Below are positions 1-64,000 of a stretch of 64,000 nt of DNA, piece after piece. The position numbers were made by a program, and so were the translations under genes. Below the pieces are notes generated by a model. It was given only the letters and a program-made list of their open reading frames with translations, did not search any database and had not been told where the DNA came from. The stretch's first letter is position 1. Every line of letters begins with the position of its first letter. The stretch is from an uncultured Spirochaetales bacterium (GTDB taxonomy: Bacteria > Spirochaetota > Spirochaetia > Sphaerochaetales > Sphaerochaetaceae). Location of the stretch: the NCBI GenBank assembly GCA_949285785.1, contig CASEAG010000028.1, positions 1-64,000 of the forward strand, read 5' to 3'.

Positions 1-140
1 ACATCAACAAATACATAGTCGTCATTTAACTGTACAACAGTTCCGGTTACGATCTGACCGTCTTCAATGCCCGCAAGTGACTTTAGATACTGCTCCTGCA
101 GGAGGGACTGCATGTCAGTCATCTGAGTTTCATCTTCCAC
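1..140 (-). CDS. rpsA: Ribosomal protein S1 (N-terminal part, runs off the window)
   Basis: Only the first 46 codons lie in the window. I read them directly from the reverse strand. The residues IEDGQIVTGTVVQLNDDYVF are the start of the first S1 RNA-binding repeat of ribosomal protein S1, which holds mRNA on the 30S subunit. I chose a GTG start at 140 because a strong ribosome site (GGAAGGAG) lies 8 bases upstream; the nearest in-frame ATG is six codons further in. The gene begins 18 bases after cmk, the classical cmk-rpsA pairing. The remaining S1 repeats cannot be seen. Confidence 0.85.
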   Translation of the reverse strand, partial: MEDETQMTDMQSLLQEQYLKSLAGIEDGQIVTGTVVQLNDDYVFVD

Positions 141-158
141 TTCTAATGCTCCTTCCAA

Positions 159-815
159 TTACTTAGCCGCACCCCCGCCGATGGCTGAGCGCACAACTGA
201 GACAACTTTCTCACAAACTTCCCTTATGGTCAAGTGAGAAGTGTCTATATAGAAGGCATCTTCGGCGATTCTGAGGGCCCCTACTTCCTTGTTCCTGTCG
301 TTCTCGTCACGACGCCTGATCAGCTCGAGCACCTCGTCGTATGTCTGACCTTCGCCCTGCTGTTCGATGCGTCTTGCGGCCCGGATCTCGGCGCTTGCGT
401 CGAAGTAGAACTTGCATTCCGCCTGGGGGAAGATCACGGTGGTGGTATCCCTCCCCTCGGTCACGATGTCCATGCTGCCTGCGACCTTGCGGATCTCGTC
501 CGTGACGATGGCCCTTAGACGTGGATCCGAGGAGACGATGGAGGCGTTCATGTCGACCTCCTTCGTATGCAGCTTGTCCTCGATGTCGACACCATCGATG
601 CATATGTCGCCGTCGACGACGCTGATGCTTGTGTTGCGTGCCGTCGCCAGACACGAGTCGCGGTCGCTGCAGTCTCCTCCCCTCATGATATGGGCGTATG
701 TGACAGCCCTGTAGAAGGATCCCGTGTTGAGGAAATAGAAGCCAAGCTCCCTGGCCACAAGTCGTGCGACGGTGCTCTTGCCGCATCCCGCCGGTCCGTC
801 GATTGCAACGATCAT
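159..815 (-). CDS. cmk: Cytidylate kinase
   Basis: Transfers phosphate from ATP to CMP or dCMP in pyrimidine nucleotide recycling; cytoplasmic. The 218 residues open with the P-loop GPAGCGKST (7-15) and continue with the family's STGSFYRA-like segment (here NTGSFYRAVTY, about 30-40), a TEGRDTTTVIFP segment near 120-131 and the arginine-rich lid (RRDENDRNKEVG). The length is normal for the family. The start overlaps the end of the pseudouridine synthase gene by 4 bases and rpsA follows at once, so these are co-transcribed. The canonical GRDIGT is GRDTTT here, a minor change. Confidence 0.96.
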   Translation of the reverse strand: MIVAIDGPAGCGKSTVARLVARELGFYFLNTGSFYRAVTYAHIMRGGDCSDRDSCLATARNTSISVVDGDICIDGVDIEDKLHTKEVDMNASIVSSDPRLRAIVTDEIRKVAGSMDIVTEGRDTTTVIFPQAECKFYFDASAEIRAARRIEQQGEGQTYDEVLELIRRRDENDRNKEVGALRIAEDAFYIDTSHLTIREVCEKVVSVVRSAIGGGAAK

Positions 816-1648
816 CTGCGTTCCTCCTTCCTGTCCCGGGATTGCGATGCATCGCCCTTGGCCTTTCTGGCTGCTTTGCCGAACTTTCTCCTGTCCACGA
901 GAGAGGTCTTTCCGGCTAGAAGGCCGTCGATCTCCTTCCTTGAAAGGTTCCGGAATTCGCCGGGCTGGAGATTGCCCAGCTCGATGCAGCCGATGCGGAT
1001 GCGTGTAAGCCCCTTCACCTCATAGCCGAGGAAGGAGAATATCTTCCTTATCTCCCTGTTCTTTCCTTCCGTGAGGACGACCTTGATGTAGTCGCGGCGC
1101 ATAGGGACCAGGCTGAAGCTGCGGATCCGGTAAGGCTGTGGAATGTCGATGTACAGCCCTTTCAGAGCCTTGTGCAGGTCCTCGACATCCGGCTTCCTGT
1201 CAAGATGGACAAGATACTCCTTCTCGATCTCGTTTCTGGGATGCATGACCTTGTTGGCAAACTCCCCGTCGTTCGAGAACAGGATGAGTCCGTTCGAATC
1301 CTTGTCGAGCCTGCCCACGTTGAAAAGCAGGTTCTGGTCGCGGATCGTTATGAGGTCCCTGGCATAGCGCTCCTCGTTGGGGTCGTAGTTGGTGCACACG
1401 TATCCACGGGGCTTGTTCAACGCGATGTAATAGACCTTGTCGCTTCTCTCGATGGTCTCTCCATCGACCTGGACCACATCATCGTCTCCAACCTTGACGC
1501 CCATTTCGCGGATGACCTTGTTGTTGACCATCACCCTGCCCTGGGAGATCAGATCCTCGCAGAACCTCCTGCCTCCGACTCCGCATTTAGCCATGAACAC
1601 CTGGAGGCGGAGTCTGCCCTCATCATCATTTCTCATGTCTTCCGTCAT
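812..1648 (-). CDS. rluB: rRNA pseudouridine synthase, RluB/RsuA family
   Basis: Converts a uridine in ribosomal RNA (23S in RluB) to pseudouridine. The 278-residue product has an N-terminal S4 RNA-binding domain (RLQVFMAKCGVGGRR), then the catalytic core with NVGRLDKDSNGLILFSNDG, which holds the family aspartate after GRL, and the EGKNREIRK motif. A lysine/arginine-rich tail ends the protein. I start at ATG 1648, which has GGAGAG 7 bases upstream; a longer reading from 1708 has no such site and would sit deep inside scpB. It still overlaps the scpB end by 23 bases. RsuA/RluB/RluE assignment within the family is not certain. Confidence 0.9.
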   Translation of the reverse strand: MTEDMRNDDEGRLRLQVFMAKCGVGGRRFCEDLISQGRVMVNNKVIREMGVKVGDDDVVQVDGETIERSDKVYYIALNKPRGYVCTNYDPNEERYARDLITIRDQNLLFNVGRLDKDSNGLILFSNDGEFANKVMHPRNEIEKEYLVHLDRKPDVEDLHKALKGLYIDIPQPYRIRSFSLVPMRRDYIKVVLTEGKNREIRKIFSFLGYEVKGLTRIRIGCIELGNLQPGEFRNLSRKEIDGLLAGKTSLVDRRKFGKAARKAKGDASQSRDRKEERR

Positions 1649-2225
1649 CGAATAGCTCTCCCTGTTCCTCTTCATCATCCCTGTCGAAGCGCATCCTGTC
1701 GATGGCACTGAGCCTGGGCAGGTCGCTTATGGACTTGAGACCGAACTCGTAGAGGAACTTTCGGCTGGTTCCATACAGGCAGGGGTGTCCCTGCACATCC
1801 TTGCGTCCAACGACCTTGATATACTCCCTCTCCCTGAGAAGACGGACGATGGAGTCCGAAGCGACTCCCCTTATGTTGTCGATCTCCTTACGCGTTATAG
1901 GCTGGCTGTATGCCACGATGGAGAGCGTCTCCATGGCGGCTCTGGTAAGCCTGCGGTCGACCTTGCGCCCATAAGTGGACCTGAGCAGATCGTACAGGTC
2001 GCTACATGGAGAAAACTCGATGGAGCCGTCGGAGTTCTCCTTGAGACGCAGCCCATGCCCCTTCTCCTGATAGACCTCGTCAAGCTCCTTGAGGGCCTTG
2101 TCTACGCTCTTGTCATCCAGACCCGTCATCGATGCCAGACGCTCGCGGTCCATGGCCTCGTTCTCTATGAAGAGCACGGTCTCGACGAGACGTGCTGCTG
2201 TACTCATCAGCGTGTTCCTGGCCAT
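1626..2225 (-). CDS. scpB: Segregation and condensation protein B
   Basis: Kleisin-associated winged-helix protein of the bacterial SMC condensin, needed for chromosome compaction and segregation. The 199-residue sequence carries the two winged-helix blocks typical of ScpB, including TRAAMETLSIVAYSQPITR (about 114-132) and IDNIRGVASDSIVRLL. It begins 3 bases after scpA, and the pairing confirms the call. The C-terminal tail is acidic (DRDDEEEQGELFDD). The smc gene itself is not in the window. Confidence 0.95.
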   Translation of the reverse strand: MARNTLMSTAARLVETVLFIENEAMDRERLASMTGLDDKSVDKALKELDEVYQEKGHGLRLKENSDGSIEFSPCSDLYDLLRSTYGRKVDRRLTRAAMETLSIVAYSQPITRKEIDNIRGVASDSIVRLLREREYIKVVGRKDVQGHPCLYGTSRKFLYEFGLKSISDLPRLSAIDRMRFDRDDEEEQGELFDDGRHEK

Positions 2226-2228
2226 GCT

Positions 2229-3170
2229 TCAATCCTCATCCAGGAGATTCTCCTCCTCGCCGACGAACTCGTCGACCGGATCGGAATCCCCTTCCATCTG
2301 GGCGTCGATCTCCCTCCTGCGATCCTCGCTGATGATGGAGAAGTCGTCAGGATCGTCGAGATCGTTCTCGACCACCTCATCATATTCCTTGTCATACTCG
2401 TCGGCAAGGGACGGGCTCCAGTCATGCGGTCTGAGCACGATGAAGATCTCGCCCTCCGGCTCCTTCTGCTGGAAGAGTATGACCTTGTCCTTCGCCATCT
2501 CCAGAATGGCCATGAAGGAGCAAATGATATGCAGAGGCTGGTCGAAATGCACTATCACCTCGCTGATCGTGATCTGGTCCTGCCTCTCGAAAAGCTCCAT
2601 CATATAGGCCCTCTTCTCCTTTACCGTGACCTCCTGGAAGACGTTGAAGAGCTTGGTGGGTGCCTTCTTCTCGATTATCCTCATGAAAGTGGACAGGAGG
2701 TCGTCGACAGATATGTCACGGAAAAGTTCCTCGTCCTGGAACGGAAGCGCGAAGAAGTTCTCCTTGCGGGGGATGTGGAAGCTGTCCCCCACGGCAGAGC
2801 CCGTCAGCAGGTCCGTATAGCGCTTGTACTTCTGGTATTCGATCAGTCTGTCGACAAGTTCCTGTCGCGGGTCCTCGTATTCCTCGTCGAACTCGACATC
2901 CACAGGCAGCAGCATTCGGCTCTTGATATAGAGCAGATCGGCTGCCATGCGGTAGAAGTCGGCGAGATTCCTGAGTCCCGAGTCCCTGTGCTCCTCGATG
3001 TACTCGAGGAACTGGCTCGTGATCTCGGCTATGGGTATGTCGTAGATGTTGATCTCGGACTTCTGTATCTGATAGAGCAGAAGATCGAGCGGGCCCTCGA
3101 ACTCAGGGGTTCTGAAGACCTGCTTCTCCTCGGGATTGAAGATGAGATCGACACTATCGTCCGCTGCCAC
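2229..3170 (-). CDS. scpA: Segregation and condensation protein A (kleisin)
   Basis: Bridges the SMC heads and recruits ScpB in the condensin complex. In the 313-residue product the N-terminal kleisin signature is clear: FEGPLDLLLYQIQKSEINIY (about 24-43), then the ADFYRMAADLLYIKSRMLLP helix. The length exceeds the usual roughly 250 residues because of a long acidic C-terminal tail (residues about 270-313, DKEYDEVVENDLDDPDDF and beyond). It is translated between recA, 2 bases upstream, and scpB, in one operon. Confidence 0.94.
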   Translation of the reverse strand: MAADDSVDLIFNPEEKQVFRTPEFEGPLDLLLYQIQKSEINIYDIPIAEITSQFLEYIEEHRDSGLRNLADFYRMAADLLYIKSRMLLPVDVEFDEEYEDPRQELVDRLIEYQKYKRYTDLLTGSAVGDSFHIPRKENFFALPFQDEELFRDISVDDLLSTFMRIIEKKAPTKLFNVFQEVTVKEKRAYMMELFERQDQITISEVIVHFDQPLHIICSFMAILEMAKDKVILFQQKEPEGEIFIVLRPHDWSPSLADEYDKEYDEVVENDLDDPDDFSIISEDRRREIDAQMEGDSDPVDEFVGEEENLLDED

Positions 3171-3172
3171 GA

Positions 3173-4255
3173 CTATTCCTTGTCACTTTTGCCGGCCTTG
3201 CCTGCATCATCACTGACGGTACTCTGGCTGTGGCTTGGGAACATGCGCTCGCGCAGTCTCCTGACCAGTTCGTCGGTCACCTCGGGATGCGACTCGAAGT
3301 ACTCTATCGTCTTCTCCCTTCCCTGCCCGATCTTCTCGCCGTCATATGAGAACCATGAGCCGGACTTCTCGACGAACTCGTACTTGAGAGCGGCATCCAG
3401 CACGCTTCCGACATAGCTTATGCCTTTTCCGAACAGCAGATCCAGCTCGCACTTCTTGAATGGAGGAGCGACCTTGTTCTTGACGATCTTGACGCGGACA
3501 CGGTTGCCATACAGCTCGTCCTGGTTCTTTCCAAGGGAGTCGATCTTGCGCACGTCCATCCTTATGGATGCATAGAACTTTAGCGCGTTTCCTCCGGTGG
3601 TCGTCTCGGGATTGCCGAACATGACGCCGATCTTCATCCTGAGCTGATTGATGAAGATGATCGTCGTGTTGCTCTTGGCAAGTATTCCGGTGAGCTTCCT
3701 CAGGGCCTGGCTCATCAGCCTGGCCTGTACGCCCATGTGGCTGTCGCCCATCTCGCCCTCGATCTCCGCCTGGGGAGTGAGCGCCGCCACAGAGTCGACG
3801 ACTATGATGTCGACGGCACCGGAGCGCACGAGCGACTCGGCGATCTCGAGCGCCTGCTCTCCGTTGTCAGGCTGGCTGATCCAAAGCTCGTTGATGTCGA
3901 CTCCGAGATTCTTCGCATATGTCGGGTCGAGGGCATGCTCTGCATCGATGAACGCCGCGATGCCGCCCATCTTCTGACTCTCCGCGATGGCATGCAGTGC
4001 CAGCGTGGTCTTTCCCGAGCTCTCCGGCCCGTATATCTCGATGATCCTCCCCTTCGGGTATCCTCCTACCCCAAGCGCCTCGTCGAGAAGAAGGCTTCCG
4101 GATGGGATCACCTCCACATCCATGGTCCCCTGGGCGTCGCCCAGCTTCATCAGGGAGCCTTTGCCAAACTGCTTGTCAATCTGGCTTCTTGCGGCCTCGA
4201 GCGCCTCGGAACGGGCCTTGTGAACATCGTTGGAAATCTCTGCGATCCTTGCCAT
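3173..4255 (-). CDS. recA: Recombinase RecA
   Basis: DNA-dependent ATPase that pairs homologous strands in recombination and repair. The 360 residues include the Walker A motif GPESSGKTT (about 75-83), Walker [13 protein letters not shown], and the L2-type loop [18 protein letters not shown]. There is no intein. The tail after about residue 335 is charged and variable, as usual. A ribosome site (AGGAG) precedes the ATG. The gene sits between dtd and scpA; I could not find a LexA-type operator in the 35-base space upstream, so SOS control is not indicated. Confidence 0.98.
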
Positions 4256-4290
4256 TTATGAACTCCTATATCTCCATATACACGATCAAG

Positions 4291-4749
4291 TCATCTTTTG
4301 TGCACGAGCCTCTTTGAATCGAGGATGAAGGTCTCCGGCCCATCGTTCACGTAAGACACTTTCATATGCGCACCGAAGACGCCACACTCCACATGATGTC
4401 CCATCGCGCCGAGCATCGATGCGGCCTTTTCGTAGTACAGCCTTGCGACTTCGCCCGGTGCGGCGTTGTCGAACCCCGGCCTGTTGCCTTTGTAGACATC
4501 ACCTGCAAGAGTGAACTGGCTGATGAAAAGCACATCGCCGCCGCTCTGGGAGAGGGACAGGTTCATCTTGCCGTTTTCATCCTTGAAGATCCTCAGCCTC
4601 ATCATCTTCTCGAGGAAGGGGGCCAGGATGGATTCGTCATCATCCTTCTCGACGCCGAAGTAGACGAGCATGCCGCGGTCAATGTGACCGACCGGCCTGC
4701 CTTCGACACTGACTGTGGCGTCCTCGACGCTCTGTATCACGGCCAGCAT
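4291..4749 (-). CDS. dtd: D-aminoacyl-tRNA deacylase
   Basis: Hydrolyses D-amino acids (and mischarged glycine) from tRNA, a chiral proofreading step. At 152 residues it has the normal length. Both catalytic signatures are visible: the SQFTL motif (FISQFTLAGD, about 75-84) and the C-terminal NDGPET motif, a variant of NxGP[V/F]T, with FGAHMKVSYVNDGP preceding it. The start codon overlaps the stop of rpe by one base, so translation is probably coupled. Confidence 0.94.
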   Translation of the reverse strand: MLAVIQSVEDATVSVEGRPVGHIDRGMLVYFGVEKDDDESILAPFLEKMMRLRIFKDENGKMNLSLSQSGGDVLFISQFTLAGDVYKGNRPGFDNAAPGEVARLYYEKAASMLGAMGHHVECGVFGAHMKVSYVNDGPETFILDSKRLVHKR

Positions 4750-5426
4750 CAGCTGAAGCTCTCCAAGGCAAGTTCATGCATCTTCCGGATGAAGGCACCC
4801 CGGTCATCGGAATCGAAGAACGCGCTTCCGGTCACGGCGATGTCGGCTCCTGCAGCGACGACGTCCTGGATCGTGTCGAGGTTGACTCCTCCATCGACGC
4901 TGATCAGGAAATCGAAATCCTCGGCCTTCCGGATTTCGGCCAGCTGGACGATCTTGTCCAGACAGCTCTGTATGAGCTTCTGTCCTCCGAATCCAGGATT
5001 GACCGTCATCACCAGGACAAGGTCCACCATGTCGAGCAGCGGAACGATGGATGATACGGGGGTGCTCGGAACGATCGAGATCCCGCATCGTGCACCGCCG
5101 TTCCTTATCTGCGTCAATGCCCGATGCAGATGTATCGTGCTCTCCTGATGTATCGTGATGTAGTCGCAGCCTGCATCGATGAAACGGTCAATCTGCGACT
5201 CCGGAGAGGTGATCATCAGATGAGCATCGAAGACAAGGCTGCTATGCGGCCTGATGTCCTTGACCAGCTTCGGTCCGAACGTGATCTGGGGCACGAAGAC
5301 GCCGTCCATGATATCGAAATGGACGATGCCAGCACCACTTGCCTCTACCTGCCCGACCGCTTCCCTGATGTCCGAGAAGTCGGCGGAGAGTATCGAAGGC
5401 GCGATTTCAATTCTCCTGCCGCTCAT
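4749..5426 (-). CDS. rpe: Ribulose-phosphate 3-epimerase
   Basis: Interconverts ribulose 5-phosphate and xylulose 5-phosphate in the pentose phosphate pathway. The 225-residue TIM barrel shows IAPSILSADF at the N-terminus, the metal/catalytic HFDIMDGVFVP, FDAHLMI, VNPGFGGQ and the second catalytic aspartate in ISVDGGVN, followed by TGSAFF phosphate binding. I use ATG 5426 because homology begins right after it; an upstream TTG at 5456 would add ten unrelated residues. No Shine-Dalgarno is visible. A TATACT box ends 8 bases before the ATG, so this may be another leaderless start. Confidence 0.93.
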   Translation of the reverse strand: MSGRRIEIAPSILSADFSDIREAVGQVEASGAGIVHFDIMDGVFVPQITFGPKLVKDIRPHSSLVFDAHLMITSPESQIDRFIDAGCDYITIHQESTIHLHRALTQIRNGGARCGISIVPSTPVSSIVPLLDMVDLVLVMTVNPGFGGQKLIQSCLDKIVQLAEIRKAEDFDFLISVDGGVNLDTIQDVVAAGADIAVTGSAFFDSDDRGAFIRKMHELALESFS

Positions 5427-5467
5427 GTCGATGAAGTATATACCAAAACAGGGCAAGGTGGGAATAA

Positions 5468-6157
5468 TCAGCCGACCCCGAGATCGGTGTTCTCTATCAG
5501 CACCTCCGCCTTCGGGCTTCTCCTGATGATCGGAGCAAGCCTGTCCACGAAGACCTTGGCAAGCGCATCGTCCCTCCTGACAGTCGTCGAATTCGGGCAG
5601 AACAGGTTCACGGAATAATATGAGAACAGACTGTCGGCGATCTCAACAGACTGCATTATGTCATCCTCGCTCTGTCCCTCCACCCCGGCAAGAAGGCAAA
5701 CCCCATCGAAGTGTTCTGTAATCATCTCGGGCGTGACATCACGTGGAATCCCCTTGTTCCAGGCCGAGCGCAGGTCAGGATTGAACGATTCGACTCCGGT
5801 GCGGTAGTGGACACGGCAGTTGAAGTTCCTGGAGAAGTCCTCAAGCCGGTTGCGATACATCCAGTGCGCTTCGAACCATAGGTCGTCTATGCCCTTTTCA
5901 TCAACCAGACGGGCGATTGCGGAAACCGTCCTGTCATCCAGCTCCATGGCGGATCCCGAGTCGATGATGTCCAGGACACCGTATCGGCCGGTGACGCGCT
6001 CAAGAACAGGCCTGTTGACGGAATACGGATCGTGTGACGTGTCGAGAAAATAGTCGCAAAATGAGCAGCGACGCCATCTGCATCCCGTGCCCTGGAGGAG
6101 CAGGAACTCTCTTCTGAAGCCCGAATCGATCGTACTGTATCTTACGAGTCCACTCAT
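5468..6157 (-). CDS. Radical SAM enzyme, probable queuine lyase (QueL-like)
   Basis: A 229-residue radical SAM protein. The cysteine motif is GCRWRRCSFCDY near residues 25-36, that is C-x4-C-x2-C, one residue wider than the classical C-x3-C-x2-C. Other conserved-looking blocks are GVLDIIDSGSAMEL, LWFEAHWMYR and VHYRTGVESFNPDLR. Its ATG overlaps the TGA of the queuosine-precursor transporter by 4 bases (ATGA), so the two are coupled. Known biology: a radical SAM queuine lyase (QueL) turns salvaged queuine into a precursor for Tgt, and tgt and queA are both in this window. The substrate is inferred from context, not shown. The reading frame is open further upstream to 6616, but that part overlaps the transporter. 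Confidence 0.68.
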   Translation of the reverse strand: MSGLVRYSTIDSGFRREFLLLQGTGCRWRRCSFCDYFLDTSHDPYSVNRPVLERVTGRYGVLDIIDSGSAMELDDRTVSAIARLVDEKGIDDLWFEAHWMYRNRLEDFSRNFNCRVHYRTGVESFNPDLRSAWNKGIPRDVTPEMITEHFDGVCLLAGVEGQSEDDIMQSVEIADSLFSYYSVNLFCPNSTTVRRDDALAKVFVDRLAPIIRRSPKAEVLIENTDLGVG

Positions 6158-6825
6158 AGGAACCTCCTTTTGAGGAATCCTATGCAGCCATAGGCCAGAG
6201 GTGTGCCGAATAGTATCTCGATGACGAGCTTCGCGACATACTGTACGACGATCATGAAGACGATGTCGGCGGCGGGAACCGTACCGACGAATGCGATCAG
6301 GACGAAGAGGACGGTATCGAAGAGATAGCCGACCGCAGACGATCCGACCGTCCTTATCCAGAGGTGGGCGTCGCCATGCTGCAGTCTGCGGATCAGGACA
6401 AGGCTTCCGGCATTCGCCAGTCCTCCAAGCAGGAACGAGATGAGAGAGGCGACGACGATCCTGGGCACATATGTGTAGACCGTCGCGTATGCATCCTGCA
6501 TGTACTGCATGTAGTCGGGATAAGGCAGCGCCACTCCTATTCCGGTGAAGAGGACAAGCAGCGCGTTGCACATGAACGTCAGCAGAATGACACGGCGTGC
6601 AGTCCTGTATCCCCATACCTCCGCCAGCACATCACCGAGCATGTATGTGAACGGGAAGGTCAATGTTCCGGCATCGAAGAGCGAGAGTGAACCTATTCTT
6701 ATGACCTTGACCGCCATGAGGTTCGCCGTCAGATAGAGTGTCACCAGAAGTGCGCTGATCACGACAAGCGGCGTGAAGTCGCCTTTCCGGTTTTGAGAAG
6801 GGTTTTCCGGTACCTTGGTATTCAT
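6154..6825 (-). CDS. yhhQ: Queuosine precursor transporter, YhhQ/VUT family
   Basis: Integral membrane protein that takes up preQ0, preQ1 or queuine. The 223 residues contain about six hydrophobic segments and the family hallmark TANLMAVKVI followed by FDAGTLTFPFTYMLGDVLAEVWGY split over about residues 35-75 (loop with the conserved aspartate and glutamate). I start at ATG 6825, 7 bases after a TATATT box; the in-frame ATG at 6849 lies upstream of that box. No ribosome site is present, so the message is probably leaderless. The next gene is the probable queuine lyase. Confidence 0.9.
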   Translation of the reverse strand: MNTKVPENPSQNRKGDFTPLVVISALLVTLYLTANLMAVKVIRIGSLSLFDAGTLTFPFTYMLGDVLAEVWGYRTARRVILLTFMCNALLVLFTGIGVALPYPDYMQYMQDAYATVYTYVPRIVVASLISFLLGGLANAGSLVLIRRLQHGDAHLWIRTVGSSAVGYLFDTVLFVLIAFVGTVPAADIVFMIVVQYVAKLVIEILFGTPLAYGCIGFLKRRFL

Positions 6826-6832
6826 GCTGGGC

Positions 6833-6862
6833 AATATAGCAACACGCATTCATTTTACGCAA
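6833..6862 (-). promoter_or_regulatory. Promoter of yhhQ, leaderless type
   Basis: TTGCGT (6862-6857) and TATATT (6838-6833) with an 18-base spacer, then only 7 bases to the yhhQ ATG at 6825. Transcription would begin at or next to the start codon. Confidence 0.6.
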
Positions 6863-6868
6863 TACCTG

Positions 6869-6898
6869 TTGCATCGGCAGCCGACGAGAAACTAGAAT
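6869..6898 (+). promoter_or_regulatory. Promoter of the AI-2E family gene, leaderless type
   Basis: TTGCAT (6869-6874) and TAGAAT (6893-6898) with an 18-base spacer, then 6 bases to the ATG at 6905. It stands back to back with the yhhQ promoter, the two -35 boxes being 6 bases apart. Confidence 0.6.
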
Positions 6899-6904
6899 CA
6901 TGGC

Positions 6905-8056
6905 ATGGACAAGAAGAAGTTCCTGAGCATCCTCGCACTCGGCTCGATCCTCGTGATCCTCTACACGTTCCTATCGCATGTGGACATCGCAGTCTCGTCG
7001 ATCGGCGGCTTCCTCGCATCGACGTTCTCGACGCTCTTCTTCGGCATAGTCCTTGCCTTCATACTCGACATACCCGTATCGTTCTTCGAGAACAGGCTGA
7101 GAAGAACAGGAAAGCGTCTGCTTGTGCGATCCGCCAGACCGCTCAGCATACTCGTCTCGCTGGTGATCTTCTTTCTTCTGGTCGCCGTCGTCCTTGGTTT
7201 CATAATCCCCTCCACCATCGACGCCATCTCCATGATATCGCAGTCCATCGTCCTGCTTTCCGACAGGCTTCAGGGAGACTTCACCAACGAGGAGCCGGGA
7301 TTCGATGCAGCTCTTCACAGCCTCCTCAACTGGCTGGACATGAGCCTCGATGAGCTAGGAGAGCGGATCCGCGACTTCGCAAGGGACAATTCGCCTCGCT
7401 TCATCACATCGACGTTCAACACGATACTCGGCACGATCTCCAGCTTCGTCACCTTCTTCGTCGCCCTGGTGTTCGCCATATACTTCGTCTCGTCCAAGGG
7501 TATGCTTTCGCGTCATGCGCTGTATGTCCTGGAGCTGATTGACAGACCGAGTATCTCCGCATATGCCTGCCATCTTGCGCAGATCAGCTACAGGGCGTTC
7601 CGGCACTTCGTCATAGCCCAGGCGCTCGAGGCCGTCATAATCGGTGCACTGTGCACGCTGGGGATGTTCCTGCTTCGTCTGCCGAATGCGGCGATGATCG
7701 GTGTCCTCACCGGTGTCACGGCCCTTGTTCCCGTATACGGCGCCTTCATCGGTGCGATATTCGGTGCGATCGTCATCGCGGTCTCCAGCCCACTCCAGGC
7801 CATCGCGTTCGCCGTATTCATAATCATACTCCAGCAGCTCGAGGGAAATCTCATCTATCCAAGGGTCGTTGGAGGCTCCCTCGGTCTGCCATCTGTCTAC
7901 ACCTTCGCTCTCGTCACTGTGTGCGGCGCGGCCTTCGGTCTTGTCGGAATGCTGTTCGCCGTCCCCGTTGGTTCGATCTGCTACACGCTCCTGAAGGAGA
8001 GACGTGTGCACATGATGGAGGAGAAGACCAGGGCATGGAACGATAGCGGAGATTGA
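6905..8056 (+). CDS. AI-2E family transporter (membrane permease)
   Basis: A 383-residue polytopic inner-membrane protein of the AI-2E/UPF0118 family, whose members export small molecules or exchange Na+/H+; the substrate here is unknown. Two hydrophobic segments open the protein (FLSILALGSILVILYTFL), a soluble region with helices follows (about 95-165), and the C-terminal half has the conserved membrane block with VTALVPVYGAFIGAIFGAIV and QQLEGNLIYPRVVGGSLGLP, the family signature. There is no ribosome site; the ATG follows the -10 box by 6 bases. The gene stands alone, divergent from yhhQ. Confidence 0.85.
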   Translation: MDKKKFLSILALGSILVILYTFLSHVDIAVSSIGGFLASTFSTLFFGIVLAFILDIPVSFFENRLRRTGKRLLVRSARPLSILVSLVIFFLLVAVVLGFIIPSTIDAISMISQSIVLLSDRLQGDFTNEEPGFDAALHSLLNWLDMSLDELGERIRDFARDNSPRFITSTFNTILGTISSFVTFFVALVFAIYFVSSKGMLSRHALYVLELIDRPSISAYACHLAQISYRAFRHFVIAQALEAVIIGALCTLGMFLLRLPNAAMIGVLTGVTALVPVYGAFIGAIFGAIVIAVSSPLQAIAFAVFIIILQQLEGNLIYPRVVGGSLGLPSVYTFALVTVCGAAFGLVGMLFAVPVGSICYTLLKERRVHMMEEKTRAWNDSGD

Positions 8057-8058
8057 GT

Positions 8059-8087
8059 TTGCCAAATGCGCCGAAAGGTGATATATT
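8059..8087 (+). promoter_or_regulatory. Promoter of greA
   Basis: TTGCCA (8059-8064), 17-base spacer, TATATT (8082-8087). The first base pairs follow the AI-2E stop codon directly. A start near 8094 gives a leader of about 87 bases that includes the terminator hairpin below. Confidence 0.65.
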
Positions 8088-8109
8088 GGAATCACATCCG
8101 AACTACGTC

Positions 8110-8141
8110 ACCGAGCAGGTCTTCCTGCCCGGTCATTTTTT
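8110..8141 (+). terminator. Intrinsic terminator in the greA leader
   Basis: Stem ACCGAGCAGG (8110-8119) with CCTGCCCGGT (8124-8133), one A-C mismatch, loop TCTT, then six T (8136-8141). It lies between the greA promoter and the greA ribosome site, so it may attenuate greA as well as end the upstream message. Confidence 0.7.
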
Positions 8142-8180
8142 CGTAAGCGGATAGCGACAGATTCGGAGGTTCCACGACAG

Positions 8181-10874
8181 ATGAAGAACAACGCGATATC
8201 CAGGATTCTCAAGGAGGACAGGGAATACGGCAAGAACGAGCTTGCCCAGATGAAGCTGGACTCGTTCCAGGAGATAGACAAGGCGATGAAGAAGCTGGAC
8301 TATGACGATGCCAGCGAACTGATGGAGACGGCCCAGCAGATCATAGCCGTCCGCGAGGACAGCGTTTTCGCACGCTATGTCCTCGGTTCGATCGCCTTCG
8401 TCAGAAGACCGCATGAGGACAACATCTTCATGCAGAACCTGCTGATCACGTTCTATGACAACCACAACTGGACTCTGGTGGAGTTCCTTTGCAACATGAT
8501 CCTCGGCTACAACGAGAACAGGTACGCCCTGCGCATACTTGCAGACTGTCTGGTCGAGACCGGTCGCGAGGATGAGCAGTGGCCCGTCCTCGAGCGTCTC
8601 GTCAAGGTCGATTTCGACGAGAGGCGGATTCCCCGCCAGCTCGGCGACCACTTCCTCGAGACCGGAGAAAAGGACAAGGCCATCCTCTACTACAGACGTG
8701 CCATGACCCGCTGCATCAGTGCAAAGGACGTCGAGTCCATCCGCGCCCTTTGGAGCGTGCTCCTCGATGTCCAGAAGGAGGACTACGGCTATTTCCTCGG
8801 AGTGGCTGAGAAGGTCTCGACTTCCGTAGACAAGGGGCTTTCCCTCACCCTTCTCACCGACCTGTATCCCCATTACGCAGGCGACATGACAAGAGCGGTC
8901 CTCATTCTCAAGAAGGCCCTCGAGATCGACCCGTCCAGCAGAGAGGCCCGTGACGAGCTGATCAAGGTCTACAGGAAGAAGTATGAGAAGAGCGCACGCC
9001 TCGACGAATGCATCCGCAAGAGCGGTCTGGACAATCACAACGAGGATGTACACAAGGCCATAGGATTCTTCGAGACCGATATCGGATTCGATGTAGGCTG
9101 CTTCGTCTACCAGAGGAGCACCGACAGGCTCGGTCTCATCCAGTCCATGGACGACAGGCAGGTCGTCGTTGCATTCAACAAGTCCAGCAAGGTGACCATG
9201 ACACCCGACATGGCGTTCAAGGCCCTGACACCGCTTCCCAAGAACAACATCCGCGTCCTCAAGACGGCGGTCCCCGCAAAGCTTGCCGAAAGGATCAGGA
9301 AGGATCCGCGCTGGGCGCTCGTGACGATCATGGAGAGCCATAACAACCGTTCCTCGTTCAAGGAGATGAAGGAGGAGCTCGTGCCGTCCGTCCTGAATGC
9401 CAGGGAATGGGAGTCGTTCAAGAGCGAGGCGAGGAAGATCCTCCAGGAGGATCCCTACTTCTCCGCCGTTCCTGGAGAGAACGATGCATATACACTGCGC
9501 TCCACTCCGATAACCCAGGAGGAGAAGCAGCTTCTCGTGTTCAACGCGGAGAAGGACTTCTACGCCAAGGTCAAGATCCTCAAGGACTTCATCGCCAAGG
9601 ACCTCGATGTCGAGAGCGAGGCCTTCAGCGACATGATAGTCTTCTTCGACGGACAGCTTGCGCACTATACGAGCGAAGTCGATGACAAGGTCCTGTCGTC
9701 ATATCTGCTGCTCGACCAGCTCAGGACCCAGAACCACATCGCCACGGCACAGATGAGTGTGAGCGTCGATTTCGCCGATCTGTACAAGCTGATCGACGAC
9801 AGGATCAGGATCTTCGACCAGATCGGCAACGCCGACCTCAAGAGGACATATCTTGAGCATGTCATGGAGTGCGACAGGAGCTGGCCCGAGATATACAGGA
9901 GATGCTTCCCCTACTACACCTACTCCTGGATTCCCAACGCACTCAAGACGAATGGAAAGATGAACATCTATCTCGAGATTCTCAGCGACTGCGTGCATTC
10001 CTACAAGGAGAACGTCGACGTGTTCCTGTGGAACTACAGGAACGCCACCCAGGCCGAGTGGGAGAAGGCGGGAATCACAAGAGAGGATCTTCTTCTGACC
10101 CTGCTTCTCGTGCTCGACTACACTGCAAGCTCCATCGAGCTGAGGAAGGACGTCAGCGAGAACAGGAAGCGCAACGACCTCGTCGTGACGTATCTGTTCA
10201 AGGAGAAGCTGATCTTCTCCGCCATCGACAAGGGGGACAGGGATCTTGCATCCAAGATCTACTCCATCATCGCCAACGACAGGAACATCGACAAGGGCTA
10301 TTTGATCGAGGTCAAGCACTTCATCGGGGAGAAGTATCCGGACTTCGTCTTCTTCGACGACCAGAGCATCTCCGTCAACGAGGACGAGCTCATTCCCATG
10401 GGCTTCCTGTGCACCAGGAAGGCGTTTGAGGAGAAGATACGCGAGAAGGACCATATCGAGCATGTCGAGCTCCAGGAGGTCGCCAGCGAGATCGCCGACG
10501 CCCGTGCCCTCGGCGACCTGAGGGAGAACGCCGAGTACCAGTATGGCAAGGACAAGCAGAAGAATCTCAATGCCCGTCTCAGGACGCTCACCGACGAGAT
10601 CGAGAAGGCCCAGGTCATCACCCCCGAAATGGTGAACGACGGCAAGATCAGCTTTGGAACGGAGGTCACTCTCCATGACAACCTCCAGAACAAGGAGGTC
10701 ACATATACCATCCTCGGACAATGGGAGAGCGATCCTGATCACGGTATCCTGAACTTCAAGACACCGCTTGGAATGAAGCTTCTCAACAAGACCGTTGGTG
10801 ATGAGCTCGACTTCTCCATCAACGGTACACAGTACAGCTACAAGGTGGTCTCCATCAGGACCGCCTCCTTCTGA
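8181..10874 (+). CDS. greA: Transcription elongation factor GreA with long N-terminal extension
   Basis: GreA rescues backtracked RNA polymerase by stimulating transcript cleavage. The true GreA module is the last 160 residues or so of 897: coiled coil with ARALGDLRENAEYQYGKDKQ, where the acidic tip residues D and E are present, then the C-terminal FKBP-like domain (GTEVTL through SYKVVSI). The first 730 residues are mostly helical with tetratricopeptide-like repeats (for example KKALEIDPSSREARDELIKV) and match no other family I recognise. This enlarged form is known in Borrelia and Treponema. GGAGG lies 11 bases before the ATG. The last 20 bases overlap the convergent murJ end. Confidence 0.93.
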   Translation: MKNNAISRILKEDREYGKNELAQMKLDSFQEIDKAMKKLDYDDASELMETAQQIIAVREDSVFARYVLGSIAFVRRPHEDNIFMQNLLITFYDNHNWTLVEFLCNMILGYNENRYALRILADCLVETGREDEQWPVLERLVKVDFDERRIPRQLGDHFLETGEKDKAILYYRRAMTRCISAKDVESIRALWSVLLDVQKEDYGYFLGVAEKVSTSVDKGLSLTLLTDLYPHYAGDMTRAVLILKKALEIDPSSREARDELIKVYRKKYEKSARLDECIRKSGLDNHNEDVHKAIGFFETDIGFDVGCFVYQRSTDRLGLIQSMDDRQVVVAFNKSSKVTMTPDMAFKALTPLPKNNIRVLKTAVPAKLAERIRKDPRWALVTIMESHNNRSSFKEMKEELVPSVLNAREWESFKSEARKILQEDPYFSAVPGENDAYTLRSTPITQEEKQLLVFNAEKDFYAKVKILKDFIAKDLDVESEAFSDMIVFFDGQLAHYTSEVDDKVLSSYLLLDQLRTQNHIATAQMSVSVDFADLYKLIDDRIRIFDQIGNADLKRTYLEHVMECDRSWPEIYRRCFPYYTYSWIPNALKTNGKMNIYLEILSDCVHSYKENVDVFLWNYRNATQAEWEKAGITREDLLLTLLLVLDYTASSIELRKDVSENRKRNDLVVTYLFKEKLIFSAIDKGDRDLASKIYSIIANDRNIDKGYLIEVKHFIGEKYPDFVFFDDQSISVNEDELIPMGFLCTRKAFEEKIREKDHIEHVELQEVASEIADARALGDLRENAEYQYGKDKQKNLNARLRTLTDEIEKAQVITPEMVNDGKISFGTEVTLHDNLQNKEVTYTILGQWESDPDHGILNFKTPLGMKLLNKTVGDELDFSINGTQYSYKVVSIRTASF

Positions 10875-12366
10875 GATCAAGAAGGGAGTCGATGCGGCAG
10901 ACCAGATACATGAGCGCAACAACGGCCATGAATACGAGTCCGGTCGTAGCCGTATAGACGAGATTGCCGAATGTGGAACCCATGGCATAGCGCTGTGGGT
11001 TCCATTTCATATATGCAATGCACATGACGAATGTCGGAATACATGCGAGGCTCGTCTTCATAATCCCCTTCAGGAAGCTCTTCCAGGGGAAAACGCTGAC
11101 GAAGAACATCAGGATGACCACCCCTGCACTCGACGAGATGATCGAAGCAATGGGGAGGGAACGGATTCCACTGCCCGTTTCGATGAACACGAGTGTTGAG
11201 GCGATGTCGATGATGGTCACGACAATCCCTACGACGAGATTGGCATAGTATCTGTCACGACTGTACATGTAGCGCTGGAGCATCGCATAGAAGCCCATTG
11301 GAATCATCGCGACGAGATACGCCCTCAGCACACCCGCCGTGACGAGCGTGTCATCAAGTGTGAAGGCTCCTTTCTGCAGAAGCGTCGCGACGCATTCCCT
11401 GCTCAAGGCGAAGATGATGAAGGCTGCCGGAAGAAGGAACGTATAGAGATAGGTCATAGACTTCGACAGCATCCCTGCCCTCTCCTTCTCATCAGCTGCC
11501 GATGAAAGCAGCGGAAAGTAGACGGAGGAAATGGCAGATAGCACTATTCCATAGGGTGCCTGGTAGAAGATTATCGCATAGCTCAGTGCCGAGACGCTTC
11601 CCTGCTGGAGTCCTGATGCAAGATACATCGATATGCTCTGCCCTGCTATGGCGACGAGGCTTGAGATGCTGCCCGGGAGCCAGCGTGCCATGACCGCTCT
11701 GAAATCCGGACAGGAGAAGCGGAAGTCGAAACGGAATCGGATGGATAGTCTTCTCAAGCCGACCAGTGTCACTGCGAACTGCGCAATGGAACCGGCAAGC
11801 ACTCCTATCGCCATTGCGTAGTGTCCAAACTCCCTGCCTAGAAGCGGAACGGCGATGAGAATGGCCAGCGTATAGAAGATCGGTGCGATGCTGGAGGCAA
11901 GGAAGCGTCGCCTGGACTGCAATATGCCTGACACCAGTATCGAGAGAGAGATGAACAGGAGAAACAGCGTGAAGGACGGTAGCAGCGAAGCCGCGATGGC
12001 AATCGACCTGTCATCGCTGAAACCGGACATGAATGCAATGATCTGTCTGGAGAATGCAAGCGTCAGAAGAAAGAGGAGCAGAAAGACCAGAAGCAGGAAG
12101 CTTGCAAGCTGGCGATAGAGCGCGGCCGTCCTCTCGTCATCGTCCCTTGTCTTGGAGAAGAGAGGCAGATACGCCGAACTCAGGCTGCCTTCCGCAAAAA
12201 GCTTGCGGAAATTGTTCGGGATGTTGTAGGCGAAGTTGATCGCGTCCGCTACGAAGCCCGCACCGAAGCATGTGGAGATGACACGGCTCTTGAGTATTCC
12301 AAGAAGTCTTGAGACAAGCGTTGCCGTCATCATCACAAGTGTGTTCCTTGCGCTTCGATCGCCCAT
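10855..12366 (-). CDS. murJ: Lipid II flippase MurJ (MviN family)
   Basis: Flips the lipid-linked peptidoglycan precursor across the inner membrane. The 503 residues form about 14 hydrophobic segments. The N-terminus has TLVSRLLGILKSRVIS and FNFAYNIPN-like AINFAYNIPNNFRKLFAEGS, the MviN signature, and FSKTRD follows. I use ATG 12366, which lies 7 bases after a TAGAAT -10 box; ATG 12375 overlaps that box. There is no ribosome site. The gene follows tgt at the end of the long translation operon but has its own promoter. Confidence 0.92.
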   Translation of the reverse strand: MGDRSARNTLVMMTATLVSRLLGILKSRVISTCFGAGFVADAINFAYNIPNNFRKLFAEGSLSSAYLPLFSKTRDDDERTAALYRQLASFLLLVFLLLFLLTLAFSRQIIAFMSGFSDDRSIAIAASLLPSFTLFLLFISLSILVSGILQSRRRFLASSIAPIFYTLAILIAVPLLGREFGHYAMAIGVLAGSIAQFAVTLVGLRRLSIRFRFDFRFSCPDFRAVMARWLPGSISSLVAIAGQSISMYLASGLQQGSVSALSYAIIFYQAPYGIVLSAISSVYFPLLSSAADEKERAGMLSKSMTYLYTFLLPAAFIIFALSRECVATLLQKGAFTLDDTLVTAGVLRAYLVAMIPMGFYAMLQRYMYSRDRYYANLVVGIVVTIIDIASTLVFIETGSGIRSLPIASIISSSAGVVILMFFVSVFPWKSFLKGIMKTSLACIPTFVMCIAYMKWNPQRYAMGSTFGNLVYTATTGLVFMAVVALMYLVCRIDSLLDLRRRRS

Positions 12367-12373
12367 GTCAGAC

Positions 12374-12402
12374 ATTCTAGCCACGTGTGGACAAGTCGTC
12401 CA
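12374..12402 (-). promoter_or_regulatory. Promoter of murJ, leaderless type
   Basis: TGGACG (12402-12397, four of six consensus bases), 17-base spacer, TAGAAT (12379-12374), then 7 bases to the ATG at 12366. Confidence 0.5.
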
Positions 12403-12422
12403 TCGCACCACCCCTGCTTCCT

Positions 12423-13556
12423 CTACTCCCTCGGACCGTAGAATCTTGCCATGTATTCCTTCTTGAACCGGCTGAAGCGGCCTTCCCTGATGGATGCCCT
12501 GATCCTTTCCAGCAGATTGTACAGATAGACCAGGTTATGCTCTGTCGCAAGCATTCCGCCAAGCATCTCGTTGCACTTGACCAGATGATGGAGGTAGGCC
12601 CTGGAGTACTTGGTGCAAGCCGTACAGGTGCATCCCGCCTGCACCGGCCTTTCATCGAACTTGTGGATGGCCTTCTTCATCGTGATGACGCCATCGTCGG
12701 TGAACAGTCCTCCGTTTCTCGCCATTCGGGTGGCCAGGACGCAGTCGAAGAGGTCGATGCCGTTCTCGACACATTCGAATATGTAGTCGGGAGAGCCGAT
12801 GCCCATGACATATCTTGGCTTCTCGTCGGTGATGAACCGGCTCGTGTATGCAAGAAAGTCGTTGAACTGCTGACGGCTCTCCCCAACGGAAAGTCCGCCG
12901 ATCGCGACACCGGGGAAATCCATTTCGCTTATGGTCTCGGCACTCTCGCGTCTAAGGTCTTCAAAGAAGTTGCCCTGTACAATGCCGAAGAGATTGCCTC
13001 TAAACTGCTCGCCCAGCCTGTCACGTTCCTGGATGGAGCGTTCGGCCCAGAGTCTTGTCACTCTCCAGGCCTCCTTGGCGTTCCTGTACTCGATTCCAGG
13101 AGGAGTGCACACATCCAGCACCATCGCAATATCGCTCCCGATGATTGACTGTATGTCTACGACCTTCTCGGGTGTGAACACATGTCTGGAACCGTCGATG
13201 TGGCTCTGGAAGGTCACACCCTGGTCCTTGACCTTCCTCAGGCCAGAGAGGGAAAAGACCTGGAAACCGCCCGAGTCGGTGAGTATGTTCCTGTCCCAGT
13301 TGGAGAAGCGATGAAGGCCGCCGAAGGTCTTCAGAACCTCCTCGCCGGGGCGGAGGTAGAGATGATAGGTGTTTGCAAGTATGATCTGATAGCCTATCGA
13401 CTTGATCGTGTCATGGTAGATTCCCTTGACAGTGCCATTCGTGCCGACCGGCATGAAGGCAGGCGTATCGACTCTGCCGTGGGGCAGGTCAATATAGCCC
13501 AGACGTGCCCTGGTATCCTTGTCCTGAAGCGTACAGGTGAATATCTTCCTAGCCAT
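12423..13556 (-). CDS. tgt: tRNA-guanine transglycosylase
   Basis: Exchanges guanine 34 of GUN-anticodon tRNAs for preQ1 (or queuine in some bacteria). The 377 residues carry PGxxxLKxxGGLHRFxxW-like segments, the active-site TDSGGFQVFSL (about 90-100), GGLSVGESR and the zinc ligands in CTCTACTKYSRAYLHHL with a downstream histidine. I start at ATG 13556 (MARKIFTC), which overlaps the lptG end by 8 bases and has GGAAGGA just upstream. queA at 37.4 kb and the yhhQ/radical SAM pair at 6 kb complete a queuosine pathway in the same window. Confidence 0.96.
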   Translation of the reverse strand: MARKIFTCTLQDKDTRARLGYIDLPHGRVDTPAFMPVGTNGTVKGIYHDTIKSIGYQIILANTYHLYLRPGEEVLKTFGGLHRFSNWDRNILTDSGGFQVFSLSGLRKVKDQGVTFQSHIDGSRHVFTPEKVVDIQSIIGSDIAMVLDVCTPPGIEYRNAKEAWRVTRLWAERSIQERDRLGEQFRGNLFGIVQGNFFEDLRRESAETISEMDFPGVAIGGLSVGESRQQFNDFLAYTSRFITDEKPRYVMGIGSPDYIFECVENGIDLFDCVLATRMARNGGLFTDDGVITMKKAIHKFDERPVQAGCTCTACTKYSRAYLHHLVKCNEMLGGMLATEHNLVYLYNLLERIRASIREGRFSRFKKEYMARFYGPRE

Positions 13557-14637
13557 GCATCCTTCCGATGAATCGAATTGAAAGCGACAGCACAAGCACT
13601 GTCACGACGGGTATGATAGCAGAATATGCCGGGTGTATGATACCCTGCTCGCACATTATCGAGATTAGCATCTGGACAACGTAATACACGACTGCCGTGC
13701 ACAACGACTGTATGAGAGAGAACAGGAAGATGTTCTTCTTGAAGCGGTAGTTCATCAGCAGAGAGATTGCGACGAGGACGAAGATCGAGAGAGGCGATGT
13801 GAGCCTGAGAATGAACTCCGTTGCACTCTGATACCACATGTCGATGTCGATCCTCCTGATTCCATCGAGGTATGACAGAGCACTCGGGATGTCCATGGTT
13901 CTTATGTCCCGGGCCTGGCTCGTGAACATCTGCGGCTGAATATCGAGGCTGGTGACAACGTTCTTGTCGAAGAACGATGCTTCGACGATACCATCCTCCA
14001 CTTCGTAGCTCCTGCCTTCATGTAATACCCAGCAGTCCTCTTCAGGAGACCAGTCGGCATATGAGGCGTATATCCGTTCGCGGACCTTTCCCTCATCATC
14101 CTTCGAGACGAAGGTGACATCGAACAGGCGGCCAAGCTCCTGGGAGAAGTATGAAGAGTCTACAATGCAGCTTCCATCAAGAGAGGAAACGCTGATGTTC
14201 GAACTGTCCTGTGTCGATGTCTGGCCGAAGTGTTCGACCGACAGCCTGTCATGCTCTATGCCTGCGTCGATCATGATGGTCTGGCTGAAGATGAAGGCGA
14301 GGATCGTCACGACAAGCGTCATGACAAGTGCAGGAGAACAGATCCGTCTGTATCCAAGACCTGCATTGAGCAGCATTATCATCTCGTTGTTGCTCTCAAG
14401 CTGCGAGAGGAAGAATGTCGTGCCGAAGAGGAACGAGACCGATGCACACATCATCAGGTATTCCGGCAGGCCAAGTACTGCAAGGTATAGTATCTCCTGG
14501 AAAGGAAGGGCGTTTGTCACGTAATCGTTCATCGACGAGAACATCTCGACGGCGACGACGAGAAGCGTGCATATGGCAAGTGTCGACAGCGATACGCGCA
14601 GGATGCTTGAAATTATGTATCTGTCAAGTAGTTTCAC
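13549..14637 (-). CDS. LptG/YjgQ-family permease, LPS-transport type
   Basis: One of two adjacent permeases of the YjgP/YjgQ family, which with LptB extract lipopolysaccharide from the inner membrane. The 362 residues have three hydrophobic segments at each end (for example ISSILRVSLSTLAICTLLVV and VTVLVLSLSIRFIGRMHG) flanking a periplasmic beta-jellyroll region (about 115-265). It overlaps its partner gene by 4 bases. Many spirochaetes lack typical LPS, so the cargo may be another glycolipid. I cannot say which of the two is LptF and which LptG from sequence alone. Confidence 0.85.
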   Translation of the reverse strand: MKLLDRYIISSILRVSLSTLAICTLLVVAVEMFSSMNDYVTNALPFQEILYLAVLGLPEYLMMCASVSFLFGTTFFLSQLESNNEMIMLLNAGLGYRRICSPALVMTLVVTILAFIFSQTIMIDAGIEHDRLSVEHFGQTSTQDSSNISVSSLDGSCIVDSSYFSQELGRLFDVTFVSKDDEGKVRERIYASYADWSPEEDCWVLHEGRSYEVEDGIVEASFFDKNVVTSLDIQPQMFTSQARDIRTMDIPSALSYLDGIRRIDIDMWYQSATEFILRLTSPLSIFVLVAISLLMNYRFKKNIFLFSLIQSLCTAVVYYVVQMLISIMCEQGIIHPAYSAIIPVVTVLVLSLSIRFIGRMHG

Positions 14638-15914
14638 CCTGCCCTCCGCATTCTGAAAACCAGGAGCGAAAGTCCTGCAACGACCATGACGATGTCCGGT
14701 ATGTACATCAGGAAGCCGGCATTGAACGAATAGTCGAATATCTTGAGCTGGCTGGCGAACAGGATATACCAGTACGATACGGCGATCAGCAGGCTCAGAC
14801 CGAAGCCGACAAGCCGGCCATGCCTGATCTTGACCAGACTAAGAGGCAGGGTGACGATCGTAAGGGCGAGACAGCCCAGGGCAAGTGCGAACTTCTTGTT
14901 GAACTCGGCACTGTAGTACTGGTAATAGAACTGGATCGGCTCCTCGTCCCCTATCGCTTCGAGTGTCGAGATGCAGTAGGCGACCGTCGACTCGTACGCA
15001 TCCATGTCCTTGGCGCTTTCCACTTCATCGATGGCTGCTGCAAGTGAGAGAAGAGCCTCCTGTCTCCGCTCATGGAAGATGGAGACGTTCTCGTCTCTGA
15101 CCACCTTACGCTCCTGCATTAGTGGCCACAGCTCTCTGGAGGACAGATTGGAAGGACTTGACTGGGTAAGTGCCGGAACCTGCTTTGAGAAGTCGAGATA
15201 GACCGTTGCGGAGTCGGCCTGGGAGACGACCGAGCGGTCTATGTCGTCCTCTGTCAGCAGAAATGAAGGCGAGCCGAGGTCGAGCCGATAGACGAAATTG
15301 ACCGGATCGACGAGCTCCAGTCTACCCTGCGCTGACGAGATGGTCATGTCCGGCGAGGATGATGTCGTGAACATGAGCACATCATCTATCGTATCGCCAT
15401 GGACATCTCCGTTGCGCATGACGACCTCCCCTACACTGTTCGTGCTGTCCGCTCTCAGCTCGAAGGTGGGAAGATCCCTCATGACATCACCCAGCATGCG
15501 CTGATAGACGCGACTCGATGCCGGCATCAGGTAGTCGGCGATATAGAAAGTGAGAAGAGAGAGAACCAGGGCGCAGATGACAAGCACTCTGAAGACCTTG
15601 CCCAGCGGTATGCCGCAGGCGCGTAGTGCAAGCAGTTCGTTGGTGGATCCCAGGTCTCCAAGCACCATGGATGAAGCGCTCAGCGTCGCGAAAGGCACGA
15701 CGTACTGGAGGAACTGCGGTATAGCGCACAGTACGAGCATCAGTATCGTGCCGACGTCGACGCTCTTGAGCATGACCTGCTGCACGAGAAGGAGTATCTG
15801 GTTGATGAAGAATATGAAGAAGAAGAAAAGAAACGAGACAAGGAAATCCAGAATGAACTCCCTTGTCACATGAATATCGAGCAGAATATGGCTGGAGTGA
15901 TGGCCCTTCTTCAA
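14634..15914 (-). CDS. LptF/YjgP-family permease, LPS-transport type
   Basis: Partner of the preceding permease. The 426 residues show the same plan: N-terminal membrane helices (FILDFLVSFLFFFFIFFINQ), the amphipathic coupling segment with MVLGDLGSTNELLALRACGI, a family hallmark where the ATPase docks, a long periplasmic domain (about 120-335) and C-terminal helices. It is longer than usual because of an extra helical stretch near 270-320. It begins 2 bases after the dut stop. Confidence 0.86.
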   Translation of the reverse strand: MKKGHHSSHILLDIHVTREFILDFLVSFLFFFFIFFINQILLLVQQVMLKSVDVGTILMLVLCAIPQFLQYVVPFATLSASSMVLGDLGSTNELLALRACGIPLGKVFRVLVICALVLSLLTFYIADYLMPASSRVYQRMLGDVMRDLPTFELRADSTNSVGEVVMRNGDVHGDTIDDVLMFTTSSSPDMTISSAQGRLELVDPVNFVYRLDLGSPSFLLTEDDIDRSVVSQADSATVYLDFSKQVPALTQSSPSNLSSRELWPLMQERKVVRDENVSIFHERRQEALLSLAAAIDEVESAKDMDAYESTVAYCISTLEAIGDEEPIQFYYQYYSAEFNKKFALALGCLALTIVTLPLSLVKIRHGRLVGFGLSLLIAVSYWYILFASQLKIFDYSFNAGFLMYIPDIVMVVAGLSLLVFRMRRAG

Positions 15915-15916
15915 GC

Positions 15917-16351
15917 CTAGACTCCTGTGGAGCCGAATCCTCCACTACCCCGGCTTGTACTGCCAAGGGTCTCTGCCGTGGTGAAGAGCGCCTGCTCGAC
16001 CCTGGCAAGAACGAGCTGGGCGATCCTGTCGCCATCGTTGACGACGAAATCCCTGTCGGAATGGTTGATGAGCACGATTCCGACCTCGCCCCGGTAGTCG
16101 CTGTCGATCGTACCAGGGGTGTTGAGGACGGTGATGCTGTGCTTCAGTGCAAGACCGGAACGCGGGCGCACCTGTATCTCGTATCCGGAAGGTATCTCCA
16201 TACGGATTCCGGTAGGTATGAGCGCACTCCTGCCAGGCTGGATGACGACGGGTCCGTCGACATGTGCCCTGACATCCGCTCCGGCGCTGCCGCTGCTCTC
16301 ATAGGAAGGGGCCTGGACCCCTTCCTCGAGAACGAGCCTGACTTCGGTCAT
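15917..16351 (-). CDS. dut: Deoxyuridine 5'-triphosphate nucleotidohydrolase
   Basis: Hydrolyses dUTP to dUMP, keeping uracil out of DNA. At 144 residues it is the trimeric type with all five motifs: AGADVRAH, the [10 protein letters not shown] motif, the substrate loop [23 protein letters not shown] and the C-terminal arm [13 protein letters not shown]. The start shares one base with the end of pnp, implying coupled translation. Confidence 0.97.
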
Positions 16352-18477
16352 CAGTTGTCCTTTCCCTTGTTCAGCTCGTCGAGAGCATCGATATAGGAAA
16401 GGTTCAAACGATCCATTCTGTCGATGTCAATGAGCTTGACGTCGACTTCCTGACCGACCTGGAGGACATCGGTGACCTGCTTCACGCGCTTATGCGAGAG
16501 TTTGGAGATGTGGCAAAGGCCTTCCTTGCCGGGAAGAATCTCGATGAATGCGCCGAAGTCGACGATTCTCTTGACCGTTCCGTGGTAGATCTTGCCGACC
16601 TCCGGCTTCTCGATGATGGACAGGACAAGCCTCTTGGCCTCCTGGCTGGAAGCGTTGTTCTTGCCGTAGACGGTGACATGTCCGTCGTCGTCGATGTTGA
16701 TCTCGGCACCGCTCTGCTGTGCAATTGCCTTGATCGTCTTTCCACCTGTTCCGATGATTGCGCCGATGGCGTCCTCGGGAACGGAGAAGGAAAGGATCTT
16801 GGGAGCGCGCTCGTTGATCTCGCTTCTGGGTCCGGGAAGAGTCTCACCCATGATTCCAAGGATGTGCATCCTGCCTTCCTTGGCCTGGGCAAGGGCCTTG
16901 CTCATGATCTCGGGCGTGACGCCTGCGATCTTGATGTCCATCTGGAATGCCGTGATTCCATCCTTGGTTCCTGCAACCTTGAAGTCCATGTCGCCAAGGT
17001 GGTCCTCCTCTCCGAGGATATCGGAAAGAACGACGTATCTGGAGTAGTCGGCACCCTCGGTGATGAGACCCATGGCGATTCCAGCGACAGGCTTCCTGAT
17101 GGGCACGCCAGCATCCATGAGGGACAGACATCCGCCACAGACGGAGGCCATCGAGGAGGAGCCGTTGGACTCCATGATCTCGCTGACGACACGGATCGTG
17201 TACGGGAAGCTCTCCTTGGAAGGAATGACCGCCTCGAGAGCCCTCTGTGCAAGATGTCCATGACCGATCTCGCGTCTTCCTGTGGTGAGGCGTCCGCACT
17301 CGCCCACGGAATACGGCGGGAAGTTGTAGTGGAGCATGAAGTTCGAATAGGTCTTTTCACCGTCGATGGTGTCGAACATCTGCTCGTCGGAAGCCGTGCC
17401 GAGGGTCGTGACCGCAAGGGACTGGGTCTCGCCTCTGGTGAAGAGCGCAGAGCCGTGTGTGCAGGGCAGAACGCCTACTTCACAGGTGATGGGCCTGATC
17501 TCGGTGACCTTTCTTCCATCGGTCCTGACTCCATCGTTGAGGATGGAGGAGCGCAGGATGTTGTACTCGAGGTCCTCGAACATGGCTGCAAGCTGACCGG
17601 GTCTCTTCTCGTCCTGGGCGATGAGATCTGCAAACTTCTCCCTGACCTGCTCATGCGCCTTCTCGAGGGCAGCATAGCGGTTCATCTTTCCCTTGACGAA
17701 GCTGGCCTCCTTCTCGAGAGGAGTCGCGAACTGTCTGACGGGCTCGAGCCATGAGAGGTCCTCGTTGATCTCCATGAGGGGAAGCTTCTGCTTGCCGCAC
17801 AGCTCCCTCATCTTCGTCTGGGCCTCGCAGATCTTCGTGATGACGGGCTGGGCCGCGGCGATTGCACCGAGCATCTCGTCTTCGCTGACCTCCTTGGCGC
17901 CGCCCTCGACCATCGTGATTCCGTCATGCGTACCTGCGACTACGATGTCGAGGCTTGCAGTAGGAATCTGCTGGAAGGTCGGATTGATTACATACTCTCC
18001 GTCGATGAGGGCCACGCGGACTGCCGCGATGGGGCCGTAGAACGGGATGTCGGAGATCGTCACGGCGCAGCTTGCGGCATTGATCGCGACGATATCAGGA
18101 GTGTGGATCATGTCGGAGGACACGACAGTGGGGACGATCTGGATCTCACGACCGAAGGCCTTGTCGAAGAGCGGCCTCATCGGGCGGTCGATGAGTCTGG
18201 AGACGAGGATCTCCTTGTCCTTGGGGCGTCCCTCCCTCTTGAGGAAGCCGCCGGGGATCTTTCCTGCAGCGTAGTACTTCTCGTTGTACTCGACCGATAC
18301 CGGCACATAGTCGATGGGTTCGGAAGGCTGCTCTCCGCAGCAAACCGTCGCGACGACGGCGCTTCCGGCATAGTGCGCATAGACGGCACCATTGGCCTGC
18401 TTGGCGATCTTACCTGTCTCGAAGACCAGTTCGGTGTCGCCGATCATGACTGAGACTTTTGTTACGTTTGACATCAT
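16351..18477 (-). CDS. pnp: Polyribonucleotide nucleotidyltransferase (PNPase)
   Basis: Phosphorolytic 3'-5' exoribonuclease of mRNA turnover. The 708 residues contain two RNase PH domains (residues about 10-225 and 320-545), a KH domain with [20 protein letters not shown] near 565-585, and an S1 domain ([20 protein letters not shown], about 625-690). [20 protein letters not shown] holds the catalytic aspartates. Two tandem ATG codons begin the frame; either is possible behind AAGGG. It follows rpsO as in many bacteria, with a long hairpin between them. Confidence 0.97.
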
Positions 18478-18516
18478 TACTTACCCTTTTCGTTCTTTTC
18501 TTGTTCTTTATGATGC

Positions 18517-18547
18517 ATCAAAGCCAGACTCGATGAGCCTGGCTGAT
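18517..18547 (-). promoter_or_regulatory. rpsO-pnp intergenic hairpin (candidate RNase processing site)
   Basis: The two strands of the stem are ATCA-GCCAG-CTC and GAG-CTGGC-TGAT with small bulges and a three-base loop. No T-tract follows, so it is not a terminator. In E. coli the rpsO-pnp space holds an RNase III hairpin used in pnp autoregulation; the same role here is an inference. Confidence 0.5.
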
Positions 18548-18555
18548 GTATTGCA

Positions 18556-18822
18556 TTACTTTCTGAGTCCGAGCTTTGCGATCAGGTCCCTGTACTCGTT
18601 GATGTTGCGGTTCCTGATATAGCGCAGAAGCCTTCTCCTCTGGCCGACCATCTTGAGAAGACCACGTCTGGATGCATGATCCTTCGGATGCATCTTGAAG
18701 TGGCTCTGCAGATCGTTGATCCTGGCCGTGAGAAGTGCGACCTGCACTGCGACGTCACCGGTGTTGGCGGCGTTTCCGCCATACTGTGAGATGAGCTCCT
18801 GCTTTGTTTCCTTCGTTACCAT
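18556..18822 (-). CDS. rpsO: Ribosomal protein S15
   Basis: Primary 16S rRNA-binding protein of the 30S platform and part of bridge B4. The 88 residues match the family length and carry [40 protein letters not shown] and [10 protein letters not shown], the canonical S15 blocks. It lies between ribF, 5 bases away, and pnp. Confidence 0.98.
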
Positions 18823-18827
18823 TTTCT

Positions 18828-19634
18828 TCAGTTCTCCTTGCTGAATATTCTGATCGTATCCGCCTTCACGAGATCGATGTCCTCTATGGGGCTGATCAGC
18901 AGTCCGTCCCTGTCGATGAGAAGCGTCGATTCCACTTCCCTTCCATCAAGGAGGACGACGGATGCCCTGTAGCGTCCATCAGAGGGAAGGCGTTGTCCCG
19001 TCACGTTCTGTGTCCTGAAGCCGAAAGTCGTCCTGATGAAGCTGTTGTCCATCAGATCGAATTCGTACGGCTGTCCGGAAAGTTCACAGACAGTGGCGAA
19101 ATCGCCTTGTGAGACAAGCGTCCTGATATGTGTGGAAGAGATTCTGATATGACTGTCGTCCTCGACCGGCGGTATGACGAGAACCTCGGCATGCACACCG
19201 GATGAAGCGAACGCATCGGACAACTCACAAGCCGCAATCTGGTCCGATGGACTGCCACATCTGAAATCCTCCCCGACTATGACGGCTTCTACACGGCACA
19301 TCGTACATAGCAAGCGGATGAACTCACGACCTGACATCATACTGAAATCGCGGGAAAAGTCAATAACCAGCACATAGTCGATTCCAAACGACGAGATGTA
19401 GCGGTTTCTCAGGCGCATCGTGTCCAGAGGTCTCGAATCCCGGACCTTCGGATTGGTCGCGAACGTGATGACCATCGTCCTGACGCCAGGATGGTTCCGG
19501 GCATATCCGTCGAGCTGGCAGAATATCTCCCGGTGGCCGAGATGGACACCGTCGAATACGCCGATGGCGATCGCCATCCGCTCATCTGTCAGAAGCCCCT
19601 TCTCAAGGGGAGTATTGAAATCATAGATCTTCAC
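18828..19634 (-). CDS. ribF: RibF-like FMN adenylyltransferase with degenerate riboflavin-kinase part
   Basis: RibF normally phosphorylates riboflavin and adenylates FMN to FAD. The N-terminal adenylyltransferase is intact: [14 protein letters not shown] (about 24-37), IVGEDFRCG and [10 protein letters not shown]. The product is only 268 residues instead of about 310, and in the last 85 residues I cannot find the kinase signature (glycine-rich loop followed by PTAN); it reads instead [20 protein letters not shown]. So the FAD-forming half looks active, and the FMN-forming half doubtful. It overlaps truB by 14 bases and sits in its usual place between truB and rpsO. Confidence 0.85.
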
Positions 19635-20490
19635 GGTTCACCAATGCCACGACGGACCATCGTCCATCCGCCCTCCTCTCGACGACGCCGACAAGGCGCC
19701 CTTCACAGACAAGCCTGAAGTAATCCTCGTCAGGGAGCTCGATACCCCGTATCCCCCTGGGGGACATATAGCCGTTCGCAAGCCTCTTCAGATAGTCCCC
19801 ATCGAAATCGACCACTCCTCTGACGACCTTGGCAAGGTTCCTCTCACTCTCCTCCGGCGACGGCGGAATGGGTGTGACATCACCATAGGTGAACGGCCCG
19901 ATCCTGTATCGTTCCAGGTCCACGAGATGTGCGACGGTACCGAGTCTGTATGCGATATCCCTGGCAAGGGAACGGATATATGTACCCTTGCTGACCGATG
20001 CGTCGAACACGAGATAAGGGGCCTCGTAGGAAAGCATGGAGATCGAATCGATCCGGACTCTTCTTGCAGGCATCTCGACATCTACGCCCTTGCGCGCCTG
20101 GGCGTATGCCCTTCTGCCATCGACATGGATGGCGGAATAGGCAGGCGGAATCTGGTCCTGCTCCCCGAGGAATGTCGAAAGGACCTCCCTCACGCCATTC
20201 TCATCCGGAATGACGGCACTTGTCCTGACGACCTGGCCTTCGGGATCGAGCGTGTCCGTCTCGCTGCCGAACAACAGACGTGCCCTGTAGGACTTGTCGA
20301 AGCCGCTGAAGAGCGGATTCAGCCTTGTCGCCTCACCTGTGAGGACGCACATCAGCCCGCATGCGAATCTGTCGAGGGTCCCGCAGTGTCCGACCTTCGA
20401 TCCCCTGTAGACCTTCTTGATGGGTGACAGGGATGAGAAGCTCGTCACATCCCTGTCCTTCCTCGTTACGATGACGGAAAAGGTGCTCAC
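19621..20490 (-). CDS. truB: tRNA pseudouridine-55 synthase
   Basis: Makes pseudouridine 55 in the T-loop of tRNAs. The 289 residues include VGHCGTLDRFACGLM (about 33-47), the motif with the catalytic aspartate (canonical GHxGTLDPxAxG, with R in place of P here), and YSAIHVDGRRAYAQARKG. The C-terminal region (RLANGYMSPRGI onward) is a short PUA-like extension. It overlaps rbfA by 4 bases and ribF by 14. Confidence 0.95.
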   Translation of the reverse strand: MSTFSVIVTRKDRDVTSFSSLSPIKKVYRGSKVGHCGTLDRFACGLMCVLTGEATRLNPLFSGFDKSYRARLLFGSETDTLDPEGQVVRTSAVIPDENGVREVLSTFLGEQDQIPPAYSAIHVDGRRAYAQARKGVDVEMPARRVRIDSISMLSYEAPYLVFDASVSKGTYIRSLARDIAYRLGTVAHLVDLERYRIGPFTYGDVTPIPPSPEESERNLAKVVRGVVDFDGDYLKRLANGYMSPRGIRGIELPDEDYFRLVCEGRLVGVVERRADGRWSVVALVNREDL

Positions 20491-20834
20491 TTTCCAAGCG
20501 CCTCATCGATGAGATTGTTTATCCTCTCGCCTTCGATGTAGCTGGTGTCGGGAACGAACTTCAGAACAGGCGTATTGCGCGTCTTGAGAATCGCTCCAAG
20601 CCGGTTCTGGATGAAACCCGCCGCACTGTTGAGCGCCTTCACGCTTCGATCCAGATCCTTCTCCATGACGGTCGAGACATAGACTGTGGCATATGCATTG
20701 TCGCTCGAGAGCTTGACATCGGTGATCGATGTGAAGCGCGACAGGTGCGGGTTCTTTATCACACCTGTCACGATCATCGTCGAGATCGCCTCCATCACCC
20801 TGCTCTCGAGTCTGGATCCCGAATACGTGCTCAT
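20487..20834 (-). CDS. rbfA: Ribosome-binding factor A
   Basis: Late 30S assembly factor that acts on the 16S 5' helix. The 115 residues form a single KH-like domain: ISTMIVTGVIKNPHLSRFTS, LSSDNAYATVYVSTVM and the C-terminal LKFVPDTSYIEGERINNLID are all typical. The start overlaps the infB stop by 4 bases. Confidence 0.95.
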   Translation of the reverse strand: MSTYSGSRLESRVMEAISTMIVTGVIKNPHLSRFTSITDVKLSSDNAYATVYVSTVMEKDLDRSVKALNSAAGFIQNRLGAILKTRNTPVLKFVPDTSYIEGERINNLIDEALGK

Positions 20835-23413
20835 ACTTCCACTTCCAGCTTTCTTGCGACTTCCTGCATGATGACGAACTCGAGGATGTCACCCTTCTGG
20901 AGATCCTGGAAGTCCTCAAGCCCGATACCGCATTCGTATCCCGCACTGACCTCCTTCGCATCGTCCTTGAAGCGCTTGAGCGAGGCGATGTGGATGTTCT
21001 CCTTGTTGATCTGGATTGAATCCCTGATCACGCGCACGAAGCAGTTTCTCGTGACCTTGCCCTCGAGAATGTAGCATCCGGCGACGAGGCCGACCTTGGG
21101 AACGCGGAAGACCTCCCTGACCTCTGCCTTTCCGGAGTCGAGCTCGCGGATCTCGGGAGACAGCATGCCCTCCATGGCCGCCTTGATGTCGTCGACCACG
21201 TCGTAGATGATGTTGTACTTCCTGATCTCGACCTTCTCCTGCTCGGCAAGAGCCTGTGCACGGGGCGTAGGACGGACGTTGAAGCCGATGACAAGCGCAT
21301 TCGATGCGGCGGCGAGCGTGATGTCGCTCTCGATGATCGCACCTGCGGATGCACGGATGACGTTCAGTCTGATCTCGCTCGTGCTCAGCTTGGTAAGCGT
21401 ACCTTGGAGAGCCTCGACGGAACCCTGGACATCACCCTTTATGATGACGTTGAAGTCCTTGATCTCACCCTCGCGGATCTTGTCATAGAGGTTCTCGAGC
21501 GTGACCTTGTTGGCACTGGTCGTGTTGCCCAGGCGTTCGAGCTCCTGCCTCTTGGCGCCGACCATCCTGGCCTGCTTCTCGTCTTCGGTGACCTGGAACG
21601 GATCTCCGGCCGAAGGGATGTTCGACAGACCGATGATCTCCACCGGAGTGGAAGGTCCTGCACTCTGGATCTTCTTGCCCTTGTCGTCGAACATGGCCCT
21701 GACTCTTCCAGGGTAGATTCCCGCGACATAGTAGTCGCCCTGGTGCAGAGTACCCTTCTGGACGATGACGGTCGCGACGGTACCCCTGCCCTGGTCGATT
21801 CTGGACTCGAGGACCTTTCCAACCGCGCGGCAGTTGGGATTCGCCTTCAGCTCGAGCATCTCGGCCTGAAGGAGGATCGTGTCAAGAAGATCGTCGATAC
21901 CCTCCTTCTTCAGTGCGGATATCCTGCAGTAGAGAGTCTGTCCACCCCATTCCTCAGGTACGAGACCGATGTCGGAAAGCTGCTGCATGACACGGTCGGG
22001 ATTCGCATCTGCAAGGTCGCACTTGTTGATTGCGACGATGATGGGAACCCCTGCGGCCTTTGCATGGTCGATCGCCTCCCTAGTCTGTGGCATGACTCCG
22101 TCGTTCGCGGCCACGACAAGCACGACGATGTCCGTCACCTGGGCGCCACGTGCCCTCATCATGGAGAATGCGGCATGGCCCGGGGTGTCGAGGAACACGA
22201 CATCGCCACGGCCCGGCACATTGACCTTGTAGGCACCGATATGCTGTGTGATTCCACCGAACTCGCCACCTGCGACATCAGAAGAGCGTATCGCATCGAG
22301 AAGCTTCGTCTTTCCATGGTCGACATGGCCCATTATGGTCACGATAGGAGCGCGAGGCACCATGTCTTCAGGATTGTCGGCCTCGCTCTCGATGACGGTC
22401 TCGTCATAAAGCGAGACGAGGTGAACCTCGCAGCCGAACTCGTTGGCGATGATCTCGGCGGTCTCATGGTCGATCTGCTGGTTGATGGTCACCATCATGC
22501 CCATCTTGAAGAGCTTGGAGATGATGTCGCTCGCCTTGAGATTCATCTTCCTTGCAAGGTCGCTGACCGTGATGTTCTCCATGATGTCGATGGTCTTCGG
22601 GACCGCGGCAAGCTTGCTTTCCTCACGCTTCTTCTGCTGGTACTGGAAGTCGACTTCCTGATCGCGTCTGCTTCTGTAGTCGCCGCTGTCCTTCCTCTTT
22701 CCAGTGGTCTTGCGGGCACCTCCCTTCTGATTCAGATCAAGAGATCCTGGCGCCTGTCCACCAGCACCCATCGGTCTCGCACCGGGACGGGAACCGATAC
22801 CGGGCCTGCCCGGGGCACCACCCTGGGCGCCTCTGTATCCTCCTTCCCTGTTGAAGGGGCGGTTCTGGCCATCTGGGCGGCGATAACCTCCACCACCGGC
22901 ACCATATCTGCCCTGGCCACCTCTTGCGTTGGTCGGACGTCCTCCGACGATGCCGACGACGCGCGGACGGTTGCTCGTCGGTGTACCAGAGACCATCTGT
23001 CCCGGAACCGGCGGAAGGTTCGCGTTCTTTATGACGACGGGGCCGTGAGTGACCATGCTCTTGACCCTCTCTCCGCCTACCAGGTTCCTGTTGGCTGCAG
23101 GAACACTTGCCGCAAGACGCGACTGGGCCGGCTTCACGAGCGGGCTCGATGCAGGGCGCACGGGAGAAGAGGAAGAAGCCGAAGGGGAAGCCGTGGCCTT
23201 GGCCACCTCATCCGCCTTCTTCTCGGAAACGTTCTCGTCCTTTCTGTCTTCCTTGACCTTCGCCTTGACGGTCACGATCTTCTTTTTGATCACGACTACC
23301 TTCTTCTCAGGCGACGAGGCGGCAGGTGCCGGTGCACTCTGGCTCGCAGCGGGAGCAGAAGCCGTGCTCTGGGACTTCTTTATGACTCTGATCTTTGTCT
23401 TCTCTTCGCTCAT
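20831..23413 (-). CDS. infB: Translation initiation factor IF-2
   Basis: GTPase that brings initiator tRNA to the 30S subunit. The 860 residues comprise a long disordered N-terminal part (1-245), then the IF2 N domain ([20 protein letters not shown]), the G domain with [28 protein letters not shown] and NKCD, and domains II-IV. The N-terminal part changes from Lys/Ala/Pro-rich to Gly/Arg-rich (about residues 155-225, for example [20 protein letters not shown]). The G1 motif has GKTK where GKTS is usual. It follows nusA by 12 bases. Confidence 0.98.
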
Positions 23414-23425
23414 TTGCTTTCCTTG

Positions 23426-24910
23426 TCAGTCCTCGAATTCGAATTCCGCTCCACAGTTCGGGCAGGTGGTGGTTCCTATCTTCACCGTCGCGCCGCAGTT
23501 GGGGCAGATGAACTCCTCCTCGGTCTCCTCCTCGACGTAGATACAGTCGTTGATGGAGGCCTTCTCCTCATCGCTCAGGCCGACCTGCTCAAGCTCCTCG
23601 GGAGTGAGATTGAAGTACTCCTCCGCGGTGTAGACATCATGGAAGTTGAGCTTCTTGACGAGATCGGCGGAGATGTTGAGATCGCTGAGAAGCGTCTCGC
23701 CCTCGCCGATTCCAAGCTCCTCGGCGGACAGGGATCTGTCCGCGGCATCCTCGATGACGGTCTCGGGCTGAGCGAAGATCGCCTCGGCCCTCTCCCTCGT
23801 CTCCTGGGTCAGATCGAGTTCGTCGAACTGCTCCTGGGTCATGACCTCGATCATCCAGTCGCACAGGCTGTTGGCGAGGTTGACATTGCTTCCCTTGGGG
23901 CCGATTGCAAGTCCGACGTCCTTCTGGTTGACGATCGCGATCGCCCTTCTGGTCGACATGTCAACCAGATAGACCTTCTCGACATGAGCCGGCGTGAGGG
24001 CCGATGCGATGAAGTTGATCGGGTTCTCATCATAAGGGATGACATCGATCTTCTCGCCTTCGATCTCCGTGATGACGCTCTGGATTCTGTTGCCCTTCAG
24101 TCCGACCGTGGCTCCAACAGGATCGATGTCACGGCTGTTGGCCCTGACGGCGACCTTGGTCCTGATTCCGGCCTGGCGGACGCACTTGACGATCTCGACC
24201 TCACGGTCGTAGATCTCCGGGACCTGGATGGCCAGAAGCTTCTCGACGAGCTTCGGACTTGTCCTTGAGAGGATTATCCTGACATCCTTCTTCTGCTTGC
24301 GGCCCTTGACGTTGACCTGGGGATCGCGGGCATTGTCGGCGTTCTCGACCTTCTCAAGATAGCACTTTACCTCGGCACCCGGCTCATAGACCTCTCTGGG
24401 CGACTGGTTCTTGCGGGGAAGAAGGCCTTCCACACCGCCACCGACGTTGAGTCTGAAGTCGCCGTTGGGAAGTTCGCTGTTCACGATGCACAGGATGATC
24501 TCCCCTTCCTTGGCCTTGAACTCCTTGTATGTCCTGTTGTTCTGGACCTCCTTGAAGCTCTGCTGTGCACGCTGCTTGGCGGACTGCACGGAGCCGCGGT
24601 CGAAAGTCGACAGGTCGAGCGGGATGAGGACCTCGTCTCCGAGCTCAACGTCCTCGGTAAGCTCCTGGGCCTCGTCGAGCGGGATCTCCGTCACCTCGTT
24701 GTAGTAGTGGTCCTCGTCGACGACGGTCTTTCTGGCACAAACGGTCAGCTCGTCATCTTCAGAGAAGCTGATCTCGACGTTCTGGTCAGTGCCGAACTTC
24801 CTCTTGTATGCGGCCTTGACGAACTCCCTGATGGTCTCGAGGACCATGTCATGGGTATAGTTCTTCTCTTCAATCATCAGCCTGATGGCTTCCTTGAGAT
24901 CTGTTGACAT
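23426..24910 (-). CDS. nusA: Transcription factor NusA with C-terminal zinc ribbon
   Basis: NusA binds RNA polymerase, pausing and anti-terminating transcripts. The 494 residues contain the N-terminal domain, an S1 domain (about 135-200), and two KH domains (VGATVGLKGNRIQSVITEIE and DVGLAIGPKGSNVNLANSLC). After about 400 comes an acidic helical region (DLNISADLVKKLNFHDVYTA, EEYFNLTPEELEQVGLSDEE), then a four-cysteine zinc ribbon: Cys 469, 472, 483 and 486 in CPNCGATVKIGTTTCPNCGA. That ribbon is not part of the standard family. The gene lies between rimP, 1 base away, and infB. Confidence 0.96.
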   Translation of the reverse strand: MSTDLKEAIRLMIEEKNYTHDMVLETIREFVKAAYKRKFGTDQNVEISFSEDDELTVCARKTVVDEDHYYNEVTEIPLDEAQELTEDVELGDEVLIPLDLSTFDRGSVQSAKQRAQQSFKEVQNNRTYKEFKAKEGEIILCIVNSELPNGDFRLNVGGGVEGLLPRKNQSPREVYEPGAEVKCYLEKVENADNARDPQVNVKGRKQKKDVRIILSRTSPKLVEKLLAIQVPEIYDREVEIVKCVRQAGIRTKVAVRANSRDIDPVGATVGLKGNRIQSVITEIEGEKIDVIPYDENPINFIASALTPAHVEKVYLVDMSTRRAIAIVNQKDVGLAIGPKGSNVNLANSLCDWMIEVMTQEQFDELDLTQETRERAEAIFAQPETVIEDAADRSLSAEELGIGEGETLLSDLNISADLVKKLNFHDVYTAEEYFNLTPEELEQVGLSDEEKASINDCIYVEEETEEEFICPNCGATVKIGTTTCPNCGAEFEFED

Positions 24911-24911
24911 C

Positions 24912-25403
24912 TTACTTCTTCTCCTCCCAACGGTATGTCAGTCTGGCCTTCTGCACCTCATCACGGGACAGGACCAGTTCGTCCATCTTCTCCTTGCTGT
25001 CGACGATAAGCACATCCTTCAGCGTGACAATCTCATCGTCGCACGAGGCTATCACGGCCTCGATGTTCGATGAAAAGCGGTTCGAATAGAGTTTCACCAG
25101 CCTGCCGGTGAAGACGCTGAACTCGTACCAGTCCCTGAATGCCCTCTGCATTCCCGGCGACGAGACCTCGAGCTCGAGGTCCCTGGTGTTCCAAAGCACG
25201 CTGTAGCGTGGATAGACCACATTGTAGACAGCGGCCAGGTCGTCAGTGCCGACCTCATGCTCATCGCAGTAGACGGTCAGATGGAGCTGTATTCCACCCG
25301 GCCTGTCGTTCCTGTACACGTCGACGACCCTGAAGCCCATCGGGCGAATCAGGGCATCCATCTGTCCAAATAGCGGATTCCTCTCTATTTCCCTATCAAG
25401 CAT
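24912..25403 (-). CDS. rimP: Ribosome maturation factor RimP
   Basis: Assists 30S maturation. The 163-residue product has the RimP arrangement: N-terminal domain with FRVVDVYRNDRPGGIQLHLT, then LEVSSPGMQRAFRDWYEFSV, the family hallmark [LY]xLEVSSPG, and a C-terminal SH3-like domain. It heads the rimP-nusA-infB operon. No good ribosome site precedes the ATG; a terminator hairpin ends only 11 bases upstream. Confidence 0.94.
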   Translation of the reverse strand: MLDREIERNPLFGQMDALIRPMGFRVVDVYRNDRPGGIQLHLTVYCDEHEVGTDDLAAVYNVVYPRYSVLWNTRDLELEVSSPGMQRAFRDWYEFSVFTGRLVKLYSNRFSSNIEAVIASCDDEIVTLKDVLIVDSKEKMDELVLSRDEVQKARLTYRWEEKK

Positions 25404-25414
25404 TCCGTACCCAC

Positions 25415-25447
25415 AAAAAAAAGGAACTCCTGAGCGGGTTCCTTTTT
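25415..25447 (-). terminator. Intrinsic terminator just upstream of rimP
   Basis: On the minus strand AAAAAGGAAC pairs with GTTCCTTTTT (10-base stem, 10-base loop) and runs into eight T at 25422-25415. It can end the mutS-MATE message, but it also lies downstream of the promoter at 25501-25472 and so could attenuate the rimP operon. Confidence 0.8.
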
Positions 25448-25471
25448 CATAAGAAAAATTGAACTATCCTG

Positions 25472-25501
25472 AGAATAGAACTTTGTCCCTCACGTTGTCA
25501 A
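25472..25501 (-). promoter_or_regulatory. Promoter of the rimP-nusA-infB operon
   Basis: Consensus TTGACA (25501-25496), 18-base spacer, TATTCT (25477-25472). Transcription from about 25465 must pass the terminator at 25447-25415 before reaching rimP. Confidence 0.65.
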
Positions 25502-25518
25502 TACATCCCCGGACGACT

Positions 25519-26865
25519 TTACGGTTGTGCATGTGATTCCCGTTCCAAGGCGCAGCGTCGATATCCGGCAAGACACATGACCAGGTAGATGATCCAGCCG
25601 ACGGGAACCACATACCATATGACCTGCACGCCGAATACCGGAGCCAGGGCAATGGAACCCAGCAGCCTGAAGGCGAGATTTCCGATGCTTCCGATCGTGA
25701 AGAACGTCATATGTCCAAGACCTCTGAGCACCCCTCCGGTGACGACGGCAAGACCTAGTATCCAGTAGAAGCATCCCAGGAATGACATGTAGCCTCCACC
25801 TGCCATTCTGGCCTCATCGCTTCCATCGGCCGGAATGAAGAGGTTCATGATCGCATCGTGGAAGAAGACGAGTGCGAACGCGATGAGGACGCCGAAGCCC
25901 ATGATGACAAGACAGGAGGCGGCATAGCCTCTGCCGACACGATCCCTCTTGCCGGCACCCATGTTCTGGGCTGTAAACGAACTCATGGCGTTGCCCAATG
26001 AGAAGAACGGGACTGTGACGAAGGCATCCACCCTCATCGCGGCGGAGTATCCTGCAAGCACGTTCGACCCGAAGCCGTTGACGACGCTCTGGACAAGCAT
26101 CATGCCGATCGAGATGGATGACTGCTGGACAATCGACGGGACGGATATGGCGAGCATTCTGCCAAGGGATGGGAACGAGAAGCGTCCCCTTCCCTTTCCG
26201 CAGGTCTTCTGGATCATCTTCACAAGCACGGCGGACGATATGACTGCTGAAAGGGCCTGGGCGAAGAGCGTCGCCCAGGCGGCGCCTGCGACGCCCATGC
26301 CGAGACCGGCGACGGCTGCAAGATCGAGAACTACGTTAAGCACCGACGAGAAGATGAGAAGCACAAGCGGGATGGATGACCGTCCGATCGAATTGAACAG
26401 CGCAGAGATCACGTTGTAGAGGAAAAGGAACGGCAGACCGATGAAGTAGATTCCCAGATACGTCACGGCATCGTCCATTATGTCGCCAGGTGTACGTAGT
26501 GCAACGAGGATGTGTTCACAGAACAAGAGACCGAATGCGGCCAGGACGAGCGAGAGCAGCAGGAAGAAGACTATGCATGTCGTCATGCCATCCTTGAGGT
26601 CCTTGTAGCGTCTTGCACCGAAAGCCATCCCGGTGATGACGCTGGCACCGGCCGCACCGCTTGTCGCGATGGCGATGAAGACATTCACCAGCGCACCTGA
26701 TGCCCCCACTGCAGCAAGCGCCCCTTCGCCGAGATATCTTCCGACGATGAGCGAGTCGGCAAGCGTATACAGCTGCTGGAAGAAAGAAGCGGTCATCATC
26801 GGAAGAGTGAAGATGACGATCGCCTTCAGCGGTCTGTCATGTATCAGATACTCCCTGTCATTCAT
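25519..26865 (-). CDS. MATE family efflux transporter
   Basis: A 448-residue, 12-helix multidrug/toxin extrusion protein, normally driven by Na+ or H+. The N-terminal signature SFFQQLYTLADSLIVGRYLG (about 27-46) and the repeated half (QSSISIGMMLVQSVVNGFGS) are typical of the NorM/DinF class. It overlaps the mutS stop by 8 bases, an unusual functional pairing that suggests convenience rather than shared purpose. The substrate is unknown. A second MATE gene lies at 52150-53517. Confidence 0.9.
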   Translation of the reverse strand: MNDREYLIHDRPLKAIVIFTLPMMTASFFQQLYTLADSLIVGRYLGEGALAAVGASGALVNVFIAIATSGAAGASVITGMAFGARRYKDLKDGMTTCIVFFLLLSLVLAAFGLLFCEHILVALRTPGDIMDDAVTYLGIYFIGLPFLFLYNVISALFNSIGRSSIPLVLLIFSSVLNVVLDLAAVAGLGMGVAGAAWATLFAQALSAVISSAVLVKMIQKTCGKGRGRFSFPSLGRMLAISVPSIVQQSSISIGMMLVQSVVNGFGSNVLAGYSAAMRVDAFVTVPFFSLGNAMSSFTAQNMGAGKRDRVGRGYAASCLVIMGFGVLIAFALVFFHDAIMNLFIPADGSDEARMAGGGYMSFLGCFYWILGLAVVTGGVLRGLGHMTFFTIGSIGNLAFRLLGSIALAPVFGVQVIWYVVPVGWIIYLVMCLAGYRRCALERESHAQP

Positions 26866-29443
26866 TGCCGGACAGCGCCCTGATCTCCTCTTGGAGCCTT
26901 CCGATCTTCACCATAGCCTCAAGGGGTGTGGAACTTGTGAGGTCGAAGTCGATGATCTCGTCAAGGATCCGGTCCTTGTCCTGCTCCCCGGCAGCGCTCG
27001 TATCCACGAAGAGATCAAGCTGATCGGTCGACAGGTCCATGCTGTAGTCGGCGAAATGCCGCTTCTGGAAGGCACTCGCCTCCCTGATGACGGAAGAGGG
27101 TATTCCGGCCATCCGTGCGACGTGCAGCCCATAGCTGCTCTCGGCGACCCCGTCCATGACCCTGCGTAGGAACACTATGTCGTTCTTTTCTTGAGCGACT
27201 TCGAGAGTAAGAAGCTGCATCTGGCTGGTGTCCATCATGGTCAGCTCATGATAATGGGTCGCGAAAAGCGTAATGCATCCCATTCTGAGAAGATACATCA
27301 TTATCGCATAGGCAATGCTCATGCCGTCCTGGGTGCTCGTTCCGCGGCCTATCTCATCCATGATGACGAAGCTGCGTCTTGTCGCATTACGCAAGATGAA
27401 GCTGGCCTCCTGCATCTCGACCAGGAAAGTCGATTCTCCCTTCGCAAGATTGTCGCTGGCGCCCACTCTGCAGAATATGCGGTCGACCAGCGGTATCACG
27501 GCGCTGGTGGCGGGGACAAAGCAGCCGCAGTGGGCCATGAGCACGATCAGTGCATTCTGCCTGAGATATGTGGACTTTCCCGCCATGTTGGGCCCTGTGA
27601 TAAGTGCGAAGCGGGAACGGGTGGAATCGAAGCCGTTGCAGACGAACGACCCCTTGTCGAGGTATTGTTCGACGACAGGATGCCTTCCTCCTGTTATCGT
27701 CAGCTCTCCCTCCTCCTGGATGACGGGTCTCACATACCCTTCGCTTGCAGAGATCTGGGCGAAGCTCTGATAGACGTCGAGCTGGGCGAAGAGCACCCCT
27801 ATGCTCCTCAGGTCGCCGGCAAGTGCCGTTGCGGATGCGACGATGGAGTTGTATATGCTCCTCTCCCTTTCATCCGCCTCGGCTTGGGAACTGGCGATCT
27901 TCTCCTCAAGAGCGGAGAGCTCTGGGGTTGTGAAGCGCTCGCCGCCGACAAGCGTCTGCCTACGGATGAAATAATCGGGGATCTTCGACAGCTGACTCTT
28001 TGAAACCTCGAGATAAGTGCCGATTATGCGGTTCTCGCCGCATTTCATGATCGTGATCCCCGTCTCCTTGCGTATCCTGTCCAGATACTCCTCCAGCAGA
28101 GAGGAGCCGTGTGCATGTATCTCCCTCAGCCTGTCCAGCTCTTCATCATATCCCGGAAGCACGATGCCTCCGCTGTCACGGTCGTTTGTGCACTCCGGGT
28201 TGATGGCCTTTGCTATCGTGCCTGCAAGTTCGAGAAGAGAATCGGGGCTGCCCAGCTCCTCGCCAAGTAGACGCAGGTATTCGTCCCTCTCCCCTACCAG
28301 GGAGAAGAATGAATACAGGCTCTCCTTAATTGCAGTGAGATCCCTGACGACGGAACGCTTCATCTCGAGCTTCGATGCAAGGCGAATCAGATCGGCGCAG
28401 GAGGAAAGCAGACCTCGGATGCGCATCCGCTCATCGACATCATCGACAAGGCGCCCTGTCCATGACAGCCTCTCCTCGATGAGCAACCTGTCGCAAAGAG
28501 GCTGGAGAAGGATCTCTTTCAGTCTACGGCTTCCGGCTGCGGTGCATGTCCTGTCGATTGCGGAGAAGAGCGTATAGGCGCTTCCTCCATTCAATGCCTT
28601 AACGATCTCGAGATTACGTGTCGTCGCCTCATCGAGAAGCAGTCTTCCACAATCGTCGAGGACTCTTATGTTGTCGATCTGCCTGAGGTCGCTCCTGCTC
28701 ATCTGAACCAGATACCCCAGAAGGGCCCCGATAGGAGAAAGGAGCGGACTTTTGTCGTCGAGTCCGAAAGAGGCGAGGCTCTCGACATTCATGATCTTTT
28801 TTATGCGGTTCCTGCCCTCCTTCAGCGAGAAGCTCCAGGATGGCAGCTTGGTGACTATCTTCTCCTGGGCGTCGAGAACCGACCTGAGTCCACGGTCTGT
28901 GAAATACAGGTCGTCGCTGACGATGATCTCGGCGATGGAGATGGTGCTCAAAAGGGATGCAAGGGATGAAAAGTCCGGATCCTTGCCAAGGTCCCTGGCG
29001 AAGAAGCTGCCGCTCGAAAGATCTGCAAACGCCGTGACGCACTGACCCTTGAAGACGTCGACACAGAAGACATAGTTGTCCTTGAAGGAGTCCAGATACT
29101 CGTCCTCGACGACCGTACCAGGGGTATACACCTGGACGACCTCGCGTCTGGCGAGCTCCCTCGAGGATTCGGGAAGCGTCAGCTGCTCACAGACCGCGAC
29201 CTTGTGGCCGGCATCGAGCAGACGTTTGAGGTAACTCGTTGCAGCATGATAGGGAATGCCGCACATAGGGGCCGAACCCCTATGTGTAAGCGTCAGATTG
29301 AGCAGTCTCGACACTTCGATGGCGTCGTCATCGAACATCTCATAGAAGTCGCCAAGCCTGAAGAAGAGGATCTCGTCAGGATGCTGTGCCTTTATCTCCT
29401 GATACTGCCTCATCATCGGGGTGACAGGATCCTTCCCACCCAT
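26858..29443 (-). CDS. mutS: DNA mismatch repair protein MutS
   Basis: Recognises mismatches and starts repair with MutL. The 861 residues have the mismatch-binding motif RLGDFYEMFDDDA (about 29-41), the connector and lever domains, and the C-terminal ATPase: Walker A GPNMAGKST (near 615), FLVEMQEASFILRN, Walker B VIMDEIGRGTS and LFATHYHEL. It follows bamA by 11 bases and its GAGG ribosome site overlaps the bamA stop. In Treponema a Skp/OmpH gene stands between bamA and mutS; none is here. Confidence 0.98.
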   Translation of the reverse strand: MGGKDPVTPMMRQYQEIKAQHPDEILFFRLGDFYEMFDDDAIEVSRLLNLTLTHRGSAPMCGIPYHAATSYLKRLLDAGHKVAVCEQLTLPESSRELARREVVQVYTPGTVVEDEYLDSFKDNYVFCVDVFKGQCVTAFADLSSGSFFARDLGKDPDFSSLASLLSTISIAEIIVSDDLYFTDRGLRSVLDAQEKIVTKLPSWSFSLKEGRNRIKKIMNVESLASFGLDDKSPLLSPIGALLGYLVQMSRSDLRQIDNIRVLDDCGRLLLDEATTRNLEIVKALNGGSAYTLFSAIDRTCTAAGSRRLKEILLQPLCDRLLIEERLSWTGRLVDDVDERMRIRGLLSSCADLIRLASKLEMKRSVVRDLTAIKESLYSFFSLVGERDEYLRLLGEELGSPDSLLELAGTIAKAINPECTNDRDSGGIVLPGYDEELDRLREIHAHGSSLLEEYLDRIRKETGITIMKCGENRIIGTYLEVSKSQLSKIPDYFIRRQTLVGGERFTTPELSALEEKIASSQAEADERERSIYNSIVASATALAGDLRSIGVLFAQLDVYQSFAQISASEGYVRPVIQEEGELTITGGRHPVVEQYLDKGSFVCNGFDSTRSRFALITGPNMAGKSTYLRQNALIVLMAHCGCFVPATSAVIPLVDRIFCRVGASDNLAKGESTFLVEMQEASFILRNATRRSFVIMDEIGRGTSTQDGMSIAYAIMMYLLRMGCITLFATHYHELTMMDTSQMQLLTLEVAQEKNDIVFLRRVMDGVAESSYGLHVARMAGIPSSVIREASAFQKRHFADYSMDLSTDQLDLFVDTSAAGEQDKDRILDEIIDFDLTSSTPLEAMVKIGRLQEEIRALSGNE

Positions 29444-29454
29444 GATCCAGCACC

Positions 29455-32019
29455 TCAGTAAATGGAAGTCGTGATGGCCAGGACTATCGAGCCTCCGAGT
29501 ATGGAGTTGTCAATCAGCTGGAAGTTGTCCGTCTTGTCCCAGGTTGCGTTCTTGACCCAGTAGAGACCAAGCGGGAAGCCCGGAATCCTCAGCTTGATTC
29601 CGAAACCGGTCGCGAAGTACCAGTTCAGATCGGAGAACCTGTTAAGCTCCTCGAGGTCCTCTATCGCTCCATCTGCGGAGATGAAGACCTCGAAGTTGAG
29701 GATGTTCCTGACGATCGGATAGCTCAGCTCGATCTGGTTGTGCCACAGCAGACTCTTGTAAAGCTGTACCGAGAAGCCGCGTCCTGTGTTCATGCCATCC
29801 AGATAGAGCATCTCGTATCGGGTGGCACCATCGAATGGCGAGTACACGTCCCAGCCATGATCGTATGTGTTGTTCCAGAACTGAGGCAGCATCAGCGAAA
29901 GCGATGTGGTTCCGGAGAGCACGAGACTGCTGCTCTTGTTCTCGTCGTTGGTGTATGTGAACAGAGGCACATAGCCTGCAGCCGAGAAACTGAGCCTGTT
30001 GTAGTTGGAAAGTCCGCCGAGGAAACCTCCTGCATACGTATAGCTGGCCGAGAGCAGATAGCCCTTCGTAGTGTCCGTGATGAGGTCGCGTCCGTCCCAT
30101 GTGATCGAAAGCGAGAGCCTGTTGGAGAACTGCCACTTGTCGTGGTACTTCATGATCAGCGCCTCGTATGGGTCGTAGCTGTCATCGTAGAACGCGTGCG
30201 ACAGTCCGATGGACAGGCCAGCCGAAAGGGTGAGGTCGCCCGGACGGAAGTTGAACGTATAACCGGTGGAATAGCCGATGGAGAACGTGTAGAAGTCGTA
30301 GGACATCAGGTCGACCGCCCTGCTGGTGAGCATGCCGTTCGCCCTCCAGTCGGCATTGGAATCGAATCCCAGCGGATAAGTCTGGTTAAATTTGTCGCGT
30401 CCATCGTAATACGGGGAGTCCGTACCCCTCTGAAGCACGTTGTCGTAGGAGCTTCTCTCGACGGAAAGGGAGATTCCGTTGGACCAGCGCTTGTTGCCTA
30501 CCCAGCCGTCGGAAAGCGAAAGCGAGACGGACTGCGTATCGGGGGAGAGGTTCGTCGAGATGGCGAAGTCCCTACCCGTTCCGAAGATGTTCGTATCGGA
30601 CCACTGGAGGAATCCGGAGACCGGGAAGCCGTCGACGGTTCCACCGAAAGTGGCCCCGAACTGTAGCTGCATCTGATTGCCTTCTTCCACGGCGATCTCG
30701 AGTATGACGCCGTTCTCCGTCTCGCCCTGATACAGGCCTGTGGAGATGTCTGTGACGATACCGGTGTTGAGGATGTTCTGTCCGGATGCCTGGAGTGCGG
30801 CCTGGCTGAAGACGTCGCCGACCTTGAGCTCAAGCTCGCGTTCGATGACATATGGCTTGGTCTTCGTGAGACCCGTGATGACGATGCGCTCGATCACGGA
30901 CTGCTCGCTTTCCCTGATCACGAGATTGTAGTTGATCAGATGGTTCTCCTCGTCACGGGTGATGACGGGATCTATTGCCGTCTGGATATATCCGGAGTTG
31001 TAGTAGAGCGAAGCGACCGCCTGTATCTGGGTCAGGACCTCGCTCTGGTTATGGACAACGCCGGACTTCATGTAGAGAACATTCTGGATCTCCTCGTCGG
31101 AGAAAACTGTATTGCCCTCGAACGAGATGGTTCCAAGAAGCCACTGGCTGCCTTCGCTGATCGTGATGTCGACTGCGACCATATGGTACTTGTCATCCGG
31201 TTCGGTGACATCATGGATCTCATATCCCTCTATCACAGCGTCGATGTATCCATTGTCGTTGTAGTATGCAAGCAGCACCTGCATGTCCTGATCCATGGTG
31301 GATGCAACGAAGTTTCCCGAGCGGAAGAAGCTGCGCTCCTTGCTGGACATCTCCCTCTTGAGATCCTTCTCCCTCATCGCGCTGATGCCGATGAAGTTTA
31401 TCGAGCGTATCTTGTACTGGACGCCCTCGCTCACCGTATAGACGATGGTGACCGTGTTGTCGTCCTCGTCGATCTCGCTGTGGGCGTTGACGAGCGCATC
31501 GGCGAAACCTCTGCTGTTGTAATAGGTCTGGAGCATCGAGGCGTTGGCCCTGAGCAGTCCGGGAGAGAAGAAGTCGCCCTCCTGAAGCCCCTGCTCGGAA
31601 AGCAGGACACGGTCGCTGAGCTCGTCGTTGCCGTTGAAGACAATCGAGTCGATCATGGCGATCTCATGCACTGAGATCTCGACGTTCATGGCCCCTGTCA
31701 CAGGGTCAAGCTGCATATCCATCCCCTCGACGTATTCCAGCCAGGGCTGTGCGTAAAGCAGATTGATGATCTCGTTCTCAAGGTCTTCCGTCAGAACCTG
31801 CCCGACGTATGGCCTGAGCAGGCTTGTCAGAATCCTGCTCTGCACGTTCTGAAGACCTGCGAATGAAAAAGAATCTATGGTTCTTCCGTACCACCAGGAA
31901 CCTGTGAGCTCCTCCTGAACGGCTGTATCTGTCGTATCGACGATAGCCTGGTCTTCGGCATAGACTGGCGAGAAAGCCAGAAGAAGCGCCAGGACAGTCA
32001 GTGCGATTTTCCTGCTCAT
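29455..32019 (-). CDS. bamA: Outer membrane protein assembly factor BamA
   Basis: Central component that inserts beta-barrel proteins into the outer membrane. The 854 residues begin with a signal peptide (cut after about SPVYA, residue 21). Five POTRA domains follow (about 40-430); their alternating blocks include SFAGLQNVQSRILTSLLRPY, IVFNGNDELSDRVLLSEQGL and IVITGLTKTKPYVIERELEL. The rest is a 16-strand barrel with alternating aromatic residues, ending in TSIY rather than the usual terminal F or W. AAGGAG precedes the ATG. The gene lies between tamB and mutS. Confidence 0.95.
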   Translation of the reverse strand: MSRKIALTVLALLLAFSPVYAEDQAIVDTTDTAVQEELTGSWWYGRTIDSFSFAGLQNVQSRILTSLLRPYVGQVLTEDLENEIINLLYAQPWLEYVEGMDMQLDPVTGAMNVEISVHEIAMIDSIVFNGNDELSDRVLLSEQGLQEGDFFSPGLLRANASMLQTYYNSRGFADALVNAHSEIDEDDNTVTIVYTVSEGVQYKIRSINFIGISAMREKDLKREMSSKERSFFRSGNFVASTMDQDMQVLLAYYNDNGYIDAVIEGYEIHDVTEPDDKYHMVAVDITISEGSQWLLGTISFEGNTVFSDEEIQNVLYMKSGVVHNQSEVLTQIQAVASLYYNSGYIQTAIDPVITRDEENHLINYNLVIRESEQSVIERIVITGLTKTKPYVIERELELKVGDVFSQAALQASGQNILNTGIVTDISTGLYQGETENGVILEIAVEEGNQMQLQFGATFGGTVDGFPVSGFLQWSDTNIFGTGRDFAISTNLSPDTQSVSLSLSDGWVGNKRWSNGISLSVERSSYDNVLQRGTDSPYYDGRDKFNQTYPLGFDSNADWRANGMLTSRAVDLMSYDFYTFSIGYSTGYTFNFRPGDLTLSAGLSIGLSHAFYDDSYDPYEALIMKYHDKWQFSNRLSLSITWDGRDLITDTTKGYLLSASYTYAGGFLGGLSNYNRLSFSAAGYVPLFTYTNDENKSSSLVLSGTTSLSLMLPQFWNNTYDHGWDVYSPFDGATRYEMLYLDGMNTGRGFSVQLYKSLLWHNQIELSYPIVRNILNFEVFISADGAIEDLEELNRFSDLNWYFATGFGIKLRIPGFPLGLYWVKNATWDKTDNFQLIDNSILGGSIVLAITTSIY

Positions 32020-32037
32020 TTACAAACTCCTTGCACC

Positions 32038-32066
32038 AATATAATGGAAAAAGGGCAGAAAAGCTA
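32038..32066 (-). promoter_or_regulatory. Possible promoter of bamA
   Basis: A good TATATT (32043-32038) lies 17 bases after a poor -35 (TAGCTT, 32066-32061). It stands in the 112-base space between tamB and bamA, 18 bases before the bamA start, and upstream of the AAGGAG ribosome site. Confidence 0.4.
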
Positions 32067-32131
32067 CACGGAACAAGAAAGAGATTGTGTGTATTCGACT
32101 TCAGGATGCATAAGGTTCGCATGTTCCCGCA

Positions 32132-35100
32132 TCAGAAATAAATCGTGTTGCTGTACCTTATTCCGATGTTGTCGAACATGCTGTGCAATGTCAGGTTATA
32201 TGGCGTGGTGAAGAGAGTGAACGTTCCAAGCGGATTCTCCCACTCCAGCGATATCTCGAGGTCGAGTGACAGGTCGTCCGTCATGAATGCGCTCTCGTTG
32301 TATACGCTGTCTATTGCCTGGAGATAGAGCATGGCCTGTAGATAGAGGTCGTCCGCAATGTATTTTCCCATGTATATCGAGGTGTTGTTCAGGTATGTGG
32401 CAAGCGGTGAGAAGTTCATGCCGCTGTTGGAGAAGATGGTGTCTATGAGGAAGTTCTCCAGGATGCTGGTGCGCATCGAGAATATGTCGATTCCAAGGCT
32501 GTCACGGACAATCGAACCGAGGTCTGCATAGCTCGAGGTGTTGATCAGGCCCATCCTGTTGAGCACGTCGACGCCGGAGGTGAGGATGGACGCGACCGAT
32601 GCGAGGTTCGTCCCTCCATATGCGCTTGAAGGAAGGATGGATCCTCCGAGGATCGACATTATCTCCTCGGTGGTCATCTGTGGAGAGCTCTCGAATGTCG
32701 GCGAGAAGTTGTCCATGGTAGCGTTGTTGAGCACGAGATAGATGTCGACCTTCTCCCCTTCGCTACTGTAGCTTCTCAGGCGGGCGCGGAAGTTCATCCT
32801 CAGATTCGACATCTCGCTGCCTGCCGGCGGGAACACGATGCTTCCATCGGTGATGAAGAAGTTCTTCTGGAAGTAGTAGATCTCTCCGGAACGGAACGAG
32901 AGCGTACCGTTGAACTCCCTTTCCCTGAGCTGGCTGTCGTAAAGGAAGTGGAACCTGGTGCCATCCTCGAAGTATGCCCTGACGATAGGCTGGTCGGAAA
33001 GCGGAAGGACGAACGAGCAGTTCTCCATCAGCGTCACGTCGAATTCATCACGCACCTGGAAGCGGCTGGGGCCCCACCAGTGCGGCAACTCGTCCATTCC
33101 GATCGAGAGCATGGCATTGTACAGGTTCAGATCGCCGGAGAGGTAGTTCTTGTCAAGGTCGGACCATATCCTGAAGTATCCGTTGACGTCTCCCTTAATC
33201 TGCATGTTCTGGCTGTACACCGGCGCCCATACATGGATCGTCTCGCCCTCGGGGATCCAGACCTCGATATCATAGTAGTCGAGATAGTTCTCGTTGCTGA
33301 GCATGGCCTGGGCCACCGCGAAACCCCGGTGAAGGTCACCATTGTCCTCGTCCACGATGACTGCAGCCGTCTTGCTCGTCGTGGCATGGTTGTCGACGAC
33401 GGAAACCTGAGTGTCTCCTATGTGGAGATATGCATCGTCGACCCACCATACGCGCATGTCGAAGCCGTGCGAGCCGCCGTATCCGTACAAGTGGCTGTCT
33501 TCCGGACTTCCATACAGCACGAAGTCTCCGTATACCCATGAAGGATTGTCGAAGGTGACGAGAGGCACCGGAGAGAGCCAGTTGATGACGGAGAGGTTGA
33601 AATGGATGTCATCAAGGTGCAGATCGAACTCGTCGCGGCTCCAGTCGCCACTGATACGACCGTGGACGATTTCGTTTTCGAGAATGGCGATATCCAGAAG
33701 TCTAGGATCGAAATCGACATGCCCCTGTATGAGGTTCCCGTCGAATGACAGGCCCTCGTCCACAGAGAACGAGATGTCGACCACGCGGTCCTCGATTCCG
33801 ATCGTTTCATCGATCATGAGCTCGTCAAGCGAAAGCCTGGCAGAGAACGTCGAGGAGGTGATGCTGGAAGCCATGTCGATTGCAGCCTCGGCGAATGAGT
33901 CATGTGGATCGAGGAACACGTCAAGCCTGGCTGATGCACGCACGGGATAATCCCTGTCATCATTGACCTTGACATAGTCCATGCCTGCCTCGAGTGAAAG
34001 GAGCCCTTCTGTCGCATCATAAGTGAAGCTGTCCGCAAAAAGGGTGAACGTTCCGTTGCGGTAGACTATGTCGCCTCCCTCGAAACCGTCTTCATCGAGA
34101 ATGATGTCTCCTGTAAGGACATAGCCCTCGCTCTCGGCCGTCGAGTTCGTCATCCTCAATCTGCCGGAGAAGGAGAAGTCGTCACCGCCCTCGCCCCTTC
34201 CGATCAGCGTCGTGTCGAGAGTGGTGTTTGCCAGACCATATCTGTCCAGTCTGGCGCCATCCATCGTAAGGATTCCCGAATAGTCGCCGGGGTTCAGGAG
34301 CAGCGAGAGATTGAAGCGCTCCTCCATGTTTCCAAGCGTCATGGCGAAAGCCCTCTCACCGATTCTGTATATTGCGCTTCCGTAAAGGGGTTCGAACGAA
34401 TCGTTGACAGAGAGGTCATCGAGACGGACCTCCTCGTTGGAGATGGTCAGGGAGAACGAGATGTCAGGCCTTGAATGGATGAAGCCCATCGAATGTATCG
34501 TGAAGCCGTCGCTGTGGCCGTAGTATGACTGCCCTGCGAGGTCGAAGCGGAACGCAAGCTCGCCGTCAAGGCTGGAGTGGACGGTGCTGTCCGCCGACAT
34601 AGTGGGCAGTGTGAAATCGGAGAACGATAGACTTATGTCAATCTGCTGCCTGAAGTCGATGAGAAGGTCCAGTCCGGATGAACGCAGATCGAAATAGGCT
34701 TGATCGAAGTCGAGGACGAAGTCGAACGGATAGATGGTGTCGCCGCTTCTCAGCTCTCCTTCACTTGCGATGACACCCTCTCTAGCCCAGTTTATCGATC
34801 CCCTGAGGTAGCTGTTCGGGAAACGCGGGACAGTAGCATCCAGATAGTATTCGTTCTCGCTGTCCAGATTGAAGTCGATGTTGAGCACCCTGTTGCCGGA
34901 CTCCGTCATCTCGAGGGCGAGATTGCCCTGGGGGAAGAACGTGGCCAGATCGATCGAACCGGAATAGGCAAGACGCAGCCACTCCGTGGTGACGGAGAAC
35001 AGTCCGATGTCGCATATGCCGTCATGGATTTCCGCCTCGATCGAGCTCGCGACATTGAACCGGTACTGGTTGAACCTTATTCCGCTTATGGCAAGAGAGC

Positions 35101-36748
35101 CGATCAGTGCCGAGTCGAATGATCCGTTCATCAGGTCGTCATAGTGGAATTCCATCTGGCCGGAGAGCGTGGTATTCGCATCGACATACGAGTCAAGAAC
35201 AGGAGCATAGAGCATATACAGAGGCCGGAACTGGCCGAGAGAGAGCGAGCTGACAGAGAGGGATATGGACCTGTCCCCCACCCCGTTCATGTCAATCGAG
35301 AGGGATTTTCCGTAAGTCAGTCTGCCGGTCAGCCCTCCATCCCTATAGGTGATATCGGCGGCGATTATTTCAGGCAGCTGCCTGAACGAGAGTGCATCGA
35401 GATCCAGCGAGATGTCGACAAGCCTACCGTCCTCGATGATCATGGATGCACCGACGCTGACCCCGGTTCCGTCGAAGAAGCCGATGTCGCTGTGTCCGAT
35501 CACCGAGGCCGCAGCGGAGAGGAACAATGTCCTGCTGTTCATCTGTCCGGAAAGCGAGACGGTCTGCGAAGTCAGTCCGCAATACAGACCGTCGGTGATC
35601 TCATCAAGGCCTTCAATCCCGATGCCGGACACGGCCAGGTCGAACGTGAGAGCCTCTGTGATCGAGAGGTTGCCGCTGACGGAGCCGATGGAGGCCACGA
35701 GTCCGGGGGAGATGGATTCCAGGTCCGCCGTCTGCGCAGTGTTGAACGCAACGAGAAAACCGTCCTGGGAGTAGTCGATGCGCAGATCCAGCCTTGGAAT
35801 GTCCGCGCTGAGGTTCCCGTCATCCACATCCGCATCGAGAAGGACGACATCCGCACCGCTGAGGTCCCCATCCAGCGAGATTCGTGAGAGCGAGGCGTTG
35901 ATGTTCTGGTAAGCGAACGTGCTATCCATCGCGGACATGACAACCGGCAGATGCAGGAGGTCGATGTCGTGGAAGGAGCCGAATGGAAGCGTGATCGCCA
36001 GATTCGCCATAGTCGCCTCAAGCCCCCCATATGAGAAGCCGATCGCATCAAGGCTGGAACGGGCGATATAGCCTTCATCCTTCATCAGCGACAGGGATAG
36101 GTTGGAGGCCTCAAGCGAGGCATCTGCGAGGGTCAGCGAGATGTAGGGTGCATTGAACACGAAACGGACAAGCTCGAGACCGCTGTCGAGAATGAGGTTC
36201 ATCCTCAGGTCAGTGAACGACAGCTCCGCCAGATTCAGCGTGAAGTCCTCGATGTTGATCGAGTACTCCAGACCATAGAATGACATCCGGCTTATCACAT
36301 CATCGTAGGACTCTATGGATCGAAGCAGATTGTTGACGTCTTCAATCGACATGGGGTTGGATGGATCCTCGTCATGGGGCAGCATGTCGAGATTCACCTC
36401 GACACCGGTGACATCGACGGAGAGTCTACCCGTACCTGTCATGAATGCCCTGATCAGCTGGAACGGGTTGCGGTAGATCGTGACCCTGTCGATGGAGACG
36501 ATCGGCCCGCTTTCTCCACCGACGGATATGTCGTTGATGATCACTGTCTGGGAGAGATTGCGCTCAATGGATGAGTACGATATGTCGAAGCCGGTGAGCT
36601 GTTCGATTCTTCCAAGCGCCTGTGTGGCGATCATGTAGCCTGGCGAATCGATTCCCATGACGAACACGCACAAGAGCGCGGCGAGTGCGAAGCACACGAG
36701 CACTATCAGGGAAATGATGATGGTGGAAAGAGTCGTATGGTACTTCAT
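32132..36748 (-). CDS. tamB: Translocation and assembly module TamB-like (DUF490) protein
   Basis: A 1538-residue AsmA/TamB-type bridge protein anchored in the inner membrane by one N-terminal helix (IIISLIVLVCFALAALLCVF, 9-28) and spanning the periplasm as a long beta-taco. The C-terminal DUF490 domain is recognisable: YFQKNFFITDGSIVFPPAGS, then TTEEIMSILGGSIL. Such proteins move phospholipids or help assemble outer-membrane proteins. No TamA is present; in Borrelia TamB works with BamA, whose gene is next here too. The middle 1000 residues are low in recognisable motifs, as expected. Confidence 0.88.
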   Translation of the reverse strand: MKYHTTLSTIIISLIVLVCFALAALLCVFVMGIDSPGYMIATQALGRIEQLTGFDISYSSIERNLSQTVIINDISVGGESGPIVSIDRVTIYRNPFQLIRAFMTGTGRLSVDVTGVEVNLDMLPHDEDPSNPMSIEDVNNLLRSIESYDDVISRMSFYGLEYSINIEDFTLNLAELSFTDLRMNLILDSGLELVRFVFNAPYISLTLADASLEASNLSLSLMKDEGYIARSSLDAIGFSYGGLEATMANLAITLPFGSFHDIDLLHLPVVMSAMDSTFAYQNINASLSRISLDGDLSGADVVLLDADVDDGNLSADIPRLDLRIDYSQDGFLVAFNTAQTADLESISPGLVASIGSVSGNLSITEALTFDLAVSGIGIEGLDEITDGLYCGLTSQTVSLSGQMNSRTLFLSAAASVIGHSDIGFFDGTGVSVGASMIIEDGRLVDISLDLDALSFRQLPEIIAADITYRDGGLTGRLTYGKSLSIDMNGVGDRSISLSVSSLSLGQFRPLYMLYAPVLDSYVDANTTLSGQMEFHYDDLMNGSFDSALIGSLAISGIRFNQYRFNVASSIEAEIHDGICDIGLFSVTTEWLRLAYSGSIDLATFFPQGNLALEMTESGNRVLNIDFNLDSENEYYLDATVPRFPNSYLRGSINWAREGVIASEGELRSGDTIYPFDFVLDFDQAYFDLRSSGLDLLIDFRQQIDISLSFSDFTLPTMSADSTVHSSLDGELAFRFDLAGQSYYGHSDGFTIHSMGFIHSRPDISFSLTISNEEVRLDDLSVNDSFEPLYGSAIYRIGERAFAMTLGNMEERFNLSLLLNPGDYSGILTMDGARLDRYGLANTTLDTTLIGRGEGGDDFSFSGRLRMTNSTAESEGYVLTGDIILDEDGFEGGDIVYRNGTFTLFADSFTYDATEGLLSLEAGMDYVKVNDDRDYPVRASARLDVFLDPHDSFAEAAIDMASSITSSTFSARLSLDELMIDETIGIEDRVVDISFSVDEGLSFDGNLIQGHVDFDPRLLDIAILENEIVHGRISGDWSRDEFDLHLDDIHFNLSVINWLSPVPLVTFDNPSWVYGDFVLYGSPEDSHLYGYGGSHGFDMRVWWVDDAYLHIGDTQVSVVDNHATTSKTAAVIVDEDNGDLHRGFAVAQAMLSNENYLDYYDIEVWIPEGETIHVWAPVYSQNMQIKGDVNGYFRIWSDLDKNYLSGDLNLYNAMLSIGMDELPHWWGPSRFQVRDEFDVTLMENCSFVLPLSDQPIVRAYFEDGTRFHFLYDSQLREREFNGTLSFRSGEIYYFQKNFFITDGSIVFPPAGSEMSNLRMNFRARLRSYSSEGEKVDIYLVLNNATMDNFSPTFESSPQMTTEEIMSILGGSILPSSAYGGTNLASVASILTSGVDVLNRMGLINTSSYADLGSIVRDSLGIDIFSMRTSILENFLIDTIFSNSGMNFSPLATYLNNTSIYMGKYIADDLYLQAMLYLQAIDSVYNESAFMTDDLSLDLEISLEWENPLGTFTLFTTPYNLTLHSMFDNIGIRYSNTIYF

Positions 36749-36759
36749 CTCGCTGACTT

Positions 36760-36788
36760 TTGATTATAAACTAAATCTCGCCTATTCT
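36760..36788 (+). promoter_or_regulatory. Promoter of tmk
   Basis: TTGATT (36760-36765), 17-base spacer, TATTCT (36783-36788). A normal leader with AAGGGG ribosome site follows. Both boxes overlap those of the divergent tamB promoter. Confidence 0.6.
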
Positions 36789-36792
36789 TGAA
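36763..36792 (-). promoter_or_regulatory. Promoter of tamB
   Basis: Perfect TATAAT (36768-36763) behind a weak -35 (TTCAAG, 36792-36787) at 18 bases; the ATG follows 14 bases after the -10 and no ribosome site is visible. Confidence 0.55.
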
Positions 36793-36824
36793 TATCATAT
36801 GGAAACGGCAAAGGGGCAATTCAG

Positions 36825-37436
36825 ATGAAGGACATTCTCTCGTCATTCGTGGTCTTCGAAGGGCTTGACGGAAGCGGCAAGAGCACTCAGGCCCGCATTC
36901 TCTCGCGGAATCTGGCATCCGGAGGCCGGCATGATGTCGTCCTGACGGCCGAGCCGACGGACAGGCCGATCGGCACACTGGTGCGCAGCGTGCTCCGCCA
37001 TCAGGTTACCACCACCAGCCGGGCGCTTGCCCTCCTCTATGCCGCCGACCGCAGCGACCATCTGTACAACGGGGAATCGGGAATACTGAAAAGTCTCGAC
37101 GAGGGTTCAATAGTCATCAGCGACAGATACTTCTACTCCTCGCTTGCATACCAGGGGGTGACGGAGGACATGTCATGGCTGAAGACCATCAACGACTATC
37201 CCCATCCCGAATACGTCATATTCGTGGACACTCCCGCCATCGACTGCATGAAGAGAATCGACAAGCGTGGCGAGGAGAAGGAGCTCTTCGACCGCATCGA
37301 CTATCTGGAGAAGGTCAGGTCGAACTTCCTGAGCGTCTTCTCATGTCTCCCGGATGGAGTGAGGTTCCTCAGAGTCGATGGCCTTGCACCGCTCGAGGAC
37401 CAGGCTGAACGGATATCGCGGTTCGTCAACGTATGA
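36825..37436 (+). CDS. tmk: Thymidylate kinase
   Basis: Phosphorylates dTMP to dTDP. The 203 residues show the P-loop FEGLDGSGKSTQ (about 8-19), TAEPTDRPIG, and DRYFYSSLAYQG, the DRY/F motif; the lid is the short kind. AAGGGG lies before the ATG. The gene is divergent from tamB and convergent with queA, whose end it overlaps by 11 bases. The tmk-tamB-bamA-mutS neighbourhood is one I recall from Borrelia. Confidence 0.95.
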   Translation: MKDILSSFVVFEGLDGSGKSTQARILSRNLASGGRHDVVLTAEPTDRPIGTLVRSVLRHQVTTTSRALALLYAADRSDHLYNGESGILKSLDEGSIVISDRYFYSSLAYQGVTEDMSWLKTINDYPHPEYVIFVDTPAIDCMKRIDKRGEEKELFDRIDYLEKVRSNFLSVFSCLPDGVRFLRVDGLAPLEDQAERISRFVNV

Positions 37437-38463
37437 ACATCGCATCGCCATAGCTGTAGAAGCGGTACCGCTCACGTATGGCATGCTCGTATGCCCTCAT
37501 GATGTTGTCCTTTCCTGCAAGTGCGCTGACAAGCATGAGCAGAGTGGACTCCGGCGTATGGAAGTTCGTCAGAAGGCTGTCGACAGTCCTGAAGCGATAG
37601 CCGGGGTATATGAAGATGTTGGTCCTGCCTGTTCCGGCCTTCACCAGACCGTCCTCCCCGGTCGCACTCTCGAGAGTGCGCACGCTGGTCGTCCCCACTG
37701 CCACGATTCTCCTGCCCTCGCTCTTCGCCTTGTTGAGCCTGGATGCGACCTCGTCATCGACCGTATAGCGCTCGTAGTGCATGTGGTGGTCCTCGATGTT
37801 CTCGCTTCTGACAGGAAGGAACGTACCGGCCCCGACGTGGAGCGTGACCTCGAGGATCTCGACACCCTTGGCGCGAACCTGGTCCATCAGGTCCCTTGTG
37901 AAATGCAGACCGGCCGTAGGAGAGGCTACGGAGCCCTCTCTGGATGCATATATCGTCTGGTAGCGCGTCTCGTCGCCGAAGTCGTCCTCACGCTTGATAT
38001 AAGGAGGAAGCGGCACATGCCCACATCGGGTGAAGAAGTCCTCGTCAAGCTCGTGGGAGAAGACGACACGCCTCGTGCCATCATCCAGGGCCTCGACTAT
38101 CGTGGCCTCTTCGACGAGCACTCCATTCCTATCGTGGAAGAAGTACTTTCTGCCGGGCTTCTGCCTCTTCGCCTTGCTCACCATCGCAAGCCAGGAATGG
38201 TCCTCAAGCTCCTCGAGGAACAGGAACTCCACCTGGCCTCCGCTCTCGGTGACGCCATAACAGCGAGCCTTGCGCACGCGCGAGTTGTTGACGACCATCA
38301 CGCAGTCGGATGAAATGAGAGAAGGAAAGTCCTTCATCATCATGTCCTCGTATCTGCCACTCGTCTTGTCCAGAAGCAGCAGACGCTCATCGCCCCTGCG
38401 TTCCGTCGGCACCTGAGCGATCAGATCCTCGGGAAGGTCAAAAAAGTAGTCCCTGGTCAGCAT
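37426..38463 (-). CDS. queA: S-adenosylmethionine:tRNA ribosyltransferase-isomerase
   Basis: Transfers and isomerises the ribosyl moiety of SAM to preQ1-tRNA, giving epoxyqueuosine. The 345 residues begin YFFDLPEDLIAQVPTERR, the family's opening block, and contain ASPTAGLHFTRDL and LHVGAGTFLPVRSEN, then NFHTPESTLLMLVSALAG. I start at ATG 38463; earlier in-frame starts lie inside ruvB. It overlaps the ruvB end by 26 bases, as the last gene of the yebC-ruvCAB operon. Confidence 0.97.
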   Translation of the reverse strand: MLTRDYFFDLPEDLIAQVPTERRGDERLLLLDKTSGRYEDMMMKDFPSLISSDCVMVVNNSRVRKARCYGVTESGGQVEFLFLEELEDHSWLAMVSKAKRQKPGRKYFFHDRNGVLVEEATIVEALDDGTRRVVFSHELDEDFFTRCGHVPLPPYIKREDDFGDETRYQTIYASREGSVASPTAGLHFTRDLMDQVRAKGVEILEVTLHVGAGTFLPVRSENIEDHHMHYERYTVDDEVASRLNKAKSEGRRIVAVGTTSVRTLESATGEDGLVKAGTGRTNIFIYPGYRFRTVDSLLTNFHTPESTLLMLVSALAGKDNIMRAYEHAIRERYRFYSYGDAMFIR

Positions 38464-39505
38464 CGACAACCCTCCCTTCGCATTTGAGACCGAGCAGTTC
38501 ATATGCCTTCGGCGTGACCATCCTGCCCCTGGGCGTCCTCTTCAGATAGCCCTGCTGGATGAGATACGGCTCATAGAAGTCCTCGAGCGTCTCGACAGCC
38601 TCTCCCACCGATATCGAAAGCGTGTCGGCTCCGACCGGCCCGCCCTGATAGTACTCGATGATGGTTCGCAGAATCGCACGGTCCTGCTTCTCCAGCCCGT
38701 TTTCGTCGATGCCAAGCTTCTCAAGACCAAACTCGACGATGTCCGTATCGATGACACCGCCCTTCATCACATCCGCGAAATCCCGAAGTCTCTTGAGAAG
38801 TCTGTTCGCGATTCTGGGAGTACCTCTGGAACAGCGTGCCAGCAGGCTCGCCCCCTCATCCGTGATCCTGCAATCGAGTATGCCGGATGAACGAAGTATG
38901 ATGCTCTTCAGCTCCTGTGCATCGTAGTACTCGAGATGTCCGGTGATGCCGAACCTCTCGGAAAGCGGCGTCGATACGGCACCTGCCTTCGTCGTCGCAC
39001 CGATGAGCGTGAACCTGGGAAGCGGGATCCTCATCGTACGGGCGCTCGGCCCCTGCCCGATGACCCAGTCGATCTCGAAGTCCTCCATCGCGATGTAGAG
39101 CATCTCCTCGAGGGCCGGACGCAACCTGTGGATCTCGTCGATGAAGAAGATCGAGTTCTCGGTGACGTTCGTGAGTATGCCGGCAAGGTCCTTCGGCTTC
39201 TCGAGCGCAGGAGCACTTGTCATCCTGAGCTCGCTATGCATCTCGTTGGCGATGATCGAGGCAAGAGTGGTCTTGCCGAGTCCCGGGGGACCGATCAGGA
39301 ACGTATGGTCGAGGGCCTCCCCTCTCTCTCGGGCCGCCTTGATGAAGACGCCAAGGTTCTCCTTGAGCTGCTTCTGCCCCTGGAAGTCCTCAAGATACTG
39401 CGGACGCAGGACGTTCTCCGTCTTCTCGTCCGCACTCTGGAAAGTCACTGCGACAGGACTTTCTCCAGGAAGGAAATCGTCGTCGTTATCGTAGCCGTTC
39501 TTCAA
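38438..39505 (-). CDS. ruvB: Holliday junction branch migration helicase RuvB
   Basis: AAA+ motor that drives branch migration of Holliday junctions with RuvA. The 355 residues carry Walker A GPPGLGKTT (near 72-80), Walker B FIDEIHRL, sensor GATTKAGAVSTPLSERFGI, and the arginine-finger block RGTPRIANRLLKRLRD; the C-terminal winged helix ends the protein. An N-terminal extension of about 25 acidic residues precedes the usual LRPQYLEDFQGQ. Overlaps ruvA by 4 bases. Confidence 0.98.
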   Translation of the reverse strand: MKNGYDNDDDFLPGESPVAVTFQSADEKTENVLRPQYLEDFQGQKQLKENLGVFIKAARERGEALDHTFLIGPPGLGKTTLASIIANEMHSELRMTSAPALEKPKDLAGILTNVTENSIFFIDEIHRLRPALEEMLYIAMEDFEIDWVIGQGPSARTMRIPLPRFTLIGATTKAGAVSTPLSERFGITGHLEYYDAQELKSIILRSSGILDCRITDEGASLLARCSRGTPRIANRLLKRLRDFADVMKGGVIDTDIVEFGLEKLGIDENGLEKQDRAILRTIIEYYQGGPVGADTLSISVGEAVETLEDFYEPYLIQQGYLKRTPRGRMVTPKAYELLGLKCEGRVVDADQGLLF

Positions 39506-40128
39506 GTCAAACTCCTGAGCAGCAGCGGGAAGATGAAGTTCTCGCTCTGCTGTCTGTCAAGCTTCCTGAGCTCGTCCTTGTTCTTGGCAAGGACCTTCTC
39601 GAGTGTCTTGACGACGAGCTTCTTGTCGAAGCCCATCCCGACAAATGATTCTATCACATCATCAAAGTCCTTGACCGTCTGCGGACCGCCTGTGGACTCC
39701 CCCTGGGCCTCCTCGTCATCATAGACCAGAGTGTCGCGAAGCTGGAGTACAAGCTTCTGGGCGGTCTTTGATCCGATTCCGGGGATTCTGGAAAGCGTCG
39801 ACAGGTCCCTGTTGTCAAGGGCACGGATGAAGTCGTTGACGCTGATGGAGGAGAGAATCTTCAACGCACCCTTGCCCGCGATTCCCGGAACCTTCAGCAA
39901 CTGGATGAAGCATTCCCTCTCCGCCTTGTCCTTGAAACCGTACAGCGTCATCGCATCCTCGCGTACCTGGAAGACCGTGAGCACCTTGACGCTGCCCTTT
40001 GCGATGCTGGGTGCAAAGAATGCGGAGCATTTCGAGCTCGTCTCGAGGAAGTACTCGACGCCGGAGACGTCTATGACGATGTGGTTCTCGCCGGCTTCGG
40101 TGATGACACCGTTGAGTGCGTTGATCAT
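39502..40128 (-). CDS. ruvA: Holliday junction DNA-binding protein RuvA
   Basis: Tetrameric junction-binding partner of RuvB. The 208 residues have the OB-fold start (MINALNGVITEAGENHIVID), two helix-hairpin-helix motifs (LLKVPGIAGKGALKILS and LSRIPGIGSKTAQKLVLQL) and the C-terminal RuvB-binding domain (FDDVIESFVGMGFDKKLVVK). Spacing and overlap with ruvC and ruvB are 4 bases each. Confidence 0.97.
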   Translation of the reverse strand: MINALNGVITEAGENHIVIDVSGVEYFLETSSKCSAFFAPSIAKGSVKVLTVFQVREDAMTLYGFKDKAERECFIQLLKVPGIAGKGALKILSSISVNDFIRALDNRDLSTLSRIPGIGSKTAQKLVLQLRDTLVYDDEEAQGESTGGPQTVKDFDDVIESFVGMGFDKKLVVKTLEKVLAKNKDELRKLDRQQSENFIFPLLLRSLT

Positions 40129-40625
40129 CTGAGCTTTCCTCCCATCCTCTGTCTGGTACTGTTCATCACAGCATACGTTATGCAGTCGGCAAGAGCGTCG
40201 GCGGCATGGTCTGGACGAGGTATGCTGTCCATCTTGAGCAGAAGGGCTACCATCTGCTGCACCTGGTTCTTGTCAGCACGCCCGATTCCGGTTATGGCCA
40301 TCTTTATCTGCAATGGCGTGAAGTACTGCACATCGATGCCCCTGCCCCTCATCTCATGTGTCACCGCACCGATGACCTTGGCAACGGCGATGGAGGAGGA
40401 CACGTTCTGCGAAAAGAATATGTCCTCGATGGAGACGGCCTGTGCCGAATACTTCTCGGCGAGTAATCCGATGTTCTCGGCAATAGCATGTATCCTGTCG
40501 GGAAGGCTGTGCTGGGTGCTCGTTCTTATCACGCCAAAAGAAACAGGCCGGTAGCGTTGGTTCACGAACTCGACAACACCCCAGCCTGTATTAGCCAGTC
40601 CCGGATCAATACCCAGGATGATCAA
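40125..40625 (-). CDS. ruvC: Crossover junction endodeoxyribonuclease RuvC
   Basis: Resolves Holliday junctions by paired nicks. The 166 residues start with the RNase H-like ILGIDPGLANTGWGVVEF, whose aspartate is a metal ligand, and carry VSIEDIFF (second acidic residue) and DHAADALADCITYAV (the last acidic pair). Length is normal. It lies 3 bases after yebC. Confidence 0.97.
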   Translation of the reverse strand: MIILGIDPGLANTGWGVVEFVNQRYRPVSFGVIRTSTQHSLPDRIHAIAENIGLLAEKYSAQAVSIEDIFFSQNVSSSIAVAKVIGAVTHEMRGRGIDVQYFTPLQIKMAITGIGRADKNQVQQMVALLLKMDSIPRPDHAADALADCITYAVMNSTRQRMGGKLR

Positions 40626-40628
40626 ATC

Positions 40629-41369
40629 TCATTCCTCTTCGTAGTCATCCGGAAGATCGAGGTTCGTGGATACCTGCTGGACATCGTCCAGATCCTCGAG
40701 ACGCTCGACGATCTTCATGACCTTGGCGGCCTTCTCCTTATCGAGGGAGACCGTGGTGTCGGCGATCTTGTTGACGTCTGCACTGTCCTGCTCGAAGCCG
40801 GCAGCCTGCATCGCCTCCAGGACGCTTGCGAAGTCGGAAGGACTTGTGGTCACCTCGATGACTCCGTCCTCGGCACTCACATCCTCGGCTCCGTTCTCGA
40901 GAGCAGCCTCGAAGATCTGGTCCTCGGTATACTTCTCCGCGTCGTAGGTGATGACGCCCTTGGTCTGGAACATGTAGGACACGCATCCGGTAGCGCCAAG
41001 GGATCCACCGAGCTTCGTCAGCGTGCTCCTGACATCGGCGGCGGTCCTGTTCTTGTTGTCGGTGAGAGTATCGATGATGATCGCGACTCCACCAGGTGCA
41101 TAGCCTTCGTATGTGAGCTCGTAGAAGGTGGTGTTCGCATCTTCTCCGCTGGCCTTCTTGATGGCCCTCTCGATGTTGTCCTTAGGCATGTTCTCGGCTC
41201 TTGCCTTGAGGACTGCGGTGCGGAGCCTTGCATTGGAATCTGGATCCGATCCACCCATCTTCGCAGCGACCGTGATCTCCTTGATCAGCTTGGTGAACTT
41301 CTGTCCACGCTTAGCATCGGCAAGACCTTTCTTGTGCTTGATAGTTGCCCATTTGCTGTGGCCTGACAT
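40629..41369 (-). CDS. yebC: YebC/PmpR family transcriptional and translational regulator
   Basis: Widely conserved protein first known as a DNA-binding regulator next to ruvC and recently shown to help ribosomes through proline stretches. The 246 residues open with MSGHSKWATIKHKKGLADAK and include ARLRTAVLKARAENMPKDNI and YEGYAPGGVAIIIDTLTDNK, all hallmarks. AGAGG precedes the ATG. A consensus TTGACA at 41452-41447 lies upstream but its -10 partner (TAGGTT) is weak. Confidence 0.96.
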   Translation of the reverse strand: MSGHSKWATIKHKKGLADAKRGQKFTKLIKEITVAAKMGGSDPDSNARLRTAVLKARAENMPKDNIERAIKKASGEDANTTFYELTYEGYAPGGVAIIIDTLTDNKNRTAADVRSTLTKLGGSLGATGCVSYMFQTKGVITYDAEKYTEDQIFEAALENGAEDVSAEDGVIEVTTSPSDFASVLEAMQAAGFEQDSADVNKIADTTVSLDKEKAAKVMKIVERLEDLDDVQQVSTNLDLPDDYEEE

Positions 41370-41463
41370 TTCTAACCTCTTATATGAATCTTAAAGGATC
41401 TGTGTCTTTACGAACGCCTGTTAACCTATCATAAAGAAAAAAAGGCTGTCAACAGAATCGGGA

Positions 41464-42603
41464 TCACAGGTCCAGGAACAGGGCGAGCAGAATCCTGTTG
41501 AGAACCATTATCCCATCACGTGTCAGCCAGAAGCGATCCGGTCCGTCATTATACCATTCCGGTTCGAGAGTCGAGACCGCCGACGAGAACAGGTCGTCGA
41601 ACGAGCTCGAGAAGCGTCTGGAGAACTTCTCCTTGTCCAAGCCCCACCTGGTACGCAGACAGGTCATCAGATACTCCTCTACGGCTTCCTCCCTCGAAAG
41701 GCGGACCGAACTGAAGGACGGGTCCGACAGATAACCGTCGAGACTCTCGCTCTCGCGGGATGAGACTATCGAGGAATAGCCGACAGAGGATTCGGCACCA
41801 GGCCCGAGTCCGATATACTGGCCGAGATTCCAGTAGACGAGATTGTGTGCGCAGTAATGGCCATCGCGGGCGAAGGCGCTGACCTCGTACTGCTCATAGC
41901 CCAGTCCGTCGAGATGACTCCAGAGGGCATTGAGCATGTCGGCCTCTTCATCCTCTCCTGCCGGCACTTCCTGCTCTATGAGTCTGGTCCCCTCCTCGAA
42001 GGTGAGCGAGTAGAGACTGATGTGGTCCGGCTGCCAGGAGACAAGGGTGTCTATGTCCCCAAGTGCATCATCGAGACTCTGACGGGGGATGTTCGTCATC
42101 AGGTCGGCGTTGAAGAGCGTGCCTGCCTCATTGCGGAAGTCTGTAAGGAGATCCAGGGCCTTTGTACATGCAGCCGTGTCGGCATTCCTTCCAAGCGTCC
42201 TGAGATGCCGTCCGTCGAAGGACTGTATCCCGACGGAGAACCTGTCGACCTTACCAAGCAGGAGGGAGAACGATTCGTCGAGAGTCTCCGGGTTGATCTC
42301 CATCGAGCATTCGACCGGTCTGCCATACCTGAATGCCGTCGTGAGAAGAGAATCGATCCGACTTGCGCCTATGAGACCTGGATTCCCACCACCGATGTAT
42401 ACTGTATGGAAAGGCCGACCGATATCCTCGACAAGAGCCTCCAGCTGTCTGGAGAGCACATCGAGGAAACGGGACATGTCATCATCCCTGCAGGCATTCT
42501 GAGGAAGGGAATAGAATGCGCAGTAGCCGCACTTTGTCGTGCAGAACGGTATGTGGATATAAAGGGAGACCGGCCTGTCAGGCTCGAGATACCGGCTGAT
42601 CAC
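41464..42603 (-). CDS. hemW: HemW-like radical SAM protein
   Basis: HemW is a radical SAM heme chaperone often mis-named coproporphyrinogen oxidase. The 379 residues include CTTKCGYCAF (about 21-30), the CxxxCxxCxF motif of HemW, FSVGIQSFDGRHLRTLGR, ISLYSLTFEEGTRL, and CAHNLVYWNLGQYIGLGPGA, the HNxxYW block. The GGGTPS loop is GGGNPG here. No heme biosynthesis genes are in the window, which fits a chaperone role, not porphyrin synthesis. It overlaps lepB by 4 bases. Confidence 0.87.
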   Translation of the reverse strand: MISRYLEPDRPVSLYIHIPFCTTKCGYCAFYSLPQNACRDDDMSRFLDVLSRQLEALVEDIGRPFHTVYIGGGNPGLIGASRIDSLLTTAFRYGRPVECSMEINPETLDESFSLLLGKVDRFSVGIQSFDGRHLRTLGRNADTAACTKALDLLTDFRNEAGTLFNADLMTNIPRQSLDDALGDIDTLVSWQPDHISLYSLTFEEGTRLIEQEVPAGEDEEADMLNALWSHLDGLGYEQYEVSAFARDGHYCAHNLVYWNLGQYIGLGPGAESSVGYSSIVSSRESESLDGYLSDPSFSSVRLSREEAVEEYLMTCLRTRWGLDKEKFSRRFSSSFDDLFSSAVSTLEPEWYNDGPDRFWLTRDGIMVLNRILLALFLDL

Positions 42604-43586
42604 TCAAGACCACCGATTCTTCCAGGCGGCCAGAAACGGAAGAGAACCTTGCCGTTTATGTCCTCCTCGCCTACAGGACCGAAATAGCGGCCGTCACGGG
42701 AATTGTCGCGGTTGTCTCCAAGCGGGAGCACATGTCCTTCCGGAACATATATTCCAGCCCTGTATCGTGACCAGGTGCTACGGGCATCCATGTCGGAGGG
42801 GTCGATCAGAGAGGAATACAGACTCTGATGTCTGGAGAACTCGTACATGTCGGCGACCATGTTGCCCTGGACATTCTGGTAGTCCTTGAGAAGATGGTTC
42901 GGTGCACTGCCGATGCCGGCCTCCTGCAGAGCATATAGTCGAGCCCATGCCTTGAGCCCGGTGTAATACTCCGGATCGATCGACCTGTGTGGCCGATCCG
43001 ACAGGCCATTTGCACTGCGGAAATCCTCCTCACGAACGAAATCCGAGAACCCTGCAGGTCTGATAAGCACATTCCCGTCTTCGAAGACGACCTGATCACC
43101 GCCGAATCCCACCGCTCTCTTCACAAAGAGCCTCTCGGCAATGGTTCCGTCATCATTGCGGTCGATGTTCACCAGTGAGAGCGTGCCCATGTATACGATC
43201 TGCGACAGGACGTCAAACAAGGGGCCTTTGGAATCGTATTCGGGATTGTAGAATGTTATGATGTCGTCCCTCTGGACGTGGCGAGAGGAATCGAAGATCT
43301 TCGGGCCAGACGGATAGAGCTCCATGCCATAGCTGAGCTTGCTGACGACGACCCGGTCGCCGATCTCTATCGTGTCAACCATCGAGGGGGAAGGGATGAC
43401 GAAGAGCTGGAAGAGATACTGGTTTATTAGAAGGACGGCGATTATGGCGAAGATGAAGGCGTCGACCCATGACCAGATCTCGCCTGCAATCGTCCTCCTG
43501 CGGCTCTTCTCCGTGGCCTTGACCGCCTTCCTGTGTGTAAGGTAACGCTCCGCTGTCCTCTCGATGAAACCGTATACTCTGTCCAT
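42600..43586 (-). CDS. lepB: Signal peptidase I
   Basis: Membrane-bound serine/lysine protease that removes signal peptides. The 328 residues have one N-terminal membrane helix (FIFAIIAVLLINQYLFQLFV, about 36-55), the serine motif PSPSMVDTIEIGDRVVV, the lysine in RLFVKRAVGFGGDQV and GDNRDNSRDGRYFGPV near the C-terminus. Between the lysine block and the last box is an insertion of about 95 residues (near 190-285). I start at ATG 43586, 7 bases after a TACTTT -10 box; the open frame continues far upstream to 44072 without similarity and opposite a real gene. Confidence 0.92.
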   Translation of the reverse strand: MDRVYGFIERTAERYLTHRKAVKATEKSRRRTIAGEIWSWVDAFIFAIIAVLLINQYLFQLFVIPSPSMVDTIEIGDRVVVSKLSYGMELYPSGPKIFDSSRHVQRDDIITFYNPEYDSKGPLFDVLSQIVYMGTLSLVNIDRNDDGTIAERLFVKRAVGFGGDQVVFEDGNVLIRPAGFSDFVREEDFRSANGLSDRPHRSIDPEYYTGLKAWARLYALQEAGIGSAPNHLLKDYQNVQGNMVADMYEFSRHQSLYSSLIDPSDMDARSTWSRYRAGIYVPEGHVLPLGDNRDNSRDGRYFGPVGEEDINGKVLFRFWPPGRIGGLE

Positions 43587-43593
43587 CGGCTGA

Positions 43594-43622
43594 AAAGTAC
43601 CATGTTTGGACTTTGTTGACAA
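43594..43622 (-). promoter_or_regulatory. Promoter of lepB, sharing its -35 with the divergent gene
   Basis: TTGTCA (43622-43617), 17-base spacer, TACTTT (43599-43594), 7 bases to the lepB ATG. Its -35 overlaps the opposite TTGACA by five bases. Confidence 0.55.
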
Positions 43623-43644
43623 CTGAAAGTCCATTGAGTACCCT
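43616..43644 (+). promoter_or_regulatory. Promoter of the PEGA/sulfatase-modifying-factor-like gene
   Basis: Consensus TTGACA (43616-43621), 17-base spacer, TACCCT (43639-43644), then 11 bases to the ATG at 43656. The TTGACAA box reads TTGTCA on the other strand and serves lepB. Confidence 0.6.
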
Positions 43645-43655
43645 TTCCCACTGTC

Positions 43656-45059
43656 ATGAAAGGAAAGCGGAAACTGGTCGAAGTCGAGCCTGTCAGACTT
43701 CCTGAGAAGTTCGGCATGAGACCTGGAAAATACATTCTCCTGATGCTCATTGCGGCTGTGGTACTCATCGTGTTCCTGCTGTTTTTTCTGCCAGGCATCG
43801 TCAACGGAGGCAGATGGACAAGATTCACCGGAGAGCTGACGGACGTAGGAGTCATCGTCGACGGGACTTATGTCGGCTCCACAGGTACAACGGAATACTT
43901 CATCCCGAGTGGTCATCATGAGGTCGAATACATCAAGAACGGGATGACCATATCCTCGGCGGACCTCGATGTGGACCATCCCCTGTTCGGCACGCTCTTC
44001 TTCCACAGGATGCTTGAAGTCCATGTCGAGACAATGAACGTACAGGGGCTCTACGATTCCATCCTCGAACATACGCTCCAGGACCTGGTCGCATACAGCG
44101 GTGTCCTCGAATTCGACGGGTTCTACGACTGCCCTCCTCTCTACAGCGACTTTGCAAAGGACGTTGCAGCACTTGGAATCGTCGATGTCTCCCAGGATTT
44201 CCTGCTCCTTTCGCTCTTCGCCACTTCAGCTGAACTCATCGCCGATCTGGAGAAGGCCGTATCCATTCTCGAGGAGAACGAAATCGGTTATGAATGCGTT
44301 GACATTCTGATGGCACGGGATCTGGCCGAAGGAGAAGGCGTTGCGACAGATACCGCCATGCCGCAGCTTACATATGCAGAGGCGACGCAGGTGGATGACG
44401 GATTCCTCCACTATGATGCCGCTTCCTTCTCGATGGGAGACGGCGTCGGCATGAACACGCTGCCTGTGGATGTGACTACATCCGGCTTCGACATTGCAGC
44501 CGACATGGTCAGCGAATACGAATACGCGCTTTTCATCGAGGACAATCCCTACTGGGCGAAGTCGAACATCGAGCAGCTCATGGCCGACGGCATGGTGGAC
44601 GAGTATTATCTTGCCGGAATCGACCCATCCACCTTCTATCACAGCACGTCCCCCATCAGGAACATAAGCTGGTATGCGGCGGATGCCTACTGCAGATGGC
44701 TTGGCGAGACCACGGGAGAATCGTTCAGACTGCCGACAGAGGCGGAATGGTATCTGGCTGCGACAAGCGCCGATGACAAGCCTTATGCGACAAGCCTAGT
44801 CCCGTTCGACAGCGACAGGACCAGCCCGTCCTCGATGCTCGGCGGGCTGTGGGAGTTCACATCAAGCGCCTATGTCCCTCTTGCAAGAGCCGAAGGCATG
44901 ACGTTCACCACACACGATGTGCCATATGCAGATGTGATCGTCAAAGGCGGAAGCTATCTCAATGCAGACGATGGGATCACCAGGGAGACCGTCGGCGTAA
45001 TGGGTCGTAGCGTCACGAGCGACTACACGGGTTTCAGAATCGTCAGGGAGACAGTCTGA
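43656..45059 (+). CDS. Membrane-anchored PEGA and formylglycine-generating-enzyme-like protein
   Basis: Unknown function. The 467 residues comprise one membrane helix (about 24-46, ILLMLIAAVVLIVFLLFFLP), a PEGA-type beta domain (about 62-95, GVIVDGTYVGSTGTTEYFIP), a middle region with repeated acidic segments, and a C-terminal sulfatase-modifying-factor fold (about 285-467) with ISWYAADAYCRWLGETTG, FRLPTEAEWYLAA and GGLWEFTSSA. The cysteine pair needed by true formylglycine enzymes is not visible, so it is probably a structural or binding version. smpB follows after 2 bases, so the two may share a message. Confidence 0.75.
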   Translation: MKGKRKLVEVEPVRLPEKFGMRPGKYILLMLIAAVVLIVFLLFFLPGIVNGGRWTRFTGELTDVGVIVDGTYVGSTGTTEYFIPSGHHEVEYIKNGMTISSADLDVDHPLFGTLFFHRMLEVHVETMNVQGLYDSILEHTLQDLVAYSGVLEFDGFYDCPPLYSDFAKDVAALGIVDVSQDFLLLSLFATSAELIADLEKAVSILEENEIGYECVDILMARDLAEGEGVATDTAMPQLTYAEATQVDDGFLHYDAASFSMGDGVGMNTLPVDVTTSGFDIAADMVSEYEYALFIEDNPYWAKSNIEQLMADGMVDEYYLAGIDPSTFYHSTSPIRNISWYAADAYCRWLGETTGESFRLPTEAEWYLAATSADDKPYATSLVPFDSDRTSPSSMLGGLWEFTSSAYVPLARAEGMTFTTHDVPYADVIVKGGSYLNADDGITRETVGVMGRSVTSDYTGFRIVRETV

Positions 45060-45061
45060 TC

Positions 45062-45532
45062 ATGGCGAAGGACAGGGAATTCAAGCTCATACAGAAGAAC
45101 CGAAAGGCATATTACAACTACGAGATCATCGAGGAGCTGGAGTGTGGAATGGCGCTTGTCGGAACCGAGGTCAAGAGCGTGCGTGAAGGTAGATGCTCTT
45201 TCTCCGACAGCTATGTCCAGATAAAGGATGGGCAGATGGAGCTCATAGGATTCATAATCCAGCCCTACTCCCATGGTGGAAGGACGTTCAACCACCAGGG
45301 CGACAGAAAGAGGATATTGCTTGCCCATCGTCAGGAGATCAAGAAGTTCAGCAGGAAGGTCGAGGCGAAGGGCATGACGATAGTGCCCCTGGAAATCTAC
45401 ATCAAGGACAACCTTGTCAAGATGAAGATAGCCTTGGCAAGAGGCAAGGCCGTCTACGACAAGAAGGCCGCGATCAAGGAACGCGACATGCAGCGTGATG
45501 CAAGACGCGAGCTCAAAAGCCTCAACTACTGA
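45062..45532 (+). CDS. smpB: SsrA-binding protein SmpB
   Basis: Delivers tmRNA to stalled ribosomes in trans-translation. The 156 residues carry the OB-fold blocks NRKAYYNYEIIEELECGMAL, VGTEVKSVREGRCSFSDSYV and HGGRTFNHQGDRKRILLAHR (slightly varied from the usual NHxPxRxRKLLLH) and a basic C-terminal helix. tmRNA itself lies only 770 bases downstream, with a divergent regulator between. Confidence 0.96.
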   Translation: MAKDREFKLIQKNRKAYYNYEIIEELECGMALVGTEVKSVREGRCSFSDSYVQIKDGQMELIGFIIQPYSHGGRTFNHQGDRKRILLAHRQEIKKFSRKVEAKGMTIVPLEIYIKDNLVKMKIALARGKAVYDKKAAIKERDMQRDARRELKSLNY

Positions 45533-45535
45533 ATC

Positions 45536-46111
45536 TCAGTAATATCTGTTGATATTGCGGATCTGACCATCCTCAATCAGATCGCTGAGCATGTTCGCCA
45601 GATGGCCGACATCCGTCACGAAACCGCTGTTGACCCAGTTCTCAATCACTCCAAGTGCGCCGGATACACAGTAATGGTATGTGATGTCGGCCTCCTCCCT
45701 GGTCATGCCCTTGCTTATCCACAAGGCCATCGTCTTGTCCTGGATCATTCCGACGATCCGGGCGATGAAGTTGCGGCTTCTTCCATGCGGGCTGAGTATG
45801 ACCTGGCACAGCTGTCTGTTGCTGTCGATGACAGTGAGGATGCCTGTGACGAAGTCCTTGAGGTCCAGCTTGTCGGTATCGACCTGGGACAGTGTCTGCC
45901 ACATCATGCCGAGCAGAAGATCCTCTATGTTCTGCAGAAGCTGTGACGGCTCGTCGAAATGGGCATAGAACGTGTTGCGGTTGATTCCTGCCCTCCTGCA
46001 AAGAGCCGTGACCGTTATCGAGTCGATCGACTCGTCCTTCATCATTTCTATGAGCGCCTTTCTGAGCTTATCCAGTGTCTTCTCGATTCTTGCATCAAGC
46101 TTCTCTGCCAT
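45536..46111 (-). CDS. TetR/AcrR family transcriptional regulator
   Basis: The 191 residues begin with a TetR-type helix-turn-helix (ITVTALCRRAGINRNTFYAH, about 32-51), where the AGINRNTFYAHF recognition helix is characteristic, and a ligand-binding all-helical C-terminal domain (VTGILTVIDSNRQLCQVILS). No ligand can be predicted. It lies between smpB and ssrA on the opposite strand. GGGAGAA precedes the ATG. It may control itself or neighbours; I see no clear operator palindrome. Confidence 0.87.
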   Translation of the reverse strand: MAEKLDARIEKTLDKLRKALIEMMKDESIDSITVTALCRRAGINRNTFYAHFDEPSQLLQNIEDLLLGMMWQTLSQVDTDKLDLKDFVTGILTVIDSNRQLCQVILSPHGRSRNFIARIVGMIQDKTMALWISKGMTREEADITYHYCVSGALGVIENWVNSGFVTDVGHLANMLSDLIEDGQIRNINRYY

Positions 46112-46248
46112 GTCGGTCTTCTCCCAAGCGATGTCGTCAAGATATCAGACAGAAGGTTCGTTTTTCAATAAGAGCGTAAACGGAAACAGACAAAACGCAT
46201 GCTTTCATCAAAATATTACACACAATCAGGATTTCATTTCATCGGTTC

Positions 46249-46277
46249 TTGCCTGCCGGGCACTTCTCTGCTATATT
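46249..46277 (+). promoter_or_regulatory. Promoter of ssrA (tmRNA)
   Basis: TTGCCT (46249-46254), 17-base spacer, TATATT (46272-46277). Transcription from about 46284 gives a short 5' leader that RNase P would remove before 46303. Confidence 0.65.
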
Positions 46278-46302
46278 CCCTTACGTCAACTCAAGCAGAG
46301 AC

Positions 46303-46675
46303 GGGGGTGTTCCAGTTTCGACTGCCGGCAGAGCAGGCTTGGGACTGCAGGCCAAGCGACAACTTGTAAAACTATCGAAAAAATCAACTGCCAAGAAAGA
46401 AGACGAGTACGTCTCTGACGAAGCAATCGCTCTCGCTGCGTAAGCGGTGATTCGAGCAACGGCGCCAAGGGTGCTGATCCTAACCTGAGGCTGTCCGACA
46501 CCAACAGGGTCTTGCCCATGGCCAGCCGTCGGACCATGGGGACATCCAGACGGATACCTTCCAGGTGAGCTGGCTACAATGCTCTACCGGGAAGGGATCA
46601 TCTGAATTGTGGCTAAGCTCTGTAGACGTTCCAGGATGTCCCGGTAGGACAGGAGTGCGATTCTCCTCACCTCCA
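46303..46675 (+). ncRNA. ssrA: Transfer-messenger RNA (tmRNA)
   Basis: The 5' end GGGGGTGTTCCAGTTTCGAC is a standard tmRNA start and GGGGGTG pairs with CACCTCC at 46668-46674, one G-U pair, forming the acceptor stem. A T-arm (GGAG-TGCGATT-CTCC) precedes it. The open tag is AKKEDEYVSDEAIALAA followed by TAA (46390-46443), ending in the ALAA degron seen by ClpXP. The terminal CCA is not encoded: after the discriminator A comes TCA. The interior holds the usual pseudoknot-prone repeats, which I did not fold. Confidence 0.95.
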
Positions 46676-46681
46676 TCAACG

Positions 46682-46711
46682 GGAAAGGCGGCCTTCCAAG
46701 GTCGCCTTTCC
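46682..46711 (+). terminator. Terminator hairpin after tmRNA
   Basis: GGAAAGGCGGCC (46682-46693) pairs with GGTCGCCTTTCC (46700-46711), 12 base pairs with one G-U, loop TTCCAA. Only a weak pyrimidine tract (TTCATTCTC) follows. It ends 8 bases before the convergent sirtuin stop codon. Confidence 0.7.
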
Positions 46712-46719
46712 TTCATTCT

Positions 46720-47511
46720 CTAGACCGTATCCAGATATTCGTCCAGTGCTCTTGAGAACTGCTCTATGTCCTTGAACACGAGCGAGGCGTTCCTGTCCTG
46801 GGAGGTGGGCTGTGCATTGACGATCACGGTCTTGCCACCGTTGTAGTGGGTCAGCTCGGGGAATGCCGCTGCAGGATACACCGTCAATGAGGAGCCAAGC
46901 ACTATCGCAAGATCGGCTTGGGAGAAAGATATCTCGGCCTGCTTGAGGACGCTGGATGACAGCGCCTCGCCATAGAACACGATGTCAGGTTTTATCAGGG
47001 AACCGCACGTCGTGCATCTAGGCACTTCCCCTCTTCTGACGACCGGTGCGATCTGGTCGTATGTGTAATAGGCGTTGCAGTTGGTGCAATAGGCGCTCTT
47101 CGCAGATCCGTGAAGCTCGTATACAAGTCTGCTTCCAGCCCTCTGATGCATGAAGTCGATGTTCTGGGTGAACAGCCCGCTGATCAGCAGTCCCTTGCCT
47201 TCCATCTTCGCAAGAGCATCATGACAGATGTTCGGCTTGTAGTCCTCAAGATGATACCAGACCTCCTCCGCCCATGCGTAGAAGATCTCAGGATGAGAGT
47301 AGAAGTAGTCGATTGAAAGGATCTCCTCGACGGAAAGACCGTTCCATGGGGAATTGTAGACACCATGGGCGCCTCTGAAGTCAGGAATGCCGGAAAGCGT
47401 CGAGACGCCGGCTCCGGTGAATACGGCGACCTTCCTGCAGGATGACAACAGTGCCGTGAATGAATCGAATTTTGCCCTGAAGAGACCCTCGTCCTCTCTG
47501 TATCCGCTCAT
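46720..47511 (-). CDS. cobB: Sir2 family NAD-dependent protein deacylase
   Basis: Removes acyl groups from lysines using NAD. The 263 residues carry FTGAGVSTLSGIPDFRG (NAD binding, about 31-47), the TQNIDFMHQRAG motif, the catalytic histidine in YELHGSA, four zinc cysteines in CTNC and CTTC, and LGSSLTVYPAA. I start at ATG 47511 because AGGAGG lies 6 bases upstream; it is 1 base after the miaB stop. The substrate acyl type cannot be read from the sequence. Confidence 0.92.
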   Translation of the reverse strand: MSGYREDEGLFRAKFDSFTALLSSCRKVAVFTGAGVSTLSGIPDFRGAHGVYNSPWNGLSVEEILSIDYFYSHPEIFYAWAEEVWYHLEDYKPNICHDALAKMEGKGLLISGLFTQNIDFMHQRAGSRLVYELHGSAKSAYCTNCNAYYTYDQIAPVVRRGEVPRCTTCGSLIKPDIVFYGEALSSSVLKQAEISFSQADLAIVLGSSLTVYPAAAFPELTHYNGGKTVIVNAQPTSQDRNASLVFKDIEQFSRALDEYLDTV

Positions 47512-47512
47512 C

Positions 47513-48793
47513 TCATACCTCCTGTCCAAGATATGTGTTTCCTTTGAGAGACGTGGTCCTGAGCGTGACGACATCCCCTGGTCTCACTCCTGGTGACGGA
47601 TGGAAGGATATCATCTCGTTATGGGCATTTCTGGCAAGAAAGGCATTCTTGTCATCTCTCGTGACCCCCGTGACAAGAGCCCTGCAGGTCATGCCGACAC
47701 GCCTGCTCTTCTCCTTGAAGCTTCTCTTCAGCTGCTCGTCGATGAGACGCTCGAGGCGTGCGGTCTTCTCCTCCTCGGGTATCTGGCCTTCCATTTCTGC
47801 AGCCGGAGTCCCCTCACGAAGGTTGTAGTAATACATGAACGCCTCTATCGGCGAAAGATAGTCCATTGCCGAAAGCGTCTCCTCATACTCCTCCACCGTC
47901 TCCGTAGGGAAGCCTACCATGACGTCGGTGGCGAAAGTGAGACCTGGAATCGAGCTTCTCATGGAATCGACAAGGGCGAAGAAACGTTCCCTCGTCGTCC
48001 TGCGGTTCATCAGCTGCAGGATTCTCGTGCTTCCCGACTGCATGGGAAGATGTATGTGGTTGCAGACCCGCTCCTCTTCGGCTATGGTCTGGATGAGTTG
48101 TGGCGAGAAGTCCTTCGGATGAGGAGAATCGAAACGCACGAACTCGATGTCGCCCAGATGCCTGCAGACCTGTCTCAGAAGCGAGGGGAAATCATTGCCG
48201 TTCCAGCTGTATGAATTGACGTTCTGGCCAAGGAGGGTGATCTCCTTGACCCCCTTGCTCGAAAGCGACTCGACTTCGGCGATGATGTCGTCGACAGGTC
48301 TCGAGACCTCCCTTCCCCTTACATAAGGGACGATGCAGTACGAACAGAAGTTGTTGCACCCGTTCATTATCGGGACATATGAGGAGAAGTCGCCTTCATG
48401 ATAGTAACTGGACATGAAGCGGTAATGGTCCTCATCCACGATCCTGTCCTCGAGAAGATATTCCACGATGTCCATCTTCTCGTTGGTCCCGATCACGGCA
48501 TCGACGAATGGAGCTTCTCTCATCAGTTCGTCCTTCATCCTCTCCGCCATGCATCCGGTGACGACGATCCTGATAGGATGATCAGACTTCTTGATGTGGT
48601 GGAAATAGGACAGTCTTCCCCAGATCCTGTTCTCTGCGCTCTTCCTGACCGAGCATGTGTTCAGTATGACGGCATCTGCAAGATGTGCATCATCCGTCTT
48701 CTCCAGACCGGCCCCCTTGAGCAGAATCTCGAGGGCGTTGGCTTCCGCCATGTTGAGCTGGCAGCCATATGATTCAAGAATGTATCGCTTCAA
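47513..48793 (-). CDS. miaB: tRNA-2-methylthio-N6-isopentenyladenosine synthase MiaB
   Basis: Radical SAM methylthiotransferase that adds the methylthio group to adenosine 37 of tRNAs reading U. The 426 residues have the N-terminal UPF0004 domain with cysteines (SYGCQLN, LNTCSVR, TGCMAER), then the radical SAM motif CNNFCSYCIVPYVRGRE, and the C-terminal TRAM domain (near 362-426). GQNVNSYSW points to MiaB rather than RimO. It overlaps folD by 4 bases. Confidence 0.96.
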   Translation of the reverse strand: MKRYILESYGCQLNMAEANALEILLKGAGLEKTDDAHLADAVILNTCSVRKSAENRIWGRLSYFHHIKKSDHPIRIVVTGCMAERMKDELMREAPFVDAVIGTNEKMDIVEYLLEDRIVDEDHYRFMSSYYHEGDFSSYVPIMNGCNNFCSYCIVPYVRGREVSRPVDDIIAEVESLSSKGVKEITLLGQNVNSYSWNGNDFPSLLRQVCRHLGDIEFVRFDSPHPKDFSPQLIQTIAEEERVCNHIHLPMQSGSTRILQLMNRRTTRERFFALVDSMRSSIPGLTFATDVMVGFPTETVEEYEETLSAMDYLSPIEAFMYYYNLREGTPAAEMEGQIPEEEKTARLERLIDEQLKRSFKEKSRRVGMTCRALVTGVTRDDKNAFLARNAHNEMISFHPSPGVRPGDVVTLRTTSLKGNTYLGQEV

Positions 48794-49674
48794 GACTTCT
48801 CTCCTGATCTTCTTCTTGCGGCGATGAGCGTATTGTCCATCAGCATCGTTATCGTCATCGGCCCCACTCCGCCCGGCACAGGCGTGATGTATGAGGCCTT
48901 TCTCCTGACTTCATCGTAGTCGCAGTCACCGACCAGGCGCCATCCGCGCTCACGCGTCGCATCCTCGATGCGGTTCGTACCGACATCAATCACGACGGCA
49001 CCTTCGCTGACCATGTCTGCAGTCAGTGTACCGACATGCCCCGCCGCCACTATGATGATGTCGCTTTCCCGTGTGATAGCCCCAAGATCCCGGGTGTGCG
49101 TGTTGCAGACGGTCACAGTCGCATCACGGCCCTTCTGCATCAGAAGGGCGGCCAGGGGCTTGCCGACGAGATTGCTCCTTCCGATGATGCAGACACGTCT
49201 TCCATCCGTCTGGATGCCGTAGTAGTCCATAAGCGCCAGAATGCCCTTCGGAGTACATGAAACGAAGCCGTCATGTCCCATGAGAGAAAGACCGGCGTTG
49301 ACAGGGCCAAGACCATCGACGTCCTTCTGTGGATCGATGGCCAGGATGACCTTGTCGTCATCGATCTGGGCAGGTGTAGGAAGCTGCACAAGTATTCCAT
49401 CGACATCGGCATCGGCATTGAGCCTGTCTATCAGGTCAAGCAGATTCTTCTCGTCCGTCTCCTCAGGAAGCTCATAATCGCGATGATCGAACCCCATCTC
49501 GTCACAGGCCTTTCGCTTGCTCGTCACATAGCTGACGCTTGCAGGGTCCGTTCCGACCAGGACGACGGCAAGACAAGGCCGTCTGCCGGTCCGCTGGACA
49601 TACTCCATCGTCTCCCTTGAGATACGCTGTCTATGAAATGCGGCCACCTCGCGGCCGTTCATCCTTATTGCCAT
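48790..49674 (-). CDS. folD: Bifunctional methylene-THF dehydrogenase/methenyl-THF cyclohydrolase
   Basis: Interconverts one-carbon tetrahydrofolate forms. The 294 residues show SYVTSKRKACDEMGF (catalytic lysine), VDGILVQLPTP, IIGRSNLVGKPLAALLMQKG (dinucleotide binding), and TPVPGGVGPMTITMLMDNTL. The first gene of the folD-miaB-sirtuin set. No unusual features. Confidence 0.97.
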   Translation of the reverse strand: MAIRMNGREVAAFHRQRISRETMEYVQRTGRRPCLAVVLVGTDPASVSYVTSKRKACDEMGFDHRDYELPEETDEKNLLDLIDRLNADADVDGILVQLPTPAQIDDDKVILAIDPQKDVDGLGPVNAGLSLMGHDGFVSCTPKGILALMDYYGIQTDGRRVCIIGRSNLVGKPLAALLMQKGRDATVTVCNTHTRDLGAITRESDIIIVAAGHVGTLTADMVSEGAVVIDVGTNRIEDATRERGWRLVGDCDYDEVRRKASYITPVPGGVGPMTITMLMDNTLIAARRRSGEKS

Positions 49675-49717
49675 GTGTCTAATCTAGCCGAAAACAACTG
49701 AAATACACAACTTGGTT

Positions 49718-49746
49718 TAGACTTTTATCATCATTTCAGTTATATT
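49718..49746 (+). promoter_or_regulatory. Promoter of the outer-membrane protein gene, leaderless type
   Basis: TAGACT (49718-49723, four of six consensus bases), 17-base spacer, TATATT (49741-49746), then 7 bases to the ATG at 49754. Confidence 0.55.
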
Positions 49747-49753
49747 CGAAGTC

Positions 49754-50371
49754 ATGAACAAGAAATTCAAGATCACCAGCCTGCTGCTGGCTCTTGTGCT
49801 CGTGATGTGCACCCCTGCCTTCAGTGCCACCTATTATGACAACGGAAGCCAGAGATTCACCATCACCGCCGGTCCGCAGCTTCCTGTATCTGTAACGGAC
49901 TTCTCCGAAGGCAAGACATATGTCGGTTGGGGACTCAAGGAGAACGGCGAGACTTCGTTCAAGCCGGTCGGAGGCTTCGGCTCCCTCACCTACCAGATCT
50001 TCATGAACCCTTATGTGGCTATCGGTGGTGAGATCGGATACGGCTTCAACTTCTACAACGACGACACCCTGCTGACGAATGTGCCGATGCTCTTCAAGCT
50101 CACGGTCGTTCCTCTCCAGGGCAAGTTCGAGATCCCGCTATCTCTGGGAATCGGAATTTCATACATGTCCGTCTCTGACGGAGGGGCCTACCTTCCCTTC
50201 TTCATCTCCTTCGAGACGGGTCTCGACTGGTACATCACAGACCACTGGGGAATCGGACTCAAGACCGGACTCTGGGTCATTCCGGAGCTGTACATGCAGA
50301 AGAGCCGCTTTGACCAGAACGCCCTTCTGACAGTCGTCCCGATAACGCTTTCCGTGACATACAGGCAGTAG
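49754..50371 (+). CDS. Putative small outer-membrane beta-barrel protein
   Basis: The 205 residues start with a clear signal peptide (KITSLLLALVLVMCTPAFSA, cut near residue 25). The rest alternates polar and hydrophobic residues in short strands (RFTITAGPQLPVSVTDF, ALGGEIGYGF-like YVAIGGEIGYGFNFY), with turns rich in Asp, Asn and Gly, and ends in a strand SVTYRQ. That is the pattern of an eight-stranded outer-membrane barrel, but I recognise no named family. It is followed 11 bases later by a lipoprotein gene. Confidence 0.65.
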   Translation: MNKKFKITSLLLALVLVMCTPAFSATYYDNGSQRFTITAGPQLPVSVTDFSEGKTYVGWGLKENGETSFKPVGGFGSLTYQIFMNPYVAIGGEIGYGFNFYNDDTLLTNVPMLFKLTVVPLQGKFEIPLSLGIGISYMSVSDGGAYLPFFISFETGLDWYITDHWGIGLKTGLWVIPELYMQKSRFDQNALLTVVPITLSVTYRQ

Positions 50372-50382
50372 GAGGTGGGAAG

Positions 50383-51369
50383 ATGAAGAAAACGATCGTA
50401 TTCGCCTTGCTTGCGCTTCTCCTACTGTCATTCGTCTCCTGCAATCTGGATAACAACGGCATTCTCATCAATGCTCTTGAGAAGGTGCCATCCGACAACA
50501 AGAACAGGAGTTTCATCGGCTTTGACGGCGATAAGACCATGTACTACGTCACAGTCGACGGGCTAGTTAAGAGAACAGTCGAATCGTCTGATAAAGGTGT
50601 GATCAATACGCCAGAAATCGTAATTTCAAACCACTCGATATTCACCCACTACTACCAGGCTCTCGGCTGGCTGCAGGATGACAACACCATCGTCTACATG
50701 ACTGACAGTGCTGGAAACAATGGTGGTCAGGCCTTCTACAGCATCGATACGTCTTTAGCAAAAGAAGTCACGAGTCTCAAAGTCGAAGGTAAAGATACTG
50801 GCATTGTCGACTGCTATATGGCCAGCGACAAAGTCAGACTTGTCGGAGATGATGGCACTATCTATTCTGCTGAGATTTCCGGCGAAACGCTCAAACTCAC
50901 CGCTGTCGAGTCTGATTCACAGGGAACATTCGTCTCAAGCACCAATGGCCTTATCAGATATTCCGATGGTTCATACTACTACGAAGGCAAAAAGACATCC
51001 GGCATCAGCGGTGTTGTCAGATCGTTTGCAACGAGTGATGATGGAAAAAAGTATGCCGTGAGCGTCTCTGGAAGCTCCTTCCTGATCTACAAGGCTGATG
51101 GCGGAACAGAATTCTCCGAGATCGAGTCGATTTCAGGCAGCAACAACAATGAATTCCCAAGCCTTATCGACAGCGCTGGAAATCTCTATTTCCTCTACTA
51201 CAGAGGCACGAGGAGCTCATCGATTGTCTACAAGGTCTCTCCTTCTGGAGAAGTCTCTGATCATGATCTTCAGAAGAACAACATCAGGGCCGAGGCGTTT
51301 GTGCAGGGTTCCGACAACAAGATCTACATGCTGTCAAAGGACAACAACATGTTTGTCGTGACGATCTGA
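50383..51369 (+). CDS. Putative lipoprotein of unknown function
   Basis: The 328 residues start with a lipoprotein signal (FALLALLLLSFVSC, lipidation on Cys 20; the FVSC box is loose, as usual in spirochaetes). After that, repeated short blocks of the kind STNGLIRYSDGSYYYEGKKT and KVSPSGEVSDHDL suggest a beta-propeller of several blades; the family is not recognised. The coding sequence near 50560-51100 is visibly less GC-rich than its neighbours. AGGAGG precedes the start. It is translated after the outer-membrane gene and two terminators follow. Confidence 0.7.
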   Translation: MKKTIVFALLALLLLSFVSCNLDNNGILINALEKVPSDNKNRSFIGFDGDKTMYYVTVDGLVKRTVESSDKGVINTPEIVISNHSIFTHYYQALGWLQDDNTIVYMTDSAGNNGGQAFYSIDTSLAKEVTSLKVEGKDTGIVDCYMASDKVRLVGDDGTIYSAEISGETLKLTAVESDSQGTFVSSTNGLIRYSDGSYYYEGKKTSGISGVVRSFATSDDGKKYAVSVSGSSFLIYKADGGTEFSEIESISGSNNNEFPSLIDSAGNLYFLYYRGTRSSSIVYKVSPSGEVSDHDLQKNNIRAEAFVQGSDNKIYMLSKDNNMFVVTI

Positions 51370-51390
51370 GATCTGGAATTGTTCATGACA

Positions 51391-51419
51391 GGGGAAGCCA
51401 TTGCCGGCTTCCCCTTTTT
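51391..51419 (+). terminator. Intrinsic terminator after the lipoprotein gene
   Basis: Perfect 9-base stem GGGGAAGCC (51391-51399) and GGCTTCCCC (51406-51414), loop ATTGCC, then five T. Confidence 0.9.
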
Positions 51420-51441
51420 CATCAGGTCACATATAAGGAGA

Positions 51442-51469
51442 AGTCCGGATTTCTCCGGACTCCCCTTTT
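51442..51469 (+). terminator. Second terminator, tandem
   Basis: AGTCCGGA (51442-51449) and TCCGGACT (51454-51461), loop TTTC, then CCCCTTTTC. It may also serve the convergent phosphoribosyltransferase on the other strand. Confidence 0.7.
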
Positions 51470-51503
51470 CATGGTGTAATAAAATGTATCTTCTCTGGGA
51501 CGT

Positions 51504-52124
51504 TCAGTCCTCGAGAATCCTGTGAAGTATGTCCCTGACCTCTTCATCGGTGTAGACCGTGTCGATCTCGTCATGCGTCAGACCGATGAATTCATGGCAG
51601 GTGTAGTGGATCCACCTCTCATCCTCAGGCCTCTCCAAGACATGCTTGCGGCACCAGTAGTCCGGTTGGATGGGAAGCGGCTTCTCATGCTTGAAGACGG
51701 GGACCTTGTAATCGTAGACAGCCACCTTGATATCCTCACGCGGGATGCCGCAGTCCATGACGGTGTTCACAAGGGCGTTGACAGTCATGCCGGTGTCGAA
51801 GATGTCATCGACTATGAGGACCTTCTGACCTTTCTTCAGATTCTTTGGAGACCAGGTCCAGCCATCGATGTCGACATGGCCTGCATGATCCTTCACGAGG
51901 TTGTAGCTTCTTGCGACGACGGCAGCATAGAAGACCGGTGTCTTGCCCTCCTTGAGGGCGATGAGCTTGTAGAACTCGCTCATGACATTGGCCATATACG
52001 CACCACCCCTGAGGGAGTCGTAGATCACATCCGGCACGAAGCCGTCCTGTGTGTACATCCTGTAGACAAGCTTCAGAGCAGCATCACGGATCATGTCGCA
52101 TGTGATGAATTCCTTTGATGACAT
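51504..52124 (-). CDS. Purine-type phosphoribosyltransferase (hypoxanthine-like)
   Basis: The 206 residues contain the PRPP-binding block VLIVDDIFDTGMTVNALVNT (near 102-121), with the two aspartates that bind magnesium, and the type I fold around it. Such proteins salvage a base with PRPP; members near it in sequence are called hypoxanthine phosphoribosyltransferase, but the base cannot be read here. A tail after about residue 150 (WCRKHVLERPEDERWIHYTC) is characteristic of this subgroup. A MATE pump gene is 25 bases upstream. Confidence 0.75.
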   Translation of the reverse strand: MSSKEFITCDMIRDAALKLVYRMYTQDGFVPDVIYDSLRGGAYMANVMSEFYKLIALKEGKTPVFYAAVVARSYNLVKDHAGHVDIDGWTWSPKNLKKGQKVLIVDDIFDTGMTVNALVNTVMDCGIPREDIKVAVYDYKVPVFKHEKPLPIQPDYWCRKHVLERPEDERWIHYTCHEFIGLTHDEIDTVYTDEEVRDILHRILED

Positions 52125-52149
52125 CGATAACCTTCCTTTGTGAAAAATC

Positions 52150-53517
52150 CTACCTTATGGTGGAATCGTTGACAAGCTGTTTTCTCAGACTTCTGAATAC
52201 GACAAGCCGCATTGCGGTATATGTCGCGATCCCTCCCAGGACGTTGCTTATGGGCTCTGCAAGCACAACACCATCGACTCCGATCAGGTAAGGGAGGAAT
52301 ATTGTCAGCGGCACGACTATGATCACCTTCCTGAACATGGAGAAGAACACCGCCTGCTTTGCGTATCCCAGAGCGACGAAAGTCTGCTGCCCTGTCATGT
52401 GAGGGCTCATGAAGACGAAACCGAAGAAATATATCTGCAGTGCATGGTGGGTTGCCATCATGAGTTCTTCATCGGTGGTGAACAGCCCGATGAACGGATC
52501 GGGGAAGATATACAGCAGAGCCCAGATTGCGCCAGTGTATAAGACCATCATCAGAAGAAGCATGTTGCTTGCCTTCATCACGCGTCTTCCATCTCCACGA
52601 CCATAGTTGTAGCTCATTACAGGCCCGGCACCGCTTGAGAGCCCATTTACCGGAGTCGAGAAGATCTCACGGATCGAATTGAGGATCGTCATCACTCCGA
52701 CATACAGGTCACCGCCCCAGATCGAGGCGCATTTGTTGCACACGAGCTGGACGATCGAGTTCGTTGCTCCCATCGTGAAACCGCTGGTTCCGAGGATGCA
52801 TATCCTGGCGACCCGTCTGTCCAGCCTTCCGACTGTCAGTCTGATCGGAAGGCTTCGGCTTCTCAGAAAGCAGACGCAGAAGATTGCAGAAAGCACCTGG
52901 CTTATGACCGTAGCGACCGCTGCGCCCCTTACGCCCATGTCGAACAGGAAGATGAATACCGGGTCCAGAATTATGTTCGTCACAGCCCCGATACAGACTC
53001 CGACCATTCCTACGGAGGAATAGCCTAGATCGTTCATGAATGGCGTGAGGGACAGGGATATGAGGACGGGAACTGTGCCAAGGGCATAGATCTTGAGATA
53101 ATCCCTGGCATAGGGAAAGGTCTGGTCGCTTGCACCGAACAGATAGAGTATGGGTTCGCAGAATACAAGAACGACGATGGAGATCACGGCTCCTGTCACA
53201 AGGGTCAGACTGAATGACGTAGCCATGATCTTCTCCGCCTCTTCATTGTTGCCCCTACCAAGTTCGATGGCGCAAAGAGGCCCGCCACCATTGGACCCGA
53301 ACAGTCTGGCGAAGGCTGAGATCAGGGAGATTATCGGCAGGCAGAGACCGACGCCAGTAAGTGCGACGGACCCTGTTCCCTCCATATGTGCGATATATAT
53401 CCTGTCGACCTGGCTGTAAAGGAGGTTCACGAACTCGGCTACTATGAGAGGCAGAGATGAATAGATTATTGACCGTGTGACGGAGATCCTTGAAAAATCC
53501 ACCTTATGCAGTCTCAT
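52150..53517 (-). CDS. MATE family efflux transporter
   Basis: Second MATE transporter of the window, 455 residues and about 12 membrane helices. The half-repeat signatures AEFVNLLYSQVDRIYIAHME and TNSIVQLVCNKCASIWGGDL are visible. GAGGAG lies 6 bases before the ATG. Substrate unknown. It lies upstream of the phosphoribosyltransferase gene and reads into it. Confidence 0.9.
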   Translation of the reverse strand: MRLHKVDFSRISVTRSIIYSSLPLIVAEFVNLLYSQVDRIYIAHMEGTGSVALTGVGLCLPIISLISAFARLFGSNGGGPLCAIELGRGNNEEAEKIMATSFSLTLVTGAVISIVVLVFCEPILYLFGASDQTFPYARDYLKIYALGTVPVLISLSLTPFMNDLGYSSVGMVGVCIGAVTNIILDPVFIFLFDMGVRGAAVATVISQVLSAIFCVCFLRSRSLPIRLTVGRLDRRVARICILGTSGFTMGATNSIVQLVCNKCASIWGGDLYVGVMTILNSIREIFSTPVNGLSSGAGPVMSYNYGRGDGRRVMKASNMLLLMMVLYTGAIWALLYIFPDPFIGLFTTDEELMMATHHALQIYFFGFVFMSPHMTGQQTFVALGYAKQAVFFSMFRKVIIVVPLTIFLPYLIGVDGVVLAEPISNVLGGIATYTAMRLVVFRSLRKQLVNDSTIR

Positions 53518-53579
53518 TCACCACTCCTCATGCATGATGTTCTACAACAATTCCCATGATTTTGGAATCTGATCCGAGA

Positions 53580-53619
53580 ATGGAAAAGGCTCCGGTGAAA
53601 CGTTGAGAGCCGGAGCCTT
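53580..53619 (-). terminator. Terminator of the map operon
   Basis: On the minus strand AAGGCTCCGG (53619-53610) pairs with CCGGAGCCTT (53595-53586), 10 base pairs, 14-base loop, then TTTTCC. It lies in the 131-base space between map and the MATE gene. Confidence 0.8.
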
Positions 53620-53648
53620 CTGAAAAGTTCAAGTGGAAATGGCAGGAA

Positions 53649-54407
53649 TCAGAGCTCGGTCAGAACCTCGACTCCCTCTTCGGTGACAGCTATCGTATGC
53701 TCCCAGTGACATGCCGGCTTGCCGTCAGCCGTCTTCACGGTCCAGCCATCCTTCATGGTCCTGATCTTCCATGTACCCATGTTGATCATAGGCTCGACGG
53801 CAAGGACCATACCCGGCTTGAGACGGGGATTGGGAATCATCGGGCTGACATAGTTTGGCACCTCAGGATCCTCATGGAGGTCGAATCCGACACCATGCCC
53901 TGTGTAGTCCCTTACAACGCCGTATCCGTTCTCGCTGAATGCATGCTTGAAGACTGCGGAAGCTATGTCGCTTATTCTGCCGTTCTTCTTGCGTGCTGCG
54001 TCAATACCCCTGTAAAGACACTCTCTCGTGACGACATTGAGCCTATGGACTTCCGGAGAGACCTTGCCGACCTCATATGTCCTGGTCGAATCGGATACAT
54101 AGCCGTCAAGAGTGACACATATGTCGACGGAGATTATGTCCCCTTCGTTCAGCACGAGATGCTTGGAAGGGATGCCATGGATGACCACATCGTTGACCGA
54201 AGTGCATGTTGCATTCGGATAGCCGCAATAGCCAAGACAGGAAGGGATTCCGCCATGTGACGTTATGAACTCGTGGGCGATCCTGTCGACATCATATGTC
54301 GTGATTCCAGGTACAATCACCTCATCAAGAGAAAGAAGGCACTCGGCAAGCACCTTCCCACTCTCTCTTATCTTTTCGATCTCATGCCTGTTCTTCAGCT
54401 GGATCAT
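53649..54407 (-). CDS. map: Methionine aminopeptidase, type I
   Basis: Removes the initiator methionine from new proteins. The 252 residues contain all five metal ligands: DICVTLDGYVSDSTRT (two Asp), YTGHGVGFDLHEDPEVPNY (His), LAVEPMIN (Glu) and WEHTIAVTEEGVEVLT (Glu). Length fits type I. AGGAG lies before the ATG, which overlaps the nusB end by 26 bases. Confidence 0.97.
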   Translation of the reverse strand: MIQLKNRHEIEKIRESGKVLAECLLSLDEVIVPGITTYDVDRIAHEFITSHGGIPSCLGYCGYPNATCTSVNDVVIHGIPSKHLVLNEGDIISVDICVTLDGYVSDSTRTYEVGKVSPEVHRLNVVTRECLYRGIDAARKKNGRISDIASAVFKHAFSENGYGVVRDYTGHGVGFDLHEDPEVPNYVSPMIPNPRLKPGMVLAVEPMINMGTWKIRTMKDGWTVKTADGKPACHWEHTIAVTEEGVEVLTEL

Positions 54408-54846
54408 TGTTCCTCTCCTGCTTTCTCAATGCATCAAGCAAGCCGTTGATGAACTTGTATGTCACATCAGTCGACAGCTCCTGGGAAAGCTTGACCGCTT
54501 CGTCGATGATGATCGAAGGATGCAGGTCTCTAGTGTAGAGCATGGAGAAGACCGAGATCCTGAGGATGTTCCTGTCGACCAGGTTGATCTTCTCAAGCGG
54601 CCTGTTGATTGAATACTTCGAAATCGTCTCATCGATTCTGGCCCTGTTGTCCAGAACTCCACGGATCAGATAGCGTGCATAGAACACGGTCTCATCCGGA
54701 AGACCGGCCATCTCCTCCTCGGTCTTTCCTGGAAGCAGAGTCAGATCGATATCGGCTTCATCAAGCCGGTCGTTGAAGTCCAGGGCATACAGAGTCTCGA
54801 CTGCAAGTGCCCTGGCCTCATGTTTTGCAAAATGCCTGTCTCCCAT
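54382..54846 (-). CDS. nusB: Transcription antitermination protein NusB
   Basis: RNA-binding partner of NusE (S10) in rRNA antitermination. The 154 residues form the all-helical NusB fold with HEARALAVETLYALDFN, NLVDRNILRISVFSML and SIIIDEAVKLSQELSTDVTY, the C-terminal signature. I start at ATG 54846, which lies 1 base after the surA stop; an earlier start would read into surA. Confidence 0.95.
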   Translation of the reverse strand: MGDRHFAKHEARALAVETLYALDFNDRLDEADIDLTLLPGKTEEEMAGLPDETVFYARYLIRGVLDNRARIDETISKYSINRPLEKINLVDRNILRISVFSMLYTRDLHPSIIIDEAVKLSQELSTDVTYKFINGLLDALRKQERNNDPAEEQA

Positions 54847-54847
54847 A

Positions 54848-55873
54848 TCAGTTGCTGTAGATGACCCTGATCCTGGCCTCGCTCCTGAGAGTCTCGACCA
54901 TGTCATTGAGAGCCTGATTCATGGCGCCCTGCATGTTCACCTGGGCAAGATACTCGGTGATATAGTCCCTGACAGTGTATGCGACATCCGGCTGGATCCT
55001 GTCATCGAGACCGAGAAGCCTTGCGTCGTTGTGGACCGTGACCTTGACGATATGGTAACCGGTAAGAGACTCGATGACGTCGCTCGTCGCACCAAGAGGC
55101 AGGGAGAGCACGGTGTCGACGAAGTCGTCGCCCCACAGCTGACGGACAACGGTGTTGTCACTGCTGAGCCAGCCCATGACTCCGCCATCGGCCTTGCTGG
55201 CCTCATCCTCGGTATACTGGTTGACTGCAGCTTCGAAGGTCATCTTTCCGCTCTGGATGTCGGATGCGACACGCTGCATGGTGGACAGCTTCTGGGAATC
55301 GGCCGAGGCGTCTCCCGTCTTGGCCATGTAGATCTGTGCAAACTTGACATTCTCCGCCTGGGTGAAGTTGGTCGCATTCCTTCTGTAGAAGGTCTCGACA
55401 TCGGAGGATGCAGGTGCATAGTTGCCATTGTTGAGCTCCTCGCCCTTCTCCTGCATCAGATACGCCTGGAGGATGTACTGGTTCTTAATGGTCTCCTTAT
55501 AGGAGTCGACGGAGCCGTAGGCCTGAACGACCATCTGCTCGAACTGCTCATCAGTGATCGCAGTGCCGGCCTGCTGCTCGTAGGAGTTCTTCTGCTGGGC
55601 ATAGAGTGCATCGACCTGAGCATCGGTGACCGAAATTCCGTCACGCTCCGCGCCCTGGAGGAAGACCTCGTCGTTGATCATGATGTCGAGGACATCGAGA
55701 GCCTGCTCCTCGCTGGCACCAAGCATCTGCATCTGGCTGTTCAGATCGGCGTTCGTGATCACGGTGTTGCGGATCAGGTTGACAGTTGCAGCTGCATTCC
55801 TGTTGTTCGGGACTGCAAAGACGCTGACGGCGGCAAGCACCATCAAGAGAACGATCGAGATTTTCTTCTTCAT
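54848..55873 (-). CDS. SurA/PpiD-like periplasmic peptidyl-prolyl isomerase
   Basis: Periplasmic chaperone. The 341 residues begin with a signal peptide (cut near SVFA, residue 20), followed by a SurA-type N-terminal helical domain (VITNADLNSQMQMLGASEEQ) and one parvulin domain (about 175-290) with FAQIYMAK, GGVMGWLSS and GATSDVIESLTGYHIVKV. BamA is in this window and SurA-like chaperones feed it. It sits between a flavoprotein-like gene, 3 bases upstream, and nusB. Confidence 0.87.
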   Translation of the reverse strand: MKKKISIVLLMVLAAVSVFAVPNNRNAAATVNLIRNTVITNADLNSQMQMLGASEEQALDVLDIMINDEVFLQGAERDGISVTDAQVDALYAQQKNSYEQQAGTAITDEQFEQMVVQAYGSVDSYKETIKNQYILQAYLMQEKGEELNNGNYAPASSDVETFYRRNATNFTQAENVKFAQIYMAKTGDASADSQKLSTMQRVASDIQSGKMTFEAAVNQYTEDEASKADGGVMGWLSSDNTVVRQLWGDDFVDTVLSLPLGATSDVIESLTGYHIVKVTVHNDARLLGLDDRIQPDVAYTVRDYITEYLAQVNMQGAMNQALNDMVETLRSEARIRVIYSN

Positions 55874-55876
55874 AGA

Positions 55877-56302
55877 CTACAAATTCCTTTCAACATTAAG
55901 TCGTCTGCCTAGGGCGAAGGCCTCTTCGGGCTTGCGGATGACCTCGGAATATTTGAGGTACATCCCTTCGCCTTCCATTGCCTTCATCAGCAAAGATAAC
56001 GTTTTCTGGCTTCTTAGACCACCCTTGGTCACGAAAGCGAGGCATCTTTTGCCGCTGACCTGTCCAGCTCTAGACAGGAAGGTCCTGACGACAGAGGGGA
56101 TCGCACCACCGAAGAAGCCTGTGGAACATGTTCCAACGATGACGTAATCGTAGAACGTGAGCTTCCTGTCCTGGTCGATGTTCATGTTGAAGATGTCCAC
56201 CGAATGGCCCTGGCTTTCCAGACCACGGGCGAACTCCTTGCAGATGGCCTCGAGCTGGCTGTCCTCCCTGCTCTTTCCTGCATAGATGCAGCATACCTGC
56301 AT
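55877..56302 (-). CDS. Flavodoxin-like protein
   Basis: The 141 residues have a Rossmann-like alternation typical of flavodoxins: VCCIYAGKSREDSQLEAICK, DYVIVGTCSTGFFGGAIPSV and KRCLAFVTKGGLRSQKTLSL. The FMN phosphate loop (normally T/S-x-T-G-x-T) is poorly conserved here (YAGKSRED), so flavin binding is uncertain. I start at ATG 56302, which has GGGAGG 8 bases upstream; an earlier start adds 13 residues. Its link to the surA-nusB-map operon is unknown. Confidence 0.6.
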   Translation of the reverse strand: MQVCCIYAGKSREDSQLEAICKEFARGLESQGHSVDIFNMNIDQDRKLTFYDYVIVGTCSTGFFGGAIPSVVRTFLSRAGQVSGKRCLAFVTKGGLRSQKTLSLLMKAMEGEGMYLKYSEVIRKPEEAFALGRRLNVERNL

Positions 56303-56317
56303 TGGTCTGTCCTCCCT

Positions 56318-56352
56318 TCTTATAAACGAAGGCCGACCCATGAAGAGTCGGC
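56318..56352 (-). terminator. Possible weak terminator after secG
   Basis: GCCGAC (56352-56347) pairs with GTCGGC (56337-56332), followed by CTTCGTTTATAAG on the minus strand. Only six pairs and a broken T-tract, so weak. Confidence 0.45.
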
Positions 56353-56374
56353 TTTCATATCCGCATAGTCCCTG

Positions 56375-56701
56375 TCACTCTGCGACTGTGGCAGTGTCAG
56401 CCTCGGCTGAATACCATGCAGCTTCACTCTGGACGCTGGCTGCAGTATCCACCAGAGAGGATGATGCACTGGTCTTTGTGGTGATGCCCACGAGAAGGGC
56501 AAGGACCACGAACGCAATCGCTATAATCGATGTGACCTTGGTCAGGAACTTCGAGGATCCGGTTCCGAAAGTCGAATCGGACGATCCGCCGAAGATGCCA
56601 CCCAGTCCCTGGCTCTTCTCATCCTGTACTGCGACGAGGAAGATGAGCACAAGTGCCGAGATTACAAAGAGAACGAGCAGGATAATGCTTAAAATACCCA
56701 T
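56375..56701 (-). CDS. secG: Preprotein translocase subunit SecG
   Basis: Small subunit of the SecYEG channel. The 108 residues include two membrane helices (IILLVLFVISALVLIFLVAV and IIAIAFVVLALLVGI) joined by a loop with QDEKSQGLGGIFGGSSDSTFG, the SecG signature. The tail after the second helix is unusually long and Ser/Ala/Thr-rich. It follows tpiA by 18 bases. Confidence 0.92.
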   Translation of the reverse strand: MGILSIILLVLFVISALVLIFLVAVQDEKSQGLGGIFGGSSDSTFGTGSSKFLTKVTSIIAIAFVVLALLVGITTKTSASSSLVDTAASVQSEAAWYSAEADTATVAE

Positions 56702-56719
56702 TTCTGTATAACTCCGCCT

Positions 56720-57478
56720 TTACTTGTCGTATGTAATGATCGGCAGGAACTTCTCGACGGACAATGAGGCACCGCCAACAAGGGCTCCATCGATGTTTTC
56801 CTTTGCCATCAATGCCTTCACGTTGGACGCATTGACAGAACCACCATACTGTATAATCAGGTTTTCTGCAATATCGGAGCTGTACATTTCAGCCACCTTG
56901 GCACGGATGAACGCATGCGCGCTGTCTGCATCCTCAGGAGTGGCCGTCTTTCCGGTTCCGATGGCCCAGACAGGCTCATAGGCGATTGTGATGTGCTTCA
57001 TGTCTTCAGGCTTGACGTCCTTGAGGTCACCGGTCAGCTGGGTCGTGAGGACCTCCTCGAGCTTTCCGCCTTCCCTCTCCTCAAGCGTCTCGCCGACACA
57101 CAGGACGACATCCATGCCCTGCTCGATGGCAAGAAGGACCTTTCTGTTGATGAACTCGTCGCTCTCCTTGTAATAGCTTCTTCTCTCGCTATGACCGAGG
57201 ATGACGGTCTCGACACCGAGATCCTTGAGCATCTCGGGAGACACCTCGCCGGTATAGGCTCCGCTGACATGATCGTTCATGTTCTGAGCTGCGACAATGA
57301 TGCCGGTGCCCTTGAGGGCTTCGAGTACGGCAGGGATGGTAACGAAAGGCGGAGCGACCATCATCTTCACATCGGCTCCGGCCTCCTTGGCCGCCTTGGC
57401 CAGCTCGCTGGCGAACCGGGCACCCTTGCTGGGTGTCATGTTCATCTTCCAGTTGCCTGCAATATATGCTTTTCTCAT
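56720..57478 (-). CDS. tpiA: Triosephosphate isomerase
   Basis: Interconverts dihydroxyacetone phosphate and glyceraldehyde 3-phosphate. The 252 residues carry AGNWKMNMTPSKGARF (catalytic Lys), VILGHSERRSYYKESDEFIN (His), AYEPVWAIGTGKTATPEDAD (catalytic Glu and loop 6) and YGGSVNASN. Normal in length. It is the third gene of the gap-pgk-tpiA run. Confidence 0.98.
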   Translation of the reverse strand: MRKAYIAGNWKMNMTPSKGARFASELAKAAKEAGADVKMMVAPPFVTIPAVLEALKGTGIIVAAQNMNDHVSGAYTGEVSPEMLKDLGVETVILGHSERRSYYKESDEFINRKVLLAIEQGMDVVLCVGETLEEREGGKLEEVLTTQLTGDLKDVKPEDMKHITIAYEPVWAIGTGKTATPEDADSAHAFIRAKVAEMYSSDIAENLIIQYGGSVNASNVKALMAKENIDGALVGGASLSVEKFLPIITYDK

Positions 57479-57497
57479 CTTGATTCTCCTTTCATGG

Positions 57498-57527
57498 CAT
57501 TGGCAGGGAGAGAAATCCCTGCCAATG
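57498..57527 (-). promoter_or_regulatory. Perfect intergenic hairpin between pgk and tpiA
   Basis: CATTGGCAGGGA (57498-57509) is the exact inverse of TCCCTGCCAATG (57516-57527), loop of six. No T-tract follows on the minus strand, so it is a stability or processing element rather than a terminator. Confidence 0.7.
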
Positions 57528-57547
57528 TATCGAATCGAATTCGAAAC

Positions 57548-58726
57548 CTACTTCTCCAGTGCCTTGATTCCAGGAAGGGTCTTTCCTTCGAGGAACTCGA
57601 GGGAGGCACCACCACCTGTCGAGACATGGGAGATCCTGTCGGCGAGACCGAACTTGTTGATCGCGGCAACGGAGTCTCCACCACCGACGACAGTCGTCGC
57701 ATTGCTGGCGGCCAAAGCCTTGGCGACCTCTTCGGTACCCTTTGCAAATGCGCTGAACTCGAAGACGCCCATCGGGCCGTTCCACACGACGGACTTGGCA
57801 TCCTTGAGGGCATCGACGATGAGCTGGACGGTCTTGGGTCCGATATCCATTCCCATCAGGTCGTCGGTGATGTTGTCGCTGTCGACGAGGATGGGCTCGG
57901 CGGTCTCGCTGAACTCCTTGGCACAGACGTTGTCGACGGGAAGGATGACCTTGACACCCTTCTCCTTCGCCTTCTCGAGGAAGGCCTTTGCGGTATCGAC
58001 ATAGTCAGGCTCGAAGAGCGACTTTCCGATGCTGTTGCCCAGGACGTTGAGGAACGTGTACGCCATTCCACCGCCGATGACGATCGTGTCACATGTCCTG
58101 ACGAGGGACTCGAGGACGGTGATCTTGCTGGAGACCTTGCTTCCACCGATGATGGCGACAAAGGGCTTCTCAGGATTCTCGAGAAGCGGAGCCATGAACC
58201 TGACCTCCTTCTCGATCAGGAAGCCGGCATAGCTGGGAAGGTAGTGGGAGACACCCTCTGTCGAGGCGTGTGCCCTGTGCGCCGTTCCGAATGCGTCGTT
58301 GCAGTAGATGTCTCCATAGGAGGCAAGCGTCTTCGCGAACTCGGGATCGTTGCCCTCCTCTTCCTTGTAGAACCTGACATTCTCGAGAAGAAGGACCTCA
58401 CCGGGCTTGAGAGCCTTGACCTCGGCCTCGACCTCCGGTCCGATGACATCGCTTGCAAGCTTGACGGGCTGACCGAGAAGCTTCTCGAACTCCTTGGCGA
58501 TGGGCGCCATGGAGAAGTCGGGGTTCTTCTGTCCCTTGGGGCGGCCGAAGTGGCTCATGACGACAAGGGATGCACCCTGCTCGAGGATGTACTTCACCGT
58601 AGGAAGCGCAGCCTTGATCCTGGTGTTGTCCGTGACGACGCCGTTCTTGAGGGGAACGTTGAAATCGACGCGGATGAGGACTCTCTTGCCTTTCAGATCG
58701 GCTTCGTTGATTGTATTGAGCTTCAT
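57548..58726 (-). CDS. pgk: Phosphoglycerate kinase
   Basis: Makes ATP from 1,3-bisphosphoglycerate. The 392 residues contain [15 protein letters not shown] (about 15-29), [16 protein letters not shown] (substrate binding), [14 protein letters not shown] and the nucleotide motif near the C-terminus ([20 protein letters not shown]), then [19 protein letters not shown]. Length is standard. It follows gap by 100 bases with a hairpin in between. Confidence 0.98.
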
Positions 58727-58751
58727 GTTTAATTTTACCTCTCTACTGAAA

Positions 58752-58777
58752 GGGCCCGCCTTTTGATCGGCAGGCCC
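58752..58777 (-). promoter_or_regulatory. Hairpin between gap and pgk
   Basis: GGGCCTGCC (58777-58769) pairs with GGCGGGCCC (58760-58752) with one U-G, loop of eight. Followed by TTTCAG only. A processing or stabilising element is likelier than a terminator, as pgk must still be transcribed. Confidence 0.6.
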
Positions 58778-58826
58778 TGTTGGATTATTCCGGGCTTACG
58801 CCGGCAGATTCCATCGATGGCTGGTC

Positions 58827-59852
<1,026 letters not shown>

Positions 59853-59879
59853 TTAGAATTCGTTTTCAATCGATTATGA

Positions 59880-59908
59880 AGTATAGTCCTAAGGTTTTCG
59901 TGCGTCAA
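59880..59908 (-). promoter_or_regulatory. Promoter of the gap operon
   Basis: TTGACG (59908-59903), 17-base spacer, TATACT (59885-59880). A leader of about 40 bases with AAAGGAG then precedes gap. Confidence 0.75.
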
Positions 59909-59935
59909 TGTTCCACCCGGGAAGATGATGCCACT

Positions 59936-60484
59936 TCAGGTCCTCCGGATCTCCTTCATCTGCACAGTACCCACACCGTCATCGACAGGGATGTCGATTC
60001 TGTCCAGAGCGCTTGAGAAGGAGCCTATCGTCATCCAGCCGGAATCCTCGTCGAGGATACGCAACGACAAGTCGGGCCCGACATCATACACGGTCTCGAC
60101 CGGCTCCTCGTCTTCCATTGTGAACAGGACACGGCTGGCATCTAGGAATATGACCGAGAAGTCCGGGAACTCAGATGCCACGATATCATCAAGGCCCATC
60201 TCCTGCATCATTGACAGCACGAGGTCCTTGCCGAGAATCGCGAGCGAGGGATCCTCCAGCATGGCGTATTCGACTGCGAGCTCAATGGTGCTCTCGATGT
60301 CGATGACGAACTGGCTGCCGGCGAGAACCGCGGTGTCGACTTCAAGCGTGACGACCTCGTAGGTTCCATCCTCATGCAGGACAAGCCTTCTCCCTCCTGG
60401 GATGTCGAACTCCTGATCGAGCGCATATGTCGGCGACAAGAGGACAAGCACGATGAACGCTGTTGCAACGAGTCTCCTGGACAT
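59936..60484 (-). CDS. Secreted protein of unknown function
   Basis: I do not recognise it. The 182 residues begin with a signal peptide (VATAFIVLVLLSPTYA, cut near residue 21). The mature part is acidic, with few lysines and a beta-rich start (RRLVLHEDGTYEVVTLEVDT), then a helical section (IELAVEYAMLEDPSLAILGK). GGAGGG lies before the ATG. It stands alone between the ECF transporter genes and gap. Confidence 0.55.
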   Translation of the reverse strand: MSRRLVATAFIVLVLLSPTYALDQEFDIPGGRRLVLHEDGTYEVVTLEVDTAVLAGSQFVIDIESTIELAVEYAMLEDPSLAILGKDLVLSMMQEMGLDDIVASEFPDFSVIFLDASRVLFTMEDEEPVETVYDVGPDLSLRILDEDSGWMTIGSFSSALDRIDIPVDDGVGTVQMKEIRRT

Positions 60485-60546
60485 CTCAGGCTCCCTCCCC
60501 TGGAATGAATACTATCATCAGCAGGGACATGAGACAATCTTCGGAT

Positions 60547-63162
60547 TCAGAAAGGATACCAGTACTTCACCTTGAAAACGAAGCGCATGACTATGGCAAG
60601 GACGAGAACCGCCAGCATGAGGAACACCAGGATCCAGTCGTGAATCCTGAGTGGCCTTGCACGGTACCATGTCCTCTTCTTCATCCTTCCGAATCCACGC
60701 AGGACCATTGCGTTGGTTATGATGTCGATCTTGTCCAGAGATGACAGGACAAGAGGCGAGAGCGTCCGTGTGACGGCGTTGATGCGGTCCTTCAGCCTGG
60801 CCTTGTCGGACATCTCGACTCCCCTGCACTCCTGCCCGTCCCTGATGTTCTTGTAGTCGGACATGATGACTGGGATGTAGCGGAAGGCCAGGGAGATGGC
60901 ATAACTGATCTTGTAGCTGATGCACAACCTGTTCAGGGACGAGGCGAACTCGCTTGGCTGTGTGCAGTATATGAAGCTGATGGCTATCGGCGATATCGAG
61001 AAGTACTTGAGGACGACTATGAGCAGATACCACAGCGTCTCCAGGGTTATCGCATACCTCACATCCGGCAGGCCGAAGAGTATCGTCCTGGTTCCTATCA
61101 GGTCAGGCCCCTGCAGAGGCGAGAACAGATAGATGAAGAATGCGTTCAGGAACACCGACAGAAGCACGAGGACGAGTATGGGCCTGTAGACCTTGACGGG
61201 CACCTTGCTCGTGGCAAGCGTACACAGCCCGCACACCAGTGTGATGGCGAGTATCCTAACATCGAATGTCAGCAGACAGATTGCAAGCCAGCTGACGAGG
61301 GCAAGGAACTTCGTGACGCCGTTGAGCCTGTGGACCCAGCTGTCGGCGGGGAAGTACTCCACGTTGAACTTCAGCTCCTTGCGTCCTGCCTCCCTCTGCC
61401 CCTTCTGCTCTATCCTCTCAACTGGAACCTCCTCCTCGACAAGTTCGCATGTGGGCTCGTCGACGCCTCTCCTATGCCGCTCCTCGACGATGAATGTCTC
61501 GATGAAAGAGATCGAATCGCCATGGCTCAGCCCGAGCTTCTTCGAAAGCAGATAGAGGCTCGTCGCCTTGAGATTGGCCCGTCGAAGAAGATCCTCGTCC
61601 GCAAAGACCCTGCTGATAGGTTCGTCGGCAAGGATCTGTCCATCGGCGAGGACGATAGAACGGGGAGTATACTCGAGAGCCAGATGCAGATCATGCGTGA
61701 CGAAAAGAATCGTGACTCCGGTCTTCCTGTTCAACTCCTCCAGGAAGCCCATCATCATCGTGTAGCGTCTGAAATCCTGACCTGCCGTAGGTTCGTCCAG
61801 AATCAGGATCTCCGGTTCCATGACCAGGATGGAGGCGATGGTGACCCTCTTCTTCTGTCCATAGCTCAGGGCGCTTACCGGCCATTTGTGGTATGGTGCC
61901 AGCGAACAGAGCCTGAGGACCTTCATCACACGCTCCCTGACCTCGTCCTCGGCCATGCCGCGCTGTCTGAGGCCGAAGGCGACCTCGTCGAATATCATGG
62001 CATGGCTTATCATGTGGTTGGGATTCTGCATGACATAGCCGATCTTGCGGCTGCGCTCGGCTATGCTGTCGGAACCTGCATCCCTTCCATTGATGGATAT
62101 GCCGCCGCTGTCAGGTGTCAGAATCCCCGTGAGCAGGCTGGCAAGAGTGCTCTTGCCGGCTCCGTTCTTGCCGAGAATCGAGACCATCTCGCCCTTGCGT
62201 ATCCTGAAGGATATTCCATTGAGCGCATTGCGCTTCCCGTCATATGAATAGGTGACATCCTTGAACTCGAGGGCGGTCTCGTTTTCGCTGAGCTCCAGAT
62301 TGCGTCGTCTGGAACTGAACCACTTCATCAGATCGTCCCTGTATGGAGCGATGTCGAGAGAATCGAAGGAGGCGATGTCCTCATCATGCGTGAAGTCGCA
62401 TCCCGCGTTGCGCAGCGCCGAGACATACAGCGGCTCTCTCGTGCCCTTCTCCACCAGGATCCCTGACTGGAGAACATGGGCGGGGGTGTCGTCCATGACG
62501 ATCCGGCCCTCGTCGACAAGGACGATCCTGTCGACCGGGCGGTGGAGGACATCCTCCACCCTGTGCTCGATTATGATGACAGTCTTGCCGGTCTTCCTGT
62601 GAAGATCATCGATCAGTTCGATTGCAAGCTCGCCTGTGGCAGGATCGAGCGCTGCAAGCGGTTCGTCGAACAGGAGCACGGAAACATCGTCCACTAGGAC
62701 GCCCGAGAGTGCAACCCTCTGTTTCTGTCCTCCCGAAACCTGGTCGGGTTTCGAATCCAGGAAATCCTGCATTCCGACCATTGAGGCGACATCACGCACA
62801 GCGTCGTGCATCTGTCCGGTGGATACGCACTGGTTCTCGAGGGAGAACGCGATATCCTCGCCGACAGAAAGTCCGACGAACTGGGCGTCGGTGTCCTGAA
62901 GGACGGTTCCGACGACCTTGCTGATCTCGTAAATGTCGCTTTCAGTGGTCTGTTTTCCATTGATTCTCAGACTCCCCTTCACGATACCGCCGAGCGAATG
63001 TGGAATGAGCCCGTTGATGCAGTTGCCGATAGTGGACTTGCCACTGCCGCTCGCACCGGCGATGAGAATCTTCTCACCGTTCCTGATCGTGAGATTCACG
63101 TCATGGATCGTGGGCTCTTTCTGGCTCTTGTACTGGAAGGAGAAGTCCGAGAACTCGATCAT
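60547..63162 (-). CDS. ECF transporter: fused EcfA-EcfA'-EcfT
   Basis: A single 871-residue protein holding the whole energising module of an ECF vitamin/metal transporter. ABC domain 1 (about 1-235): GASGSGKST, SGGQKQRVALSG, LLFDEPLAALD. ABC domain 2 (about 300-530): GKNGAGKST, LSYGQKKRV, LILDEPTAGQD. EcfT (about 600-871): about five membrane helices and two arginine motifs (ECRGVE, VLRGFG) at which ABC domains dock. Fusing both ATPases is known (YkoD); fusing EcfT too is unusual. The S component starts 8 bases upstream in the same operon. Confidence 0.92.
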   Translation of the reverse strand: MIEFSDFSFQYKSQKEPTIHDVNLTIRNGEKILIAGASGSGKSTIGNCINGLIPHSLGGIVKGSLRINGKQTTESDIYEISKVVGTVLQDTDAQFVGLSVGEDIAFSLENQCVSTGQMHDAVRDVASMVGMQDFLDSKPDQVSGGQKQRVALSGVLVDDVSVLLFDEPLAALDPATGELAIELIDDLHRKTGKTVIIIEHRVEDVLHRPVDRIVLVDEGRIVMDDTPAHVLQSGILVEKGTREPLYVSALRNAGCDFTHDEDIASFDSLDIAPYRDDLMKWFSSRRRNLELSENETALEFKDVTYSYDGKRNALNGISFRIRKGEMVSILGKNGAGKSTLASLLTGILTPDSGGISINGRDAGSDSIAERSRKIGYVMQNPNHMISHAMIFDEVAFGLRQRGMAEDEVRERVMKVLRLCSLAPYHKWPVSALSYGQKKRVTIASILVMEPEILILDEPTAGQDFRRYTMMMGFLEELNRKTGVTILFVTHDLHLALEYTPRSIVLADGQILADEPISRVFADEDLLRRANLKATSLYLLSKKLGLSHGDSISFIETFIVEERHRRGVDEPTCELVEEEVPVERIEQKGQREAGRKELKFNVEYFPADSWVHRLNGVTKFLALVSWLAICLLTFDVRILAITLVCGLCTLATSKVPVKVYRPILVLVLLSVFLNAFFIYLFSPLQGPDLIGTRTILFGLPDVRYAITLETLWYLLIVVLKYFSISPIAISFIYCTQPSEFASSLNRLCISYKISYAISLAFRYIPVIMSDYKNIRDGQECRGVEMSDKARLKDRINAVTRTLSPLVLSSLDKIDIITNAMVLRGFGRMKKRTWYRARPLRIHDWILVFLMLAVLVLAIVMRFVFKVKYWYPF

Positions 63163-63170
63163 CCAGCGCC

Positions 63171-63731
63171 TCAGGCTTCCTTGTCTTCGCTCAGGCTGAT
63201 GCTGGAGGAGAACTTCTTCGCGACGAGCAGGAGAAGAGCACTTCCGATGACGGCGATGACGACCGTGTTGGAGACCGTCGTGACCTGCTGCTGGACAAGA
63301 GTCTTGGCAAAGGGCTCTGCGTATGCGATGACGTCGAGGATGACCGACACGCCATAGCCGACGAAGTTGGCGACAAGAGCCATGACCGTGTTGATCGCGA
63401 CTTCCTTCCAGCCGAAGACTCCGTTCTCGAGGCTGTGCTTCGTGATCATCGGATAAAGGCCCATCAGACCTCCCACGATTGCGCTGCCGATCGCCCAGCT
63501 GAACCAGATCTGGCCGTAGACGAGGTCGGTGATGCAGTGGCCGATGAAGCCGACGAGAATACCGACCACCGGGCCCCAGATGGCTGCAAAGAGCGAAAGG
63601 ATCGCCATTGCGGGCTTGAGGTAGGTGTTGGTGAACACGGGCACGGAGAGAAGTCCTCCGAATCCGTAGAGAGCCGCACCGATCGCGATGATGACGACAC
63701 TCTTGACATAGTTGATGTTCCGATTTGCCAT
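63171..63731 (-). CDS. ECF transporter S component, UPF0397 family
   Basis: Substrate-binding membrane subunit for the fused ECF module next to it. The 186 residues have about five or six helices with the UPF0397 blocks VVIIAIGAALYGFGGLLSVP, LFAAIWGPVVGILVGFIGHC and TDLVYGQIWFSWAIGSAIVG. Databases label members ECF-type riboflavin transporter S component; I could not confirm the ligand here. TAGGAGGA precedes the ATG, 27 bases after the previous stop. Confidence 0.83.
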   Translation of the reverse strand: MANRNINYVKSVVIIAIGAALYGFGGLLSVPVFTNTYLKPAMAILSLFAAIWGPVVGILVGFIGHCITDLVYGQIWFSWAIGSAIVGGLMGLYPMITKHSLENGVFGWKEVAINTVMALVANFVGYGVSVILDVIAYAEPFAKTLVQQQVTTVSNTVVIAVIGSALLLLVAKKFSSSISLSEDKEA

Positions 63732-63758
63732 TTCTATCCTCCTAGATAGAGTGATTTC

Positions 63759-64000
63759 TCATCTTTTCGTAAGACGGATCAGCCAGCCTTCTCCTGTACC
63801 GATCCTGTATTCCTGTGCAAAAGACCCCTGATTGACGGCAACGCCGACGTTCAGAAGGCTGTTGATGTAGACAAGTGCATCGCCCTTGGCCACCTCGGTG
63901 AAGTTCCGGCACAACTTGAGCTCATAGCCGTAGACTATGCGGCCACGATAGCTGATGGTGACGTCGACATGATCCCCGTAATGGACACCGTATTCCTCGA
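63759..64000 (-). CDS. SAM hydroxide adenosyltransferase family protein (C-terminal part)
   Basis: Only the last 80 residues are in the window, read directly from the reverse strand. They include AKGDALVYINSLLNVGVAVN and QGSFAQEYRIGTGEGW, which match the C-terminal domain of the DUF62/COG1912 family (SAM hydrolase, fluorinase, chlorinase). Those enzymes split SAM into adenosine and methionine. Its place directly before an ECF S component is known from other bacteria but not functionally explained. Confidence 0.68.
   Translation of the reverse strand, partial: EEYGVHYGDHVDVTISYRGRIVYGYELKLCRNFTEVAKGDALVYINSLLNVGVAVNQGSFAQEYRIGTGEGWLIRLTKR

Follow-up and report, generated by a model that had tools for sequence, protein, structure and literature searches.

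The rimP, nusA and infB genes of this uncultured Spirochaetales bacterium follow one another on the minus strand of the window, by which we mean the whole stretch of 64,000 nucleotides that was analysed, and the same strand continues downstream of infB with rbfA, truB, ribF, rpsO and pnp. Gene names were assigned by inspecting the translations, with those of rimP and nusA backed by homologues. The nearest named relatives are themselves uncultured Spirochaetales and include Candidatus Aphodenecus pullistercoris. Upstream of rimP, and also on the minus strand, is a MATE gene that ends at 25519; no other terminator lies between its end and rimP. Elsewhere, the window carries a tmRNA gene at 46303-46678 with the tag AKKEDEYVSDEAIALAA. 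The features of the rimP region, in the order of transcription, are as follows:

25472..25501, minus strand: sigma-70-type promoter TTGACA-18-TATTCT (TTGACA 25501-25496, 18-nt spacer, TATTCT 25477-25472)
25465, minus strand: predicted transcription start, the A of AGTTCAATT, placed by spacing at the seventh base past the -10
25453..25465, minus strand: arm 1, AGUUCAAUUUUUC, at the predicted 5' end of the RNA; 5' half of a putative antiterminator, as indicated by folding and covariation
25438..25448, minus strand: arm 2, GAAAAAGGAAC, common in the predicted folds to the antiterminator (with arm 1) and the terminator (with arm 3)
25447-25415, minus strand: terminator hairpin and U tract, with arms AAAAAGGAAC (25447-25438) and GTTCCTTTTT (25427-25418), loop CCGCTCAGGA and eight T at 25422-25415
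25415..25427, minus strand: arm 3 and U tract, GTTCCTTTTTTTT, the 3' half of the terminator in the terminator fold; identity of GTTCC and the T run is 100% across all 16 species compared
24912..25403, minus strand: rimP, first gene of the operon, start ATG at 25403; matches in 56 of 61 relatives
23426..24910, minus strand: nusA, the proposed autoregulator; 80-94% identity to relatives within the genus
20831..23413, minus strand: infB, named by inspection of its translation

One of the rimP matches, in L012 (G009), contains a single in-frame TGA, reflecting either an assembly error or a pseudogene.

The preliminary description of this region had placed a consensus promoter at 25501-25472 and a terminator between it and the first gene, with no space for a further promoter beyond. 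Each of these points is confirmed and all the coordinates given were correct. The T run and the rimP ATG, a start conserved in relatives, are separated by 11 nt, so that no sigma-70 promoter fits between them. The 59-nt leader folds at -17.1 kcal/mol (z = -2.7), with 3 of 200 shuffled sequences doing equally well. Among 55 genes of the window whose upstream regions were searched with a single detector, rimP came third, behind greA and the 3' terminator of a neighbouring gene. An automatic terminator scan made no call at the rimP hairpin, probably on account of its loop limit of 8 nt.

To place the leader in an evolutionary context, we compared 16 species, one genome each, of its genus, the Candidatus Aphodenecus group of the Spirochaetales. 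In all 16, rimP is directly preceded by the promoter, by the nonamer at the 5' end of the predicted RNA and by a GGAACC..GTTCC-T(6-8) hairpin. The -35 is likewise conserved in 16 of 16 species and the -10 region shows a mean pairwise identity of 75%, compared with mostly 25-33% in upstream, spacer and flanking stretches. The first nine nucleotides of the predicted transcript are 99% identical; the nonamer is AGTTCAATT throughout, with a single exception carrying AGTTCAGTT. The pattern AGTTCARTT-N(6-18)-GGAACC occurs exactly once per genome in all 16 genomes, always at rimP, against one occurrence across the 16 genomes for the reversed control. The upstream gene, in contrast, varies: it encodes MATE in two species and MutS in about half, with other open reading frames elsewhere, and in L014 the longest upstream open reading frame is on the opposite strand, yet hairpin, promoter and arm 1 are all retained. 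Because the leader is conserved in every species while the gene upstream changes, it can be assigned to rimP. The preliminary description had itself named lack of conservation of the hairpin in relatives as grounds for abandoning its proposal; the hairpin is conserved, and on this count the terminator between promoter and first gene stands. We also considered whether AGTTCAATT might mark a genome-wide regulon and rejected the idea: the motif occurs eight times in this genome but only the rimP copy has a promoter and hairpin.

The arrangement extends well beyond the genus. A TTGACA-like -35 and a terminator are found in 122 of 123 leaders of the family, covering 19 of 19 genera. The exception, L128, looks like a detector error, as its sequence includes GGGGACCTCCGAAAGGTCCCC. 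Of 122 family leaders, 88 have the same AG as their predicted start, and the terminators begin 2-25 nt (median 19) past the predicted start. In genus g5 (L030, L129 and L131) that distance is only 2-5 nt, making the hairpin the extreme 5' end of the RNA. Of 21 other spirochaete families, 17 also have the promoter-terminator arrangement, mostly with a GAGTCG..CGACTC-like stem. Such a stem, often shared by the rimP terminators of L141-L161 from these other families, is conserved beyond the needs of a terminator, hinting at a binding protein.

What had been missed at this locus is a competing structure. Judged from the sequence, arm 1 can pair with the 5' arm of the terminator to give a putative antiterminator (hairpin 1:2) that excludes the terminator (hairpin 2:3). 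Hairpin 1:2 is predicted at about -7 kcal/mol, the truncated RNA folding at -8.5 kcal/mol, and 2:3 is the stabler of the two at about -13 to -15 kcal/mol. In folds of the growing chain, 1:2 has a probability of 0.98 at 40 nt and persists to ~42 nt; from 44 nt, where its probability is 1.00, 2:3 takes over. The AA of arm 1 (25459-25460) is unpaired in the predicted fold, yet near-invariant in the 16 species.

Evidence for the pairing of arms 1 and 2 comes from covariation. Since MAFFT mis-registers the inner helix of the leader, pairs were counted on a structural alignment made by hand and checked against the sequences. Within the genus the inner helix takes the forms UUUUC/GAAAA, UUAUU/AAUAA, UUAAU/AUUGA and a UUC/GAA form, and 69 of 70 cells are paired (U-A, A-U, C-G or U-G) versus 54 when the arms are permuted. 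Permutation of whole arms gives p = 5e-5, or p = 0.0024 when each of the seven distinct arm pairs is counted once, these and all other p-values here counting related sequences as independent and taking no account of phylogeny. Halves fold at -5.86 kcal/mol with their own partners and at -4.04 kcal/mol when exchanged, a mean cost of 1.8 kcal/mol (p = 5e-5). The outer 4 bp are invariant in the genus and thus provide no evidence for pairing.

The sister genus g16, whose leader takes the form AGUUUCAUUAAAGUGAUUUAAGGGAC, provides a second case. A GNRA loop is present in 46 of 46 leaders, in five kinds (GUGA, GUAA, GCAA, GAGA and GCGA), and the lengths of the 5' U run and the 3' A run of the stem are linked (2/2, n = 26; 3/3, n = 16; 2/3, n = 4; 3/2, n = 0; Fisher 5e-9). 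In nearly all g16 species (for example L039 and L040) the U tract is broken at its fourth position, as UUUAUU or UUUGUU; interruptions in the distal U tract have been described for B. subtilis terminators that depend on NusA and NusG (PMC8060035). Across genera, leaders starting with GUU go with ACC arms (n = 58) and those starting with GAU with GAUC arms (n = 38), with seven crosses, and swapping leaders and arms between genera weakens pairing family-wide (p about 0.015). Single-sequence shuffle tests are modest, with a median p of 0.02 in the genus and a combined p of 0.015 over 18 family genera. The pairing is weak or absent in g3, g18, g17, g2, g20 and g21, and g5, where a mere 2-5 nt precede the terminator, cannot accommodate it, so the antiterminator is not needed for the basic design. 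Most leaders of other families lack a strong antiterminator, which was seen in L143 and L141 only. In this genus (g1) and in g16, two mutually exclusive helices with one common arm are each backed by conservation or covariation, and for these two genera we firmly predict an antiterminator; we do so tentatively for g10, g12, g14 and g9, and make no claim for the family as a whole. At the level of the compared sequences, then, promoter, terminator and competing hairpin are established, as are their conservation and covariation.

Taken together, these results somewhat favour a model in which ~50 nt of leader form a self-contained transcription attenuator, with 1:2 delaying formation of 2:3 and NusA favouring termination. 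The start site, the order of folding in vivo and termination itself are parts of this model that we infer. Polymerase would start at 25465 and the first 28 nt would fold at once into 1:2. Once arm 3 emerged, the stabler 2:3 would displace arm 1 and transcription would stop in the U tract, 5' of rimP. Hairpin 1:2 would act as a delay, with read-through set by whether polymerase leaves the U tract before strand exchange ends. Because 1:2 would form first and 2:3 is predicted to be stabler, termination would require a time-consuming strand exchange, which would make the leader sensitive to pausing. NusA, perhaps with NusG, would lengthen pausing and aid the hairpin, promoting termination, so that abundant NusA would shut its own operon. 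By analogy with other bacteria NusA is likely to be the regulator, although this is the least certain part of the model. In B. subtilis, suboptimal terminators are assisted by NusA and NusG, which also stimulate pausing (PMC8060035). Feedback by NusA on the nusA operon has been described for B. subtilis (PMC12288461) as well as E. coli (PMC6511841, PMC2965389), and has been proposed for the S. agalactiae leader (PMC4448216). The operon, in short, probably switches itself on and off via a 50-nucleotide RNA. It is possible, and we suggest it tentatively, that this is a minimal (~50 nt), ligand-free switch whose antiterminator takes in the very 5' terminus of the transcript. By reading the length of polymerase pauses, it would make a sensor of NusA activity out of RNA folding kinetics.

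Could the leader be simpler than this? Its terminator might be a plain NusA-dependent one with no RNA switch, as proposed for S. agalactiae, where termination 31 nt past the start leaves little space for an antiterminator (PMC4448216). The 1:2 pairing would then be a by-product of a short, A/U-rich leader, as the g5 leaders with their 2-5 nt before the terminator and the weak pairing in several genera might suggest. We regard this as unlikely, given the compensatory changes in the inner helix within the genus, the GNRA loops in 46 of 46 g16 leaders with their linked stem lengths, and a 9-nt 5' end that is 99% conserved next to variable sequence. That same 5' end might instead be conserved for its sequence and not for pairing, with arm 1 serving as a binding site for the KH domains of NusA or for another protein. 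The sequence AGUUCAAUU is near-invariant, including the AA left unpaired in the fold, and presumably bears a loose likeness to the UCAAU of mycobacterial NusA boxC RNA. However, arm 1 varies between genera in step with arm 2, and the idea that it is a boxC-like NusA site common to rRNA leaders failed: in three species of the genus, the rRNA leaders lack AGTTCAATT. A protein site in place of pairing is accordingly an improbable explanation of arm 1.

Two further readings fare worse than these. That the terminator chiefly ends transcription of the upstream gene (MATE or mutS), the rimP promoter preceding it by chance, is very unlikely: rimP keeps its hairpin, promoter and arm 1 even where it is preceded by an unrelated gene or by one on the opposite strand, as in L014, and every rimP transcript from the promoter at 25501-25472 must cross the hairpin. 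With MATE ending at 25519 on the same strand and no other terminator before rimP, the hairpin would also catch read-through. Attenuation by a leader peptide is scarcely credible. In this species a short frame runs over the hairpin from an ATG at 25450, but several relatives lack that ATG (L002, for instance, has TTTTGG), and the stretch separating it from the predicted start leaves no place for a ribosome site; we rejected the leader peptide because the ATG is not conserved.

The preliminary description had also proposed that greA and rimP share one design. The greA-type gene at 8181-10874 encodes 897 amino acids with a long N-terminal part, and its leader (8050-8180) has a TTTGCC-type promoter followed by a CCGAGCAGG..CCTGCCCGG-T terminator, both conserved in species of the genus with a readable leader (L179 was not aligned at its start codon). 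In the readable leaders of the genus we saw no conserved arm complementary to the greA terminator, and the greA leader matched no Rfam family. The common design is thus that of a promoter plus a leader terminator and does not extend to a two-state switch.

NusA is a widely conserved elongation factor, control of whose level has been studied in only a few model bacteria, and a literature search on Sphaerochaeta nusA and terminators found nothing. With a short leader and a covarying antiterminator, self-sensing by NusA becomes a small in vitro problem with mutable parts. The comparison with E. coli drawn in the preliminary description is apt, the metY-rimP-nusA-infB operon having terminators with U tracts 5' of rimP and being regulated by its own NusA (PMC6511841, PMC4448216, PMC2965389). 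In E. coli, however, there are two tandem terminators, with a tRNA gene and several promoters upstream (PMC6511841). The B. subtilis nusA operon also has a leader terminator, with NusA-stimulated intrinsic termination and negative NusA feedback (PMC12288461), but deep sequencing puts its leader at ~180 nt (cited in PMC2965389), whereas that described here is ~50 nt with the antiterminator at its predicted 5' end. The rimP-nusA-infB 5' UTR of S. agalactiae is likewise very short, and in it a short terminated RNA and the long transcript have a common start; there, unlike here, termination comes 31 nt past the start and no antiterminator has been described (PMC4448216).

By position, the terminator is a case of the known rimP-leader class, defined by a terminator in the rimP-nusA-infB 5' UTR, 4-130 nt from the start codon, with NusA as the proposed regulator (Naville & Gautheret 2010, PMC2965389). 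It has the G-rich 5' arm and C-rich 3' arm of that class and qualifies as an intrinsic terminator. The class core is GGGc..gCCC (PMC2965389); many genera of the family have GGGAUCG..CGGUCCC or GGGACC..GGUCCC, and this genus GGAACC..GGUUCC. The corresponding Rfam family, RF01770 (rimP), shares operon and position, but its model of 102 positions has no match at this leader and gave nothing above the gathering cut-off in 61 genomes; an Rfam scan of the window and leader found no known RNA family at rimP. The leader thus works, as predicted, like a two-state attenuator and belongs to the rimP-leader class by position while failing the Rfam model. It is set apart by its antiterminator, located at the predicted 5' end. 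No antiterminator was visible in most species of the original study, nor any outside a tandem arrangement in some Gammaproteobacteria (PMC2965389), but as this is an observation and no part of the definition, the covarying antiterminator of g1 and g16 marks a variant and does not exclude them from the class. In at least two genera of spirochaetes, a class mostly reported without an antiterminator would have acquired or retained one.
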